Origin: Flexistipes sinusarabici DSM 4947
GTDB lineage: Bacteria; Chrysiogenota; Deferribacteres; Deferribacterales; Flexistipitaceae
NCBI RefSeq assembly: GCF_000218625.1
Contig: NC_015672.1
Location: 1 to 64,000 of the forward strand
DNA length: 64,000 nucleotides
Reading direction: 5' to 3'
Part shown: one piece after another, positions 1 to 64,000 of the stretch
Layout of the letters: each line of letters starts with the position of its first letter
Position numbering within the stretch: the stretch's first letter is position 1
The notes under the pieces: generated by a model
The model's input: the letters and a program-made list of their open reading frames with translations, nothing else
What the model was told of the DNA's origin: nothing
Database searches by the model: none
Position numbers and translations under genes: made by a program

Positions 1-79
1 TTAACAGGGTGAACAAAGACGTGAAAACAGTGTAAGAGTGAAACTTGAAGTATAATTTATTTTTATGGTGGTTTAGACT

Positions 80-1414
80 TTGGATAATGTAAAAATCTGG
101 GATGAAGTGTTAAAAGAAGCTTCTTATAAGTTAAATGAACAAGAGATTAATACATGGCTTAAACCTTTAAGTATTGCCGAGCTGAGAGGTGATATAGTCA
201 CAATTTCAGTGCCAAACAGGTTTTATAAAACGTGGGTGGAAGATAAATATCTGACTCTTATAAAAAATATTTTTAATATCACTCTTTCTATTGAAGCAGA
301 TATAGAGTTGGTTATAAAAAATCAGACAAAGAAAAAGAATAACAATATACAAGCCTCCAGCCCTACATATCATATAAATATCAATAATCATAACAGCAAT
401 ATAAACAAGCAGTACACCTTTGACACTTTTGTTGTGGGCGGCTCCAACCAGTTTTCGCATGCAGCATGTATGGCAGTGGGTGAGGGTTTTTTCCATACAT
501 ATAATCCCCTTTTTATTTACGGCGGAGTGGGGCTTGGAAAAACACATCTGATGCACGCTGTGGGAAATAAATTGATACAAAGCTATCCCAAACTGAAAAT
601 TTTATATATCTCAAGTGAAAATTTCACAAATGAGATGATCTATTCATTAAAAACAAAAAGCATGGATGATTTCAGAGGAAAATACAGAAGCATCGATGTG
701 CTGCTTTTCGATGATGTCCAGTTTCTGGCCGGTAAAGAAAGGAGCACCGAGGAATTTTTCTATACTTTTAACTCCCTTTACGACTCACAAAAGCAGATTA
801 TAATAACATGCGATAAAACTCCCAATGAAATACCGACAATGGAAGACAGACTCAAAAGCAGATTCGCCTGGGGTCTTATCGCAGATATTCAGGCACCTTC
901 AAATGAAGAGAAAACGGCCATTTTGATGAAAAGAGCAGAATTGATGAATCTTGAACTTAGCGAAGAAGTGGCCCTTTTTATTGCCGAAAATCTTAAAAGT
1001 GACAACATCAGGGAGCTAATAGGTGCATTAATCAGACTGAGTGCTTTTGCATCATTTCACAATGAAGAGTTAAGCATTGAGCTGGCAAAAAGATCTTTGG
1101 ATAAATTTCTTATAAAAAAAGACAGAGCTCTCAATCCCGAAGTGATAATTGACACAGTCACCTCATTTTTCAACATAAAGCCGACGGAGTTAAAATCCAA
1201 AAAGAGAACGAAAAGCATTTCCTATCCAAGGCAGATATGTATGTATATTCTCAGGGAAAAGCTGAATATTTCACTGCAGGAAGTGGGTGAATATTTCGGC
1301 GGCAGAGATCACGCAACAGTTTTGCATTCAATAAAAAATATAGAAAACAAAATCAAAACAGATAATGAGCTTAAAGAGCTGGTAAACGTCATTTACAAAA
1401 AGTTATACAGCTGA
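80..1414 (+). CDS. dnaA: Chromosomal replication initiator protein DnaA
   Basis: DnaA binds DnaA boxes at oriC, melts the origin and loads the DnaB helicase. The 444-residue protein has the full domain order: N-terminal domain I, an Asn-rich linker at about residues 85-110, an AAA+ core with Walker A GGVGLGKTH (about 148) and Walker B LLFDDVQF (about 208), and a C-terminal helix-turn-helix with the DnaA signature GGRDHATVLHS (about 407). The start is a TTG at 80, preceded by a weak GGTGG ribosome site. A TATAAT box lies at 51-56 but I see no good -35. It is followed by an oriC-like spacer and dnaN, the classical origin order. Identification is essentially certain; only the exact start is open. 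Confidence 0.97.
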   Translation: MDNVKIWDEVLKEASYKLNEQEINTWLKPLSIAELRGDIVTISVPNRFYKTWVEDKYLTLIKNIFNITLSIEADIELVIKNQTKKKNNNIQASSPTYHININNHNSNINKQYTFDTFVVGGSNQFSHAACMAVGEGFFHTYNPLFIYGGVGLGKTHLMHAVGNKLIQSYPKLKILYISSENFTNEMIYSLKTKSMDDFRGKYRSIDVLLFDDVQFLAGKERSTEEFFYTFNSLYDSQKQIIITCDKTPNEIPTMEDRLKSRFAWGLIADIQAPSNEEKTAILMKRAELMNLELSEEVALFIAENLKSDNIRELIGALIRLSAFASFHNEELSIELAKRSLDKFLIKKDRALNPEVIIDTVTSFFNIKPTELKSKKRTKSISYPRQICMYILREKLNISLQEVGEYFGGRDHATVLHSIKNIENKIKTDNELKELVNVIYKKLYS

Positions 1415-1690
1415 CTTTCCACAAATTCACCAACACATTTTAACATTCTCAAATGTATAATTGTAGAATATTATCTTAACAATCGGAGTATAAAATGTGG
1501 AAAACAAACTTCTCAATTATTTTTAACGTCATTTTGTTTAAACGGTTGAAAACTTTTCAATAAACTCCACAGAATTTTCAGCACCAAAAAGTACTCTCAC
1601 AATATTCAAATTTTAACTTGTCAACATTTTCCAAATACTTTACTATTATTACTACTATTTATTATATTAAATAAATTAATAGGAGCTCAT
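1415..1690. other. Putative oriC: DnaA boxes, DnaA-trio tract and AT-rich unwinding region
   Basis: This 276-base spacer between dnaA and dnaN has several imperfect DnaA boxes. The best is 1496-1504 on the minus strand (TTTTCCACA, 8 of 9 to TTATCCACA); weaker ones are near 1416-1424 and 1627-1635. From about 1636 to 1660 there is a run of ACT/ATT triplets that reads like the DnaA-trio element of the basal unwinding system known in Bacillus. It is followed directly by an AT-only stretch at 1660-1680. Box, trio, AT-rich order is what is expected of an opening site. The function is inferred; no box matches the consensus perfectly. Confidence 0.6.
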
Positions 1691-2797
1691 ATGCAATTCA
1701 GCATAATTAAAGAAAATATTCTTCCATTAATTCAACATGCAAACAATTTTACAAGCTCCAAAGGAATTAATACAATACTGGAAAATATACTTATCGAAGC
1801 AGAAGAAGAAGAAATCCAATTAAAGGCGTCCAATACCCACATGGGTTTTTCAGCCAAAATAAAAGCAAATATAGAAGAAACAGGCACAACAACAGTATCA
1901 TGCAAAAAACTACACGATATTATAAAAGAACTTCCAAATGCAGCTGTAATAGATTTTAAATATGACGGAAGCAAGTTAAAACTTACCTCCGGGAAGTCCA
2001 AATTCACACTTTCCACAATAGAACCGGAATTTTTCCCCACAATGACACCTATTACCCCTGAATACAGAATAAAAATGAAGAGTGAATCTCTTGAAAAGCT
2101 ACTACAAAAAACAATTTTCTGCATATCAAACGATCCATCAAAAACAGAATATACCGGTGCTCATTTTAAAGTATTCGGTAATAAACTTGAAATAGGTTCG
2201 GCTGATTTCCAAAGAATAGCAACAGCGGAAACCTTATTTGACGAGGAATTCAGTGATGAGTTTACCATAAATATTCCCAAAAAAACAGCCATTGAGGTTT
2301 CAAAACTTCTGGATTTAGATGATGAAGTCGAAATTGAAACCGATAAGAAACAGGTACAGTTTAAAATAGATAATATTGTTGTTTATTCAAAGCTTATCGA
2401 AAAATTTATCAAGAACATTGGTTCACTCTTCAAAACAAATTACCCCATATCAGCAAGAATTCCAACAAGGCAGTTTGAGGAGGTTGTTAGAAGAATATCC
2501 ACAATTACAAGTGAAGTTTCCAGAGGTATAGTACTTTCTTTTAATGAAAACGCTTTAAATATTTTCAGCCTTGAAACCGAATATGGTCAGGGGAATGAAA
2601 TAATTGATGGAGTTGAATTAGAAGGTGAATCAATTGATATAATATTTAATTCAAAACTTCTGCTGGAAATTATAAATCATATTGATTCTGAATTTTTCAC
2701 AATAAAAATGATCGGAAGAAAAAATCCGGCAATTATAGTACCTGAAAACGGTAAATATCAATACCTGCTTGTTGCTATATCAATAGACAGATATTAG
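1691..2797 (+). CDS. dnaN: DNA polymerase III beta subunit (sliding clamp)
   Basis: The beta clamp is a dimeric ring that tethers DNA polymerase III to the template. The 368-residue length is normal for the family, and the sequence runs colinear with the three repeated clamp domains, ending in the typical YQYLLVAISI-like C-terminus that forms part of the partner-binding cleft. The ATG at 1691 has an AGGAG ribosome site at 1681-1685. It lies downstream of the putative oriC and 18 bases upstream of recF, so dnaN and recF are probably cotranscribed. Confidence 0.96.
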   Translation: MQFSIIKENILPLIQHANNFTSSKGINTILENILIEAEEEEIQLKASNTHMGFSAKIKANIEETGTTTVSCKKLHDIIKELPNAAVIDFKYDGSKLKLTSGKSKFTLSTIEPEFFPTMTPITPEYRIKMKSESLEKLLQKTIFCISNDPSKTEYTGAHFKVFGNKLEIGSADFQRIATAETLFDEEFSDEFTINIPKKTAIEVSKLLDLDDEVEIETDKKQVQFKIDNIVVYSKLIEKFIKNIGSLFKTNYPISARIPTRQFEEVVRRISTITSEVSRGIVLSFNENALNIFSLETEYGQGNEIIDGVELEGESIDIIFNSKLLLEIINHIDSEFFTIKMIGRKNPAIIVPENGKYQYLLVAISIDRY

Positions 2798-2815
2798 AGG
2801 TAAATTTCAAAAAAA

Positions 2816-3838
2816 GTGTTCATACAAAATTTGTTTCTTTGGAATTTTAGAAATCATAAAGAATTAAATCTGTCCTTTTCAGAAAATACCAATTATATAA
2901 AAGGTGCAAACGCCGCCGGCAAAACAAGTATTGTTGAAGGCATTTCCACAGCTTTAAATTTAAAAAGTTTCAGGCAGTCTCAACTTAAAAACCTTGTGAA
3001 TTTCAATTCTGACAATTTTTTTATAGAAACAAACATTATGCGTAATTTTTATGATTATGATGAATATCTGTACAATATAAAATTCAAATATAGCAATGGA
3101 AGTTTTGTATATGAAAACAATAAGAAAATAGAAAGGGTTGAAGATTATATATTTAACTACCCTGTTCTTGTTTATTCTCCGGAGAATGAAGGGCTTATTA
3201 GTGAAAATCAGGAAAAAAAACGTAAATTTCTGGATAAAATTTCTTTTTATACAAATAAGGTTCATTTTAATAACCTTAAGAATTACAACAAGCTTCTGAA
3301 AATCAAAAAGGGCTATCTTTATCATAATCATCCGGATCACAGATATCTCGAATCCATAACAGAAAATATGTATAATTTTTCTGTAGATATACAGAAATCC
3401 AGAAAATATGTAGTAAATCAAATCAACGACAAAATTTCGGAGTTTTATAATAATGTTCCCGGTAAAATTGAAAACTTTTATTTTATATACGAACCGGCTC
3501 CGGTTGACATTGATAAGATTAATGAAGAGATAACAAAGAAAAGAGTTTTAAGCGGAGCTCATCTGGACAGAATTTATGTCTTTTACAACGGAAAAAAGTA
3601 CGAATCATTTGCAAGTTTCGGACAGAGGAAAACGTTTGCTCTTTGCTCACTATTCACTTCTGTTTTAATAGTTGAAGAATTTTTAAATAGTGGTATAATA
3701 ATCATTTTAGACGATCTTGAGGTTGGTTTGGATAGTTCCAGAATAAATTTTTTCAAGGGATTACTTGGAAAAAACCAGACATTCATTACAGGTGTTAGTA
3801 AAAGGTATTTCAAAGACGCAAAAAACATTGCTTTATAA
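2816..3838 (+). CDS. recF: DNA replication and repair protein RecF
   Basis: RecF is an SMC-like ATPase that helps load RecA at single-strand gaps. Walker A GANAAGKTS lies near residue 31, the ABC-type signature region FASFGQRKT near 262, and Walker B IIILDDLEVGLD near 297. The protein has 340 residues, slightly shorter than the usual 360-370, mainly in the middle coiled region. The start is a GTG at 2816 with AGAGG upstream at 2796-2800. It follows dnaN closely, and a small palindromic repeat lies immediately after the stop, before gyrB. Confidence 0.94.
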   Translation: MFIQNLFLWNFRNHKELNLSFSENTNYIKGANAAGKTSIVEGISTALNLKSFRQSQLKNLVNFNSDNFFIETNIMRNFYDYDEYLYNIKFKYSNGSFVYENNKKIERVEDYIFNYPVLVYSPENEGLISENQEKKRKFLDKISFYTNKVHFNNLKNYNKLLKIKKGYLYHNHPDHRYLESITENMYNFSVDIQKSRKYVVNQINDKISEFYNNVPGKIENFYFIYEPAPVDIDKINEEITKKRVLSGAHLDRIYVFYNGKKYESFASFGQRKTFALCSLFTSVLIVEEFLNSGIIIILDDLEVGLDSSRINFFKGLLGKNQTFITGVSKRYFKDAKNIAL

Positions 3839-3841
3839 ATA

Positions 3842-6298
<2,457 letters not shown>

Positions 6299-6310
6299 CA
6301 TGGGTGAAAA

Positions 6311-8722
6311 ATGAAAAAAAAGGGGATTATAGAGCTTAGTATAGAAGACTCTATTAAAGAAAGTTATCTCGACTATGCAATGAGCGTGATTGTCGGCAGA
6401 GCTCTGCCTGATGTGAGGGACGGACTAAAACCTGTTCACAGAAGAGTTCTCTATGCAATGAATGAAATGGGCATAGTTCATAATAAGCCGTATAAAAAAT
6501 CTGCAAGGATTGTTGGTGATGTTATCGGGAAATATCATCCTCACGGAGATGCGGCAGTGTATGATACAGCTGTCCGAATGGCACAGGATTTTTCAATGCG
6601 CTATCCGCTTATTGATGGTCAGGGCAACTTTGGCTCAATAGACGGTGATTCCCCTGCTGCAATGAGATATACAGAGATAAGAATGGCCAGGATTGCAGAG
6701 GAAATGCTGGCAGATCTTGATAAGAATACTATTGATTTTATCGATAATTATGACGGCTCTCTCAGTGAGCCCGTTGTTCTACCCACAAAAATTCCTAATT
6801 TGCTGGTTAACGGAGGCAGCGGGATTGCTGTGGGGATGGCCACAAATATTCCACCTCATAACCTGACAGAGGTAATCGATGCATTGCAGTATATGCTTAA
6901 AAATGATGATTACACTGCTGAGGACGTTCTTACATTTATAAAAGGCCCGGATTTTCCCACAGCAGGCATTATAATGGGTAAATCAGATATTAAAAATGCA
7001 TACTTGACAGGTCGATCATCCATAAAAGTCAGAGCACGTACAAATATTGAAGAAGCAAAAAGCGGTAAAGAGAAAATAATAGTTACCGAACTTCCTTACC
7101 AGGTGAATAAGGCTAATCTTATAGAAAAGATTGCAGAACTTGTCAGAGATAAGAAAATTACCGGCATTACGGACTTAAGGGATGAGTCCGATAGAGATGG
7201 TATCAGAGTAGTTATAGAAATTAAAAAAGGTGACCACCCTGATATTGTTTTAAACCAGCTTTACAAATATACACAAATGGAAACGTCTTTTGGTATTAAT
7301 ATGGTGGCACTTGTTGAGGGTAAGCCGAAAACGTTTTCTCTTCTGAGAATATTGGAAGAATTTATCAAGCACAGAGTTGTTGTGGTTACCAGAAGAACCG
7401 AATACCTTCTTAAAAACGCAGAAAATCGCCTGCATATTCTTGAAGGGTTGAAAACTGCCGTTGAATATATTGATGAAGTTATAAAAATTATTCGCGGCTC
7501 TGCTGACGGAAAGGATGCAAAATCAAGACTAATCGAGCGTTTTAATTTTAGTGATACGCAGTCTCAGGCTATTCTGGATATGAGACTCCAGAAGCTTACC
7601 GGTCTTGAAATTGAAAAGCTTGAGGATGAATATAGAAATATTTTGCAAAATATAGAGTACTTCAAAAATATTCTCACCAATAAAAATGTTCTGAAAGATG
7701 TTATTTATGAAGAAATGTCAGAGATTAAGGAGAAATACGGCGATAAAAGAAAAACCGAAATATCTGCATCTTCTGAAGAGATTAATATTGAGGATCTTAT
7801 TCCTGATGATGAAGCTGTCGTTACTATCACACACAATGGATATATAAAAAGAACACCTCTTAACTCTTTTTCCGCACAAAAACGCGGTGGAAAAGGCAAA
7901 TCCGGTGCGCTGAGCAAAGGTGACGATTTTATTGAGCGGCTTATCGTTTCCTCTAACCACTCCAAGCTGATGTTTTTTACTAATATGGGTCGAATTTATT
8001 TTCTTAAAGTTTACGAGCTTCCCGAATCTGCTCCCGGAACCCGCGGCAGACATGTTTCAAATTTCATACACTTTTCCGATAATGAATTCATTGCTTCTGT
8101 GCTTTCTGTTTCAGATAATGTTGAGGAGAAGGATATTGTATTCGGTACTAAAAAGGGACTTGTAAAGCGTTCTCCCGTAAGTCTTTTTAAAAGCGGCAGA
8201 AGTGGAATAATAGCAATAAAGTTAAGGGATGGAGATGAAATTGTTTCCACTGATTTTGTTGCTGATGATGATAATATCTTAATTGCCACAAAAAACGGTA
8301 AAGCTATACACTTCTCAGCTAAGGACATCAGATCGATGGGAAGAAATGCAACCGGTGTAAAAGGTATTGATTTGGCAAAGAATGATGAAGTGGTTTCAAT
8401 GGAGATTGCATCCGGTGCACCTTATCTGCTTACAGTGACTGAAAACGGTTACGGAAAATGCACACCTGTTAATGAGTACAGATTACAATCAAGGGGCGGC
8501 AAGGGTATTAAATTGTCAAAAGTTACTTCAAAAACGGGAAAGATATGCGGTGCAAAACAGGTCAGACAAAGCGATGATGTAATGCTTATTATAAAAAGCG
8601 GTAAAATAATTCGCATAGGGGTATCTCAGATATCTGTATTGAGCCGTAATACTCAGGGTGTAACACTTATGAATACGGGAGATGATTATATAGTTTCTTT
8701 TGCTGTGGTTAAGGAGGTATAG
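6311..8722 (+). CDS. gyrA: DNA gyrase subunit A
   Basis: GyrA is the DNA-cleaving and DNA-wrapping subunit of gyrase. The catalytic tyrosine is in [11 protein letters not shown] at about residue 120. The C-terminal beta-pinwheel carries a GyrA-box variant QKRGGKG at about 523-529 (the consensus has QRRGGKG), which supports true gyrase activity rather than topoisomerase IV. Length (803) is normal. The ATG at 6311 follows GGGTGAAA. The stop is directly abutted by the folD start, suggesting translational coupling. Confidence 0.96.
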
Positions 8723-9574
8723 ATGTCCAAACTGCTTGATGGCAGGGCCTTATCAAATAAATTTAAGGACAGTTTCAGGGAGCAGGTGCCTTCTCTTAGA
8801 AAGCGTTTTGGTAGAATACCCGGCATTGCTGTGATTTTGGTTGGTGAAGATTATGCCAGCAATTTATATGTGGGAATGAAAGAAAAGGCATGTTTGGATG
8901 TTGGTTTCAAATCAGTTGTAAAGAGACTGGATTCTTCTGTAACTACTAAAGAATTGCTCAGGCTCATTGAGGAATATAACAACGATGAGAGTATAGATGG
9001 AATACTCGTCCAGCTTCCTTTACCCGATCATATTGATGAAGAAAATGTTCTTTTGGCTATAGACCCTGCTAAGGATGTGGACGGATTTCATCCTTATAAT
9101 GTTGGGTTACTGAATATCGGTTCTGACACACTGTTTCCATGTACTCCTTACGGTGTTATTAAAATACTTCAGGAGTATGATATAAATCCTGACGGGAAAC
9201 ATGCTGTTGTGGTTGGTGCCAGTAATATAGTTGGTAAACCAATGGCTTCTCTGTTGCTGAGAAAAAATGCCACAGTCACTATCTGTCATATTAGAACTAA
9301 AAATATGTGTGAGATTACAAATCAGGCAGATATACTTGTTGCTGCCGCAGGTAAAGCACACCTTATTACTTCAGAGTTTGTCAAAGATGGCGCTGTAGTT
9401 GTGGATGTGGGGATGAACCGGCTAAATGGTAAGATAATAGGAGATGTCGATTTTGAAGGCGTAAGCTCAAAAGCGTCCTATATTACTCCTGTGCCGGGTG
9501 GCGTTGGTCCTATGACAATTACAATGTTATTGTATAATACACTGAAATCATTTAAAATACGTATGAATGCATAA
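8723..9574 (+). CDS. folD: Bifunctional methylenetetrahydrofolate dehydrogenase / cyclohydrolase FolD
   Basis: FolD interconverts 5,10-methylene-THF and 10-formyl-THF in cytosolic one-carbon metabolism. Family motifs are visible: VGEDYASNLYV, DGILVQLPLPDHI, DVDGFHPYN, the NAD(P) loop VVGASNIVGKPMA and the C-terminal PVPGGVGPMT. The 283-residue length is normal. The ATG follows the gyrA stop directly with GGAGG inside the gyrA end, and the stop TAA overlaps the mnmE ATG by one base, so gyrA-folD-mnmE appears to be one operon. Confidence 0.95.
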   Translation: MSKLLDGRALSNKFKDSFREQVPSLRKRFGRIPGIAVILVGEDYASNLYVGMKEKACLDVGFKSVVKRLDSSVTTKELLRLIEEYNNDESIDGILVQLPLPDHIDEENVLLAIDPAKDVDGFHPYNVGLLNIGSDTLFPCTPYGVIKILQEYDINPDGKHAVVVGASNIVGKPMASLLLRKNATVTICHIRTKNMCEITNQADILVAAAGKAHLITSEFVKDGAVVVDVGMNRLNGKIIGDVDFEGVSSKASYITPVPGGVGPMTITMLLYNTLKSFKIRMNA

Positions 9575-10932
9575 TGGAGACTATTGTAGCACCAATTACC
9601 CCTCTTGTTACTTCGGCAGTTATTATCCTTAGAGTTTCAGGCGAAAAAGCTTTTGACTGTGTTGATAATCTTATATTACCCGGTGGCAGGCACTTAGAGA
9701 GAGGTAATATAAAATTTAGACATGTTTATACAGGCAGTTTTATAGATTCAGACGGTTCTGTGCTGGATGAAGTTGTTTTTTATTTTTTCAAATCGCCTGC
9801 TTCGTATACGGGTGAGAATGTCCTGGAAATTTCTTTTCATGGTAATCCTCAAATTGTCCGCAAGGCTCTTTCTGTAATATATGAGAAAGGTATAAGAGCA
9901 GCGGAACCCGGAGAATTCACAAAGCGTGCGTTTCTTAACGGCAAACTTGATCTAACCCAGGCAGAATCTGTTGCCAGTTTAATTGAAAGTAAAACGGATA
10001 AAGGTATTTATTATTCTTTCAGACAGCTGAAGGGGTCCCTGTCAAAAAAAGTTATTGATATTAAAAATTCACTTGTGGATATAAGCAGTGTAATTGAGGC
10101 GTATGTTGATTTTCCCGAAGATGATTTATCGGATCATGATGTTGATTTTGTAACTCAAAAACTTTCTGATGTACTTGATGATATTTCAAAACTTATAGAG
10201 TCATATAAAAAGCACAGATATCAGAGAGAAGGTTTAAAAATCGTTATCGTCGGCAAGCCAAATGTTGGGAAATCTTCTTTGTTAAACAGTCTGCTTGAGG
10301 AGGAGCGTGCGATTGTTTCTGAGATACCCGGAACAACAAGGGATTTTATTGAGGAAGTTATCAGCATAAAGGGGATTCCGGTAAGATTGATGGATACAGC
10401 AGGTCTGAGGGGAGACGGCGATGTAATTGAGAGCAGAGGTATAGAAAAGGCTCGTGATAAAATTGAAGATGCCGATATTGTTTTGGTGGTTATTGACCTT
10501 TCTAATGAAATTGACGCTGAAGACAGAAAAATTCTTGAGATGACTGAGAATAAAAACCGTATTGTTTTAGGCAACAAAGATGATTTGGCCAATGATGTGT
10601 CCGGTTCTGCAAAATCTCTTATCGAATTATCTGTATCTGCAAAATACAGAACCAATTTTAAGCTGTTAGAGGATATGATTTATAGCAGAGTATGTTCTGA
10701 TGACTCTGAACTGTATGCCGGTGAAATTATTACTACAGAAAGACATGTGGCTTTACTTAAAAATCTTTATGATATTTTAATCTCCGTTAAGGATAAAATT
10801 ATTTCTGAGCATCTGGATTTGATATCCATAGATATGGGGATGGCTCTGGATATTGTTTCTGAATTTACCGGGGAGAAATATACCGAGGAAATTCTGGATA
10901 ATATATTTGAGAAGTTCTGCCTTGGCAAATAA
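9574..10932 (+). CDS. mnmE: tRNA modification GTPase MnmE (TrmE)
   Basis: MnmE works with MnmG to install the carboxymethylaminomethyl group on the wobble uridine (U34) of certain tRNAs. The N-terminal formyl-THF-binding domain is followed by a helical domain and an inserted G domain: G1 GKPNVGKSS at about 227, G3 DTAGLR, G4 GNKDD. The protein ends with the CxGK catalytic tetrad as CLGK. Its folate dependence fits the folD neighbour. A 36-bp palindrome with a parS core begins just before its stop region and may also end transcription. Confidence 0.95.
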   Translation: METIVAPITPLVTSAVIILRVSGEKAFDCVDNLILPGGRHLERGNIKFRHVYTGSFIDSDGSVLDEVVFYFFKSPASYTGENVLEISFHGNPQIVRKALSVIYEKGIRAAEPGEFTKRAFLNGKLDLTQAESVASLIESKTDKGIYYSFRQLKGSLSKKVIDIKNSLVDISSVIEAYVDFPEDDLSDHDVDFVTQKLSDVLDDISKLIESYKKHRYQREGLKIVIVGKPNVGKSSLLNSLLEEERAIVSEIPGTTRDFIEEVISIKGIPVRLMDTAGLRGDGDVIESRGIEKARDKIEDADIVLVVIDLSNEIDAEDRKILEMTENKNRIVLGNKDDLANDVSGSAKSLIELSVSAKYRTNFKLLEDMIYSRVCSDDSELYAGEIITTERHVALLKNLYDILISVKDKIISEHLDLISIDMGMALDIVSEFTGEKYTEEILDNIFEKFCLGK

Positions 10933-10966
10933 TTCAATAATGTTTCACGTGAAACATTATTGAATT
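10931..10966. other. parS centromere site inside a 36-bp perfect palindrome
   Basis: The core TGTTTCACGTGAAACA at 10941-10956 matches the widely conserved ParB-binding parS consensus. It is extended on both sides by ten bases (AATTCAATAA and its complement) to give a perfect 36-bp palindrome. It overlaps the mnmE stop codon region and lies about 9 kb from the presumed oriC, where parS sites normally cluster. The extended arms could also form an mRNA hairpin. Confidence 0.88.
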
Positions 10967-11326
10967 ATTCAACTTCCAGAAAATAAACATTTATACCGGT
11001 AATACTTAATTCGTGCAAAGAAGTTGTTTAGAGTTGGATCTGTTGAATCCTTCACAACAGCACGCCTAACAACAACTGACGCCTGGTAAGTTTGCGCCAT
11101 TATTGAATCTGTATTTGTGTTGAATTTTACATATTCGCTCCAGACTAATAATTATATTGAATAGTAAAGTTACTATTAAATTATCTCTAACGCCTTTTAT
11201 TGCCATAGTGTTTATAGATATTAGGGTAAATATTTAAAAGCATCCCAATGGTAAAAAGTCTGAATTTCTGTTTTCAATTTTATAAATTATATATTATATA
11301 TGTCTGATCCAAAAGAGGTGAATGGA
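10967..11326. other. Intergenic region between parS and mnmG, no gene seen
   Basis: About 360 bases separate the parS palindrome and mnmG. I find no convincing reading frame, tRNA or terminator. It is AT-rich toward mnmG and probably carries the mnmG promoter, but I could not pick out a clear -35/-10 pair. Confidence 0.4.
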
Positions 11327-13201
11327 ATGGTGATGAATGAAGCATGTTATGATGTAATTGTTGTCGGAGCTGGACATGCAGGCTGTGAAGCAGCCTTGGC
11401 TGCCTCCCGCATGGGAGCTAAAACGTTATTGTTAACAATATATATGGAAACGATAGCCCAAATGAGCTGTAATCCTGCTATTGGTGGACTGGCAAAAGGT
11501 AATCTGGTAAGGGATCTGGATGCACTGGGCGGTGAAATGGCAAAATGCATTGATAATACTGGTATACAGTTTCGCGTGCTTAATACTAAAAAAGGCCCTG
11601 CAGTCAGAAGCTCACGGGCACAGGCTGATAAGGCAAAATATAGGGAGTATATGACGGAAATATTAACCACAACACCTCTGCTGGATGTTAAACAGGGCGC
11701 TGTTGTTGATATTCTGGCTGAGAACTTCGGTGTAAAAGGTGTTGTGACAGATTATGGGCAAATTTTTTATTCTCAGCGAGTTATTCTGTGCACAGGTACT
11801 TTTTTAAACGGTTTGATTCATATAGGTGAAAAAAGATATAAAGCCGGAAGAGCCAATGAATTCTCCTCAGAGCTGCTTGTAAATTCACTTAAAGGTTATG
11901 GATTCAATTTCGAAAGACTTAAAACTGGAACGCCTGCAAGGCTTCATGAGTCATCAATTGATTTTAACAGTTTTGAGGAACAAAAGGGGGACAGTAATCC
12001 TTCCTTCTTTTCATTTGAAACCGATGACCATATACTGCCGCAACGATCCTGCTATATCGCTTTTACTAATGAGAATACTCACCAAATAATCAGTGATAAT
12101 ATGCACAGGTCACCTTTATATGCCGGGGTAATTACTGGGATAGGCCCGCGCTACTGTCCATCTATTGAGGATAAAGTGAAGAAGTTCCCTGAGAAAAGCC
12201 GGCATCAGATTTTTCTTGAGCCAGAGGGTTTACAGAGTAAAGAATACTATGCTAATGGGCTTTCGTCATCTTTGCCCATTGATGTGCAGCTAAAATTATA
12301 CAGAAGTATAAAAGGGTTGGAAAGGGCTGAATTCACGCGTCCGGCCTATGCTATTGAGTATGATTTTGTGCAACCCACTGCACTGCGTCTTACACTTGAA
12401 ACAAAGAAGTTAAATGGCCTGTATTTTGCCGGGCAGATTAACGGTACTACGGGTTATGAAGAGGCAGCAGTTCAGGGATATATTGCAGCTGTAAATGCCG
12501 TTCTCAGCTACGATAACAGGGAATTTATCCTGAACCGGGATGAAAGTTATATAGGAGTTATGATAGATGATTTAGTAACAAAAGGAGTTGATGAGCCTTA
12601 CCGTGTTTTTCACTCCAGGGGGGAATTCAGGCTGTTGCTGCGTGAGGACAATGCTGAGTACAGACTGCTGGAAAAAGGATATAATCTTGGACTTGTCAGC
12701 AAAAGAAGGTATGAACGGTTCGTAAAGGAGAAGGAGCAGTTAAATTCGCTAATTCAAAAACTGCAAAATGTAATGCTTAAGCCTGACGGCAGTACAAAAT
12801 CATATTTTCTTGAGAAAAACATAAACTTAAACAACCCCGTATCTTTATATAATTTTTTAAAAAGACCTGAAGTGAAAATTGGTGATATTGGCGACTTTCT
12901 TGTAGAGGATTATCCTGAAGATGTGAAAAAGGAAGCCGAGATTACTATAAAATACGAAGGTTATATAAAAAAGCAGCAGGATGAGGTTAATAAGTTCAGG
13001 AAGATTGAGAATGTGAAGATACCAGAGAGTATAAATTATTCCAATATAAAAGGTTTAAGAGCAGAATATGTTGAAAAGCTGAACAGGGTAAAGCCGGCAA
13101 CACTGGGACAGGCAAGCAGAATAAAGGGTATTACCCCTTCCGCACTATCACTTTTGCATATCCATATTGAAAAGATGGTAAAGGGAAATGGATCTAAATA
13201 A
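11327..13201 (+). CDS. mnmG: tRNA uridine-5-carboxymethylaminomethyl(34) synthesis enzyme MnmG (GidA)
   Basis: MnmG is the FAD-dependent partner of MnmE in U34 tRNA modification. The FAD dinucleotide loop VVGAGHAGCEAA is near the N-terminus, followed by the family motifs MSCNPAIGGLAKGNLVRD, ALGGEMAK, KTGTPARL and TRPAYAIEYDF. Length (624) is normal. I chose the ATG at 11327 because AGAGGTG lies 6 bases upstream; ATGs at 11300 and 11333 are also in frame. The stop lies inside the start of rsmG (14-base overlap). Confidence 0.95.
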   Translation: MVMNEACYDVIVVGAGHAGCEAALAASRMGAKTLLLTIYMETIAQMSCNPAIGGLAKGNLVRDLDALGGEMAKCIDNTGIQFRVLNTKKGPAVRSSRAQADKAKYREYMTEILTTTPLLDVKQGAVVDILAENFGVKGVVTDYGQIFYSQRVILCTGTFLNGLIHIGEKRYKAGRANEFSSELLVNSLKGYGFNFERLKTGTPARLHESSIDFNSFEEQKGDSNPSFFSFETDDHILPQRSCYIAFTNENTHQIISDNMHRSPLYAGVITGIGPRYCPSIEDKVKKFPEKSRHQIFLEPEGLQSKEYYANGLSSSLPIDVQLKLYRSIKGLERAEFTRPAYAIEYDFVQPTALRLTLETKKLNGLYFAGQINGTTGYEEAAVQGYIAAVNAVLSYDNREFILNRDESYIGVMIDDLVTKGVDEPYRVFHSRGEFRLLLREDNAEYRLLEKGYNLGLVSKRRYERFVKEKEQLNSLIQKLQNVMLKPDGSTKSYFLEKNINLNNPVSLYNFLKRPEVKIGDIGDFLVEDYPEDVKKEAEITIKYEGYIKKQQDEVNKFRKIENVKIPESINYSNIKGLRAEYVEKLNRVKPATLGQASRIKGITPSALSLLHIHIEKMVKGNGSK

Positions 13202-13784
13202 GTGGATATCTGTTGATACAACAATAGAAAATAAACTTCATATTATTTATGAGAAACATATGAACTCTGTCCACAATCTTACTTCAATAAAAGATAAGGA
13301 AGAGTTTTTTGTTAAGCACTATTTGGACAGCATCTATATTTTTAACATATATGATTTTCAGTTCAAAACAGTTATGGATGTGGGAAGTGGAGGTGGATTC
13401 CCTGGAGTTGTAATAGCGCTGTTTTACCCGGAGTCTACTGTTTATCTTGTTGAAAGTATTCGTAAAAAATGCGATTTTTTGGTAGAATTGGTGAGGGATG
13501 TACAGTTGAAAAATGTTGAGGTGATAAACAGCAGAGTGGAAAATCTAAAAGAGCCGTCATGTGATCTGATAGTTTCCCGAGGAGTAGGGAAAATAAAAAA
13601 TATACTCAATTGGACAACGGGTGTTTCACGTGAAACATCATGCTGGCTCTTTTACAAAGGCGAAAATGTCTTTGAAGAAATAAAGGATGCTAATAAGCTG
13701 CTTAAGAAAAAAAACATGAGGTTCGAAAATGTCAGAGTGGAAAATCCGTTTAAGAGGACTTATACCATTATTAATTATATTTAG
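13188..13784 (+). CDS. rsmG: 16S rRNA (guanine527-N7)-methyltransferase RsmG (GidB)
   Basis: RsmG methylates G527 of 16S rRNA using S-adenosylmethionine. The motif I loop VMDVGSGGGFPGVV lies at about residues 61-74, then IRKKCDFL and the SRGVG segment. Length (198) is normal. It overlaps mnmG by 14 bases and is translationally coupled to it. Its codons at 13622-13637 (around Ser-Arg-Glu-Thr) exactly spell a parS site, so the gene has a second role as a centromere element. Confidence 0.93.
   Translation: MDLNKWISVDTTIENKLHIIYEKHMNSVHNLTSIKDKEEFFVKHYLDSIYIFNIYDFQFKTVMDVGSGGGFPGVVIALFYPESTVYLVESIRKKCDFLVELVRDVQLKNVEVINSRVENLKEPSCDLIVSRGVGKIKNILNWTTGVSRETSCWLFYKGENVFEEIKDANKLLKKKNMRFENVRVENPFKRTYTIINYI
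13622..13637. other. parS site embedded in rsmG coding sequence
   Basis: TGTTTCACGTGAAACA here is identical to the core of the intergenic site at 10941. The two sites lie 2.7 kb apart near the origin. No parA or parB gene is present in this window, so the ParB protein must be encoded elsewhere. Confidence 0.88.
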
Positions 13785-15189
13785 CTTTCTTTTTAGCTGT
13801 GCAAAAAAGAATGATGTGATTGCACCCCCGGGGGGAGCATCTTTTTCTGTTGACTACTTTATTACTAAAGCACCAGAGCCGAATGATGAGACAAAGTTGA
13901 TTAATATAATTAGGGGCAACTATAAAGCTGAAATGAAAAATAAGGCCAAGATACTACTCGGAGGTTATTATTATAAGCAGGGAGAGGATGAAAACAGCCT
14001 GTTGAATTTAGAAAATACCGTACCTACAGATAACCAGGGGCTGAACAATGCGACATATCTTTGGCTGGCATCCCTGTATAAATTTTTCGGGAATGAAACA
14101 AAGATGAACAGCATCCTTGCCAAAATTAAAAAACCCGGAGAGATAGCCAGTTATATAATCGGACAAACATGTGAGAAAGGAAAAGCATATTGTATTAAGC
14201 GTGCTGATATACCCGTTTCCATGGAGAAAGAGAAAACAGAACAAAAAACTGAAAGCAAAGAAACAGTGAAGCAGGTGGAAGAAAAAAAGGCAAATATTGT
14301 TAAAGAAAAACAACCGAAAAGAGAAAAATTGAAAATCATTGCCCTAAACGGCAATTTTGATAACCCGGCATTTAAAGGGATGCTTTTGGCAGCAAGCCGG
14401 GACAACAGGACAGAGATAATAAGCATGGAAAATCAGACGAAAAATATTGCTGCAGTTGATGTGGAGAATCTCAGTGTCGTGGCAGGAGAAGAGATAAGTT
14501 TTAAAATAGACTATCAAAGTGCAATCGATGAGCTCCTCCATGACACGGATTTCAGCGGATGTAAAGAGGTTGTGATTGGTGTAAACGACAGGTTTGTTAG
14601 GGCAGGAGAATATACCAAACAGCGGCTGATGAAATTTTATGACAATGTCAGCATCAGCAACTATGAGACGGAAAGTTTTAAACATTTATATGAGAAGCCG
14701 GATAATGAAACTGTGACAACGAGATGTTTCGTTGGAATCGGAAGAGAAGAGTCTATGACTTCGTTTGTTCCGCTGGCTCGGTTTGTTTCCCCTGACAACA
14801 ATGAAACTGAAATATTTCTTGTTACGGATATGTACACAGGAATGTATAAAGATGAAAATTTTATCGGTTATTTTGGGGATGTGAACATCTATACATATGT
14901 TGATACGGTGTATAATGAAGAAAGCAGAACATTTAAGAGAAAATATGAAGAAATATACGGCAAAGAACCCTCTTTTCAGGCATATATAGGCTATGATATG
15001 ATTCAGTATCTTGAAACCAAATTTTTGAACAGTAAAGACAACTTATATGTGAGCTCTATAAACCATATTCAGTTGCCTGTGGTTGAAAGATTTGTGCATA
15101 AAATAAGAATCGATTATAACCATAACACGAGGTTTTTGTTTATGCCGGACGGCAAGCAGATTCCGCTGCTGTCAATTCCGGCTGAATAA
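13729..15189 (+). CDS. Lipoprotein with periplasmic-binding-like domain, function unknown
   Basis: The 486-residue protein starts with a basic, hydrophobic signal ending in a lipobox (FLFSC, Cys near residue 24), so it is probably a membrane-anchored periplasmic lipoprotein. Residues 30-155 are repeat-like and helical, about 165-200 is a charged Lys/Glu-rich linker, and about 200-480 resembles a type I periplasmic-binding fold (alternating strands, EIFLVTDMYTG, EAYIGYDMIQYLET-like end). That layout recalls LpoA/LppC-type activators of penicillin-binding proteins, but this is inference. The ATG at 13729 overlaps rsmG by 56 bases; a later start would lose the signal peptide. It sits where parA-parB often follow rsmG. 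Confidence 0.8.
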   Translation: MSEWKIRLRGLIPLLIIFSFLFSCAKKNDVIAPPGGASFSVDYFITKAPEPNDETKLINIIRGNYKAEMKNKAKILLGGYYYKQGEDENSLLNLENTVPTDNQGLNNATYLWLASLYKFFGNETKMNSILAKIKKPGEIASYIIGQTCEKGKAYCIKRADIPVSMEKEKTEQKTESKETVKQVEEKKANIVKEKQPKREKLKIIALNGNFDNPAFKGMLLAASRDNRTEIISMENQTKNIAAVDVENLSVVAGEEISFKIDYQSAIDELLHDTDFSGCKEVVIGVNDRFVRAGEYTKQRLMKFYDNVSISNYETESFKHLYEKPDNETVTTRCFVGIGREESMTSFVPLARFVSPDNNETEIFLVTDMYTGMYKDENFIGYFGDVNIYTYVDTVYNEESRTFKRKYEEIYGKEPSFQAYIGYDMIQYLETKFLNSKDNLYVSSINHIQLPVVERFVHKIRIDYNHNTRFLFMPDGKQIPLLSIPAE

Positions 15190-15367
15190 CAATGTAAGCC
15201 GTAAGATCGGTCAATTGTATAATAATTAAATGATTCAAAGTTCACAATTTAAAGGTGGTAACTTTCTTAATAAATTTTACCGGCTAATCAGCGATCAGCC
15301 GGCAGTTATTGAGCGACCGAAATGATCATTTAAGAAACTATCTGATTTTGCCAACAGCATCGATAAA

Positions 15368-16438
15368 TTATTTGACCATTTTGATTTCATAAGATGTCGA
15401 GCCCAGCCCGATTTTCTCAGCATGTTTTAATTGTATTATTGGGTCAATTTCCTCGTAAATTTTTCCAAAAGGATCAATACCGTCCGGAGAGTGTTTAGCG
15501 ACCAAATCAAAAGAAGCTTTATCTATTGCCACAGGGTCAGTTGAAGCGAGGAAGCCCAGATCAGGACAGACCGGTGTGTCATTAGCCGGGAAACAGTCGC
15601 AAGTCGGTGCGACATCAGTAATAAAATTTAGGTATACTATCTTATTTTCAAAATGATCATGAATTGCTTTTGCATATTCAGCCATTTTCCGTTGAGTATT
15701 GTCTGAGCTTTCGTTCCAGTCTATTCCAATCGCACTTTCAGGGCAAACGGCCACGCATCGGGTACAACCGGTACATGCTTCAGTTATTTCCGCCTTGGGT
15801 CCGAAAACAATAGCATCAGCAGCACAGTTAGCTGCACAAAGCCCGCAGGAGGTACATTTTTCTTTATGTACAACAGGCTTGGAGATGGAGTGCATAATCA
15901 ATTTACCCTGGCGGCTGGCACACCCCATGGAAATATTTTTTACAGCACCGCCTATTCCTGTCAACTCATGCCCTTTAAAGTGCGAAACTACAACCATGGC
16001 ATCAGCATTATAAATATCCGATGCAATTTTAACATGGTCAAGCAGTTCTCCATCTACAGGGATATCAAGTGAATTTTCCCCCCTTAGACCGTCAGCTATA
16101 ATAACAGGTATCTGAAAGGTTGAATAGTTGAAACCGTTAAGAAAAGCATTGTGCAGGTGGTCGACTGTGTTTGTCCTCATTCCTACATAAAGTGTGTTTG
16201 TATCTGCCAAAAACGGATTGCATTTCAACTGCTTAAGTTTTTCTATAACAGGCCTGAGATAGACCGGCTTTAAAAATGCTGTGTTACCGTATTCTCCAAA
16301 ATGAGTTTTTACCGCAACAAGTTGTTTGCTGCCGTATTTTGATTTGGGGTCACATTTATTGAGAAGTCTTGTTATTTTACTCAACGGAGACTGCAGGCCT
16401 TTATTTTGCATTGTAGAATAAAAAACTTTTGATGACAT
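15368..16438 (-). CDS. DUF362 domain ferredoxin-like protein
   Basis: The 356-residue protein has the DUF362 fold in the N-terminal half, a dicluster 4Fe-4S insert with CTSCGLCAANC and CTGCTRCVAVCP, and a C-terminal DUF362 continuation (DLGFLASTDPVAIDKAS). DUF362 proteins are common in anaerobes but the reaction is not established; some act as electron-transfer or maturation factors. The ATG has AGGAGG upstream on the minus strand. It is divergent from the nitroreductase gene, with 57 bases between starts, so the two could share a control region. Confidence 0.88.
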   Translation of the reverse strand: MSSKVFYSTMQNKGLQSPLSKITRLLNKCDPKSKYGSKQLVAVKTHFGEYGNTAFLKPVYLRPVIEKLKQLKCNPFLADTNTLYVGMRTNTVDHLHNAFLNGFNYSTFQIPVIIADGLRGENSLDIPVDGELLDHVKIASDIYNADAMVVVSHFKGHELTGIGGAVKNISMGCASRQGKLIMHSISKPVVHKEKCTSCGLCAANCAADAIVFGPKAEITEACTGCTRCVAVCPESAIGIDWNESSDNTQRKMAEYAKAIHDHFENKIVYLNFITDVAPTCDCFPANDTPVCPDLGFLASTDPVAIDKASFDLVAKHSPDGIDPFGKIYEEIDPIIQLKHAEKIGLGSTSYEIKMVK

Positions 16439-16495
16439 TATCTGCCTCCTTATGTTAACATATTATCAGTATAGAATATTTTGGAGGTGAAATCA

Positions 16496-17002
16496 ATGGG
16501 ACTTAAAAATCTGTTTGAAAAAAGATATAGTGTAAGATCATTTCAACCAAAACAGATTGAAAAGGATACAGTTATAAGAATACTGGAAAAAGCAAGGCTT
16601 GCTCCCAGTGCAGTTAATTATCAGCCGTGGAAAATTTATATAGTATCCCAAGGAGAAACCAGAGCAGAAATTAACAGTGCATATCCGAAAAAATGGTTTG
16701 AAAATGCACCACATGTGGCAGTGTTTACAGGTTTAAAAGGGCAAAACTGGAAGCGGCAGGATGGAAAAGATTATCTGATGTGTGATGTTACTATTGTCAC
16801 AGATTATTTTGTCCTTGCTGCAACCGAAGAGGGGCTTGGTACCTGCTATGTAGGGGCTTTTGATGCAGGAATTGTTGCAGATGCACTTAAGCTGAAAGAT
16901 GAAGATCCTATACTGATGGTACCTTTCGGCTACATTTCAGAAGATGCCAAATTTAAAGTTAAAAAAAGAAAAAGTGTCGATGAAATTGCAGTGTGGCTGT
17001 AA
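16496..17002 (+). CDS. Nitroreductase family protein
   Basis: This 168-residue protein has the FMN-binding nitroreductase fold: RYSVRSFQPKQI at the N-terminus, ARLAPSAVNYQPW in the middle and EEGLGTCYVGAFD near residue 113. Such enzymes reduce nitro or quinone compounds with NAD(P)H; the natural substrate cannot be read from sequence. The ATG at 16496 is preceded by GGAGGTG at 16483-16489; an in-frame TTG at 16481 is less likely. It is divergent from the DUF362 gene. Confidence 0.88.
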   Translation: MGLKNLFEKRYSVRSFQPKQIEKDTVIRILEKARLAPSAVNYQPWKIYIVSQGETRAEINSAYPKKWFENAPHVAVFTGLKGQNWKRQDGKDYLMCDVTIVTDYFVLAATEEGLGTCYVGAFDAGIVADALKLKDEDPILMVPFGYISEDAKFKVKKRKSVDEIAVWL

Positions 17003-17061
17003 ATTAAGACTTGTAGAATAAAAAATTTTTTGATATTACAACGAGTTCTATAATTCATTTG

Positions 17062-17090
17062 TTGACAAAAAAAAGGATGAGAGTTAAAAT
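17062..17090 (+). promoter_or_regulatory. Sigma-70-type promoter of the IclR-thioesterase pair
   Basis: A perfect -35 TTGACA (17062-17067), a 17-base spacer and a -10 TAAAAT (17085-17090) lie 28 bases upstream of the IclR-type gene start. Confidence 0.75.
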
Positions 17091-17117
17091 AAAACTATAT
17101 TTTATTGAAAGGTGACT

Positions 17118-17894
17118 ATGATGAAAAGAGAAAAATCCGAATATGCTGTTCAGGCGGTAAATAATGCCATTGATATCCTTGACCTTTTAGGGGACACTGA
17201 AGGTGAACTGAGTATGAGTGAGATTGGTGCCAAACTCAGTCTTACAAGGAGTAACGTTAATAAACTTTTGGCCACACTTGAAGGGTTCGGTTATGTCGAG
17301 TATAACAGATATACTGGTAACTTCAGGCTCGGCGTGAAGACATTTCAGATTTCCCAGGCTTATATAAACAAGCTGAATCTGATTGAGATTTCAGTCCAAA
17401 TACTAACCATGGTCAAAGAGAAGCTCAATGAATCTGTTTATATCAGTGTATTAAGAGACGGAAATGTGGTTTATCTGAATATGGTGGAGACAGACCATGC
17501 AGTCAGAGTGCTGCCGAGGATCGGAAATGTCGGACCGGCATATGCAACAGCTACGGGCAAAGCCCAGCTTGCATATAAATCCAATGAAGAGATTGAGCGT
17601 CTGTACAAGGAAGGGCTGACCAAGGTAACGGATAATACTATCGCTGACGTAGATGATCTCGAAGAGGAACTTGAAAAAGTTAAAGAACAGGGATACGCCG
17701 TAGATGACGAAGAGTATGAAATGGGTGTAAGATGTGTAGGTGCTCCGATATTTGATTTTATGAACAATGTTATTGCTGGAATTAGTGTCAGTGCACCACT
17801 GGAAAGACTCAGTGATGAAAGGATTGAGAAAGAAGTGATACCTGTGATTGTTGATGCCGCAGGAAGACTTTCAGGAAAATTCGGAAGCAAATAA
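17118..17894 (+). CDS. IclR family transcriptional regulator
   Basis: The 258-residue protein has an N-terminal winged helix (about 12-70, LSMSEIGAKLSLTRSNVNKLLATLEGFG split around the recognition helix) and a C-terminal IclR effector domain with ATATGKAQLAY and EEYEMGVRCVGAPIFD. IclR proteins usually control catabolic genes with a small-molecule ligand. The ATG at 17118 follows AAAGGTG; the ATG at 17121 and a GTG at 17112 are alternatives. A strong promoter precedes it and a thioesterase gene follows after 5 bases, probably in the same transcript. Confidence 0.92.
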   Translation: MMKREKSEYAVQAVNNAIDILDLLGDTEGELSMSEIGAKLSLTRSNVNKLLATLEGFGYVEYNRYTGNFRLGVKTFQISQAYINKLNLIEISVQILTMVKEKLNESVYISVLRDGNVVYLNMVETDHAVRVLPRIGNVGPAYATATGKAQLAYKSNEEIERLYKEGLTKVTDNTIADVDDLEEELEKVKEQGYAVDDEEYEMGVRCVGAPIFDFMNNVIAGISVSAPLERLSDERIEKEVIPVIVDAAGRLSGKFGSK

Positions 17895-17899
17895 ATGTT

Positions 17900-18298
17900 A
17901 TGGAAAATTTCCGGTTAGTAAGGCCAGAGCACCTTAATCACCACGGGTACCTTTTTGGAGGGGTTCTGCTCAAATGGCTTGACGAATTTGGATGGATGGC
18001 CGCCACTCTTGACTTTCCCGGCTCAACCTTTGTTACTGTCGGGATGGATGAAATAAACTTCAAGAAAAGGATAGAAAACGGTTCAATTTTACGCTTTATT
18101 ATCAAGCCTCAAAGGACAGGGAAAACTTCTGTAACTTATATAGCAAAAGTTTTTACCAATCAAGCGGGAGCACAACAGGACGAAGTGTTTACTACGAAAC
18201 TTACTTTTGTTAATATTGGTGAAAACGGCAAACCAGCACCTCTTCCAACCAAATGCCAGTATAATTCCCAGAAAAAAGAGAATGAGCTACTATTTTGA
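17900..18298 (+). CDS. Acyl-CoA thioesterase, hotdog fold (YciA-like)
   Basis: This 132-residue protein matches the hotdog acyl-CoA thioesterase layout: an N-terminal RPEHLNHHGYLFGGVLLKWLDE containing the conserved N-x-x-G-x-x-(F/H)GG helix start, then FVTVGMDEINFKKRI. Such enzymes hydrolyse acyl-CoA to free acid and CoA. The ribosome site is weak, consistent with coupling to the IclR gene. Its 3' end overlaps the convergent rseP gene by 9 bases. Confidence 0.85.
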   Translation: MENFRLVRPEHLNHHGYLFGGVLLKWLDEFGWMAATLDFPGSTFVTVGMDEINFKKRIENGSILRFIIKPQRTGKTSVTYIAKVFTNQAGAQQDEVFTTKLTFVNIGENGKPAPLPTKCQYNSQKKENELLF

Positions 18299-19351
18299 AA
18301 TAATACGTGTAATATCATTATAAAAGGCAAAGACCATAAGCGCCAGCAACAGAGCTAACCCCACCATCTGTGTTACCTCCCGGGTTCTAAGGCTGACAGG
18401 TTTTCCTTTAACAGCTTCAATTCCATAAAACAGCAGATGACCTCCGTCTAAAACCGGAATAGGAAGCAGGTTTAAAATTGCTAAATTTATACTTATTACA
18501 GCCATGAAAAGCAAGAGGCTGTTAATGCCGGCGGCAGCTGTTTCCTTGGCCATCTGAAAAATAAGGATGGGGCCGCCTATATTATCAGCGGGAACGACCT
18601 GTTGAAAGATTTTGACAATACCCACAATTGTCAGTTTTGTAATTTCATAGGATTTAACTGCTCCAAGATACACCGCCTTAATGGGGTTATGTCTGACTGT
18701 AATGGTAGTTTTCGTGGATGGTGCAATACCTATCAAGCTGACTTTGATTTTTTCCCCGAATATATTTTTGACCTCGGCAACTGTTGGTGTAATCGTTTTT
18801 TCTATTGTTTCATCACCCCTTTTTATAAGAAGGGAGACAGATTTATTTGGATTGCTTTTTATGCTGTCACTTATCTGTTGCCAGTAGGTGATCTCTTTCC
18901 CGTTCACTTTCAGTATTTCATCTCCTTCTTGGAGCCCAGCAGCTGCAGCAGGCATATCTTGTTGTACTTTGCCGATAACGGGTTTTAGTTTGGGTGTCCC
19001 AATCGCATTAACCAGACTGAAAAGCAAAAAGGCCAGAAGAAAATTAAAGACCGGACCTGCTAACACAATAAGAGATCTCTTGCCGACTGATTTGTGAGAG
19101 AAAGACCGGTTGGTCATAGATTCTTCCACTTCATCATTAAGATTCTCACCGTACATTTTTACATACCCGCCCAGCGGAATAGCGGAAATACTGTATTCAG
19201 TTTCCTTTGCCTTTTTTGTGAACAGAGCCGGTCCGAATCCTATTGAAAACTTTTCAACATACACGCCAAAAAGTTTTGCGAACAAAAAATGGCCCAGCTC
19301 GTGGAAAAAAATCAGTAATCCAAAAACAATTATTGCAGCAAGTATAGACAT
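18290..19351 (-). CDS. rseP: Site-2 intramembrane metalloprotease RseP
   Basis: RseP cleaves anti-sigma factors or signal peptides inside the membrane. The zinc motif HELGH is at residues 17-21 in the first membrane segment. A PDZ domain follows (AAAAGLQEGDEILKVNG), and the second metal-binding region NLLPIPVLDGGHL lies in a C-terminal membrane segment. Length (353) is typical of the single-PDZ form. It follows dxr by 3 bases in a pyrH-frr-uppS-cdsA-dxr-rseP operon, a common bacterial order. It could act on the anti-sigma-like protein at 41359, but nothing here proves it. Confidence 0.95.
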   Translation of the reverse strand: MSILAAIIVFGLLIFFHELGHFLFAKLFGVYVEKFSIGFGPALFTKKAKETEYSISAIPLGGYVKMYGENLNDEVEESMTNRSFSHKSVGKRSLIVLAGPVFNFLLAFLLFSLVNAIGTPKLKPVIGKVQQDMPAAAAGLQEGDEILKVNGKEITYWQQISDSIKSNPNKSVSLLIKRGDETIEKTITPTVAEVKNIFGEKIKVSLIGIAPSTKTTITVRHNPIKAVYLGAVKSYEITKLTIVGIVKIFQQVVPADNIGGPILIFQMAKETAAAGINSLLLFMAVISINLAILNLLPIPVLDGGHLLFYGIEAVKGKPVSLRTREVTQMVGLALLLALMVFAFYNDITRIISK

Positions 19352-19354
19352 ATA

Positions 19355-20509
19355 TTACCTTCCAAAATCTTTTGATATTTTCATTGCTTTTTCTCTGACT
19401 ACATTATCCAATGAAACAATTTCGTCAATGCTTGAGATATCCCGCGGTTCAAAAAGTTCTAATGTATTTATTATCACCCGATGTATATCGGTAAACTTAA
19501 TTGAACCTTTTAAGAAAGTATCAACAGCTACTTCGTTAGCAGCATTCATTGCAATCATGAGGCTGTTCTTCCTTTCCTTTAAAACGTCCAAAGCAACTGC
19601 AAAACAAGGGTATTTCTTTTTATCCGGTTTGAAAAATTTCAATCCGTTCAAAATTTGCGGAGTTAACGGTTCAGCCCCCCAGTCCAATCTGTCTGGAAAT
19701 CCAAGTGCATAGGAAATAGGTGTTTTCATATCAGGCAGCCCTATCTGTGCCAGGTTGCTGCCGTCTATAAAAGATACAATTGAGTGAAATATACTCTGTG
19801 GGTGGACGAAAACATCAAGTTTTTCCGGTACTATATTAAAAAGATAATGCGCCTCAATAAGTTCAAGGCCTTTATTCATCATGGTAGCAGAGTCAACCGT
19901 GATCTTATTGCCCATACTCCAGTTGGGATGCTTTAATGTTTCATTAATATTTACAAAATCCATTGAGTCAGAAGGACGATATCTAAATGGGCCTCCGCTT
20001 GCAGTAAGTATTACTTTATCAATAAAATTTTTATCGTGACCTTTTAAACACTGATAAATTGATGAATGCTCACTATCAACAGGTATTATTGAGGCATTGG
20101 CTTTTTCTGCGGTCTGAATCATTGTCTTGCCAGCTGCTACAATAGACTCTTTGTTGGCGAGTGCAACATCCACCCCATTTTTTAACGCAGTGTATGTTGG
20201 CATAATGCCGGCAAAACCAACAGCAGCGGATAATACAATATCCAGTTCACCGGACAACTCGGAAATTAATGTTGTCAGGGAGTGTGTGCCATACAGAATT
20301 TTTGTCTCGGTTAAGTTCTCAGGAATAGTTTTATCTCCTGTAATAACTGCATATTCAGGTCTCAAAAGGGAAATCTGGTTCAATAATTCGTTTACATTGT
20401 TGTGGCAGGATAAAAATTTGACATTAAAAACATCACTGTGCTTATAAATAATCTCAGCGGCCTGGATGCCGATTGAGCCGGTTGCCCCGATTATTCCGAT
20501 ATTCTTCAT
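19355..20509 (-). CDS. dxr: 1-deoxy-D-xylulose-5-phosphate reductoisomerase
   Basis: Dxr makes 2-C-methyl-D-erythritol 4-phosphate, the committed step of the MEP isoprenoid pathway. The NADPH loop [14 protein letters not shown] is at the N-terminus. Family motifs [50 protein letters not shown] and [11 protein letters not shown] are all present. Length (384) is normal. It overlaps cdsA by 4 bases and supplies precursor for the uppS product two genes upstream. Confidence 0.97.
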
Positions 20510-21306
20510 AATTTTGTTACCAGAGTTAAATAGAAATAAAGCACCGGTGCAGCGAATATCAGAGAATCCAGCCTGTCCAGCATTCCTCCGTGACCGGGGA
20601 AAAGATTCCCGCTGTCTTTAACGCCGGCGAGCCGCTTAAACATGGATTCGATTAGGTCACCAATTGAGCCTGATGCTACTATTAGCAGTGCAGTAACTAT
20701 TGTATGCATTATGTTGAAGAGACCGAAAATATTTGAATAAATTAGCCCACCAATAATGCCGCCTGCAAAAGCAGCTATCAGGCCTTCGACACTTTTTTTT
20801 GGGCTGATTATTTTATAAAGTTTGGTTCTGCCGAATTTTGTCCCGAAAAAATAAGCAAAAGTGTCGCTAATCCAGATTATGATCAGGAGGTAGAATATAT
20901 GATGATAACTGAAATGTCTCAAAAGTTGAATAAAAGAGAGAAAAAAGGGTATATAGAAAACATTCAGCATAGTGACGGATACGGTTTTGAAATTGTCATC
21001 CAGAGGCTTTGAACCAAAAAGCTTTATAACCAGCGATAGAAAGGAAACGAGAAAAACAGTGAAAAGAAAAATGTTAAGATCCTTCATCAGAAATGCAAAA
21101 GGTATAAGGAATGCTCCGATAAAAGTAGGAAACCGAAGAAATGATAAACCCGATTTAGTCAATAAAGAAGAAAACTCTATTGTTGCAATCAGTATAATGA
21201 CTTCAAGCCCGATAAAAAAAGCGACATCATTAAAGTAAATAATGGCAATAATAATAGGAGGAATGATTAATACGGCAGTCAATACTCTCTTTAAAAGATT
21301 ACTCAA
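20506..21306 (-). CDS. cdsA: Phosphatidate cytidylyltransferase
   Basis: CdsA makes CDP-diacylglycerol for phospholipid synthesis in the inner membrane. The 266-residue protein is very hydrophobic with about seven or eight membrane segments. It ends with the family signature region [18 protein letters not shown] followed by [15 protein letters not shown]. It lies between uppS and dxr in a lipid/isoprenoid operon and overlaps dxr. Confidence 0.95.
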
Positions 21307-21320
21307 AAACCCTCCTCATT

Positions 21321-22037
21321 TTATTTGTGTATTTGTTCATCAGTCTTGCCGAAACGCCTAATTCTTGCAGCATACTCTTCCAAAGCGAGATCGAACTCAT
21401 CTTCAAAAAAGCCGGGCCACAATGTCTGAGTGAAGTAAAGTTCAGCATATGCAAGCCGCCAAAGCATAAAATTGCTTATCCGCTTTTCCCCGCTTGTCCT
21501 TATCAACAAATCAACATCCGGTATATCCGGGTTATATAAATAATTCTCAAAAATTTTATCGGCATCTTCGAGCTGTAACTTGTTATTTGAATAATCCCGG
21601 GCAAATTTAACAGCAGCATCAATTATTTCATGTCTTCCGCCATAGCTGAGGCATAAATTCAAATTTAGGCCAGTGTTTGAACCTGACAGGTGAAGAGCGT
21701 TATCAAGCTTGGCAACGACATTTGCCGGGAGCATATCGGTGCGTCCGGAAACAGTCAACTTAATGTTTTCATTAATGATATTATTGAGCTCTTTATCGAT
21801 AAACTCGCTCAATATTTTCATCAGGGCGTTTATTTCTTCAGCAGGTCTCAGCCAGTTTTCGGTGGAAAAAGCGAAAAGAGAAAGATGTTTAATCCCGCAT
21901 TCCGCGGCATGTTTTACAATACGTTTTACAGCCTTTACGCCTTCCCTGTGACCAAAAATCCTTGGCAGACCCCTGCGTTTAGCCCATCGGCCGTTGCCGT
22001 CCATGATGATGGCAACGTGTCGCGGCAAGGACTCCAT
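21321..22037 (-). CDS. uppS: Undecaprenyl diphosphate synthase (cis-prenyltransferase)
   Basis: UppS extends farnesyl diphosphate with isopentenyl units to make the lipid carrier for peptidoglycan. The catalytic Asp is in IMDGNGRWAKRRG (about residue 13). LSLFAFSTENW and the C-terminal DLLIRTSGEKRISNFMLWR signature are clear. Length (238) is normal. Its ATG overlaps the frr stop by one base. Confidence 0.96.
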   Translation of the reverse strand: MESLPRHVAIIMDGNGRWAKRRGLPRIFGHREGVKAVKRIVKHAAECGIKHLSLFAFSTENWLRPAEEINALMKILSEFIDKELNNIINENIKLTVSGRTDMLPANVVAKLDNALHLSGSNTGLNLNLCLSYGGRHEIIDAAVKFARDYSNNKLQLEDADKIFENYLYNPDIPDVDLLIRTSGEKRISNFMLWRLAYAELYFTQTLWPGFFEDEFDLALEEYAARIRRFGKTDEQIHK

Positions 22038-22594
22038 TATATTTGCATTACCTCGTCTTCTTTTTTGCTTGTAAGTTCATCAATTTTGTCGATATATTCA
22101 TCCGTTAGATTTTGAATTTGTTCCAAAGCTTTTTTGGCGTCATCTTCAGAGATTTCTTTTTCCTTTTCTAATTTTTTTATATCTTCGTTACCGCTTCGGC
22201 GCTCATTCCTTATGGCGATTTTGGCCTCTTCCGACATTTTTTTTACCATTTTCATTATCTCTTTACGTCTCTCTTCAGTAAGCTGAGGGATGGGAACCCG
22301 TATAATAGTTCCGTCATTCGATGGGTTGAACCCCATGTTGCTCGATTGAATTGCCTTCTCAATTTCAGCAATCATATTGGGATCCCACGGCTGAATTGTT
22401 ACAAGTCTCGCATCCGGCGCCTGCAGGGTGGCAACCTGTGAAACCGGAGTCGGCGTCCCGTAATAGTTTACCTTTACATTGTCAAACATGGTAACGGAAG
22501 CCCTGCCTGTCCTGACACTCCTCAGCTCATCCCTGTAATGTTCAAGTGTTTTCTTCATTTGTTTTTTTAAATCTTTGATTACATCATTATACAT
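22037..22594 (-). CDS. frr: Ribosome recycling factor
   Basis: RRF splits post-termination ribosomes together with EF-G. The 185-residue protein has the standard two-domain pattern: the conserved LRTGRAS-like segment appears as VRTGRASVTMFD, then YYGTPTPVSQVA and the C-terminal helical KMVKKMSEEAKIAIRNERR. It follows pyrH after 4 bases, a common bacterial pairing. Confidence 0.96.
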   Translation of the reverse strand: MYNDVIKDLKKQMKKTLEHYRDELRSVRTGRASVTMFDNVKVNYYGTPTPVSQVATLQAPDARLVTIQPWDPNMIAEIEKAIQSSNMGFNPSNDGTIIRVPIPQLTEERRKEIMKMVKKMSEEAKIAIRNERRSGNEDIKKLEKEKEISEDDAKKALEQIQNLTDEYIDKIDELTSKKEDEVMQI

Positions 22595-22598
22595 ATGG

Positions 22599-23312
22599 CT
22601 ATCCCTCCACCAATGTTCCTATTTTTTCTCCGGTAACAACCCTTTTTAAGTTACCTTTACCGAAAAGATCAAATACTATTATCGGTATGCTGTTGTCCAT
22701 ACACATACTAATAGCAGTTGAATCCATAACCTTCAATCCCTTGTTTAAGACATCAAGATATTTTATTGTGGAAAACTTTTTGGCATCCGGATCTTTGACA
22801 GGATCGGAAGAATAAACCCCGTCAACCTTAGTTGCCTTCATGACAACTTCGGCATTAATTTCCGATGCCCTCAGCGTTGCGGCTGTATCTGTTGTAAAAT
22901 AAGGGTTGCCTGTTCCGCCACCGAAAATAACCACTCTGTCCTTTTCAAGGTGCCTCATGGCTCTCCGCCTGATAAAGGGTTCGGCAATCTCCCTCATTTC
23001 AATAGCCGTTTGAACACGTGTTTGTACGTTTAATGTTTCCAGGGCGTTCTGCAGTGCAAGGGAATTCATTATCGTGGCCAGCATCCCCATATAATCAGCC
23101 GATACTCTGTCCATATCTTTGGCTGACTCGGATACACCACGGAAAATATTTCCACCGCCTATTACAACACCTATTTTTACGCCAAGATTATGAATGGTCT
23201 GTATCTCTTCGGCAATGTACTTTACCGTGTCGCCGTCAATACCATAATTCAGCCTGCCCATAAGAGCTTCGCCGCTGAGTTTTAAAAGAATTCTGTCAAA
23301 TTTCAGAGACAT
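22599..23312 (-). CDS. pyrH: Uridylate kinase
   Basis: PyrH phosphorylates UMP to UDP. The amino-acid-kinase fold shows LLKLSGEAL at the N-terminus, [29 protein letters not shown] and [10 protein letters not shown]. The length, about 237, is normal. I chose the ATG at 23312, which has GAGGGTGG just upstream; a start two codons earlier is possible. It overlaps the end of the small membrane protein gene before it. rpsB and tsf, frequent neighbours of pyrH, are absent. Confidence 0.95.
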
Positions 23313-23652
23313 TTCCACCCTCTATCGGTTCTATTTGCTCAATTTTATGTTTAAATATAATGTTTTTTTTCAATAAAGGTATGCTTACATTATCAGAATA
23401 CTGAACGGTGTAAGAGGTAGCTTTGCCTAAATCCTCTATTTTTATAGCATTTTTCCCGAGTGTTATATTCAGATCATTAGCCTGCTCTTTGATGCTGTCG
23501 GTCAGTGCTTTTCGTGAAATCTTTTCGTCATTGCTTATAATTTCAAGTGTAGCGGATTTGAATATGTAATATTTTATCCAAGGCAGAGTAAAGATAAATG
23601 CAAGGTAGATGAAAATGACAATGACTGCTATTTTTATAATCTTAAATATCAT
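23296..23652 (-). CDS. Small single-pass membrane protein, DUF4845-like layout
   Basis: This 118-residue protein has one N-terminal membrane segment (about residues 5-27) followed by a mixed alpha/beta soluble part of about 90 residues. I do not recognise it firmly. Size, topology and position after lepA-lepB resemble the DUF4845 proteins that follow lepB in many proteobacteria, but that is inference from layout. Its 3' end overlaps the pyrH start, suggesting translational coupling. Confidence 0.7.
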
Positions 23653-23809
23653 TGGCTTTTCCTGTGAAAATGTTTTTTAAATCGGGATTAAATGTAACTT
23701 TGTTCAATCCTGACATATGATTCCGCCTAAACATATATCATAAGTAATACAGACTCAGTAACACTGTCTGGCTTATATTTTTAATTATAGCATTAAAACA
23801 AAAAATTTT

Positions 23810-24394
23810 TCAATTAATAAGATTTAGAATTCTGTTAAATCGGATTTCAATACCGTCACTTGTATCCCATGACCAGTATATGATAAAAGCTTCACCCTTT
23901 ATCATATTTCTGGAAATAAATCCCCAGTACCTTCCGTCAAAGCTGGAGTCTCTGTTATCACCCATGACAAAATATTTACCTTCAGGGACAGTAAAAGTTT
24001 CAGTGTGAAATCTGTTCCCCAAAAAAGTGCTTAACCGGCTTGAGTCTGTATAACGAGCGTACTTTTCTTTCAAAAGGTGTCCGTTCCGATACACGTTTTT
24101 ACCGTCCAGCCTGATTTCATCACCTGGTGTGCCTATAACCCTTTTGATAAAATCTTTGGACGGGTCAAGGGGGTATTCAAAAACAATTATATCTTTGTAA
24201 TCAGGCTTACTGAAAGAATACGCCAATTTATTGACCAAAATATGATCACCTATTAAAAGTGTGTTGAGCATGGAGCCGGAGGGTATTTTGTACGCCTGTA
24301 CAAAAAAAGCTCTTATGATCATTGCAATTACAAAAGCTACAATAATTGAATCAAAGGTATCTCTGAATTTACTTTTATGTTCTTTTTCTGCCAT
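23810..24394 (-). CDS. lepB: Signal peptidase I
   Basis: LepB removes signal peptides from exported proteins at the membrane surface. One N-terminal membrane segment (about 16-34) precedes the catalytic Ser41 in IPSGSM. The general-base Lys84 is in KRVIGTPGDE, and the conserved GDNRDSSFDGRYWGFI follows. The 194-residue length fits the short bacterial form. I chose the ATG at 24394 because GTGAGG lies 6 bases upstream; an in-frame GTG at 24406 overlaps the lepA stop. lepA is directly upstream. Confidence 0.95.
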   Translation of the reverse strand: MAEKEHKSKFRDTFDSIIVAFVIAMIIRAFFVQAYKIPSGSMLNTLLIGDHILVNKLAYSFSKPDYKDIIVFEYPLDPSKDFIKRVIGTPGDEIRLDGKNVYRNGHLLKEKYARYTDSSRLSTFLGNRFHTETFTVPEGKYFVMGDNRDSSFDGRYWGFISRNMIKGEAFIIYWSWDTSDGIEIRFNRILNLIN

Positions 24395-24405
24395 ATTTAT
24401 CCTCA

Positions 24406-26211
24406 CTAACTGTCATCGCCGATCTTTAAAATTGCAAGGAAAGCATCCTGAGGGACATCAACTTTACCCACTCGCTTCATACGTCTCTTGCCTTCCTTCT
24501 GTTTTTCAAGCAGTTTTTTCTTGCGGGTAATGTCACCTCCGTAACATTTGGCCGTAACGTTCTTACGGTAAGCCTTTACCGTTGAACGGGCTATAATTTT
24601 ATTACCCAGAGCCGCCTGTATTGCAACATCGAACATCTGTCTCGGTATTACTTCTTTTAATTTTTCCACAAGTTCCTTACCTTTGTAATAAGCCTGATCT
24701 CTGTGTGCAATTATGCTTAATGCGTCCACAGGCTCTTTGTTGATAAGAATATCCAGTTTTACCATATCCGATTCTTTGTAACCCGCCGGCTCATAATCAA
24801 ATGAAGCGTAGCCTTTCGATGATGATTTCAGTTTATCGTAAAAATCCATGACAACTTCTGCCAGTGGAATGTCGTATTCAAGAATGACTCTTGTCTCAGA
24901 AAGAAAGTTCATGTTTTTCTGGATGCCCCTTCTGTGTTGTAAAAGTTGAATCACCGGCCCCACAAAGTCGCTGGGTAGTATTATTGTTGCACTTATAAAC
25001 GGCTCTTCTATCTTTTCAATTTCCGTAACCTCAGGCAGATCCACCGGACTGTCCACTTCAACCATCTCTCCGTCTTTTTTGAAAACATGGTAAACAACGG
25101 TGGGGGCAGTTGTTATAAGATTGAGATCGTATTCCCTTTCAAGCCTCTCCTGTATAATTTCCATGTGCAGCAAACCTAAAAATCCGCACCTGAAACCAAA
25201 GCCCAGAGCGACTGAATTTTCAGGTTCAAATGTTATGGAGCTGTCGTTTAAAATCAGCTTTTCCAGAGCATCTCTCAAGTCGTCATAATCTTTTGTATCA
25301 ACGGGATAAATCCCGCAAAAAACAACAGGTTTCACATCTTTAAACCCCGGCAGCAAGTCGGTTGCAGGATTACTTACCAGTGTTATAGTATCCCCTATTT
25401 TTACATCTTTCAGCCTTTTCACTCCGGCCATAATAAAACCGACTTCCCCGGAATAAAGTTCGTCCTCGAAAATAGGCAGAGGATTAAACACCCCTATTTT
25501 GTCCACTTCATACTCTCTGCCTGTTGCTAAAAATTTAATGCTGTCGCCAACCCTGATATTGCCGTCATACAGCCTCACAAGTATAATTACACCCTGATAA
25601 GGGTCGTACCAGGAATCAAAGACAAGGGCTTTGGTGGGTTTTGTCCCGTCACCTGAAGGCGGAGGTATCTTTTTAACAATTGCCTCCATTATCTCTTTTG
25701 TCCCTATATTGTCTTTTGCGCTGGCAGGGATTGCTTCGGAGGCATCTAAACCTATAAAGTCCTCTATCTCTTTTTTTACCTTTTCCGGCTCAGCGCTGGG
25801 CAGGTCGATTTTGTTTATTACGGGTATAAGCTCAAGCCCCTGGTCCACTGCCATATAGACATTGGCAATGGTTTGTGCTTCCACTCCCTGGGAAGCGTCC
25901 ACCACAATTAAAGCACCTTCACATGCTGCAAGACTTCTCGATACTTCATAAGTAAAATCCACGTGCCCCGGCGTGTCTATGAGGTTCAGCTGATAAATGT
26001 TGCCATCATCAGCTTTGTAATGCAGCCTGACTGTCTGTGCCTTGATTGTTATTCCTCTTTCCCTTTCTATATCCATGCGATCAAGATATTGTTCTTTCAT
26101 CAAACGCTTTTCCAATGCACCAGTATGCTCTATCAGACGGTCAGCCAGGGTAGACTTACCGTGGTCTATATGTGCAATAATTGAAAAATTTCGTATAAAC
26201 TTTTTATCCAT
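24406..26211 (-). CDS. lepA: Elongation factor 4 (LepA), translational GTPase
   Basis: LepA is a ribosome-bound GTPase that helps translation or ribosome assembly under stress. G1 is [14 protein letters not shown] near residue 10, G3 is DTPGHVDF and G4 is NKIDLP. The LepA-specific C-terminus is present ([19 protein letters not shown] and [18 protein letters not shown]). Length (601) is normal. The lepA-lepB order is common. Confidence 0.97.
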
Positions 26212-26221
26212 AAAACTTAAA

Positions 26222-27547
26222 TTAACCCCGCCCTACACTTGTGTATTTAAATCCGAGTTTATGCATTTTTTCCGGCTCATAAATATTCCTTAAATCAGCC
26301 AGGTAGTGCTTTTTCATCAAATTTTTTATTCTTTGCATGTCAAGCTTTCTGAACTGGTTCCACTCAGTCAGTATTACAAGACAATCCGCCCCCTCAACAG
26401 CGGAATACTCATCTTCACAGTAGTTTATTGAATTGCCGAAAATCTTCTTGGCATTATCGGTAGCAATGGGATCAAATGCTTTAATTTTGCCCTTTTTGCT
26501 GACTATTTCGTTAATTATTGTAATAGACGGGGATTCCCGCATATCATCGGTATTAGGCTTGAAAGATAAGCCCAAAACCCCGATGGTAAGATTTTCAAAA
26601 GCATTTTCCTTTGTATGATCAACTTCAAGCAGTTGGGCAATTTTTTCAACCATTTTGAATTTCTGCTGCTCATTAACCTTAATGGTGGTGTTAATAAGAT
26701 TGAAATCATATCCGTACTCTTTTGCAATATAAGCCAAGGCCTGAGTGTCCTTAGGGAAACAGGAGCCCCCATAACCGGGACCGGGGTGCAAAAATTTTGG
26801 GCTAATCCTGCCGTCCATCCCCATTGCTTTGGCTACTTTATGAACATCCGCTCCGGCAAGATCGCAGAGATTTGCAATTTCGTTAATATACGTGATTTTT
26901 AAGGCCAGAAAAGCATTTGATGCGTATTTGATCATCTCAGCTGTCTCGATGTTTGTAATAACAAAAGGTGCTTCATTAAGATAGTGGGCACTGTAAACAT
27001 CTTTCATAATGGCAACAGCTTCTTCACTCTCAGCACCTATGACTATTCTATCAGGTTTCATAAAGTCGTGAACGGCAGCGCCCTCCCTTAAAAATTCAGG
27101 ATTACTGACCACATCGAATCTTTTATTCTCTCCGGCGACATCTCTGATTATATTTTTAACATGCTGGCCTGTTCCAACAGGTACGGTACTTTTGTCCACA
27201 ACCACTTTATATCCGTTTAGGTTTTCTGCAATTTTGCGTGCAACATTCTCTACAAATGTTAAGTCAGCTGACCCGTTTTCTTTTGGTGGTGTTCCAACTG
27301 CTATAAAAACCACCAGATTGTTTTTTATTGTTTCATCGATATCTGTGGTGAATTTGAGCCTCTCCTCTTTTACATTTTTTTCTATTATCGGCTCTAACCC
27401 AGGCTCATAGATGGGTATTTCCCCGTTGTTTAACTTGTCTATTTTTTCCTTGTCTATGTCCACACAAGTAACATACATACCGTATTCCGCCAGGCATGAG
27501 CCCGTCACCAGCCCTACATAACCTGTTCCAATTACAGCAACTCTCAT
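26222..27547 (-). CDS. ugd: UDP-glucose 6-dehydrogenase
   Basis: Ugd oxidises UDP-glucose to UDP-glucuronate for surface polysaccharides. The NAD loop [10 protein letters not shown] is at the N-terminus, with [14 protein letters not shown] and NPEFLREG following. The catalytic cysteine is in [15 protein letters not shown] near residue 260. Length (441) is normal. It lies 10 bases upstream of lepA on the same strand. The upstream side is AT-rich repeat and mobile DNA. Confidence 0.95.
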
Positions 27548-27660
27548 CTTTCACTCCTGAATACCAATGTTTAAAAGCTGCTTTGTTTTATATTAAAGCT
27601 GATTCTTTTTCAAGAATTAGTTTATCTGCCAACCGTGCATACAACTTTATCAATTTCCTT

Positions 27661-27730
27661 AACCTCAACTACCTTAAATACCTCAAATACTTCAATTACC
27701 TTAAATACCTTTAGCTACCTTTAACTACCT
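27661..27730. repeat. Degenerate 9-10 bp tandem repeat
   Basis: Seven successive units of the form ACCTTAAAT, ACCTCAAAT, ACTTCAATT, ACCTTAAAT, ACCTTTAGCT and so on run through this stretch upstream of ugd. A shorter piece of the same kind (CCTCAAATACCTTTAACAAC) lies next to the MITE copy at 52262. The remaining bases from 27548 to 27812 show no gene. Confidence 0.65.
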
Positions 27731-27822
27731 CTCTTTCAAACATCAATTTATATTATGACTTGCAGCAATAAATTAATTTAATATATTTAAATATTAGTTT
27801 AGAACAGCTTGGATTCAGCTTT

Positions 27823-28113
27823 CTGACGTCACCCCATTTTTCGCAGTGCAGATATTTTTCAATGTAATTTGCACGCATTTCGCAGCCGAAACTCGAAACT
27901 ACTGTCGCTAAACGTCTACACCCTCCTCTCATAATTGTTTTTATTTGCAAATATTTATCCACTTTACATTCCAACACAGGGTGTGACCGCTAACCGGCAG
28001 TACGTTTCTCAGACATCGGCTGCTTCATTTGTGCAAATTACATTGAAATCAGAGTCATGTTAGCTAAGTATATGTAAAACAATACTTTTATATAATTTTT
28101 GGGGAGATGCCAG
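27823..28113 (+). mobile_element. Foldback MITE, copy 1 (291 bp, empty for the 40-bp repeat)
   Basis: This non-coding unit starts with CTGACGTCACCCC and ends with the imperfect inverse GGGGAGATGCCAG. It is flanked by a 9-bp direct repeat TTCAGCTTT (27814-27822 and 28114-28122). Inside, TTTCAATGTAATTTGCAC (27857-27874) and its exact complement (28031-28048), plus GCAGCCGA and TCGGCTGC, let it fold into a long hairpin. The same sequence recurs at 39018 and 52262. Removing the 40-bp insertion from copy 2 gives exactly the same length, 291 bp. Confidence 0.85.
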
Positions 28114-28197
28114 TTCAGCTTTTTGGCACCCTCCCATTTTCTCAAAAAGATATTTGATAAGTATTTGTAAAGAAAGGTAAAAGATGAAGATAAGTGA

Positions 28198-28266
28198 TTG
28201 AATAAGCCTCCTTTTTCCTGTATAGTGAATTTACCATAAAGCACTAACAAAAAAGAAAAAGGAGGC
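28198..28266 (+). promoter_or_regulatory. Transposase promoter with hairpin that hides the ribosome site in read-through RNA
   Basis: The promoter is TTGAAT (28198-28203), 17 bases, TATAGT (28221-28226). A 12-bp perfect inverted repeat, GCCTCCTTTTTC at 28206-28217 and its complement at 28255-28266, places the ribosome site AAGGAGG in the 3' arm. The 5' arm lies between -35 and -10. Transcripts from this promoter would lack it and be translatable, whereas read-through transcripts would sequester the ribosome site. Confidence 0.75.
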
Positions 28267-28271
28267 AGTTT

Positions 28272-29537
28272 ATGATAGGTGAAATTAGGAAAAATGTGAA
28301 GAGAAAAATTGTGAGTGTAGCATCATCAATTTCAGAGGATAATGTAAGTGTAAAAAAGCCCCTTCATAAACATATTTTGGAAATAGTAACCGGAGTATTA
28401 GCCTCAAAGAGCTGCAACTTAACAGAAATAGCAAGAAGCCTGAAGGAAGATATAGCCATAAAAGACACTTTAAAAAGGATACGCCGTAATGTCCATGATC
28501 ACCCAGAGATTCTTGAATTGTCGAATTATTACAATATGAACAAGTGGAAAGACAAAGTAAGGGAAGAAACAATAATAGCTTTGGATGCGGGAGACATTTG
28601 TCATCATTTTGGCAATAACTTTGAAAATCATTGTCGTTTAAGAGATGGGAGCAAAGGCAGTACCGGCAACGGTTATTATCTAAATCAAATAAGTTGTTAC
28701 AATCCTTCTGAGAGAATAACATTTCCAATGTATCTTGATATGTACAGCAGCGAAGAACAGAGCTTTAAGAGTATGAACACGGAAAGTATGAAAGCGGTAG
28801 AGAATTTTGTATCAGCAGCTGGACCCAAAGGTTTGTGGGTATTAGACCGTGGTTATGACGGCGGTATTATGCTGAATTATTTTTTAAACAAGGATCTTGA
28901 TTTTGTAACCAGATTAACAAAAAAGCGCCACCTTGTTTTAGGAGGTAAACCGGTAAGTATTCCTGATTTAGTGAAGAAAATAAACAGACGTTACAAAATT
29001 GGGAAATCTTTTAGGTTTGGCTATAAGAAGTGTTATATAAATCTTGAAGGTAAGCTTTACCCTGTGACTGTAATGGTTAATAAGGGGGAGGAGAATAAAG
29101 AGCCTCATATTTTACTTACAAATGGTCACATAAAGAAATCCAGAGAGATTAAGAGACGCGTGACAGGATATTACCACCGCTGGGGCGTGGAAGAATGTTA
29201 CAGATTTGAGAAGCAGGGCTTTGGAATAGAGAAGAGTTTAACCCCTAACTTTAATGCGATAAAATCACTGCTTGGAGCATCCATGTTAGCCTGGAGCGTA
29301 TTGCTGATGGTACAGGAGGATGAAATATTAAAAGAGCAGGTCATTGCAAATTCTAAGAGGGAGAAATCCAAAAAGAAAGATCGACCAAAATTTATATATT
29401 ATAGCCTTTTAGATGGTATTAGCAGAGCATTTATTATGGCTAAGGAAATATTTAGATTTCGAAAACCCAAGCCGCCTAATTTAGCTCCTACAATTGATGA
29501 ATTGTTAAATAAACGTTCACTTGGTATGATACTGTGA
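28272..29537 (+). CDS. IS4-family DDE transposase
   Basis: This 421-residue transposase has the DDE order: first Asp in IALDAGDI (about 101), second Asp in GLWVLDRGYDGG (about 197), and a Y-x-x-x-E/K-type signature HRWGVEECYRFEKQGFGIEKS near residue 297-317 supplying the Glu. That pattern is typical of the IS4 superfamily; I cannot assign the subgroup. The start ATG at 28272 follows AAGGAGGC. It looks intact and potentially active. Confidence 0.88.
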   Translation: MIGEIRKNVKRKIVSVASSISEDNVSVKKPLHKHILEIVTGVLASKSCNLTEIARSLKEDIAIKDTLKRIRRNVHDHPEILELSNYYNMNKWKDKVREETIIALDAGDICHHFGNNFENHCRLRDGSKGSTGNGYYLNQISCYNPSERITFPMYLDMYSSEEQSFKSMNTESMKAVENFVSAAGPKGLWVLDRGYDGGIMLNYFLNKDLDFVTRLTKKRHLVLGGKPVSIPDLVKKINRRYKIGKSFRFGYKKCYINLEGKLYPVTVMVNKGEENKEPHILLTNGHIKKSREIKRRVTGYYHRWGVEECYRFEKQGFGIEKSLTPNFNAIKSLLGASMLAWSVLLMVQEDEILKEQVIANSKREKSKKKDRPKFIYYSLLDGISRAFIMAKEIFRFRKPKPPNLAPTIDELLNKRSLGMIL

Positions 29538-29604
29538 AAAAAATGGGAGGGTGCCAATTGTTTTTTGCAAGTAGAAATTCCCTATTTTTGCAAAAATTTT
29601 TTCC

Positions 29605-30390
29605 CTACCTCGGTGAGGAATTTTTTTTGTTAACAAGCGAATTTTTCACTCGCCAACTTTCCCCCTGAAATACCAGCAAATGACTGTAATGTGTACCACA
29701 TATTTACCAGCCTCTGGCTGGTGCTAGATGAACCAGCCTGTCAATCATAGCTGCGGTCATCTCCTGATTGTAAAAAATATTCACCCATTTGCTGAATTCC
29801 AGATTAGTGGTGATAATCAGGCTCTTGGTTTCATAACACTCAGAAATCACCTGAAATAGCAGTTGTCCACCGACCATATCCAGCGGCACATATCCCCACT
29901 CATCACATATTATCAAATCCAGCTTAGACAGCTTCCTGAACAACTTGTCCAATGCCCCCTGCTGTCTGGCTTCAAGAAGCTTGTTCACCAATCCGGCTGT
30001 TCTGTAAAAACCCACACGCATATCTTCCATGCAAGCCTTAATACCAATGGCTGTAGCAAGGTGGGACTTGCCCGTCCCGGAATTCCCGTATAAAATTAGA
30101 TTCTCCTTACGCCTGACAAATTCTGCAGATTCTATATCTGATATACTTAAGCCGGACGGAAGCTCTAAATCGTCATACACATAATCAGAAAAACTCTTCA
30201 TGTTGTAAAAACCGGCACTCTTTATATTCCTCTGCCTGCGGTTATCAGCCCTATGTTGTATCTCCAGCTGGAACAATTGCAGTAAAAACTTATACCTGTC
30301 TTCTTCCTGTATCTTCTGCATATTATCCACTATATTCCTGCTCAGCTTCAGCTCCTTGCAGGCTTCTGCCACAGACTCAATTACTGACAT
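29605..30390 (-). pseudogene. istB: istB, IS21 transposition ATPase, interrupted by a 39-bp repeat
   Basis: IstB is the AAA+ helper ATPase of IS21 transposition. Walker A NLILYGNSGTGKSHLATAIG and Walker B LDLIICDEWGYV are intact. After MIDRLVH the frame enters a 39-bp hairpin repeat (29689-29727) whose codons give LAPARGW and a stop at 29704. Beyond the repeat the same frame resumes with YSHLLVFQGESWRVK, the expected IstB C-terminus, to a stop at 29605. Removing 39 bases restores about 248 residues. The ATG at 30390 has GCGAGG upstream. The truncated product has 228 residues. Confidence 0.88.
29689..29727 (-). repeat. REP-like 39-bp hairpin repeat inserted in istB
   Basis: On the minus strand it begins CTAGCACCAGCC, loop AGA, GGCTGG, then TAAATATGTGGTACACAT. 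The boundaries are set by the resumption of the istB frame on both sides. It matches the units at 39114 and 52356 end to end, apart from the loop and one base. Confidence 0.88.
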
Positions 30391-31900
30391 GACCAACCTC
30401 GCTATTAAATAATCGGTCATATTTACTGAAATCAGAATCAACCTTTCTCAATTCAGGAACATCAGGTGACAGACTTACCGGCTTAAGCTCAGGCATCCTG
30501 CTGATTATACTCCTGTAAACAGAGGATATACTCTCAAAATCACTGGCATTGCATGACAATGCATTTTCCAGGGATTTTACTGCCACATCAAACCCCGACT
30601 CCTTAGTCATACTTGCAAGCATTTTTAGTGCTGAAGATTTTTCCCCCGGTGATACTTTATCAAGCCAACTCCTGATAGAACAGGGGAGCATTTTATAAAT
30701 ACCCGTATATTTCAGGGCACCAGGCTTCTTTGAGAGCTGACTGAGATATGGTAACCAATCCATAGATTCCTGTCTCTCTTCTCCATAAAGCCTATTGTGA
30801 ACAACCACCTCCTTCATATTTTTATCAAGCACTTTGATATTGTTATGGCTCTTTACTACTACAGCTCTACCACCTGCAAGGCGTGGAGAGGCTGAATAGG
30901 TGTGTTTACCGTCATTCAATGTAAATTTGCCGTAAGCATCAACTCTTACATGCTCATAACTCTCCGCCTCAAAAACTCTGGTAGGCAGCGGATTGAGTGC
31001 TTTCAAATCCTCTTCAAAAAGACTGGAGATAAATTCCCCTTTACGGTAATGCTCACGCTTCATATCTTTGTCACACCTTACCAGCAGCTCACGGTTGTAC
31101 TCTTCCAAATCTGAAAACTCCGGAACGGGAACAAGAAGATTACGCCTTAAATAACCAACTTTATTCTCTACATTTCCCTTCTCATGACCGGAAGCCGGAT
31201 TGCAGAATGCTGACTCGAATCCGTAATGTTCCCTGAATCTTATAAATGATTCTGTCAAATTACGGTCTTTGCCTTTTAAGATATCTTTAACTACAGGGGA
31301 TAAATTGTCATACCAATGCCTATGGGGGACACCGCCCATATGTTCAAAAATATTTCTCAATCCCTGGGCAAGGCATTCAAAGTTCTCCCCCTTAAAAAGC
31401 TGCAGATAACCGCCATTGCTGTTGGGGAATGATACGCTCAGATAAGAGCCAAAAAACGGTACACCTTTTTCTACAAAGTCAGCCTTACCGAAGTCTATCT
31501 GGGCTTCACCCGCTTTATGCTCTAAAGGTAAGTACGACTGCTTAGGGTTGTAAATCTCCTGCTTCTTCTCTGATACATAACTCGCTACTGTCCGGTAGCT
31601 GCACTCAAAATCAGGATATTTTTCCCTCAATCTGTCAAATACCCTTTTGGCTGTATGCCTTTGTTTGCGCCTTATTCTTCTGTCATCTTCTAACCATCTG
31701 TCTATCTCAGGCTTATACGCATCAAGCTTCGATCCCCTGACTTCCGGTAACGGCAGCTTTACTTCTGTCCAGTTCTCTTTCTCAAGATACTTGTTTACTG
31801 TCTTGCGATCAAAGCCGGTTTCTCTGCATATTTCCGACACATTCTTGCCTTTGTTAAAGTACATATTTCTGATATCTTCAATTTGTAACATACTTAACAT
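30377..31900 (-). CDS. istA: IS21-family transposase IstA
   Basis: The 507-residue DDE transposase begins with a helix-turn-helix (ICRETGFDRKTVNKYLEKENW, about 25-45, split at its turn). It has an rve integrase core: the first Asp is in GEAQIDFGKADF, the second in HRHWYDNLSPVV, and the Glu follows in GHEKGNVENKVGYLRRN. A C-terminal beta domain completes it. The ATG at 31900 is chosen; an ATG three codons later has a better-spaced GAGAGG. It appears intact and overlaps istB. Confidence 0.9.
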   Translation of the reverse strand: MLSMLQIEDIRNMYFNKGKNVSEICRETGFDRKTVNKYLEKENWTEVKLPLPEVRGSKLDAYKPEIDRWLEDDRRIRRKQRHTAKRVFDRLREKYPDFECSYRTVASYVSEKKQEIYNPKQSYLPLEHKAGEAQIDFGKADFVEKGVPFFGSYLSVSFPNSNGGYLQLFKGENFECLAQGLRNIFEHMGGVPHRHWYDNLSPVVKDILKGKDRNLTESFIRFREHYGFESAFCNPASGHEKGNVENKVGYLRRNLLVPVPEFSDLEEYNRELLVRCDKDMKREHYRKGEFISSLFEEDLKALNPLPTRVFEAESYEHVRVDAYGKFTLNDGKHTYSASPRLAGGRAVVVKSHNNIKVLDKNMKEVVVHNRLYGEERQESMDWLPYLSQLSKKPGALKYTGIYKMLPCSIRSWLDKVSPGEKSSALKMLASMTKESGFDVAVKSLENALSCNASDFESISSVYRSIISRMPELKPVSLSPDVPELRKVDSDFSKYDRLFNSEVGHVSN

Positions 31901-32057
31901 CCTCTCTTTTTGCCTCCTGTAAGTTTTTTATAACAACTTACAGGGTTTAGCAGTTGTGAAAATTGTTGCAATTATTTCTTGCAAATTTCGGGAATTCCTG
32001 TTTGCAACTTTCGGGAATTCCTCTTGCAACTTTGTCCATTTTTAGTATGCAACAAAT

Positions 32058-32352
32058 AATCACTGCTTGGAGCATCCATGTTAGCCTGGAGCGTATTGCT
32101 GATGGTACAGGAGGATGAAATATTAAAAGAGCAGGTCATTGCAAATTCTAAGAGGGAGAAATCCAAAAAGAAAGATCGACCAAAATTTATATATTATAGC
32201 CTTTTAGATGGTATTAGCAGAGCATTTATTATGGCTAAGGAAATATTTAGATTTCGAAAACCCAAGCCGCCTAATTTAGCTCCTACAATTGATGAATTGT
32301 TAAATAAACGTTCACTTGGTATGATACTGTGAAAAAAATGGGAGGGTGCCAA
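32058..32352 (+). mobile_element. IS4-like element, 295-bp 3' fragment
   Basis: This stretch repeats the last 295 bases of the IS4-like element (29263-29557), identical as far as I compared by eye. It includes the final 91 or so codons of the transposase and the right inverted repeat. Its right flank, 32353-32363 GATTCAGCTTT, matches the left flank of the MITE/IS4 block. It is therefore the true right boundary of the original insertion, and the complete copy with its own right end lies inside. Confidence 0.9.
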
Positions 32353-32361
32353 GATTCAGCT

Positions 32362-32395
32362 TTGACTTGAATTTTTTGCCAAATATATTTATAGT
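32362..32395 (+). promoter_or_regulatory. Candidate promoter for the 2-oxoacid oxidoreductase operon at the IS border
   Basis: Two overlapping pairs are seen: TTGACT (32362) with TATATT (32384, 16-base spacer), and TTGAAT (32367) with TATAGT (32390, 17-base spacer). Both start within 20 bases of the insertion boundary, so they belong to the host sequence, though part lies in the duplicated target bases. Confidence 0.5.
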
Positions 32396-32428
32396 GCCGG
32401 AGCTTCAGTCGCAGGAATCGGAGGTAGT

Positions 32429-32659
32429 ATGAAAAAAGTTAACATAAATACTGAAAAATGCAAAGGGTGCGGACTATGTATAGATGTCTGCCCAAAAAAT
32501 ATTTTACAATTTTCAAATAGATTTAATGAATCGGGATACAACTATGTCGAATGCATAGACGATGAAAGCTGCATAGTTTGTAAAAGCTGTGCTGTCGTGT
32601 GTCCGGATCTCGTTTTTACACTTAATAAGCCTGCAAAGCAAGGAGCTGGAAATGGCTGA
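32429..32659 (+). CDS. 2-oxoacid:ferredoxin oxidoreductase, delta (ferredoxin) subunit
   Basis: The 76-residue protein has two 4Fe-4S motifs, CKGCGLCIDVCP and CIVCKSCAVVCP, and transfers electrons from the TPP subunit to free ferredoxin. It is the first gene of a four-gene set (delta, alpha, beta, gamma), the order seen in VorDBAC/KorDABC systems. The ATG at 32429 is preceded by GGAGGT. Its end overlaps the alpha start by 8 bases. Confidence 0.9.
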   Translation: MKKVNINTEKCKGCGLCIDVCPKNILQFSNRFNESGYNYVECIDDESCIVCKSCAVVCPDLVFTLNKPAKQGAGNG

Positions 32660-33701
32660 AAAAATACTAATGAAAGGAAATGAAGCAATTGCTGAAGCTG
32701 CCGTTAGAGCTGGATTAAAAGGATACTTTGGCTATCCAATAACCCCTCAGAATGAAATAACAGCATACATGTCAGCAAGGATGCCCGAGCTTGAAAGAGC
32801 TTTTGTGCAGGCAGAAAGTGAAGTAGCAGCTATAAATATGGTTTATGGAGCAGCATCAACCGGTGAGCGCTGTATGACTACGTCATCAAGCCCCGGTATA
32901 GCTCTTATGCAGGAAGGTATTTCCTACATGTGTGGAGCAGAAGTTCCTGCTGTTATTGTGAATATTACCAGAGGCGGCCCCGGACTGGGAAATATCGGCC
33001 CCAGTCAGTGCGATTACAATCAGGCCACACGGGGCGGCGGTAACGGTGATTATGACCTGATTGTTTACGCTCCTCATACAGTACAGGAGGCTGTGGATTT
33101 GACATACAGATCCTTTGAGATATCCGAAAAATACAGAAACCCTGTAATAATTCTGGGTGACGGTGCATTGGGACAGATGGCGGAAACGGTTATTTTACCG
33201 CCTTTTAAGGAAAAAGGAGAAACTGATGAAGGCTGGGAGTTAACCGGCGCAAAATCAAGGGACCCCCGCTCTGTTAAATCGTTAAGACTGGCCGAGGGTA
33301 CACTGCTGGAGCACAACCTTCATTTGGAAAAGAAGTTTAAGCTTATAAGCAGAAATGAAACAGAGTACAGTTACGAGGAAGGCGCATATGATGTCCTTGT
33401 GGTGGCTTTTGGAACAGCTGCAAGGGTTGCCAAAACAGCTCTGAAAAATTTGAAAGAAAAGGGGGATAATGTTGGACTGTTCAGACCTGTGACTGTTCAT
33501 CCATTCCCATATGAAGAGCTTCGACATGCTGCATCCCAATCGAAAAAAATACTGGTTGTTGAAATGAACAGAGGGCAGATGCTTTTTGACGTAAGATTAT
33601 CTGTTCAGAATGATGAGAAGATAGATTTTGCAGGCAAGCCGGGCGGGGAAACATTCAGCTCTGAGGAAATTGAAAATAAAATACTTTCCTGCCTGAAATA
33701 A
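32652..33701 (+). CDS. vorB: 2-oxoacid:ferredoxin oxidoreductase, alpha subunit (VorB/KorA type)
   Basis: The alpha subunit of a ferredoxin-dependent 2-oxoacid oxidoreductase: oxidative decarboxylation to acyl-CoA or the reverse carboxylation. KGNEAIAEAAVRAG, GYPITPQNEI, QAESEVAAINMVYGA and TSSSPGIALMQEGISY are typical of the VorB (2-oxoisovalerate) and KorA (2-oxoglutarate) group. Substrate cannot be decided by eye. I chose the ATG at 32652 because AAGGAG lies upstream; this gives 349 residues. Confidence 0.88.
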   Translation: MAEKILMKGNEAIAEAAVRAGLKGYFGYPITPQNEITAYMSARMPELERAFVQAESEVAAINMVYGAASTGERCMTTSSSPGIALMQEGISYMCGAEVPAVIVNITRGGPGLGNIGPSQCDYNQATRGGGNGDYDLIVYAPHTVQEAVDLTYRSFEISEKYRNPVIILGDGALGQMAETVILPPFKEKGETDEGWELTGAKSRDPRSVKSLRLAEGTLLEHNLHLEKKFKLISRNETEYSYEEGAYDVLVVAFGTAARVAKTALKNLKEKGDNVGLFRPVTVHPFPYEELRHAASQSKKILVVEMNRGQMLFDVRLSVQNDEKIDFAGKPGGETFSSEEIENKILSCLK

Positions 33702-33710
33702 GGAGGCGTT

Positions 33711-34457
33711 ATGACAGTTGCTTTTAAGAAGCCTGAAAGTCTTCTTGATGCGAAGACAATATACTGTCCGGGATGCGGGCATGGTGTAATACATAGACTG
33801 GTTGGCGAAACTCTGGACGAGCTTGATCTCAGGGGAAAAACAGTCGGGGTTGCGCCGGTTGGCTGTGCGGTTCTGCTTTACGACTATTTCAATACGGATA
33901 TCATTGAAGCCCCCCACGGAAGGGCTCCGGCCCTTGCCACAGGAATTAAAAGGGTGAAAAGCGATTTGACTGTTTTCAGCTATCAGGGAGACGGAGACCT
34001 TGCATCCATAGGCATGGGTGAAATAGTGCATGCGGCCGGAAGAGGTGAAAATATAACGATTATTTTTGTAAATAACGCCAATTACGGCATGACGGGCGGG
34101 CAGATGGCACCGACGACATTGCCCGAACAGGTTACCACAACAACTCCGAAAGGAAGAAAGACAGCTACTGACGGGTTCCCCTTTAAAATGGCTGAGCTTA
34201 TAGCTGGCCTTGATGCCCCTGTTTTTTCAGCAAGGGTGAAGATTACTGACCCGAAAAATATTAACAAAGCTAAAAAAGCTATTAAATATGCCTTTGGTCT
34301 TCAAAAGGAAAACAAAGGGTTTTCTTTTGTTGAAATACTTTCTGCATGTCCCACCAACTGGGGTAAAACACCTGCTGAAGCCGTTAAGTGGGTGGGCGAT
34401 GCTATGGAAAGTTATTACCCGCTCGGAGTATTTAAAGATATCGGGGGGGAAGAATAA
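33711..34457 (+). CDS. 2-oxoacid:ferredoxin oxidoreductase, beta (TPP-binding) subunit
   Basis: The 248-residue beta subunit binds thiamine diphosphate and one Fe-S cluster. YCPGCGHGVIHRL gives the cluster cysteines. The TPP/Mg motif is GDGDLASIGMGEIVHAA through NNANYGMTGGQ. The ATG at 33711 has AGGAGG upstream; the stop overlaps the gamma ATG by one base. Its need for TPP fits the thiamine operon encoded 1 kb downstream. Confidence 0.9.
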   Translation: MTVAFKKPESLLDAKTIYCPGCGHGVIHRLVGETLDELDLRGKTVGVAPVGCAVLLYDYFNTDIIEAPHGRAPALATGIKRVKSDLTVFSYQGDGDLASIGMGEIVHAAGRGENITIIFVNNANYGMTGGQMAPTTLPEQVTTTTPKGRKTATDGFPFKMAELIAGLDAPVFSARVKITDPKNINKAKKAIKYAFGLQKENKGFSFVEILSACPTNWGKTPAEAVKWVGDAMESYYPLGVFKDIGGEE

Positions 34458-35002
34458 TGTATTTTGACTGTATAATGGCCGGTCACGGCGGACAGGGGAT
34501 ATTAAGTGCGGGTATGATTCTGGCACATATGGCAGTTCACAGCGACCTGCATGTGACATGGTTTCCGTCTTACGGAGCCGAACAAAGGGGCGGTACGGCA
34601 AACTGTGCTGTTGTGATTTCCAGTGAGGAAATAGGCTCTCCGATAATATCCAACCCTCTTTACGGACTTATTATGAACTACCCTTCTCTTGTTAAGTTTC
34701 AACCTAAATTCAAAAAAAACGCCAAAGCGGTGGTTGACTTATCTCTGGTTTCGGAAGAATATTTAACCAGAGAGGATGTTACCTTTTATGGAATAAATGC
34801 TACTAAAACTGCTAATGAGCTGGGCAGTCCGAAAATTTCAAATATGGTGATGATAGGAGGTCTCTTGAAGGTCTCAAAGCTTTTTGATATTGATGTTGCC
34901 AAAGATATGCTGAAAAGTGCATTGAGCAAAAGACATCATGATCTTCTTCCGCTAAACAGGGAAGCCCTCCAGAAAGGTTTTGACGGTATAAAAGAGGTGT
35001 AG
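34457..35002 (+). CDS. 2-oxoacid:ferredoxin oxidoreductase, gamma subunit
   Basis: The 181-residue gamma subunit has the family start GHGGQGILSAGMILA and the WFPSYGAEQRGGTANC segment near residues 34-50, which contacts CoA in related enzymes. It completes the delta-alpha-beta-gamma set and overlaps the beta gene by one base. Acylphosphatase follows after 3 bases. Confidence 0.9.
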   Translation: MYFDCIMAGHGGQGILSAGMILAHMAVHSDLHVTWFPSYGAEQRGGTANCAVVISSEEIGSPIISNPLYGLIMNYPSLVKFQPKFKKNAKAVVDLSLVSEEYLTREDVTFYGINATKTANELGSPKISNMVMIGGLLKVSKLFDIDVAKDMLKSALSKRHHDLLPLNREALQKGFDGIKEV

Positions 35003-35005
35003 TAT

Positions 35006-35278
35006 ATGCCGAGATACGAGATTATTGTTAAGGGCAGAGTACAGGGGGTTGGTTTTAGAGCTTTTACTGAAAGTATAGCTGATAAACTGGGAATTAAAGG
35101 CTATGTAAAAAACCTGCCTGACGGAACGGTTGAAGTAGTTGCTGAAGGGGATGAGCGAGCATTGAAAGAATTATGTAGCAGTCTGAAAGCCGGCCCGAGT
35201 ATGGCGTATGTAGATGATCTTGACATTATTGAAAAGGAATACACAGGTGAATTCAGGGGTTTTTCGGTTAAATTCTGA
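35006..35278 (+). CDS. Acylphosphatase
   Basis: This 90-residue protein hydrolyses acyl phosphates. It has the signature VKGRVQGVGFRAF (catalytic Arg in GVGFR at about residue 19) and the second motif GYVKNLPDGTVEVVAEG with the catalytic Asn near 37. It is cotranscribed with the oxidoreductase genes; the functional reason is not obvious. Confidence 0.93.
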   Translation: MPRYEIIVKGRVQGVGFRAFTESIADKLGIKGYVKNLPDGTVEVVAEGDERALKELCSSLKAGPSMAYVDDLDIIEKEYTGEFRGFSVKF

Positions 35279-35326
35279 TTTTACCTTTAAAAAATATATT
35301 TATATATTATAATAAATTAAATATAG

Positions 35327-35405
35327 GAAACCGTGGGGGTGCTCATTCTGGGCTGAGAAAATACCCCTCGAACCTGATCGGGTAATTCCGGCGCAGGGAA
35401 CGGGT
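35327..35405 (+). promoter_or_regulatory. TPP riboswitch (thi box)
   Basis: The conserved TPP aptamer parts are present in order: ACCGTGGGGGTGC, GGGCTGAGAAAATACCCC, GAACCTGATCGGGTAATTCC and GGCGCAGGGAA. It sits directly upstream of thiC with a terminator-like stem in between. Thiamine diphosphate binding would therefore turn off thiC-thiE-thiL. Confidence 0.95.
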
Positions 35406-35418
35406 GAGTTTACAGCAA

Positions 35419-35453
35419 AACCATCTGGCGCGTCGGTGTCAGGTGGTTTTTTT
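35419..35453 (+). terminator. Riboswitch expression-platform terminator
   Basis: The stem AACCATCTG / CAGGTGGTT (one G-U pair) is followed by a run of seven T, between the TPP aptamer and thiC. This suggests control by transcription termination. Confidence 0.85.
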
Positions 35454-35487
35454 GTTTTAATATGCAATAAAACAGAGGAGATTGCTT

Positions 35488-36753
35488 ATGACACAACTGG
35501 AAGCTGCAAAAAAGGGCAGAATTACACCTGAAATGGAGATTGCCGCTAAACATGAAGGCCTGGCTGCTGAGGAAATTAGAAAGAAAATAGCCGAAGGCGT
35601 GGCCGTAATCCCCAAAAATATAAACCATGATTTTAAGAACATTATGGCTATAGGTAAGGGTTTAAAAACAAAGATAAATGCCAATATCGGCACAAGTGGT
35701 GACTGCCCTTCCATAGAGAGAGAGGAGCGAAAACTTGAGGTTGCCCTGAAATACGGTACTGACAGTGTGATGGATCTTTCAACGGGCGGTGATCTCAATG
35801 AAGCCAGGTTGGGTATACTTGAAAAATCCACTGTGATGGTGGGTGCGGTGCCTCTTTATGCAGTGGCTGCAAAAATGGCGGATGAAGATATTCCAACCCA
35901 CAGGATGGACGGTGAAGAACTTCTCAAATCGATAGATGAGCAATGCCGGCAGGGGATAGATTACATAACGGTTCACTGTGGTGTTACAAAAGAATCTGTA
36001 AAAAGGATGGATGCAAGTGACAGGGTTTGCGGCATTGTCAGCCGGGGGGGTTCAATTCTCGCTGACTGGATAAGGAAAAACGGTAAAGAAAATCCGTTAT
36101 ATGAATATTTTGACGAGCTGCTTGAAATTGCTTACAAATATGATGTTACATTGAGTCTTGGTGACGGCTTCAGGCCGGGCTCAATAGCGGATGCTACAGA
36201 CAGACCCCAGATTGATGAATTAATTATTTTGGGTGAGCTTTCCAAAAGGGCTTATGAAAAAAATGTTCAGATAATAATCGAAGGTCCGGGCCATGTCCCC
36301 CTTGACCAAATTGAAACTAATATGAAATTGCAAAAAAGTCTGTGCAATGATGCTCCTTTTTATATCCTGGGGCCACTGCCCACGGATATTGCACCGGGAT
36401 ATGACCATATAACCAGTGCTGTTGGTGGGGCAATTGCTGCATCCGCCGGAGCTGATTTTCTGTGTTACGTTACGCCCGCCGAGCACCTCTGTCTGCCGGA
36501 TGAAGATGATGTCAGGGAAGGTGTCATTGCTTCTAAAATAGCTGCCCATATCGCTGATATTTCAAAAGGTGTGAAAGGGGCTTTGCAGAGGGATATTAAA
36601 ATGAGCGAATACAGAAAGAATCTGGATTGGGAAGGTATGTTTAAAACTTCGGTAGATCCTGAAAAAGCCAGATCCAGATTCAGACAGAATATGGATATCA
36701 ATTCATGTACAATGTGTGGTAAATTATGTGCAGTAAAAATAGATCAGAAGTAG
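35488..36753 (+). CDS. thiC: Phosphomethylpyrimidine synthase ThiC
   Basis: ThiC is a radical SAM enzyme that rearranges AIR into HMP phosphate for thiamine. The C-terminal cluster motif is CTMCGKLCAVK, and the family segments DLSTGGDL, HCGVTKE, SRGGS, DGFRPGS, EGPGHVPLD and LGPLPTDIAPGYDHI are present. The 421-residue length is the short anaerobe-type form. The ATG at 35488 has GAGGAG 7 bases upstream; an upstream TTG at 35482 is unlikely. It is controlled by the TPP riboswitch. Confidence 0.96.
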   Translation: MTQLEAAKKGRITPEMEIAAKHEGLAAEEIRKKIAEGVAVIPKNINHDFKNIMAIGKGLKTKINANIGTSGDCPSIEREERKLEVALKYGTDSVMDLSTGGDLNEARLGILEKSTVMVGAVPLYAVAAKMADEDIPTHRMDGEELLKSIDEQCRQGIDYITVHCGVTKESVKRMDASDRVCGIVSRGGSILADWIRKNGKENPLYEYFDELLEIAYKYDVTLSLGDGFRPGSIADATDRPQIDELIILGELSKRAYEKNVQIIIEGPGHVPLDQIETNMKLQKSLCNDAPFYILGPLPTDIAPGYDHITSAVGGAIAASAGADFLCYVTPAEHLCLPDEDDVREGVIASKIAAHIADISKGVKGALQRDIKMSEYRKNLDWEGMFKTSVDPEKARSRFRQNMDINSCTMCGKLCAVKIDQK

Positions 36754-37370
36754 CAGATTTCCTAAAACTTTATCTTATTTTTGAGAGCTCCATGCTCAAG
36801 CTTCCCCTTGATGAATTTATGGAGCAGGTGATTAAAGGGGGGATAACTGCTTTTCAGCTTCGGGATAAAAATGTACCGGCACGCAAAAGAGTGGAAAACG
36901 GGAAAAAAGCTGCAGAATTTTGCAAAGTTAACAATATTCCCTTTATTGTGAATGACAGACTTGATATAGCCAGGATATTGACAGCAGACGGGGTGCATCT
37001 GGGAGATAAGGACATACCGCTTGATATTGCCGGGAATAAGTTCGGTGAATTTTTTTACGGATATTCATGTAACAACTCCGATGATGTTAAGCATGCTGCT
37101 TCGTGCAATGCCGCATATATCGGTATAGGGCCTATCTTCGATACTTCAACCAAAAGGGATTTAAGGGAGATTCTGGATAAGGGGAAAATAAGGGAATTAG
37201 CTTTTGCGGCAGATATTCCGTCGGTGGGTATAGGCGGCATTAACAAAACAAATGTGGATTCGCTGAAAAATACCGGTTTAAACGGTATTGCCGTTGTTTC
37301 TGCCATATGTGCGTCTGAAAATCCTTATCGGGAAACGCGAATACTCAGAGAGCTTGTTGAGGATTTATGA
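36726..37370 (+). CDS. thiE: Thiamine-phosphate synthase ThiE
   Basis: ThiE couples HMP diphosphate with THZ phosphate. The TIM-barrel motifs are present: GITAFQLRDKN, FIVNDRLDIARILTADGVHLGDKD, YIGIGPIFDTSTK and SVGIGGINKTNVDSL. The product is 214 residues if it starts at the ATG inside thiC (28-base overlap). The true start could be slightly downstream. The stop overlaps the thiL ATG. Confidence 0.92.
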   Translation: MCSKNRSEVADFLKLYLIFESSMLKLPLDEFMEQVIKGGITAFQLRDKNVPARKRVENGKKAAEFCKVNNIPFIVNDRLDIARILTADGVHLGDKDIPLDIAGNKFGEFFYGYSCNNSDDVKHAASCNAAYIGIGPIFDTSTKRDLREILDKGKIRELAFAADIPSVGIGGINKTNVDSLKNTGLNGIAVVSAICASENPYRETRILRELVEDL

Positions 37371-38278
37371 AAGAGTTTGAATTTATTAAATTATTGAAGG
37401 AAAAATGTAAGGGATGTGGTTCAACGCCGGGGATCGGGGATGATGCTGCGCTTTTCGATAATTTTCTTGTGGCAAAGGATATTGTTTGTGAGGGGATACA
37501 CTTCTTAAAAGCCACTCCAGCGGAACATGTTGTTTTGAAGGTATTTTCAGCAAATATCAGCGACATTGCCGCTATGGGGGGAACTCCAAAATATGTTCTG
37601 CTGGGAATTGCTGTCCCCAAAGCAAGGGAAGGTGAGAAAAAGAATATAATCGAGGCAATAAAAAAATCAGCCGGTCTGTATGATGTTGAGGTTATTGGAG
37701 GAGACACCGCCTCTGCCTCAAATGATCTTTTTGTTTCATTGACCGTTATAGGTAAAAAGGGGCGTTTTTTACTCTCCAGAAGCGGAGCGGGGAAAGGTGA
37801 AAGAGTATATCTTTCCAGACCGCTGGGGCTGGCACGTATTTCCCTTGAAAAAGAACTCGGTGCCGATTTTGATATTGATGCTTTTAAACACTATAAAATG
37901 ATGGCAGAGAAGGAACTTGGAGAAGTTCTGGGTAATGTGGGTACTGTTACAAGCTGTATAGATATAAGCGACGGGCTTGGCAGGGATGCTTCTCATTTGA
38001 GCGAAGAAAGCGGTGTGAAAATAGTTATAGAAGAAAAGCGGCTTCCGTTTTCACATCTTAAGCAGTTTGATGTGGATAAAGTTGATTATTTCATTAATTC
38101 CGGAGAAGAATTTGCCCTTCTTTTTACAGCAAAAAAGGAACACGCCGTTGATAGCTATCTCAAAGATAACGGATTTGAAGTGCACGATATTGGTTACACG
38201 CAAAAAGGCTCCGGTGTATTTCTGTCCAACGGAGCGAAACGGATAAGCATATCATCAAAAGGTTATGAGCACAAATAA
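37367..38278 (+). CDS. thiL: Thiamine-monophosphate kinase ThiL
   Basis: ThiL phosphorylates thiamine phosphate to the active diphosphate, closing the operon's pathway. Family motifs are GIGDDAALFD at the N-terminus, SDIAAMGGTPKY, VIGGDTASASNDL and CIDISDGLGRDASHL. The 303-residue length is normal. It overlaps thiE by 4 bases. The product feeds the TPP-dependent oxidoreductase encoded upstream. Confidence 0.94.
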   Translation: MKEFEFIKLLKEKCKGCGSTPGIGDDAALFDNFLVAKDIVCEGIHFLKATPAEHVVLKVFSANISDIAAMGGTPKYVLLGIAVPKAREGEKKNIIEAIKKSAGLYDVEVIGGDTASASNDLFVSLTVIGKKGRFLLSRSGAGKGERVYLSRPLGLARISLEKELGADFDIDAFKHYKMMAEKELGEVLGNVGTVTSCIDISDGLGRDASHLSEESGVKIVIEEKRLPFSHLKQFDVDKVDYFINSGEEFALLFTAKKEHAVDSYLKDNGFEVHDIGYTQKGSGVFLSNGAKRISISSKGYEHK

Positions 38279-38902
38279 TTAAATTTTATCAAGAATTTTT
38301 ACCGGTATCTTCCCTTCCAGCTTATCTTTAAACAGTGAAGCGTCACTTTCTGAGCCGACAATAGCACCGTAGTGCATGGGGATAGCCAGTTTTGGGTTGA
38401 TTGCAAGGGCTGCTTCTACAGCTTCTTCAGCCGTCATAACATATGTGCCGCTTACAGGGATAAAAGCTATATCTATATCGTCTAAATTTTTCATTTCAGG
38501 GATAAAGTCCGTATCCCCGGCCAGATAATATTTGGTGCCGTCCAAATCAAAGATAAAGCCCAGCCAGTTATTCTCTTTGGGGTGAAAGTCTTTCCCGATA
38601 TTGTAAGCGTGCACTGCTTCAATGTTTATCCCCTTTATTTCAACGCTGTCACCGGGTTTCATTGCCGTAACACTGCCGTTAATTTTACTTTTACAATCTT
38701 GTGAAGCGGCAATTTCCGTATCATTTTTTAACAGTTTGGCAATGTCATCAGGACTGCAGTGATCATGATGTGAATGAGTAACCAAAATAATATCAGCCTT
38801 GCTTTTAGCAGTCAGTTGAAAAGGATCCGTAAAAATATTTACATTCTTTCCTCTGATTTCAAAAGTATCGTGCCCATGCCAAATAATGTTTTCAACTGTC
38901 AT
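38279..38902 (-). CDS. Metallo-beta-lactamase-fold metal-dependent hydrolase (UPF0173-like)
   Basis: This 207-residue protein has the metal motif VTHSHHDHC near residue 43, AGDTDFIPEM with a metal-binding Asp, and the terminal AIPMHYGAIVG. It is of the small UPF0173/YtkL type, whose substrate is unknown. The ATG at 38902 has AGGAGG 6 bases upstream. It converges on thiL with no spacer. Confidence 0.87.
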   Translation of the reverse strand: MTVENIIWHGHDTFEIRGKNVNIFTDPFQLTAKSKADIILVTHSHHDHCSPDDIAKLLKNDTEIAASQDCKSKINGSVTAMKPGDSVEIKGINIEAVHAYNIGKDFHPKENNWLGFIFDLDGTKYYLAGDTDFIPEMKNLDDIDIAFIPVSGTYVMTAEEAVEAALAINPKLAIPMHYGAIVGSESDASLFKDKLEGKIPVKILDKI

Positions 38903-39017
38903 ATGAACCTCCTGCAAATTTATGGGGCAAATACTGCAAACTTTAAAGACTAATTAAACAATTACAACTAATAATAAAATTTAATATGAAAATTTCAAGG
39001 ATTTACTCGTTGTTGAG

Positions 39018-39348
39018 CTGACGTCACCCCATTTTTCGCAGTGCAAATATTTTTCAATGTAATTTGCACGCATTTCGCAGCCGAAACTCGAAACTACTGC
39101 CGCTAATCGTCTACTAGCACCAGCCGTAAGGCTGGTAAATATGTGGAACACATCCCCCTCCTCTCATAATTGTTTTTATTTGCAGATATTTATCCACTTT
39201 ACTTTCCAACACAGGGTGTGACCGCTAACCGGCAGTACGTTTCTCAGACATCGGCTGCTTCATTTGTGCAAATTACATTGAAATCAGAGTCATGTTAGCT
39301 AAGTATATGTAAAACAAAACTTTTATATGATTTTTGGGGTGATGCCAG
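39018..39348 (+). mobile_element. Foldback MITE, copy 2, carrying the 40-bp hairpin repeat
   Basis: Ends CTGACGTCACCCC and GGGGTGATGCCAG form inverted repeats. It is flanked by a perfect 9-bp direct repeat GTTGTTGAG (39009-39017, 39349-39357), which proves insertion as a unit. Apart from the 40-bp repeat at 39114-39153, the sequence matches copy 1 closely along its full length, including the internal inverted arms. Confidence 0.9.
39114..39153 (+). repeat. REP-like 40-bp hairpin repeat inside MITE copy 2
   Basis: The unit starts CTAGCACCAGCC, loop GTAA, GGCTGGT, and ends AAATATGTGGAACACAT. The matching position in MITE copy 1 (after CGTCTA at about 27911-27916) continues without it, giving a direct occupied-versus-empty comparison. 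Confidence 0.9.
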
Positions 39349-39445
39349 GTTGTTGAGCTGTTGCCAATTTTGTGAGAATTGCATATTATTGCTGAATGAT
39401 ATATTAATCAACAAATAAATGAGAGATGATGGGGTTTACTAAAAG

Positions 39446-40006
39446 ATGTATACGGTGATAAAAGAAGGCTATGGGGAATACGAGGTAAAAAAGTCAAAGT
39501 TTATATCATACGTTGTTCCTTATGAAAATTTTGAAGGTAAACTCGAGCATCTGAAAACGGAGCATCCCAAGGCAAGGCATATTGTCTGGGCGTACAGGCA
39601 TCTGCAGGAAGATCAGCAGATAGATGAAAACTGTACGGATGACGGAGAGCCGAAAAATACTTCCGGCAAACCCACCCTGAATATTTTATACCATAATGAC
39701 ATAATAAATACGGCTGTTTTTACCGTCCGATATTTCGGTGGTATACTTCTGGGAACCGGAGGGCTTGTAAAAGCGTACACCGAGAGTGCAAACCGGGCAC
39801 TTAACGATGCAACGGTAATTGATACTGCAAAACTCTATAAAAAACCTGTAAAAATAGGATACGATAAAATCAACCATCTGGAATATCTCGCCGGCATATA
39901 TTATCTGAAGATTGTGAAAAGGGAATTTTTAGGCACCTATGTTATTTTTACGCTGCAGGGACAAAAAGAGGTGATAGATCGTCTTGAAATGGAAGTGGGG
40001 AAGTAA
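39446..40006 (+). CDS. YigZ/IMPACT family protein
   Basis: This 186-residue protein matches the UPF0029/YigZ family: KSKFISYVVPYE, ARHIVWAYRH, DDGEPKNTSGKPTL and VRYFGGILLGTGGLVKAYTESANRAL. The biochemical role in bacteria is uncertain; the eukaryotic relative IMPACT regulates translation control. It stands alone, 90 bases downstream of a MITE copy. Confidence 0.9.
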   Translation: MYTVIKEGYGEYEVKKSKFISYVVPYENFEGKLEHLKTEHPKARHIVWAYRHLQEDQQIDENCTDDGEPKNTSGKPTLNILYHNDIINTAVFTVRYFGGILLGTGGLVKAYTESANRALNDATVIDTAKLYKKPVKIGYDKINHLEYLAGIYYLKIVKREFLGTYVIFTLQGQKEVIDRLEMEVGK

Positions 40007-40078
40007 TAATTTGTTAAGCGGTTATTTTGTTGTATTGGTTAAGTAACTACACGACAATGAACGTTGAACCTCGAACCA

Positions 40079-40975
40079 TCAACGGTGGCCTCCGCCACCG
40101 CCGTTACCACCCGAACCGGAACCTTCACCGTGACCTCCCATACCCCCGCCGTCACTCATTCCGCCGGTGCCTTGCTGTCCGGAGCCTGACATACCGCCTC
40201 TACTGTCGTTCATTCCATCGGCATGCCCCACTGCGGAAGCGCCTCTGTAACCGGCACCTATACTTTTGGACACATTTTCTGTAAATCTGCCGGCATGGGT
40301 GCTTGAAAAATTTTCTCTGAAACTTTGTCTCATCTGACTCATTTCCTGGTGGGTAAAATTATGCTGCATTGCCTGATTCAAAACTCCATTGATTTGTGAT
40401 GACTGCACTCCCAGTCTGCTCATGGTTTTGGCTGTTTCCGTAACCTCTTTTGCCATTTGAGATATGTTGCGGTTTTGCTGCATATTTTGATTAAGCATAC
40501 TGCCGACTGCCTGGATATCATCTTTTTTCATACCGGCTGCCATAGCTTCTTTCACATTTTCTTCAATCTGCTGCCTTACAGACTTCTTTGATGCAAACTG
40601 AGCTGCAAATTTTGATGCGAACTCCTGCCTTTGAGCCATTTGGTTCAAAGCATGGGTAATCATCTGCCCTCTAACATTTTTTGCTATACCCTCATTTACT
40701 TTATCTGTTAAATCACTGACTGGATATCCACGCTGTTGGTACTCTTCCACCTTGTTAAGGAAATTGCTGACGGTACTTTTGCTGTATCCGTGCTGGTACA
40801 TATTCTGTAATGTTTCAGCAACTTCCCTTGACTCAGCTGCGGCTTGACGCACCTGATTCTGTAGTTCGGCGGGAGTATTGCTTATCAGCTCATCCATCTT
40901 CACTTCCGCGGCAGAGACAAATGTATTCAATACTATGCTCAGTAGAAAAGCAGCTGTTATTGTTATTTTGTTCAT
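40079..40975 (-). CDS. Secreted Gly/Met-rich protein, function unknown (predicted ECF target)
   Basis: The 298-residue protein has a signal peptide (about 1-22, cleavage after VSA). The middle (about 25-220) is mostly helical and rich in Gln, Met and Ala, with recurring short helices (NQMAQRQ, MLNQNMQQN, VLNQAMQHN). The last 70 residues are Gly/Ser/Met-rich low complexity ending GGNGGGGGHR. I do not recognise a family. AGGAGG precedes the start. An ECF-type promoter motif lies just upstream, at the end of the lipoprotein gene before it, so it can be transcribed with or apart from the sigma operon. Confidence 0.75.
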   Translation of the reverse strand: MNKITITAAFLLSIVLNTFVSAAEVKMDELISNTPAELQNQVRQAAAESREVAETLQNMYQHGYSKSTVSNFLNKVEEYQQRGYPVSDLTDKVNEGIAKNVRGQMITHALNQMAQRQEFASKFAAQFASKKSVRQQIEENVKEAMAAGMKKDDIQAVGSMLNQNMQQNRNISQMAKEVTETAKTMSRLGVQSSQINGVLNQAMQHNFTHQEMSQMRQSFRENFSSTHAGRFTENVSKSIGAGYRGASAVGHADGMNDSRGGMSGSGQQGTGGMSDGGGMGGHGEGSGSGGNGGGGGHR

Positions 40976-41006
40976 TTTGCTTCCTCCTATAACCTTTTAA
41001 ATGTAA

Positions 41007-41032
41007 AACGGATCAACGGTGCTTTGGTTACA
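41007..41032 (-). promoter_or_regulatory. ECF-type promoter motif upstream of the Gly/Met-rich gene
   Basis: On the minus strand: TGTAAC (41032-41027), 16 bases, CGTT (41010-41007), about 32 bases before the start codon. It has the same hexamer, spacing and -10 core as the two motifs near 42610-42676. Confidence 0.65.
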
Positions 41033-41362
41033 TTAAAATTCCAGAATACATAATTTACCGCCAAATTCGTCTTTAATTTTCATCATGCATTCAGGAAGAT
41101 ATACCTTCTCGTTCACTTTATAAAAAAACTTTATTTCTTCCACATTTGCCGGTTTATCTAAGGTATATATCCAGTACCCATCACTCTTTTTGAAATGACT
41201 GCCGGCATAATTGTTTATGTCCGAATAGAAAATGACTTTATCTGCACCATTTCCATTGTAATAAAACGAAAGGGAGTCTTCCGACTGCTTGACATAATGC
41301 CTTGAGCATGCTGTTACTGCTAAAAAAAGTATAATAATTGTGCCAACTTTAAATTTTATCAT
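41033..41362 (-). CDS. Small lipoprotein in the ECF sigma operon
   Basis: The 109-residue protein has a lipobox (AVTAC, Cys near 19), so it is probably membrane-anchored in the periplasm. The mature part, with FYYNGNGADKVIFYSDI, YWIYTLD and EIKFFYKVNEKVYLPE, has the strand pattern of a small beta-sandwich. It resembles in outline the CBM48-like domain of the gene upstream. I recognise no named family. The ATG overlaps the anti-sigma-like gene stop. Confidence 0.75.
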   Translation of the reverse strand: MIKFKVGTIIILFLAVTACSRHYVKQSEDSLSFYYNGNGADKVIFYSDINNYAGSHFKKSDGYWIYTLDKPANVEEIKFFYKVNEKVYLPECMMKIKDEFGGKLCILEF

Positions 41363-41928
41363 GCATTAACCTTCAATATACTGTTTTTGTTGCCGAATCC
41401 GTCTTCTACTTTATATATTGAAGTAGGATCAGCAACAACTTTTTTGTCGTTGATCAGATAAAAATATTTGTATTCACCGGGCTTGAGTTTTACTTCAGCT
41501 TCCCAGTATCCGCTCTGACTTACTTTATTTAATTTTAACGGCTTCCAGTCGGTAAATTCCCCGGATATCTCCACTTTTTCAGCTTCCGGCTTGTATATTA
41601 CAAATCTGTAACTCACAAATTTCTCTGCTTTTTGAGTAGCCGGTTGATTACTGAAAATACTCAAGGCAAAAATAATGATTATAGAAGCGGCAAGCAGTTG
41701 TGTGAAGCGTGTGAGATTTTTATAAGACAGTGTCTTTTTTGCTTTCGGAATATTCAGACGGGGTGTTTCAATTTCCGAAACCTTGTTTTTCATTACCATC
41801 TCAAAATCAAGCGAGGATATTGTTTCTTCGTAAAACTCTTCCTCATTGTGCACATTTTCCACAAACAGTTTTTTCTCTCTTAAATCAAGCTCATTGTCTA
41901 TAAATTGGGAAATTAAAAACTCCTTCAT
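41359..41928 (-). CDS. Anti-sigma-factor-like membrane protein with C-terminal CBM48-like (isoamylase early set) domain
   Basis: The 189-residue protein has a cytoplasmic acidic N-terminus (1-70, ISQFIDNELDLREKK as in zinc-less anti-sigma domains), one membrane segment (about 76-93) and an outside domain. The outside domain (about 105-187) has the AMPK-beta/CBM48 pattern: VEISGEFTDWKPLKLNKV, GYWEAEVKLKPGEYKYFYLIND and a final VADPTS. Position right after an ECF sigma gene and the topology suggest an anti-sigma factor. The outer beta-sandwich is then a sensor or binding module. No glycan ligand can be claimed from sequence. Confidence 0.8.
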   Translation of the reverse strand: MKEFLISQFIDNELDLREKKLFVENVHNEEEFYEETISSLDFEMVMKNKVSEIETPRLNIPKAKKTLSYKNLTRFTQLLAASIIIIFALSIFSNQPATQKAEKFVSYRFVIYKPEAEKVEISGEFTDWKPLKLNKVSQSGYWEAEVKLKPGEYKYFYLINDKKVVADPTSIYKVEDGFGNKNSILKVNA

Positions 41929-41930
41929 AA

Positions 41931-42392
41931 CTAAACCTCCTGGAAGTGTTTTTTCAGAGTTTTCCTGGCTCTGTGTATTATAACCTTTATATTAGCTTCG
42001 GAATGCCCGGTTATTTCGGCGATTTCCCTGTATTTCATATCATTAATGATTTTAAGGGTGAAAATATGCCTCGTTTCATCGTCCAGCTTTGCAAGCATCT
42101 TTTCAAGGACATCTTCCTCTTTGGGCGATGATACGTTATTGTGTTCATCCTTAAAGGAGGACAAAAAGTCCTGCTCCACATATATCTCTTTTTTTTTGCG
42201 TTTTGTATCCAGAAAAGCGTTTCTGCCTATTTTGTATAACAGTCCTTTGTTTGGGTTATCCTGGTATTTTTGATATATTCTGAAGTAACTTTCCTGGAAT
42301 ATGTCACTGGCTGTTTCATAGTCACTGCAGAGATAATACAGATATTTGAAAAAACCGTCTTTGGTTTCCGAGTAAAATTTATCAAAAGTCAT
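41931..42392 (-). CDS. RNA polymerase sigma factor, ECF subfamily
   Basis: This 153-residue protein has sigma region 2 (YLCSDYETASDIFQESYFRIYQKY split around DxFQES, about 17-40) and region 4 (MKYREIAEITGHSEANIKVIIHRARKTLK, about 118-146), with no region 1 or 3, as in ECF factors. The next gene, 2 bases downstream, is a membrane anti-sigma-like protein. A TGTAAC-N16-CGTC motif upstream on this strand suggests autoregulation with a leader of roughly 215 bases. Confidence 0.92.
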   Translation of the reverse strand: MTFDKFYSETKDGFFKYLYYLCSDYETASDIFQESYFRIYQKYQDNPNKGLLYKIGRNAFLDTKRKKKEIYVEQDFLSSFKDEHNNVSSPKEEDVLEKMLAKLDDETRHIFTLKIINDMKYREIAEITGHSEANIKVIIHRARKTLKKHFQEV

Positions 42393-42496
42393 ATATTCTC
42401 GCTCATTGTTTTAATATAGCCGTATATTTTAATTTACCAATAAAATTTCTGTATCTCTCTTTGAGACATTTGAATAATGTATTCTTATAAATTTTA

Positions 42497-42581
42497 CCAC
42501 CCCTTAATCCCCTCCTAACTCTTTGATAGGAGGGGAGATAAAGCTCATCCCCTAAGTTAGGGGAGGTTGGATGAGGTATTA
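42497..42581. repeat. Palindromic CCCCT-type repeat in the sigma operon leader
   Basis: Two hairpins occur back to back: CCCCTCCTA / TAGGAGGGG with a 9-base loop (42510-42536 region), and CCCCTAA-G-TTAGGGG within CTCATCC / GGATGAG arms (42545-42576 region). It resembles intergenic palindromes of the same wording seen in many unrelated genomes. It lies in the predicted untranslated leader of the ECF operon. Confidence 0.65.
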
Positions 42582-42609
42582 AGCTCCCCATCTTTGTATT
42601 CAGGTATAA

Positions 42610-42635
42610 GACGTGTGAGCAATAAAAAAGTTACA
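42610..42635 (-). promoter_or_regulatory. ECF-type promoter motif for the sigma factor operon
   Basis: On the minus strand: TGTAAC (42635-42630), 16 bases, CGTC (42613-42610). It points toward the sigma gene and lies back to back with the motif at 42651. Confidence 0.6.
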
Positions 42636-42650
42636 TTCTGATAAAAAATT

Positions 42651-42676
42651 TGTAACGTTTCTGTTTTTCTTTCGTT
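42651..42676 (+). promoter_or_regulatory. ECF-type promoter motif for the divergent lipoprotein
   Basis: TGTAAC (42651-42656), 16 bases, CGTT (42673-42676), 31 bases upstream of the lipoprotein start at 42707. Its hexamer and spacing match the other two motifs. Confidence 0.65.
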
Positions 42677-42706
42677 CAGTACACAAGAAAAAACAAGGAG
42701 GCAGTA

Positions 42707-43462
42707 ATGAAATATTTTAAACAACTTATTTTAGGGATTGCAACAGTTCTGTTATTGTTTACGCTTTCTGCATGTGGCAGCAGTTCTTCAGACAGCACGG
42801 GGGCAACTGCGGATTCATCTTTATCCGGTGTGGTAGTGGACGGATATCTGGATGGCGCTAAAGTATTCCTCGACTGTAATAACAATCTTGAACAAGATTA
42901 CAATGAAGTTACTGTGGATTGGACAGATGAAAACGGCAATTATTCTTTAAGTTTACCTGACAATGCATCCCAATGTGCAGTTGTGGCACTGGGGATTGCT
43001 AATCAAACTTATGAGCATTTTGACAACGGTACTTCAGAGATGCTTAGAAATAATCTGACAATGGTATCTATGGACAACGATTCATACAGGGTAATCTCAC
43101 CTTTTACATCGCTTCACTGGTACTATATGAATAATGACAATATGACCTTTGAAGAGGCGAGAAACCGGGTAATGCAGGAGCTTGGCCTTCCTTCCGGCAA
43201 TGCAGTCTTTGAGGATTTTGTGGCCAGAGCAAGAAATAATTCATCATACAGGAATATGGTGCAGACGTCTCTTAGAATGGGTAAATATATGGGATATTAT
43301 TGCAGTCAGGACAATTCCACGGACAATATGACTGTAAAAATGAGAAATGCTTTCAGATATATGCATCAGAATATAGGGATGGACAATTTCACAGATAGTG
43401 ATATCCAGCCAGGCGGAATGGATGAGCGTTTTCCCGTGAGAATGGGAAATATGCAACAATAA
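42707..43462 (+). CDS. Secreted lipoprotein, function unknown (predicted ECF target)
   Basis: The 251-residue protein has a clear lipoprotein signal (lipobox LSAC, Cys near 23) and a Ser-rich spacer. Residues 38-85 (SGVVVDGYLDGAKVFLDCNN through ENGNYSLSLP) look like a carboxypeptidase-regulatory/SdrD-type beta domain. The rest is helical, Asn- and Met-rich, ending MRMGNMQQ-like; I recognise no family there. AAGGAGG lies 7 bases before the ATG. It has its own ECF-type promoter motif and a strong terminator. Confidence 0.82.
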   Translation: MKYFKQLILGIATVLLLFTLSACGSSSSDSTGATADSSLSGVVVDGYLDGAKVFLDCNNNLEQDYNEVTVDWTDENGNYSLSLPDNASQCAVVALGIANQTYEHFDNGTSEMLRNNLTMVSMDNDSYRVISPFTSLHWYYMNNDNMTFEEARNRVMQELGLPSGNAVFEDFVARARNNSSYRNMVQTSLRMGKYMGYYCSQDNSTDNMTVKMRNAFRYMHQNIGMDNFTDSDIQPGGMDERFPVRMGNMQQ

Positions 43463-43468
43463 CTTAAG

Positions 43469-43492
43469 GCGGAGGTTTTCCTCCGCTTTTTT
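43469..43492 (+). terminator. Rho-independent terminator after the lipoprotein gene
   Basis: The stem GCGGAGG-TTTT-CCTCCGC is followed by seven T. Its T-run reaches the 3' end of the convergent EamA gene. Confidence 0.9.
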
Positions 43493-44369
43493 ATTGGAGA
43501 ATATCCGGCTTGGATTTTCTGCGTTTTAGTTCGGTATAAGAGTGAACAAAAAGTGTAAGAAGTATTATTGCGCCACCGATGAAAGTAGCTTCCGGCGGTT
43601 TCTCACCAATTGCAAGCCAAACCCAGACAGGTCCAAGCACAGATTCTATCAGTTGGAACATGCTGGCTTCCGGTGAAGTAATATATCTTGTGGCGCTTGC
43701 CATAAAAATCATTGCCATGGGCATTTGAAAAAGCCCCATAATTCCAAGCACAACATAAGAATTAACACCCATATCAAAAGGTGCGGCCAGCGGCAGAAAA
43801 GCAAATCCCAGCATGAAGCCGCTGATACAGACAATCGGAGTTCTTTTCAATTCCGGATTTTTCCTCAGAAATGTGAGATTAAGACCCATGGAAGCGGCTG
43901 TGATGACAGCTATGATATCCCCCTTTAAATTTAAACTTCCCAGAGAATCCTGAAAAATTATTATAACGCCTATAAGTGAGATTATCATGGCAATCCACGT
44001 TTTACTTTTAACCGGTTCTCCCAGAAAGATTCTTGTGAAAAGCGCAGCGAAAAGCGGAGCCATACTGAGAATAACAACAGTATTGGCGACAGTTGTATTT
44101 TCAACAGACAGAACAAACCCGGCACCGCTGACAACAAAAATTGCTGAAGACAGAAGAGTTTTGAACCAGTTGCTTCTGAAATCCAGAAGTCTGTTAAAAC
44201 CATCTCTGAAAATGAGAAAAGCAGTGAGTGAAATCCCCATAAAGATTCCCCGCCAGAATATAATATTCCAAACATTTGTGTAGGCTATTCTGACAAGAAG
44301 GGCATCAAAGCTTATTATAAAAACACCGGTGGCCGCCAGTATTATTCCCTTGGCCTTGAGATTGTCCAT
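43491..44369 (-). CDS. EamA/DMT family transporter
   Basis: This 292-residue protein has about ten membrane segments in two EamA halves (ILAATGVFIISFDALLVRIAY at the start; KGDIIAVITAASMGLNLTFLRK opening the second half). Members export metabolites or amino acids; the substrate cannot be read from sequence. It ends in a short Lys/Arg-rich tail. It converges on the lipoprotein gene and is divergent from the V-ATPase operon. Confidence 0.88.
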   Translation of the reverse strand: MDNLKAKGIILAATGVFIISFDALLVRIAYTNVWNIIFWRGIFMGISLTAFLIFRDGFNRLLDFRSNWFKTLLSSAIFVVSGAGFVLSVENTTVANTVVILSMAPLFAALFTRIFLGEPVKSKTWIAMIISLIGVIIIFQDSLGSLNLKGDIIAVITAASMGLNLTFLRKNPELKRTPIVCISGFMLGFAFLPLAAPFDMGVNSYVVLGIMGLFQMPMAMIFMASATRYITSPEASMFQLIESVLGPVWVWLAIGEKPPEATFIGGAIILLTLFVHSYTELKRRKSKPDILQ

Positions 44370-44477
44370 TTAACTTTTTATCCTCAAAAATATAAATACA
44401 AAACCGCTTTTATCCCGAAATTTCCGGAAATACAACAGAAAAGAAAATTGAACAGATTATTAATAATTCATTTCATT

Positions 44478-44505
44478 TTGAAAATGGTTTTGTGAATGGT
44501 ATAAT
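44478..44505 (+). promoter_or_regulatory. V/A-ATPase operon promoter (probable leaderless transcript)
   Basis: TTGAAA (44478-44483), 16 bases, TATAAT (44500-44505). The first ATG is at 44511, only 5 bases after the -10 box, and no ribosome site precedes it, so the mRNA would begin at or next to the start codon. Confidence 0.65.
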
Positions 44506-44510
44506 TTAAT

Positions 44511-44822
44511 ATGGATAATGATAATCTTAAAGAAGTTTTAGATGTGGAGCATGAGGTAACGGAAAAAATCAATGAAGAGCAGAAGAAATTTGATTCTGAA
44601 TTGAAACAGTACAAAAATGAGCTTGAAGAGAAGATAGCTTCTTTGCAGGAAAATTTAAAGCAGGATTTAGAAATTTTCAGAGAAGAGTGCAAAAAAGATT
44701 TTGAGTACAAATTTAAAGAAGATTTGCAAAACCTTAAAGAGCGTAACGAAAGAATTAAAAATCAGGAATTTTCTTTTTTACAAACGATTATAGAACCCTA
44801 CATAAAAGAAATACTGGATTGA
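44511..44822 (+). CDS. V/A-type ATPase subunit G/H-like coiled-coil protein
   Basis: The 103-residue, highly charged protein is predicted almost wholly coiled coil (Lys/Glu heptads at about 5-90). It fits the peripheral-stalk subunit G/H that pairs with subunit E. It is the first gene of the ATPase operon, 4 bases before subunit I. The call rests on size, coiled-coil character and position, because these subunits have little conserved sequence. Confidence 0.8.
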   Translation: MDNDNLKEVLDVEHEVTEKINEEQKKFDSELKQYKNELEEKIASLQENLKQDLEIFREECKKDFEYKFKEDLQNLKERNERIKNQEFSFLQTIIEPYIKEILD

Positions 44823-44826
44823 TTTT

Positions 44827-46688
44827 ATGATAATTAAAATGTCAAAGGTCCGCATCGTAGGACCCAAAGAATGCTCTGACAATGTGCTCAATGTTATTCA
44901 GCAGCTTGAATGCATGCAGATTGAGCGTTTCGAGGAAGAGATTGAGAGCCCGGAAAAAAGGTATCATGTTACCGAAAAAGAAATAACCGAGAAAGTATAT
45001 CTTGAAGAATTCAAACAAAAAATTAACGAACTGTTCTCCTATCTGCCTGAAGTTGAAGTCCGCAAGAGCTACATAAATCCTGTAAATGTTTTGGATTTTT
45101 TAAAAAACCTTGTGGATAAGCATAAAGAGTATTCCAGAACTATTAATGAGGAAATCAATAATTTAAATCAGAACCTCAGTTCTCTGGAGAAGCACAGAAG
45201 TTTTTTAACGGCTTTTGAAGACATTGCCACCAAAGATTACCGCCTTCTCAGTTCTGATGCAGTGGGACTGATTTTAAAAGATAAAAAATATCTGGAAAAT
45301 CTTAATTTGATAGTGGAGGAAATCACAGATAACGCCTACGAGGTTTTCTCAAGGATACTGGATGATAAATCCATTGCCGTTATTTATGTTTTTGATGAGA
45401 GGTTTGCTGAGCCTGTAAGGAAAAAGCTCAGTATGGAAAATGTGAAGGAGTATCAGTTCCCCGAAGAGCTTGAGTCCAAATCCTTTTTCCAAAAACTTTC
45501 ATACATTTCTGACAAAATTAAAAATATGGAAAACGAAATTTTGAGAAAGGAAGATGAACTGCATAATTTTGCTGTAAGATGGCTTCCCGTTTACCAGAGT
45601 GTTCTGAATTGGATTAATGCACGTTTAAACCTTATAAGTGCGAAAAATATTATATATGAGACCAAATACTGCTTTGTTATTTTCGGTTGGCTGCCTTCAA
45701 AGGATCTGGAAAAACTGAAAAGTGCTATAGCAGATTACTGCCTTGAGGAGATTGATATTAAAGAACTGGAAATCACTCAGGCTGACCTGAACAGAATTCC
45801 TGTAATGCTGCATAACTCAACTTACTTTAAGCCTTTCTCTTTTTTACACGTTTTCTGCCGCTTCCTTCTTATACCTCATTCGATCCTACTATTTTTATCG
45901 GTATATTTCTTCCCGTTTTTTTTGGAATGATTTTGGGTGACATGGGATATGGTATTATTATCCTTATTATATCACTTGCAATGATTTTTTTGAGCAAGCC
46001 TGACACAACTGTTTCCGATGCAGGCAAAGTTTTTTCCGTATGTGCTGTCTATACAATAATTTTCGGGTTTTTGTACGGGGAATTCTTCGGTTCCTTCGGC
46101 AGACATACCTTCGGATTGGAGCCGATTCTTGTGGACAGAGAAGAGGAGATTCTCACAACCGCTTATCTGGCAGTATCCATCGGTGTATTTCACGTACTTT
46201 TGGGACTTGTTTTAAACGGTATATCTTCGATAAGGTCAAAAAATCTGAAAAGTTTTATCACGAGCCTTGCCATGACAGTACTTATTGCTGCCAGTGTTGT
46301 GCTGTTAGTCGTTCTTTTTAAATGGGAGAAGGGGCTGCTCAGCATGAGTTTGATATGGATAATTGTGGGACTGACAGTTGTTCTGGTAATACTGGGCGGA
46401 CTTATTGCTCCTCTGGAAATTTTGAAGAGTATGGGGAATATCATTTCTTATGTCCGTATAATGGCAATCGGACTGGCTTCGGTAATGCTCGCACATGTGG
46501 CAAATATGCTTTCGGGAAAAGCCGGGAATATTTTTCTGGGGATTTTTATAGCTGTACTGCTGCACCTTTTAAATCTTCTTCTTGGGGTGTTTTCCCCAAC
46601 CATACATTCATTGAGGCTCAATTATGTAGAGTTTTTCAGTAAATTTCTGGAGTCGGAAGGAAAAGGTTTCAAACCATTAAAAAAATAA
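44827..46688 (+). CDS. ntpI: V/A-type ATPase subunit I (membrane stator), coding sequence with a -1 shift
   Basis: Subunit I forms the stator half-channels for ion flow. Codons 1-339 encode the soluble arm (coiled coils, FVIFGWLPSKDLEKL) up to LKPFSF-like FKPFSF. The reading then leaves frame and stops at 45930. In the -1 frame the expected sequence continues as FTRFLPLPSYTSFDPTIF, FFGMILGDMGYG and six or seven membrane segments to 46688. The shift lies at a T TTT TTA heptamer (45840-45846). A -1 shift there yields a normal product of about 620 residues. It is either programmed frameshifting, a recent 1-base loss or a sequencing error. Confidence 0.85.
45840..45846 (+). other. Candidate -1 ribosomal frameshift site in subunit I
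   Basis: TTTTTTA sits in the phase required for X-XXY-YYZ slippage: zero-frame codons TTT at 45841 and TTA at 45844. Re-reading one base back gives Phe-Phe-Thr-Arg, exactly rejoining the conserved sequence. I see no obvious strong downstream stem. Confidence 0.55.
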
Positions 46689-46704
46689 TAAAGGGAGGCT
46701 TGTT

Positions 46705-46917
46705 ATGGAAATTGTATGGAAGGCTTTCGCTGCGGCACTGGCAATAGGAATTCCCGCTCTGGCAACAGCGTGGGCTCAGTCAAAGATAGGAGCTGCCGGT
46801 GCAGGTGCATTGGCTGAAAAACCGGAACTTCGGGGTACAATAATTATTCTTGTGGCTATTCACGAAACTATGGTTATTCTCGGTTTTGTTGTCGCTTCAA
46901 TGCTGCTTTTCGGGTGA
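46705..46917 (+). CDS. ntpK: V/A-type ATPase subunit K (proteolipid, rotor ring)
   Basis: The 70-residue proteolipid has two membrane helices (about 8-35 and 44-68), the single-hairpin size. The ion-binding carboxylate is Glu54 in AIHETMVILG, and Gln25 (AWAQSKIGAAGAG) lies at the position used in ion coordination. H+ versus Na+ coupling cannot be decided by eye. GGGAGG precedes the ATG. Confidence 0.93.
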   Translation: MEIVWKAFAAALAIGIPALATAWAQSKIGAAGAGALAEKPELRGTIIILVAIHETMVILGFVVASMLLFG

Positions 46918-46923
46918 TTTCTT

Positions 46924-47466
46924 ATGTCTCAGAAAAAGTTGATGGAAAGAATAAGAGAAAAAGCAGATGAAGAGATTGAGCAGCTGAAAAACGAATACGA
47001 GAATAAACGAAAAGATATTGAAAATACGTTCAGCAGTGAAAAAGAAAAGATCAGAAATGAGATAAAAAGGAAAGAGGAAAAAGCTTTCCAAAAGGAAAAA
47101 TTAAAGTACGACCTTGAGATTGAGTATTTCATTTCACAAAAGTGCAGAGAACGCGCTGAAAAACTGGTGGAAAAAATCTGGAAGGAATCGGCTGAAGATT
47201 TTTTTGAAAGACATAAAGAAGAGCTCAATACAGGGAATTGGGAAACGCTTTATGTCAATGACTCAGATACAAAACTGGCGGAGAAATATTTCCCGCATTC
47301 TGAAGTTGCCGTTAACGAAAAAATTACCGGCGGATTTATTGCAGAGAATAAAGATGGAACGTTTCTGATTGATAACACTATTAAGAGCCGGTTTGAAAAA
47401 ATGTGGCCTGAAATACTGCCGGAAATTATGGGAAAGGTTTATGAAAAACTCGGTGATAAAATTTAG
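46924..47466 (+). CDS. atpE: V/A-type ATPase subunit E (peripheral stalk)
   Basis: The 180-residue protein has a long charged coiled coil (about 1-75) and a C-terminal globular part ending ITGGFIAENKDGTFLIDNTIKSRFEKM (written here around the conserved GGF-x6-G core), the hallmark of subunit E. It forms the stalk with the G-like subunit. It follows K by 6 bases and overlaps subunit C. Confidence 0.9.
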   Translation: MSQKKLMERIREKADEEIEQLKNEYENKRKDIENTFSSEKEKIRNEIKRKEEKAFQKEKLKYDLEIEYFISQKCRERAEKLVEKIWKESAEDFFERHKEELNTGNWETLYVNDSDTKLAEKYFPHSEVAVNEKITGGFIAENKDGTFLIDNTIKSRFEKMWPEILPEIMGKVYEKLGDKI

Positions 47467-48238
47467 CGGGAAAAATTATCCCACTGAATATCTGGTTAGC
47501 AGACTTATGACCAGACTGTATCAGGATTATCCGAAAAGGGGTGCAAAAGAGATAATGTGGGTGCATTCCAATATGAATGCAAAGCTTACCGATATGTTTT
47601 ATCCGTTTTTTGCCGTTATGGAGCTGAAAAGGGTTATAAATATTTTGAGGTATAAATTTTTCCGAGGGACGGATAAGAAAATTGAAGAGGTTTTTGAGGA
47701 GAGTCTTCTTACGGAAGAGTTAAAGAAATTTTTTATCAAGGTTGATTCTCTGAAAAAAATAAAAGATGAGTTGCCTGAAAAAGTACCGATACTGAAGATG
47801 CTTGTGCTAAAGAAGGAGTATGAATTTTTTGGTGAAATGGAGGATGATATATACAGTGAAGCTTACAGTTTTTTATTAAACAGTGCGAAAAATAAGATAA
47901 TCAAAAGTTTTATGCGCAGATATATAGATCATGCCAATATAAGACAGACATATAAGGTGATGAAATGGAACCTTGAAAAGAGTCATATTATAAAAGGCGG
48001 TTTTCTGGATAGGGAAACATTTATAAAAATTATTGAGAAAGGGGATAAAAGGGATTTGTATGCCTTTCTTGACTCATATCTTGACGGGGGGTTCAGTGAA
48101 TCCGATGTGGGCATTTTGGATATTCTGCTTATAGAAAATATGCTGGATAGTTTAAGAGAGTTCCGTCTCGGGAATAACTATAAAGGTTTTATCCTATATT
48201 ATCTCTGGAATTGTCATTATAAAGCCGTTACGGCATAG
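47441..48238 (+). CDS. atpC: V/A-type ATPase subunit C-like (central stalk socket)
   Basis: The 265-residue helical protein sits between E and F, the standard place of subunit C, which links the rotor ring to the central stalk. Sequence is poorly conserved. Helical repeats such as RYIDHANIRQTYKVMKW and YKGFILYYLWNCHYKA near the end are C/d-subunit-like. It is shorter than the usual 320-350. The ATG at 47441 has GGAAAGG upstream and overlaps subunit E by 26 bases. Confidence 0.75.
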   Translation: MKNSVIKFSGKNYPTEYLVSRLMTRLYQDYPKRGAKEIMWVHSNMNAKLTDMFYPFFAVMELKRVINILRYKFFRGTDKKIEEVFEESLLTEELKKFFIKVDSLKKIKDELPEKVPILKMLVLKKEYEFFGEMEDDIYSEAYSFLLNSAKNKIIKSFMRRYIDHANIRQTYKVMKWNLEKSHIIKGGFLDRETFIKIIEKGDKRDLYAFLDSYLDGGFSESDVGILDILLIENMLDSLREFRLGNNYKGFILYYLWNCHYKAVTA

Positions 48239-48245
48239 GTGTTAA

Positions 48246-48572
48246 ATGAAAAAGATAGCTTTTATTACAACAGAAGATGCTGATTACGGATTCAGACTTG
48301 CAGGTGCTTCACAATTTATTGCCGGCAAAGAAAAAGTGGTGAGCGTTGTGGAAGAGCTTATAAACAGTGAGGAATTCGGCATTATACTCATTGATGAGAG
48401 GGTGTTGGATGATGACGTACTGAGCAAAATTGATGCATTGCAGCAGAATTTTGAAGGTATTGTCTCCACACTTCCCTCACCTTATGAAGAAGGTGAGATG
48501 GCATATGATATTGTGGACAGGCTTGTTTCAAGAGCAATAGGTTATCAGGTGAGGTTCAGACATGAAAGGTAA
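48246..48572 (+). CDS. atpF: V/A-type ATPase subunit F
   Basis: The 108-residue protein has the small Rossmann-like pattern of subunit F: IAFITTEDADYGFRLAG at the N-terminus, FGIILIDERVL and GIVSTLPSP. It regulates the central stalk with subunit D. It overlaps the A subunit start by 11 bases. Confidence 0.88.
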   Translation: MKKIAFITTEDADYGFRLAGASQFIAGKEKVVSVVEELINSEEFGIILIDERVLDDDVLSKIDALQQNFEGIVSTLPSPYEEGEMAYDIVDRLVSRAIGYQVRFRHER

Positions 48573-50121
48573 ATTGATAGGCATATCGGGATATATTGTG
48601 AAGGCCCGGCTTCCGGAAGCGGGGATTTATGACAGGGTTCTTGTGGGGGAAAGGGAGCTGACCGGAGAGATTATAAAAATATCGGGTGAGGATGTAATAA
48701 TACAGGTATATGAAGATACGAGAGGGTTGGGCACAGGAGAGAAAGTTGAGTCATTAAAAAAGCCGCTGACCTCTTTTTTAGGCCCGGGGCTTATGGGCAA
48801 TATATTTGACGGACTGCAAAGGCCGCTGGAGAAAATTGTGGAGGAGGAAGGCAGCTTTTTTGCTGGCAAAGCCGTCCACCATTTTGATCAGTTAAAACAG
48901 AAGTTTACCTTCACTCCGCTGAAAAATGAGGGTGATAGTGTTTATGTCGGAGAAGCTTTGGGCTACTTTAGTGATAAAGGCTTTAAACATTATGTTTTTG
49001 CGGACACCGCTGAAGGTAAAGTGAAGGAGATAACTGAAGGGGAATTCCTGCCGGAATCACCTGTTGTAAAACTGGAAGATGGAACAGATATCTATTCCTA
49101 TAGCCAACAGCCGGTACGCATCCCCCTTGTTTCAGGAGATAAACAGATATTAAAGGAACCGATTATCACAGGTCAGAGGGTGATAGATTTCTTTTTCCCC
49201 CTGATGAAAGGAGGCGTCTCGATTATCCCCGGTGGTTTCGGTACCGGTAAAACCGTCCTTGAACAGTCCATTGCAAAATATGCGGATGTTGACATTGTCC
49301 TTTATGTGGGCTGTGGCGAAAGGGGAAATGAGATTGCCGAGATGATAGAGGAATTTACCACTATAAAAGATGAGCGGGAAGACAGGTTGTTAAGAGACAG
49401 GACTGTTTTTGTGGTGAACACTTCCAATATGCCTGTTGCCGCTAGGGAATCTTCGATTTACATGGCAGTATGTGCTGGGGAATATTACCGTCGTATGGGC
49501 TATCATGTTTTGTTGCTGGCGGACAGTATTTCCCGATGGGCTGAAGCTCTTAAGGAAATATCTTCTTCACTTGAGGAGATGCCGGGCGAGGAAGGATATC
49601 CCACCTATATGAGTTCCCGCATTGCTTCTTATGTTGAAAGAGCTGGTGCTGTTAAAACGGCAGTAGAAAAAAAGACAGGTTCTTTGAGTATGGTTCTTTC
49701 CGTTTCCCCTCCGGGTGCTGATTTTGCTGAACCTGTAACGCAGACACTTCTGCAGAACAGCGGTGTTTTTCTGATGCTGGACAGGGAGCTTGCTTACGCA
49801 AGGCACTATCCTGCTATAAACTGGACACAGAGTTATTCTAACTACAGGGAGGATCTGGAGGATTATTACCGGCAAAATGTGGCTGAAGACTGGCAGAATC
49901 TCAGAAGAGAATGCCTTCAGATTTTAAAACAGGAACAGGAGCTGATGGAGATCAGACAGATTGTCGGCGATGAAGGGATGAAGGAAGAGGACAAGGAGAT
50001 TATACAGCTTGCCGATAAGATTAAAACGGAGTTTCTGATGCAGGATGCTTTTTCAGAGGATGCTTACTCCACACTGCAGGAAACATACGAAAAAATTAAA
50101 GGTATTTTGGGGGAGAGATGA
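48562..50121 (+). CDS. atpA: V/A-type ATPase catalytic subunit A
   Basis: The catalytic subunit hydrolyses or makes ATP. The P-loop is [10 protein letters not shown] at about residue 231 (most relatives have GPFGSGKT). [15 protein letters not shown] and the arm [30 protein letters not shown] follow. The N-terminal non-homologous insert is present ([16 protein letters not shown]). At 519 residues it is some 60 shorter than typical archaeal A subunits, mainly at the C-terminus and insert. It overlaps subunit B by 4 bases. Confidence 0.95.
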
Positions 50122-51428
50122 GACTTTCCAACCATGTTTATAGGACGGTGGAGGAAATCAGCGGGCAATTGATTTTTGTGGAAGGTGTTAGCCGGGCGAA
50201 AATCGGTGAACTTGTGAAAATTATCGATAAGACGGGGAATGTTGAGACGGATGCTGAGGTACTTCAGGTGGAGGGAGACAGAGTTATGCTGCAGCTTGTG
50301 GATCTGCCCCTTGGGATGCAAAAGAAAAGCGCCACTGCTATTTTCACAGATAAAATATCCAAGGTCCCAGTATCGGAAAAAATGATAAACAGGTTTTTTT
50401 CAGGTTCTATGCAGCCTCTGGATGATATGCCGATGTTTGTCAGGGAAAAAGATATTCCAGTCACGGGCTATGTTATTAATCCTGTTGCAAGGAAATCCCC
50501 TGAGGATATGGTAAAGACGGGATTTTCTTTTATTGATGGTCTCAATACCCTGGTAATGGGGCAGAAACTGCCGATTTTTTCACTATCCGGACTTCCCTCT
50601 GCCAGAGTTGTGGTTGATATTATCAACAATGCGTTCGGGGAGGAATCTGAAAGTGATTCGCTGATTGTATTTGCTGCACTCGGTTTGTCATATTACGAGA
50701 GTGAGTACTATATGAATAATATAAAAGACAGTGCCACGGATAATATCTGTTTTCTGAATATGGCGGATGATCCGCTGATTGAGCGACTTTTGACGCCGCG
50801 ATATGCACTGAGCACAGCTGAGTATTTTGCATATGAAAAGAAAAAAAACGTTCTGGTAATTATAGCGGATATAACAAATTACTGCGAAGCTTTAAGGGAA
50901 ATTTCTGCGCTCAGGGAGGAGTTGCCCGGCAGGCGCGGTTACCCGGGTTATATGTACTCAGATCTGGCATCCATTTATGAAAGAGCCGGAAGGGTTAAAG
51001 GGATGGAGGGGTCGGTTACGCTTTTACCGGTATTGACCGTTCCTGAGGATGATATTACGCACCCTATAGCCGATTTAACCGGATATATCACGGAAGGCCA
51101 AATTGTATTTTCAAGGGATATGCAGCAGGCCGGGGTTTACCCGCCAGTTGATATTTTGAAAAGTCTTTCAAGACTTATGCAGAAGGGGATGAAATCTGAT
51201 GAGCATAAAAAAATTACAAAGGGTATATTCAGCAATTATGCCAAAGGATGTAAATTGCGACAGATGGAAAGTATTGTGGGCAGAGAAGGGATGAGTAAAG
51301 AGGATATTAATCTGTTGAATTTTGCAGATACCGTTGAAAACCAATTCTTGCACCAGGAGGGAAAAAGAAGTCTGGAAGAGACGCTGGGAATCGGTGATAA
51401 AATCCTGAAAGAAGCGGGGCTGCGCTGA
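50118..51428 (+). CDS. atpB: V/A-type ATPase regulatory subunit B
   Basis: The 436-residue non-catalytic subunit has the B-type hallmark of a lost P-loop: FSLSGLPSARVVVDI replaces the Walker A. ITNYCEALREISALREELPGRRGYPGYMYSDLA (shown here only as ITNYCEALREIS and PGRRGYPGYMYSDL) and the tail DTVENQFLHQ are conserved. It overlaps A by 4 bases and D by one base. Confidence 0.95.
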   Translation: MRLSNHVYRTVEEISGQLIFVEGVSRAKIGELVKIIDKTGNVETDAEVLQVEGDRVMLQLVDLPLGMQKKSATAIFTDKISKVPVSEKMINRFFSGSMQPLDDMPMFVREKDIPVTGYVINPVARKSPEDMVKTGFSFIDGLNTLVMGQKLPIFSLSGLPSARVVVDIINNAFGEESESDSLIVFAALGLSYYESEYYMNNIKDSATDNICFLNMADDPLIERLLTPRYALSTAEYFAYEKKKNVLVIIADITNYCEALREISALREELPGRRGYPGYMYSDLASIYERAGRVKGMEGSVTLLPVLTVPEDDITHPIADLTGYITEGQIVFSRDMQQAGVYPPVDILKSLSRLMQKGMKSDEHKKITKGIFSNYAKGCKLRQMESIVGREGMSKEDINLLNFADTVENQFLHQEGKRSLEETLGIGDKILKEAGLR

Positions 51429-52051
51429 TGCTCCAACATACGAGAACCAAGCTTATAGAGCTGAAAAACAGTATAAGCACTGTTGAAAACAGTATTTCCA
51501 TCCTAAATACAAAAAGGGCTGCTCTCATAGGTGAGCTTATGAAGATAACCCGCCTGTACTACGACAAAAAGGAAATAATAAAGGATAAATATGCAAAAGC
51601 ACTTTCCCAGCTGGATAAATCAAGAAGGCTTGACGGCAGCGGGTTTTTTGACTCAGCATTGCAGAGTGCCATAAGGGAAATTGAATTTGAAGTTAAAAGT
51701 TATAACTTATGGGGTGTACCGATCAAGGAAGTTAGGATTCCGGGGTCTGTGATTCCCGAAACGAATAAAAGGAATCTGGGATTTTTGACATCCAGCACAT
51801 TTTTCGAAAAGACTGTACAGGATTTTGAGTCTCTCGTGAACGAGCTTTTGGACAATATCAACTATGAGTATAAGATTAAAAGGCTGTCTGCGGAAGTGGT
51901 GAAAATCAATAGGCGTATAAATGTTCTGGAGCAGAAAATACTCCCCGGGATAAAGTCGGATATTAAAAATATTCAGCAGCATCTCAGCGAAAGGGAGAGA
52001 GCTGAGTTCATCAAACTCAAATATTTCAAGAATGTCCTCAGAGAGCGCTGA
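51428..52051 (+). CDS. atpD: V/A-type ATPase subunit D (central rotor shaft)
   Basis: The 207-residue protein begins TRTKLIELKNSISTVENSIS and ends with NRRINVLEQKILPGIKSD, the paired long helices that form the rotating shaft inside the A3B3 head. It closes the operon G-I-K-E-C-F-A-B-D, the order common in bacterial V/A-ATPases. Confidence 0.93.
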   Translation: MLQHTRTKLIELKNSISTVENSISILNTKRAALIGELMKITRLYYDKKEIIKDKYAKALSQLDKSRRLDGSGFFDSALQSAIREIEFEVKSYNLWGVPIKEVRIPGSVIPETNKRNLGFLTSSTFFEKTVQDFESLVNELLDNINYEYKIKRLSAEVVKINRRINVLEQKILPGIKSDIKNIQQHLSERERAEFIKLKYFKNVLRER

Positions 52052-52261
52052 AAGATAGTTTTGCTTTCCTTATATAACAGTTTAAAGGGCTCAAGGGGAA
52101 GAAAGTTAAATAAGGTTGAAACAGTTGATTTGGTTGAGTGGAAGAATAATATGTTAGTACTAAGAGCTAAGTATTAAGTTTACTTAAACAATGATAACCA
52201 GGAATAACCAAGTTATAAAACTGTTTGCTAGGCTGGCGCCTCAAATACCTTTAACAACCTA
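52052..52261. other. Intergenic region after the ATPase operon
   Basis: AT-rich DNA with short direct repeats (ATAACCA twice near 52194-52215) and a fragment of the 9-bp repeat type seen at 27661 (52238-52260). There is no gene and no strong terminator; only a weak GAAAG/CTTTC stem follows the subunit D stop. Confidence 0.4.
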
Positions 52262-52499
52262 CGCGTTACACATATTTTCGCAGTGCAAATATTTTTCAAT
52301 GTAATTTGCACGCATTTCACAGCCGAAACTCGAAACTACTGCCGCTAACTGTCTACTAGCACCAGCCGTAAGGCTGGTAAATATGTGGTACACATCCGAC
52401 ATCGGCTGCTTCATTTGTGCAAATTACATTGAAATCAGTGTCATGTTAGCTAAGTATATGTAAAACAATACTTTTATATAATTTTTGGGGTGATGCCAA
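52262..52499 (+). mobile_element. Foldback MITE, copy 3, internally deleted, with hairpin repeat
   Basis: It matches copies 1 and 2 from the TTTTCGCAGTGCAAATATT segment to the right end GGGGTGATGCCA. The left inverted repeat is eroded (GCGTTACACA in place of GACGTCACCCC). About 100 internal bases are missing right after the 40-bp repeat. No flanking direct repeat is visible, so it is an older, immobile remnant. Confidence 0.8.
52356..52395 (+). repeat. REP-like 40-bp hairpin repeat inside MITE copy 3
   Basis: Same unit as at 39114 with one substitution (GGTACACAT instead of GGAACACAT) and the same insertion point after GTCTA in the MITE. Copies 2 and 3 therefore descend from one MITE that already carried it. 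Confidence 0.85.
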
Positions 52500-52551
52500 A
52501 GAAAAGTTCTTATCTGTTGAATTTAATTTGATTTTTTAATATTATTTTTGG

Positions 52552-53661
52552 ATGTCTGAAAATCATACCAAAATTTTGCTGTTAAGTGCTTATGAAGCCA
52601 AAAGCCATAAGTGCTGGCGGAAATTTCTGGAGGAAAATTTCACGAGGTATAAGTTCACTTCAGTTGTGCTTCCGCCCCGTTTTTTCTCTTGGAGGATTCA
52701 CGGCAACCCCCTTATTTTCAGCGAATATGAAACAGAAAAACTGACAGAAAACTACGATTTAATTATTGCCACTTCAATGTGCGATGTTGCTACGATAAAA
52801 GGTTTCTTTCCCAATTTGGCCGGGATCCCGGTAATTGTTTATTTTCACGAAAATCAGTTTGCATATCCGGAAACGGAGCGTGTGAAAAGTTATCAGGATG
52901 CACAGATAAAAAGTATCAATTCTGCCGTTGTTGCTGAAAAGCTATTGTTTAACAGTTTTTATAATATGCAGACTTTTCTGGAAGAAGGTGAAAAACTGCT
53001 TAAAAAAATGCCGGATTTCAATAAAATAAAAATTTTTGAAAAGCTGGCAGCCAAAAGTGAGGTGCTGCCCGTCCCCATATACCCTCTGGGCTTTGACAGG
53101 AAAACTGCAAATAACACCCCTGTTATTTTGTGGAACCACCGGTGGGAGTACGACAAGGCACCCGAAAGGTTTTTTCAAGCAATAAATAAACTCCGGAATA
53201 AGGGATACTCATTCAAATTGAATGTTGTCGGCCAGCAATTTCGCAGACAGCCTGAATGTTTTGATAAATACAAAAACATTTTCAGAGATGAAATATTGCA
53301 CTGGGGTTATATAAAGGATATTGATAAATACCATGAAATCTTACGAAATTCAGATTTTGTTGTCTCAACTTCCCTGCATGAATTTCAGGGTTTAGCGGTA
53401 CTGGAAGCTGTGTCTGCAGGGGCTGTGCCTGTTGTTCCCGACCGTATGGCATACAGAGAAATTTTTCAGGATATATACAAATATGCCTCGCATAAAAATG
53501 AGCCGGAAAAAGACATTAATGCTTTGGCGGAAAAGATGGCAATGTTTATTGAGAAATACAACAAGGGAGAATATATTCCAACACCTGATATATCCGGTTT
53601 TTACGTTTCAAACCTTACAAGCAGATATGAGAAGATATTTGCGCAGATAATTGCTCGTTAA
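52552..53661 (+). CDS. DUF3524-type glycosyltransferase (tRNA-queuosine mannosyltransferase-like)
   Basis: The 369-residue protein has the DUF3524 N-terminal domain: LLLSAYEAKSHKCW, LPPRFFSWRIHGNPL, IATSMCDVATIKG and VIVYFHENQFAYP. It is followed by a GT4-like C-terminal half (LWNHRWEYDKAPERF, STSLHEFQGLAVLEAVSAGAVPV). This is the architecture of vertebrate GTDC1/QTMAN, which mannosylates queuosine in tRNA-Asp. Whether bacterial homologues share that substrate is inference. The ATG at 52552 has only a weak ribosome site. It stands alone. Confidence 0.85.
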   Translation: MSENHTKILLLSAYEAKSHKCWRKFLEENFTRYKFTSVVLPPRFFSWRIHGNPLIFSEYETEKLTENYDLIIATSMCDVATIKGFFPNLAGIPVIVYFHENQFAYPETERVKSYQDAQIKSINSAVVAEKLLFNSFYNMQTFLEEGEKLLKKMPDFNKIKIFEKLAAKSEVLPVPIYPLGFDRKTANNTPVILWNHRWEYDKAPERFFQAINKLRNKGYSFKLNVVGQQFRRQPECFDKYKNIFRDEILHWGYIKDIDKYHEILRNSDFVVSTSLHEFQGLAVLEAVSAGAVPVVPDRMAYREIFQDIYKYASHKNEPEKDINALAEKMAMFIEKYNKGEYIPTPDISGFYVSNLTSRYEKIFAQIIAR

Positions 53662-53770
53662 TTTTGCCGCAACAGGTTATTATGGATACTGAACTTTGAT
53701 TTTTTAAAACAGTCTAATCTTACACAATGTTTTTGTTTGAAATGTAAATTTGTCTGAGTGATTGTATATT

Positions 53771-53910
53771 CAAGTTTCGCACTTGCATCTTTTGCAAGTC
53801 TTTGCGAAGAGTGATAACGACGAAGCAATCTTTATTTTTATATTATTTTGAGATTGCCACAACCCTGTTTTCACAGGGTCTCGCAATGACCGAACTAAGT
53901 GCGAAACTTG
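53771..53910. repeat. 140-bp palindromic intergenic element with 14-bp terminal inverted repeats
   Basis: Perfect inverted ends CAAGTTTCGCACTT (53771-53784) and complement (53897-53910) bound a block containing GACGAAGCAATC and GAGATTGCCACAACCC and TCGCAATGAC. These word sets match a repeat type seen in many unrelated bacterial genomes. It fills most of the 320-base gap between the glycosyltransferase and the efflux operon; the remainder shows no gene. Confidence 0.7.
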
Positions 53911-53983
53911 ATTATATGATTGTATAATTTGAGTTTCTGCAATTGCGCATATTGTTGATAATGAAAAAACAGGACAAAAGTTA

Positions 53984-55405
53984 ATGAAATGTAAATATCT
54001 TCTTTTGACAGTATTAATTTTGCCGGTGGTTTTTTCCTGCACTGTTTTCAAGCCTGAAATTTCACAGATTGAAACTGTGCTTGATAACAGCAAAGGTTCT
54101 GCAGCTGCCAGCTTTATCGACAATGAGACTCTGTGGTGGAATATTTTTGAGAGTCCGGAAATTTCAAAACTTATGGATAAAGCTTTTGGTAACAACTTTA
54201 ATATCAAAGCTGCTTATTATCGGATAAAACAGGCTCAGGCATCCTACAGAAAATCTTACAGCGGATACTATCCTTCTGCTGACTTAAGTCTGGAGAGGAG
54301 TTACAATAAACAAAAACAGAAAAATCTTGATGCCGTTACCACTGATAAATGGAGCCTTGGGCTGAATGTCAGCTATGAAGCCGACATCTGGGGCAAAACC
54401 AGTGCTGAAGCTGAAAGTGCAGCTTTGCAGGTTGACATAAGCCGTTACAATTTAAAAGGCAGTGCCCTGATTCTGAGCACCGATATTGCAAAGGCCTGGG
54501 TTGATATTATTGCTAATAACATTAAACTGAATACTTTAAGAGAACAGCTAAAGTTGAACCAGGACATATATTCCATTTTAGAAGAAAGATACTACAGTTC
54601 CATGGCTGATCTTATCGACTTGTATCAGCAGGAAAGTGTGATAGCCAACATTCGGAGTCAAATTGATGATACCATTTCGGAAATAAAACAGCTGAAACAG
54701 AGTCTGAATGTATTGACAGGGACTCATCCGGGGGCGAAAATTTCTGTTGTTACAGAGCAAATACCGGAGATAAACCCGCTTCCCAAAGGCGGTTTGCCTG
54801 CCTCTGTTTTGAAAAACAGACCGGATTTAAAAGCATCATGGTTAAAGGTGAAATCTGCTGCCTGGAATGTTTCATCGGCAAAAGCCGCAAGACTGCCTTC
54901 TTTAAGACTTACGGGTTCCTATAATTATTCTGCTGAAAAGCTGGCGGATATTTTTGACAATTGGGCGTTAAATCTTGCAGGCTCCCTTATTGCTCCAATT
55001 ATAGACGGAGGCTCCAGAAAAGCCGAAGTGGCAAGAAGCAAAGCGGCTTTACAGGAAGCTGTTATGAATTACAAACAGGATACTTTAAATGCCGTAAAAG
55101 AGGCTGAGGCAGCCATGCTTAATGAAAAGAAATATGTGAAGCGGATAAAAAATACTGAAAAGAGGCTCTCCATAGCTGAGAAAATTCTGAAAGAAGCTGA
55201 GCGAAGGTATTATTCCGGTATGTCAGATTACTCCGCAGTACTTAACCAGAGACTTAATATTCTTGAACTTAAAAGCACACTTACAGACCTCAAAAGTTCC
55301 AGAATCAAGTCAAGAATCGATCTCTATAAAGCTGCCGGAGGCAGAATACCCGAACTAAACGAAATCCTGAAAGAGGTTAAAAATGGACGAACAGCAGAAA
55401 AATAA
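53984..55405 (+). CDS. TolC/NodT-family outer membrane efflux lipoprotein
   Basis: The 473-residue protein has a lipobox (VVFSC, Cys near 19) and two OEP repeats with long helices (IKAAYYRIKQAQASYRKS; AEAAMLNEKKYVKRIKNTEKR). It also has the typical NRPDLKASWLKVKSAAWNVSSAKAARLPS core (conserved around RPDL) and GGSRKAEVARSKAAL. It forms the outer-membrane exit duct of a tripartite pump with the next two genes. Its end overlaps the MFP start. Confidence 0.92.
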   Translation: MKCKYLLLTVLILPVVFSCTVFKPEISQIETVLDNSKGSAAASFIDNETLWWNIFESPEISKLMDKAFGNNFNIKAAYYRIKQAQASYRKSYSGYYPSADLSLERSYNKQKQKNLDAVTTDKWSLGLNVSYEADIWGKTSAEAESAALQVDISRYNLKGSALILSTDIAKAWVDIIANNIKLNTLREQLKLNQDIYSILEERYYSSMADLIDLYQQESVIANIRSQIDDTISEIKQLKQSLNVLTGTHPGAKISVVTEQIPEINPLPKGGLPASVLKNRPDLKASWLKVKSAAWNVSSAKAARLPSLRLTGSYNYSAEKLADIFDNWALNLAGSLIAPIIDGGSRKAEVARSKAALQEAVMNYKQDTLNAVKEAEAAMLNEKKYVKRIKNTEKRLSIAEKILKEAERRYYSGMSDYSAVLNQRLNILELKSTLTDLKSSRIKSRIDLYKAAGGRIPELNEILKEVKNGRTAEK

Positions 55406-56588
55406 ACGTGTGGAAGACGAGAGCAAGACACTTCCCAAAAAGACCTGGTGGCAAAGGCTTTTATCTTTTATTATGATAGTATTCATGATCGGGGCAGGTG
55501 TCTATGGTGTGAAATATTTTTTATCTTCCAGACCGATGCCACAGATCTCAAAACCGGAAAAAATTATTCCTACCGTTACTGTTAAAGATATAAAGCCTTC
55601 CGAGCATCGGGTCAGTATCTCAGCTTACGGTAATGTAAAGGTAAAAAATGCAGTGGAAATAAAATCTCAGGTTTCGGGTATTGTGACTTATGTGTCCGAC
55701 AAATTAGATCTGGGTGAATTTGTGAAAGCAGGGGAAATCCTTGTGGAAATTGATAAAACTGACTACGAAATCGCCCTTGAAAAGAGCCTGAGTGCACTTG
55801 AACAGGCACAATCAAATCTTACACTTGAAAAAGGGAAACAGTCGGTTGCAAAGAAGGAATGGGAAATAATGCAAAAGCGCGGCGGAGACAATATCTCTGA
55901 GGAGCAAAAGGCGCTTGCATTAAGAGTTCCTCAGCTTATGAGTGCCAGAGCTGCAGTGAAGCAGGCTGAGGCTGATGTCCGGAAAGCCCGGCTGGATCTG
56001 AAACGAACTGTTATAAGGTCTCCTTTTAACGGGATTGTGATGAAAAAAAATGTCAGCAAAGGCTCTTACCTGAATGTTCAGGGGTCAGTGGCCAGGATTA
56101 TTTCAACTGAGGATTTTTACGTTGAAGCTTATATAGAGAAAGAAAAACTGAAGTGGCTGGATAAATCCAGGACAGTAATGATAGAATCAGGTACCGGTAA
56201 ATTTACAGGTAAAGTTGAGGAAGTGCTGCCTGATGTACAGGACAAAGGACTTATGGCAAAAATTTTGATTTCAGTTAACAACCCCCTTCAATCTGATCCT
56301 CCTTTGCTGGTTGGTGATTACGCAGAGATTACTTTGAAAGGTAAAATCATCAAGAATATCTATAAGGTACCAAGATCAGCTGTTTCTGACAGGGGTAAAA
56401 TATACATGGTAAATAGTGAAAACAGGCTCAAAATCAATGAATACGATAAAATGTGGGAAGATGAAAAAAATATATATGTCAAAAATACATTTCCTCCGGA
56501 ATGGAAGCTGGTCGTAAGTAAAATATTCGCTCCTTCAGACGGTATGAAAGTTAAAATTTCAGATGAAAACTCCGGTGCTTCCAGATGA
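55383..56588 (+). CDS. RND efflux periplasmic adaptor (MFP/HlyD-type)
   Basis: The 401-residue adaptor has an N-terminal membrane anchor (about 25-47). A lipoyl-like half is VEIKSQVSGIVTYVSDKLDLGEFV, a helical hairpin follows at about 135-205, and the second half is VIRSPFNGIVMKKNVSKGSYL. It bridges the RND pump and the outer-membrane duct. It overlaps the upstream gene by 23 bases and the pump gene by 4. Confidence 0.9.
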   Translation: MDEQQKNKRVEDESKTLPKKTWWQRLLSFIMIVFMIGAGVYGVKYFLSSRPMPQISKPEKIIPTVTVKDIKPSEHRVSISAYGNVKVKNAVEIKSQVSGIVTYVSDKLDLGEFVKAGEILVEIDKTDYEIALEKSLSALEQAQSNLTLEKGKQSVAKKEWEIMQKRGGDNISEEQKALALRVPQLMSARAAVKQAEADVRKARLDLKRTVIRSPFNGIVMKKNVSKGSYLNVQGSVARIISTEDFYVEAYIEKEKLKWLDKSRTVMIESGTGKFTGKVEEVLPDVQDKGLMAKILISVNNPLQSDPPLLVGDYAEITLKGKIIKNIYKVPRSAVSDRGKIYMVNSENRLKINEYDKMWEDEKNIYVKNTFPPEWKLVVSKIFAPSDGMKVKISDENSGASR

Positions 56589-59500
56589 GTAAAGAAAGTA
56601 TAAAGAAAGGCCCTATTGCCTGGATGGCAAAAAATTCGGTTGCAGCCAACATCCTTATGATTTTCATCCTCGCAGGCGGCCTCTTCATGGGTTTTAATAT
56701 AAAGCAGGAGGTTTTCCCGGATTTTGAAATAGATATTGTAAACATTAGCGTTGCTTACCCCGGAGCAAGCCCGGAAGAGGTTGAAAAAGGAGTTATACTG
56801 CCGGTGGAGGAGGCTATTGAGGGAATTAACGGTATAAAAGAAATAAGATCCACGGCTAATGAGAGTTCGGGGACAGTTACTGTAGAGGCTGTTACCGGAT
56901 ACGATATGCAGAAGCTTTACCAGGATATTAAAAATGAAGTAGACAGAATTGACTCATTCCCGAAGGAGGCGGAGGATCCTCAGGTGATGATCCCTTCCAC
57001 AAGGCGGAGAGTTGTGAGCATAGTTATCAGCGGAAAGCAAAGTTACCATACTTTAAGGAACTATGCAGATGTAGTCAAAAACAGACTGGTGTCTAATAAA
57101 AATATAACAGTAGTGGAGATAAGCAGCAAAAGAGATTATGAAATAAAGGTGAGTGTTTCAGAAGAACAATTGAAAAAATATAACCTTACGTTGCAGCAGA
57201 TTGCTTCCAAAATAAATTCTTCAGCTTTAGATCTTCCGGCGGGAACTATTGAATCAGCTCAGGGTGACATATTGATAAGAGTCAAGGAGCGCAAGGATTT
57301 CGGCCCTCAATTTGCCGGCATACCAGTAATAAATGATAAAAGCGGTGCTGCGGTACGCCTTGGTGATATTGCAACAATAGACGATGGATTTGAAGAAACC
57401 GTAAACTATATGAATTTTAACGGCAAGTCCGCGGTGGAGCTTGAGATTTTCAGAGTTGGCAAGCAAAAACCGGTTAATGTGGCAAACGCTGTAAAAGACG
57501 AAATCAAGAAACTTAACGAAATACTTCCTGCAGGTCTGAGCCTAAAAGTGGTTAGTGACAGGTCGAAAATTTTCAATCAGAGGATGAATTTACTTCTGAA
57601 AAACGGGTTTATGGGTCTTATCCTCGTTATGATTCTGCTAAGCCTTTTTCTGGAAATAAGACTTGCTTTTTGGGTAACTATGGGAATTCTGATCTCTTTT
57701 ATGGGTGCTCTTCTTCTAATGCCGCTGTTTGATGTATCCATAAACATGATATCACTTTTTGCCTTTATAATAACACTGGGCATAGTTGTGGATGATGCGA
57801 TTGTAGTTGGAGAAAATATATATACCTACAGACAAAAAGGGATGCATTTTATTGAAGCCTCAATCAAAGGTGCCAGAGAGATAAGTGCCCCGGTGATTTT
57901 CAGCATCATGACCAACATTGTAGCTTTTATGCCAATGTATTTTATCCCCGGAGTATCAGGGAAAATATTCCGAATAATTCCTGTCGTTGTAGCTTCAGTC
58001 TTTTTGATTTCACTTGTGGAAGCCCTTTTCATTCTTCCTGCTCATCTCGGACATCAAAAGAATTATTTTGTCAGCAGGATAATGTATTTCATACACAGGC
58101 AGCAGCAGAAAATCAGTCACTTCCTTGAATGGATGATTGAAAATATATATAGGCCCTTTTTGAAAATTTCTCTTAAATTCAGGTACGTAAGTATTGTTGC
58201 AGGGTTGATGGTCCTGATTGTTACTATAGCTTTTATAGCAAGCGGCAGAATGGGATTCAGTATGTTTCCTAAAGTACAGTCGGATTTTGCCCGTCTGAAA
58301 GTACAAATGCCCCTTGGAGAAGCGGATGCAAATATTAAGCAGGTGGCGGAAAAAATCTCAAACTCTGCAGAAAAACTAAAAGAAAAATACAAACATTCCG
58401 GACTTGTGGAAAATATTCTGGTCAATGTCAGCGGCAACAGTATAACCAGCCGTGTCTTCCTTGCTCCACCGGAGAAACGTATCATAAGTACTTCTGAATT
58501 TGTAAAAGAGTGGAGAAGTGTGCTTGGCAAAATCCCGGCGGCTGAACAGGTAAGTTTCAGCTCAGATTTCGGTGGACCGGGATCCGGTGCTGATCTGACT
58601 GTTGAGCTTAGCCATTCTAATATGGATGTTCTGAAGTCCGCCAGCAGCAAACTGGCTTCTGAACTGGAAAAGTTTGAAATAACTTCGGATATTGAGGACG
58701 GATTTCTGGAAGGCAAAGACCAGTTTGACGTTCAACTGAAACCTAAAGGTTATTTTCTGGGCTTTTCCCCTGAGATAATTGCAAGGGAATTAAGGAGCAG
58801 ATACTACGGTGCTGAGGCTTTAAAACAGCTGCGGGGGAAAAATGAAGTAAGTGTCATGGTGAGGCTTAATGAGCAGCAGAGGGACAGTGTTAATTTTTTC
58901 GAAAATATGAAAATTCAGTCACCAAATGGTGTGAATGTGGCACTTAGCGATGTCGCTGTAATCAAAAGAGGCAAAGCTTATACATCTATCGAAAGGCGAA
59001 ATGGTAAAAGGGTTGTTACAGTAAAGGCCTCCGTTACCCCCCAAAGCAGAACGGGTGAAATAACTAAATTTCTGGAAAAGAATGTTCTCCCCGGGCTTAT
59101 GTCAAACTATCCGGGACTTTCCTACAGTTTCGAAGGGGAACAGTCCGATTTAAGGGAAAGTGTGGGTACTCTTATAAGAGGATTGGGAGTGGCTTTGCTG
59201 GCTATATATGTTTTGCTGGCGGTGCCATTCAAAAGCTACATTCAGCCGATTATCATAATGTGCAGTATACCTTTCGGAATTATTGGAGCCGTCTACGGTC
59301 ATCTGCTTTTGGGCTACAGCCTGAGTTTGATGAGTTTGTTCGGAATAGTTGCTTTGGCAGGCGTTGTTGTAAACAGTGCCCTGGTTTTGATAGACCTTGC
59401 AAACAGACTCAGACGAGACAATGGATACAACAGTTATTCAGCTATCCTGGAATCATCAATGTCACGCTTCAGACCGGTAATACTTACCACCCTTACAACG

Positions 59501-59707
59501 TTTTTCGGTTTGATGCCCATGGTTTTCGAAACGTCAATGCAGGCAAAATTTCTGATACCGATGGCTATATCTTTAGCATTTGGAATACTTTTCGGGGTGT
59601 TTATTACTTTGATCTTCGTACCTTCCCTATATATAATTCTGGAGGATGTGAAAGGCTTTTTTATTAAAATATTAGGTTCCAGAAAACATTACGGTGAATT
59701 AAAATAA
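56585..59707 (+). CDS. RND superfamily efflux permease
   Basis: The 1040-residue inner-membrane pump has the 12-helix RND layout: N-terminal helix (SVAANILMIFILAGGLFMGF), porter domain (AYPGASPEEVEKGVILPVEEAI), TM4 with the proton-relay pair in GIVVDDAIVVGEN, and the second half ending GVVVNSALVLIDLANRLRRDNG and FRPVILTTLTTFFGLMPM. It drives drug or metabolite export by proton motive force; the substrate is unknown. It is closest in outline to the MexK/YegO-like HAE-type pumps. Confidence 0.92.
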   Translation: MSKESIKKGPIAWMAKNSVAANILMIFILAGGLFMGFNIKQEVFPDFEIDIVNISVAYPGASPEEVEKGVILPVEEAIEGINGIKEIRSTANESSGTVTVEAVTGYDMQKLYQDIKNEVDRIDSFPKEAEDPQVMIPSTRRRVVSIVISGKQSYHTLRNYADVVKNRLVSNKNITVVEISSKRDYEIKVSVSEEQLKKYNLTLQQIASKINSSALDLPAGTIESAQGDILIRVKERKDFGPQFAGIPVINDKSGAAVRLGDIATIDDGFEETVNYMNFNGKSAVELEIFRVGKQKPVNVANAVKDEIKKLNEILPAGLSLKVVSDRSKIFNQRMNLLLKNGFMGLILVMILLSLFLEIRLAFWVTMGILISFMGALLLMPLFDVSINMISLFAFIITLGIVVDDAIVVGENIYTYRQKGMHFIEASIKGAREISAPVIFSIMTNIVAFMPMYFIPGVSGKIFRIIPVVVASVFLISLVEALFILPAHLGHQKNYFVSRIMYFIHRQQQKISHFLEWMIENIYRPFLKISLKFRYVSIVAGLMVLIVTIAFIASGRMGFSMFPKVQSDFARLKVQMPLGEADANIKQVAEKISNSAEKLKEKYKHSGLVENILVNVSGNSITSRVFLAPPEKRIISTSEFVKEWRSVLGKIPAAEQVSFSSDFGGPGSGADLTVELSHSNMDVLKSASSKLASELEKFEITSDIEDGFLEGKDQFDVQLKPKGYFLGFSPEIIARELRSRYYGAEALKQLRGKNEVSVMVRLNEQQRDSVNFFENMKIQSPNGVNVALSDVAVIKRGKAYTSIERRNGKRVVTVKASVTPQSRTGEITKFLEKNVLPGLMSNYPGLSYSFEGEQSDLRESVGTLIRGLGVALLAIYVLLAVPFKSYIQPIIIMCSIPFGIIGAVYGHLLLGYSLSLMSLFGIVALAGVVVNSALVLIDLANRLRRDNGYNSYSAILESSMSRFRPVILTTLTTFFGLMPMVFETSMQAKFLIPMAISLAFGILFGVFITLIFVPSLYIILEDVKGFFIKILGSRKHYGELK

Positions 59708-59726
59708 TAGAGGAGATGAATTAATT

Positions 59727-60230
59727 ATGAAAATGATTAAAAACTGCATTTTTTTCTTGGCTTTTTTCATTGTTATTTCAGGATTTGCTTATGCTAAGGG
59801 TGGCATTTTTACTGAAAAAATAGGCGATTTTGAAAGGGTTTCTATAACAAGAGGCAGCCAGGCAATAGAGTCAGTCAAGATGCTGCACAGGGGTTCTGAA
59901 ATTCAGTTGAATGATGCAGTGGTTGCTAAATACGCCGGCGGTTCAGGTAAAAAAATGATAATATGGGCTTCCGAATCTTCATCAGTAAAAGAGGCAGAAA
60001 GGTTGATCAGTAGAATGAATGAAAAGATGCCTTCAAGTAAAATGTACAGAAATTTCAGTTCCATAAAAGTCAACAGGTGTAAAATATATTCTGTGGATGG
60101 AATGGGTATGAAAAATTATTATTTTGTAAAAGATAAATGGAATTACTGGCTGGCAGTTAACGCAGGCAACAGCAGAGCTGTTTTGAATGATTTTATGAGC
60201 AATCTGACAGATTGTAAAATCCCGGAATAA
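59727..60230 (+). CDS. Secreted protein of unknown function
   Basis: The 167-residue protein has a signal peptide (about 1-23, cleavage after AYA). The mature part is mixed alpha/beta with two cysteines (near residues 116 and 163). I recognise no family. It lies 19 bases after the RND gene with AGAGGAG upstream, so it is probably cotranscribed and may be an accessory to the pump or simply a neighbour. Confidence 0.7.
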   Translation: MKMIKNCIFFLAFFIVISGFAYAKGGIFTEKIGDFERVSITRGSQAIESVKMLHRGSEIQLNDAVVAKYAGGSGKKMIIWASESSSVKEAERLISRMNEKMPSSKMYRNFSSIKVNRCKIYSVDGMGMKNYYFVKDKWNYWLAVNAGNSRAVLNDFMSNLTDCKIPE

Positions 60231-60395
60231 GTTTAAAGGCTTTGAGCTGCCGGAATATCAGCTGTTCAGCTTTTAATGTTTTAACCAATCCCTTCAACCA
60301 GCATACAAATTATTAATTTCCCTCTTACGAAAGGCTGTAAGATTGCTTTATGAGCACTTAATGCGTTAAATGCTGATTGCAATAAAGCATACTTA

Positions 60396-61939
60396 GTTAA
60401 CCCTGAAAAAGGTATATTTTCTTAAAATTTGCCAATATTTTTGTTTATTAAATGTAAACTATACATATATTTTGGCATACTTTTTATCCAGAAACACTTC
60501 GTTTGCAAAATTTGCTAATTTTTTTGCAATATTATCCATAAATTTTTTGAGAAAAAATAAAAGAAAGGCCAGTATCAGCCTTAGGTTATGACCACTTGCC
60601 GCCAAAATTGCATTAGCTTTATCTCCCTCTTTGCCTTTCAGATAATTTCTGTCCATCCGGTTATCTCGCTTAGTATGACCTATCGTCGCCTCAACACAAC
60701 TTCGTCTTTTCAATAACCTCTTAAAATTAACTTTGAATTTCTTCATACTGCGTGGAACTACATGGACTTTTGCATCCCCTCTATAATTGTGCTTCCTGTA
60801 ACCCAAATCTACCAATATCGTATCTATTGTACCGTTACTACCCAAAAGGGTTTTTGCTTCACATAAATTCTCTTCTAATGTATGACCGTCATAAGGATTG
60901 CCGTGAAATGATTTGCAACTCAGTATAAAATTCTTCTTCAATGTACCAACAAAACCTACTTTGTTACCAAACTCATACCTCTTATGGCTCTTGCCCTTGC
61001 TAATGCACTCAACCTCTGGACTGTGAAGACTGTAAAGTTTGTTCTTGCTCTTTTTACTCCGATTCCACAAACTCTCGTAAAATAACTTTAGCTGTTGAAA
61101 CTCATCCGAATTCCTCAATTCCTCAGGTAAAACCCTTTCTATAGAACGATATAATTTGCCCATCTTTGTCTTCATCTTTTTTACTGCCTTACCCGCTCTC
61201 TTGTACTGTTTCGCATGAACATAGCCACTATATTTCATCAATAGCTTCTTGCCGGAATATTCATGTGTCTCCTTTAACCTTATCTCATGCTTCTTTGAAA
61301 ATTTCACAAGATATTTGATCATTGTATAAAAAAGTTTTATGTCCGTTGGAAACGTTATGTTCTTTTCCTGCACCGTCGTATCTGCAGCTACTTTCTTTAC
61401 GTCATTCTTATTAAGATAACCACTACGAAAAGCAGTGTTAATTGTCTCCTCTAAAAACTTCAACAAATCTTCTTCTTTTAAACGATTCCGAAATCTTGTC
61501 ATGCTGGTTGGATTTATCGGCACCTTTGTCTGGAATACCTTTTCTCCAGTGAAGTACTGCCAGTAAGGGTTTTCTTTCCAGCCATGCACCACGTCTTCAT
61601 CACTCAAATTGTACGTGTATTTCAAATAATGAAACCCAACCATCATACGTATTGGAATTCCTGGGCGACCATCGTTACGGTGATAAAGACTGCCAAATTC
61701 TTTCTCAAAATATTCCCAGTCTATTTTATCTGCTAATTGTATTAATGGATGTTTCATATCTATAATGTTAACAAGCAGTGGTTCTAAAAGCTCTTGTGTC
61801 GTCGAATCTTGCTTCTTAGGACGCATATAATCCCCCGGGTTTTTTGCTTATTCCTTTACTTTTCTGTGGGATTACTTTAGCATATTTCCTTGGTTAACTC
61901 AAGTATTATCAAATAGTTATCTAGTTTCTCAGGGCTAAC
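60396..61939 (-). mobile_element. IS5-family insertion sequence
   Basis: The 1544-bp element has inverted ends GTTAACCCTGAAAAA (left) and the near-complement TTTCTCAGGGCTAAC (right). It is flanked by TACTTA direct repeats (60390-60395 and 61940-61945). It contains one intact transposase gene on the minus strand. It lies between the efflux operon and the betaine locus without breaking a recognisable gene. Confidence 0.88.
60459..61826 (-). CDS. IS5-family transposase
   Basis: The 455-residue DDE transposase has an N-terminal helical part (GRPGIPIRMMVGFHYLKYTYNLSDE) and the first Asp in VAADTTVQEKN. The second Asp is in ILVDLGYRKHNYRG. The Glu is in RSCVEATIGHTKRDNRMDRN, giving the Y/R-E-K type signature. 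The ribosome site GGGGG upstream of the start pairs with an inverted repeat (61828-61834 with 61868-61874), which may silence translation from read-through RNA. It looks intact. Confidence 0.88.
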   Translation of the reverse strand: MRPKKQDSTTQELLEPLLVNIIDMKHPLIQLADKIDWEYFEKEFGSLYHRNDGRPGIPIRMMVGFHYLKYTYNLSDEDVVHGWKENPYWQYFTGEKVFQTKVPINPTSMTRFRNRLKEEDLLKFLEETINTAFRSGYLNKNDVKKVAADTTVQEKNITFPTDIKLFYTMIKYLVKFSKKHEIRLKETHEYSGKKLLMKYSGYVHAKQYKRAGKAVKKMKTKMGKLYRSIERVLPEELRNSDEFQQLKLFYESLWNRSKKSKNKLYSLHSPEVECISKGKSHKRYEFGNKVGFVGTLKKNFILSCKSFHGNPYDGHTLEENLCEAKTLLGSNGTIDTILVDLGYRKHNYRGDAKVHVVPRSMKKFKVNFKRLLKRRSCVEATIGHTKRDNRMDRNYLKGKEGDKANAILAASGHNLRLILAFLLFFLKKFMDNIAKKLANFANEVFLDKKYAKIYV

Positions 61940-62082
61940 TACTTAAAAAGCGCTAAACTTGTCATGAATGAAAGTTCACCTGCTATTGATTTGCCCATTA
62001 TTGTTTGTTAAGATTAATAGATAGTTGATAAATTAAGACTTTATAAATAATTATGTGACTATCACCTTAAACTCGTTTCAGA

Positions 62083-62165
62083 GTCTCGTAACCTATTGAT
62101 AGTAAGAGACGCTGGGATAAATGGTTGACTCTGTCCACCATTTATCCGCTTAAAGGGGACCCAGC
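62083..62165 (+). ncRNA. Structured leader RNA candidate upstream of the BCCT gene
   Basis: Two nested hairpin units are seen. First, GTCTC/GAGAC (62083-62087 with 62106-62110) encloses CTAT/ATAG. Second, GCTGG/CCAGC (62111-62115 with 62161-62165) encloses a perfect 10-bp stem GATAAATGGT/ACCATTTATC (62116-62125 with 62137-62146) and an unpaired CGCTTAAAGGGGA. I cannot match it to a known riboswitch class. Position before a betaine carrier suggests osmotic or ligand control. It could instead be a remnant of a mobile palindrome. Confidence 0.45.
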
Positions 62166-62223
62166 AGCAGGATGTTTTGTATAATATTTAAAGGAAAATA
62201 ATAAAAACTTAAATGAGGTTAAT

Positions 62224-63860
62224 ATGAGTGAGGAGAAAAAAAATCAGCAGAGTGAAAATGGGAAGCGTGAATGGTTTCACCTTGATATTCATCCCTGGGT
62301 ATTTTTTATTTCGGCTGCACTGATTATTTTGTTTGTCGTCGGTGCTATTTTATTCCAGAGTTATCTTGGTAATTTTTTCGGGCAGATGCAAAATGGGATG
62401 TCAAAGTATGCCGGATGGTTTTTTATTTTTACAGTTAATATCGTTTTGGTGGTTTGTCTTGTGGTTCTGATAAGCAGGTTTGGGAGTATAAAACTTGGCG
62501 GGCCTGATGCTGAGCCTGAATTTTCTACAATGGGCTGGTTTTCTATGCTTTTTTCAGCGGGAATGGGAATAGGGCTTTTATTCTATGGGGTAGCAGAACC
62601 GATGTTCCACTATACCGCCAACCCCTTAACGGAACCGGGTACTCAGGAGGCTGCCCGAAAAGCCATGGACATAACCTTTCTTCACTGGGGACTTCATCCG
62701 TGGGGTGTATACACAATAGTCGGATTATCGTTGGCTTTTTTCTCTTTTAATAAGAATCTGCCGTTATCTATCAGAACTGCCTTTTATCCGGTTTTTGGAG
62801 AGAAAGTTTATGGCGGCATAGGCAATGTAATTGATATTATTGCAACAGTGGCTACACTTTTCGGCGTAGCCACTTCATTGGGGCTTGGTGTGCAGCAGGT
62901 TAATGCCGGACTTGATCACTTGCTGGGCATAGGGCAAACCAAGACAATCCAGGTAATATTGATAACAATTATTACTGCCGTTGCTACCTGGTCAGTTGTT
63001 AACGGCCTGGACAAAGGTATTAAAAGGTTATCGCAAATAAATATAGGTTTGGCGTTTTTACTGCTGGTATTTGTGTTAATACTGGGTCCTACATATTTAT
63101 TTTAAACGCTTTTCTGGAGAATATCGGATATTACCTTCAATATCTGCCGCAGCTTTCCACATGGAATGAGACATATGAGCATTCCCAGTGGCAGCACGGC
63201 TGGACAATTTTTTACTGGGCATGGTGGATTGCGTGGTCTCCGTTTGTTGGAATGTTTATCGCCCGGGTATCCTATGGAAGGACAATTAAACAGTTTATTC
63301 TCGGAGTTCTTCTTGTACCAACTCTGGTAACTTTTATATGGATAACTGTTTTTGGTAATACAGCTCTTTTTATAGAAATGTTCGGGGCAGGAGGTATTGC
63401 TAAAGCGGTACAGGAAAACATTCCCCTTTCAATGTTTGTATTGATGGAAAATTTTCCATTGTCTACAGTTACTTCGGCTTTGACAGTATTTGTAGTGATT
63501 GCATTTTTTGTTACTTCATCTGACTCCGGTTCAATGGTAATAGATATTATTACTTCAGGCGGTAACCCCAATCCTCCTGTGCTTTCACGGCTTTTTTGGG
63601 CGATACTGGAAGGTGTGGTTGCGGCTTCTCTTCTTGTCGGTGGGGGCTTTGTTGCTCTCCAAACAGCGGCAATTACAACAGGTCTGCCGTTTGCTATAGT
63701 GTTGTTGGGCATGTGTTACGCCCTTTTTAAAGGTCTTTCGGAATATGCCGGGCCACAGGAGTTTAAAATAACCGGACCTGAGCTGAAAAAAACGCGTAGT
63801 GTTAAAGTAAAGAAAAAACCTAAGCTGGATAAAACTTTTGGCAGCAGAAGACTTTGGTAA
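62224..63860 (+). pseudogene. BCCT-family glycine betaine/choline transporter, frameshifted
   Basis: The first 293 codons give the BCCT N-terminal half (IHPWVFFISAALIILF, GMGIGLLFYGVAEPMFHY, FLHWGLHPWGVYTIVGLSLAF) and stop at 63105. From about 63096 the -1 frame continues with FILNAFLENIGYYLQ and the family signature WTIFYWAWWIAWSPFVGMFI, then FFVTSSDSGSMVIDI to 63860. One missing T in the TATTTATTTT tract (63094-63103) explains it. No canonical slippery heptamer is in phase. It is either inactivated or a sequencing error. The transporter would import betaine as osmoprotectant. Confidence 0.85.
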
Positions 63861-63872
63861 AGGGGGTGGGCA

Positions 63873-64000
63873 GTGATTAAAAAAATTATTTTTATTTTAT
63901 TAATGAGTTTTTTGGGAGTCAATCTTTTTGCAGCAGATAAAGTTGTGAAAATTGGATATGCAGACTGGTCAAGTTCAATTGCAACCAGTTATACTGTAAA
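63873..64000 (+). CDS. Glycine-betaine-type ABC substrate-binding protein, N-terminal part
   Basis: A GTG start at 63873 with GGGGGTGGG upstream opens a signal peptide (IKKIIFILLMSFLGVNLFA). It is followed by ADKVVKIGYADWSSSIATS, the start typical of OpuAC/ProX-like betaine-binding proteins. The frame runs off the window. Placement 12 bases after the BCCT gene suggests a BCCT transporter working with a binding protein, or an ABC system continuing downstream. Confidence 0.7.
   Translation, partial: MIKKIIFILLMSFLGVNLFAADKVVKIGYADWSSSIATSYTV

Follow-up and report, generated by a model that had tools for sequence, protein, structure and literature searches.

A predicted ECF sigma factor module with a CBM48-type membrane anti-sigma factor and a very small regulon in Flexistipes sinusarabici

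We analysed a window consisting of the first 64,000 nucleotides of contig NC_015672.1 of Flexistipes sinusarabici DSM 4947, and consider it likely that one locus in it encodes a compact, autoregulated ECF module with a very small regulon, which we tentatively propose makes and monitors an extracytoplasmic glycine-rich layer. The gene order, predicted folds, promoter, regulon composition and conservation of this module are established at the level of sequence (Table 1). The operon, with the order sigma factor, CBM48 anti-sigma factor, lipoprotein of ~107 aa and all-alpha secreted protein, recurred in Deferribacterota and was widespread in Desulfobacterota. Among 99 loci, the sigma and anti-sigma genes were present in 99 each, a separate lipoprotein gene in 91 and the all-alpha protein gene in 92. 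The comparison across Deferribacterota suggested in the original prediction found the sigma factor, anti-sigma factor and promoter conserved, also in Desulfobacterota. In the openly licensed literature, we found no paper on CBM48 or isoamylase-type anti-sigma factors, and none on a matching regulon.

Table 1. Features of the locus, in window coordinates
Feature	Position	Strand	Description	Basis or conservation
Secreted protein, 298 aa	40079..40975	(-)	All-alpha helical repeat body and disordered Gly-rich tail (predicted)	AF2, conserved family
Internal ECF promoter, 298-aa protein gene	41007..41032	(-)	TGTAAC-N16-CGTT (predicted)	In window and sister genome G001
Lipoprotein, 109 aa	41033..41362	(-)	Predicted CBM48-fold paralogue	hhalign, AF2, Foldseek
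Membrane anti-sigma factor, 189 aa	41359..41928	(-)	Putative anti-sigma factor	Pfam, PDB match, hydropathy, position
ECF sigma factor, 153 aa	41931..42392	(-)	Regions 2 and 4 only	Pfam, NCBIfam
Repeat insertion in sigma leader	42444..42590		~138 bp, borders approximate; 89-bp core 42490-42578	
ECF promoter, sigma operon	42610..42635	(-)	TGTAAC-N16-CGTC (predicted)	Kept in sister genomes G001 and G002
ECF promoter, divergent lipoprotein	42651..42676	(+)	TGTAAC-N16-CGTT (predicted)	Kept in G001 and G002
Divergent lipoprotein, 251 aa	42707..43462	(+)		Promoter conserved in both sister genomes

Gene products of the locus

The sigma protein matched Sigma70_r4_2 (E 3e-14) and Sigma70_r2 (E 4.6e-6) in Pfam and exceeded the NCBIfam cut-off for sigma70-ECF. 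It has the make-up of a group IV sigma-70 factor, being small, with regions 2 and 4 present and regions 1.1 and 3 absent, and is conserved in the order; the gene had been called correctly as an ECF type. The distance from the end of the CGTT or CGTC element to the start codon was 31 nt for the 298-aa protein gene, 30 nt for the divergent lipoprotein and 217 nt for the sigma factor, whose leader is long because a repeat has been inserted. About 20 further copies of this repeat are present in the genome; the insertion is missing from two sister genomes, and the repeat has invaded the sigma leader in this strain. A 62-aa open reading frame (42403-42591) falls inside the insertion and was discarded as spurious.

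The adjacent membrane protein has a predicted cytoplasmic N-terminus, one transmembrane segment at about residues 75-93 (hydropathy) and an extracytoplasmic CBM48/AMPK-type domain at about 102-188. This outer domain scored above the Pfam cut-offs for both AMPK1_CBM (E 1.7e-9) and CBM_48 (E 1e-7), and its match in the PDB was an AMPK beta CBM (E 2e-12). A CBM48/AMPK1_CBM match was obtained for 22 of 22 relatives (E <= 0.01), and the domain is kept across two phyla, in agreement with the earlier claim of a CBM48-fold domain outside the cytoplasm. An anti-sigma role is suggested by the position of the gene, the single transmembrane segment and a weak similarity of the N-terminus to zf-HC2, seen in 11 of the 22 relatives with a best E of 0.0045. 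Class I (ASDI) anti-sigma domains often have the zinc motif HxxxCxxC; this motif was absent from the anti-sigma alignment, and no PDB match was found for the N-terminus. We take the glycan contacts of AMPK beta to be W100, K126, W133 and N150. Sugar binding by the outer domain is putative, because the equivalents of K126 and W133 are lost in the alignment with AMPK beta, though those of W100 and N150 are retained.

The small lipoprotein and the outer domain of the anti-sigma factor are predicted to be paralogues sharing the CBM48 fold, a finding new here; the original prediction had recognised the lipoprotein but missed this kinship. Comparison of the lipoprotein and anti-sigma families by hhalign gave a probability of 98.8 (E 4.5e-17), and the top Foldseek matches of the AF2 model (pLDDT 87.7) in the PDB were AMPK beta CBMs (1z0m, prob 1.00, TMt 0.82). 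The protein had no direct match in Pfam. It carries a near-invariant cysteine pair, C92/C105, and has lost the stacking tryptophan.

The AF2 model of the 298-aa secreted protein had a pLDDT of 86.2. Its family has no relative in Pfam or the PDB, and Foldseek returned no fold relative at E <= 0.001. No function could be read from the best VIA-align match, a designed helical repeat, because its Z of 11.1 falls short of the value that we regard as informative for helical-repeat proteins. Pfam/NCBIfam hits to GNAT, DUF445 and an IS256 fragment were rejected as sub-cut-off and inconsistent among members. The description of this protein as Gly/Met-rich holds in this strain (13% G, 6% M), but the methionine enrichment is not conserved: in those Desulfobacterota relatives that we examined, Met made up about 2-4%. 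The divergent lipoprotein, also assigned to the regulon at the outset, has a promoter conserved in the genus, but is a genus-level addition only, with full-length homologues confined to the genus.

The regulon had been termed self-contained. Three sites do lie at the locus, but an unlinked gene for a glycine-rich secreted protein in the host genome carries the same conserved promoter, shared with G001. A signal-peptide MsrA gene follows this glycine-rich gene in both genomes. A Gly-rich secreted-type open reading frame followed 43 of 139 motif sites, a count filtered of copies of the all-alpha gene, compared to 127 of 4000 random positions. The recurrent output of the regulon, as predicted here for the first time, is a low-complexity glycine-rich secreted protein; we found no curated family for such silk-like Gly-rich secreted proteins.

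Promoter motif and its conservation

All three TGTAAC-N16-CGTY sites were found as originally described, with the same hexamer and an exact 16-base spacer. Three exact matches in the 64-kb window compare with 0.14 expected, and none of 100 dinucleotide shuffles of the window gave three. The expectation of an excess over the whole genome failed: the 2.53-Mb sequence contained 6 TGTAAC-N16-CGTY sites versus 7 for the reversed control, and the loose-motif genome count was dropped as proof. Because the genome-wide frequency equals chance, motif count alone cannot carry the claim of a shared promoter, which is carried by position and conservation. Sister genome G001 had four of the six sites, the three of this locus plus an orthologue of the unlinked one, and lacked the other two; the conserved regulon in the genus comprises four promoters. 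The host-genome sites at 452083 and 629453 were absent from the sites found in the sister genomes and were taken as chance.

TGTAAC-N16-CGTT occurred 121 times in 71 of 79 GTDB loci, counts that are not independent events since the loci were picked for the similarity of their anti-sigma factors and share ancestry among themselves. In the same 79 loci, spacers of N14, N15, N17 and N18 gave 1 site each, the reversed pattern 3 sites and Markov simulations 0.7. Conserved flanks extended the -35 by a following CTTT and the -10 by a following ATA; families f2 and f7 often had AGTT or similar as the -10 instead of CGTT. Downstream of the sites lay the genes for the sigma factor, the all-alpha protein and glycine-rich secreted proteins, and the internal position before the all-alpha gene was also used in many Desulfobacterota loci.

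Across 46 genomes of the order, TGTAACC-N15-CGTTAT was present at 16 sites, one per genome, compared to 0 for the reversed control, and 14 of the 16 were at the sigma operon. Presence of the system and presence of the motif co-occurred (Fisher p 5e-6). One site in a genome lacking the system, G037:C23:17700, lay opposite a long open reading frame and was taken as chance. Ten Desulfobacterota genomes contained 18 motif sites versus 0 reversed. An AAC/CGT promoter before the operon is conserved in two phyla, as the claim of a shared autoregulatory ECF promoter had implied, and sequence comparison predicts that the sigma operon is autoregulated from an ECF-type promoter.

Alternative explanations and known systems

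The motif could belong to another sigma factor or be a chance pattern, and the locus would then not be a self-regulated unit. The chance density of the loose pattern genome-wide speaks for this explanation, but we regard it as highly improbable in view of a spacing that is strictly kept at many loci in two phyla, the linkage of the motif to the sigma operon and its co-occurrence with the system, the exactly four regulon sites conserved in the sister genome, and a genome total of just five Sigma70_r2 proteins. A second alternative is storage-glucan sensing, in which the CBM48 domain would inform the sigma factor of the presence of glycogen or some other alpha-glucan. The outer domain does belong to the AMPK1_CBM/CBM_48 family, and in genus g7 the operon is adjoined by glycogen synthase (glgA) and a GH57 glucan enzyme. 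This neighbourhood was seen in that one genus only, however, and was rejected as a basis for glycogen sensing; the promoters are not followed by any glucan gene, the domain is extracytoplasmic by topology whereas glycogen is not stored there, and two of the four presumed AMPK contacts are lost, as is the stacking tryptophan of the paralogous lipoprotein. We therefore consider glucan sensing unlikely.

Brucella BcrS/AbcS and Azospira SigF/MrpX, of the ECF16 group, share with our module the -35 TGTAACCTTTT, autoregulation, a very small regulon and a small low-complexity secreted protein (PMC8315932). An oxidant response of this kind, to hypochlorite or methionine oxidation, would involve a sacrificial Met-rich secreted protein and repair by methionine sulfoxide reductase. 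It would account for a -35 that is almost the same as in the BcrS sites of Brucella, TGTAACCTTTTT (PMC8315932), the signal-peptide MsrA gene after the Gly-rich gene in the host genome and G001, the msrA near the operon in Seleniivibrio-type genomes and the 6% Met of the 298-aa protein in the host. Against this, Met drops in the Desulfobacterota relatives, an msrA-type motif was seen in 7 of 103 loci scanned (two being repeats of others), and no msr gene lies directly behind the module's promoters. The reported ECF16 consensus, (T/C)GTAAC-N17-CGAA, also differs from the N16 spacer and CGTT -10 found here (PMC8315932). Unlike ECF16, our module has a CBM48 anti-sigma factor, a Gly-rich rather than Met-rich output and no msrPQ operon (PMC8315932). 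As neither Met enrichment nor msrA linkage is conserved, we rejected the oxidant response as the main reading and judge it distinctly unlikely.

SigmaV-RsiV is an ECF sigma/membrane anti-sigma pair with an extracytoplasmic lysozyme receptor domain (PMC5014341). Our module resembles this type in its two-region sigma factor, the adjacent single-TM anti-sigma factor with an extracytoplasmic domain, and autoregulation with a -35 AAC and -10 CGT. It differs in its CBM48/AMPK-type outer domain and extra lipoprotein gene of the same fold, its tiny target set of Gly-rich and all-alpha secreted proteins, and an anti-sigma N-terminus without zinc motif. The glycogen-binding domain of AMPK beta is similar to the anti-sigma outer domain in fold and sequence and to the lipoprotein in fold. 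However, the module's domains are unattached to an enzyme or kinase, some glycan contacts are missing, and the lipoprotein has its cysteine pair in that region.

Proposed mechanism and significance

In the autoregulated module that we favour, the sigma factor at rest would be held at the inner membrane by the anti-sigma factor, with the CBM48/AMPK-type domain placed outside the cytoplasm beside the lipoprotein of the same fold. An extracytoplasmic signal would act on the anti-sigma/lipoprotein pair and free the sigma factor, which would guide RNA polymerase to TGTAACCTTT-N12-CGTTATA promoters. Their targets would be the sigma operon itself, the gene for the all-alpha secreted protein and at least one gene for a low-complexity Gly-rich secreted protein. 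The lipoprotein probably closes a feedback loop, because it would itself be induced. The module would probably serve to assemble an extracytoplasmic layer that is rich in Gly and perhaps associated with glycans, and to keep watch over it. We infer the sigma/anti-sigma binding, the release of the sigma factor and the feedback; what we suggest about the signal and the layer is put forward as a tentative proposal. More speculatively, the CBM48 anti-sigma factor and the Cys-paired CBM48 lipoprotein might jointly sense the state of a silk-like, Gly-rich extracellular layer and adjust how much of it is made. With the same reserve, the module might represent a new class of sigma-factor signalling, a self-monitoring matrix system common to Deferribacterota and Desulfobacterota.

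The sigma/anti-sigma system is widespread and, as far as the openly licensed literature shows, undescribed, and it is tied to a concrete promoter code. Having just two to five target genes, the regulon could be tested in full, in two anaerobe phyla with few genetic tools, and the highly specific sigma-promoter pair could act as an orthogonal switch. The module points to silk-like Gly-rich secreted proteins in bacteria, and would reveal roles of the CBM48 fold beyond carbohydrate enzymes and AMPK.

The sigma operon and its promoter in Flexistipes

Flexistipes sinusarabici MAS10T is an isolate of the Deferribacteraceae from Red Sea brines (PMC3236037), and its genome is a single contig of 2,526,590 bp, whose first 64 kb make up the window. 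We confirmed the TGTAAC-N16-CGTY promoter that the original prediction had placed at three points of the locus (42635>42610, 42651>42676 and 41032>41007). The pattern occurs nowhere else in the window (3 sites found against 0.14 expected). Across the genome, however, the scan proposed with that prediction revealed no excess, giving 6 sites as against 7 for the reversed control, so that frequency by itself is no proof. The same search of one sister genome (G001) returned four sites, namely the three at the locus and the ortholog of a fourth host promoter at G000:977758; the remaining two host sites were not among them. The other sister genome (G002, 88% complete) carries the three locus sites and one unrelated site. 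The fourth promoter lies 31 nt upstream of a gene whose secreted product is rich in glycine and 103 aa long; in other families within the order, homologues of this protein are encoded by the operon's first gene. A pattern derived from the locus thus retrieves a gene that relatives keep inside the operon.

Features of the locus
Feature	Position	Strand	Remark
ECF sigma factor gene	41931-42392	minus	
Membrane anti-sigma factor gene	41359-41928	minus	CBM48/AMPK-type domain C-terminal
109-aa lipoprotein gene	41033-41362	minus	4-base overlap with anti-sigma gene end
298-aa secreted protein gene	40079-40975	minus	Gly-rich tail
251-aa lipoprotein gene	start 42707		divergent from sigma operon
MITE-like repeat	42444-42590		between sigma promoter and sigma gene; 89-bp core

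The sigma leader is 217 nt long in this strain and about 80 nt in both sister genomes, because of a ~138-bp repeat insertion. The host genome has about 20 more copies of this repeat, full or partial; the site is empty in both sisters, and the insertion there is confined to this strain. A 62-aa ORF at the leader was rejected as spurious, having been created by the repeat. Full-length homologues of the divergent 251-aa lipoprotein were found in the genus only. G001 has a 60% identical copy elsewhere, and the promoter motif is absent from the stretch read there.

Conservation of the operon and its promoter

The anti-sigma factor was detected at E < 1e-30 in 22 genomes of the Deferribacterales. 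Gene order, put forward earlier as a point of comparison, is usually (Gly-rich protein)-sigma-anti-sigma-lipoprotein-all-alpha protein. The longer pattern TGTAACC-N15-CGTTAT was present once per genome in 16 of 46 genomes of the order, 14 times at the operon, with none for the reversed control; it accompanied the system in 15/22 genomes, compared with 1/24 genomes lacking the system (Fisher p 5e-6). Families f2 and f7 retain the -35 TGTAACCTTT, and their -10 is often AGTT or similar, a pattern of sequences that suggests drift in -10 recognition. Upstream of the Gly-rich gene in these families (L035, L037, L038, L040, L041, L047), the -10 is mostly of AGTT or GGTT type; the L035 locus has a CGTT -10 with a 17-base spacer.

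Scanning GTDB genomes with an anti-sigma profile yielded 385 relatives, the best 80 of which are mostly from Desulfobacterota. Matches at E < 1e-50 occurred in about 15 (5%) of 297 evenly sampled genomes of Desulfosarcina's phylum. Among 99 loci, a few from genomes counted twice via two collections, sigma and anti-sigma factors were present in 99/99, a separate lipoprotein in 91/99 and the all-alpha protein in 92/99. With the sister strain left out, 71 of 79 GTDB loci contained 121 TGTAAC-N16-CGTT sites; spacers of 14, 15, 17 and 18 gave one site each, the reversed pattern three, and first-order Markov sequences an average of 0.7. The sites prefer CTTT 3' of the -35 and ATA 3' of the -10, letters outside the searched pattern and hence not forced by the search. 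They precede the sigma gene, the all-alpha gene (where they often extend over the lipoprotein gene's end) and Gly-rich genes, which are often divergent. A Gly-rich secreted-type ORF lay downstream of 43/139 sites, compared with 127/4000 random positions (p 7e-28). Ten Desulfobacterota genomes (3.8-7.3 Mb) contained 18 strict sites and no reversed ones, and some sites unlinked to the operon precede additional Gly-rich proteins. In two Desulfopila genomes (L095 minus 6295; L132 minus 4243), the promoter is likewise followed by a regulator-type protein of ~205 aa that is PAS-like and contains Cys.

Putative sensor domains and secreted products

The anti-sigma N-terminus (consensus MKDYLISMFIDNELDLDEK) has weak similarity to zinc-finger anti-sigma domains, and its probable anti-sigma role was assigned from position, length and topology. 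The outer domain matched AMPK1_CBM and CBM_48 in 22/22 members; its match to AMPK beta CBMs of solved structure has an E of 2e-12. Of the residues that we take to form the AMPK glycan site, the alignment shows two retained, the first stacking tryptophan as W128 and the asparagine as N182 (both invariant), whereas the lysine and second tryptophan are absent. A Pfam scan gave no credible match for the 109-aa lipoprotein, which profile-profile comparison identified as a paralogue of this outer domain (probability 98.8, E 4.5e-17); the top 45 PDB matches of its predicted structure (pLDDT 87.7) are AMPK beta CBMs. In 51 lipoprotein sequences, C105 is invariant and C92 is present in at least 90%, in addition to the lipobox cysteine. 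The pair, which sits near the DP and NS positions of the anti-sigma domain, would likely form a disulfide. In genus g7 (L037 8089-11816, L038 649-4364), genes for glycogen synthase and a GH57-type glucan enzyme adjoin the operon.

The 298-aa protein is predicted to have an all-alpha repeat body and a disordered Gly-rich tail (pLDDT 86); searches for its relatives gave nothing informative. A second gene copy (L005 85-1108, G000:C1 about 628046-629060, minus), preceded by a TGTAAC-N17-CGTT site, is interrupted by a shift of frame close to a tandem repeat of GATAGA type, and may be either a decayed gene or a length-variable switch. The length of the Gly-rich proteins is about 70-260 aa; they have signal-peptide-like starts, repeats such as GPGDGTGNxGxGPxDGTGYG or GPGAGPGAG and, in some, Q/H/Y-rich tails; four of them had no match in NCBIfam. 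Several end in QYQYQHQHQ- or QTQTQTQ-type tracts (downstream of L092 +6984, L097 -4403, L122 +7106, L036 -7079 and L052 +4509), which resemble prion- or silk-like assembling sequences.

A candidate module for building and monitoring a layer or matrix

The module is most likely an ECF system that has two to five promoters and is autoregulated. Sensing would fall to two CBM48-fold domains, that of the anti-sigma factor and that of the lipoprotein, the latter induced by the sigma factor itself. We seriously considered a hypochlorite/methionine system of the ECF16 type, since the -35 hardly differs from the one of Brucella BcrS (PMC8315932) and a gene for MsrA with a signal peptide (L006 1985-2596, G000:C1 about 978242-978853) lies ~135 bp behind the Gly-rich gene of the regulon. 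That reading fails, however, as the -10 and the spacer do not match the ECF16 type and methionine is not conserved. Seleniivibrio-type genomes (L043, L045, L050) likewise have an msrA gene close to the operon, but this is not a general arrangement.

An ECF sigma factor with a receptor-type anti-sigma factor is of a kind already known, and this sigma factor may already be numbered in the 2021 ECF re-classification. We found no description in the searchable literature of the CBM48 anti-sigma/CBM48 lipoprotein pair, the promoter code or the Gly-rich regulon. The output of the autoregulated system would be secreted proteins of two kinds, low-complexity Gly-rich and all-alpha. These parts are best fitted by a layer or matrix that the module would both build and monitor, a picture that is inference as regards signal, ligand and the physical form of the output.
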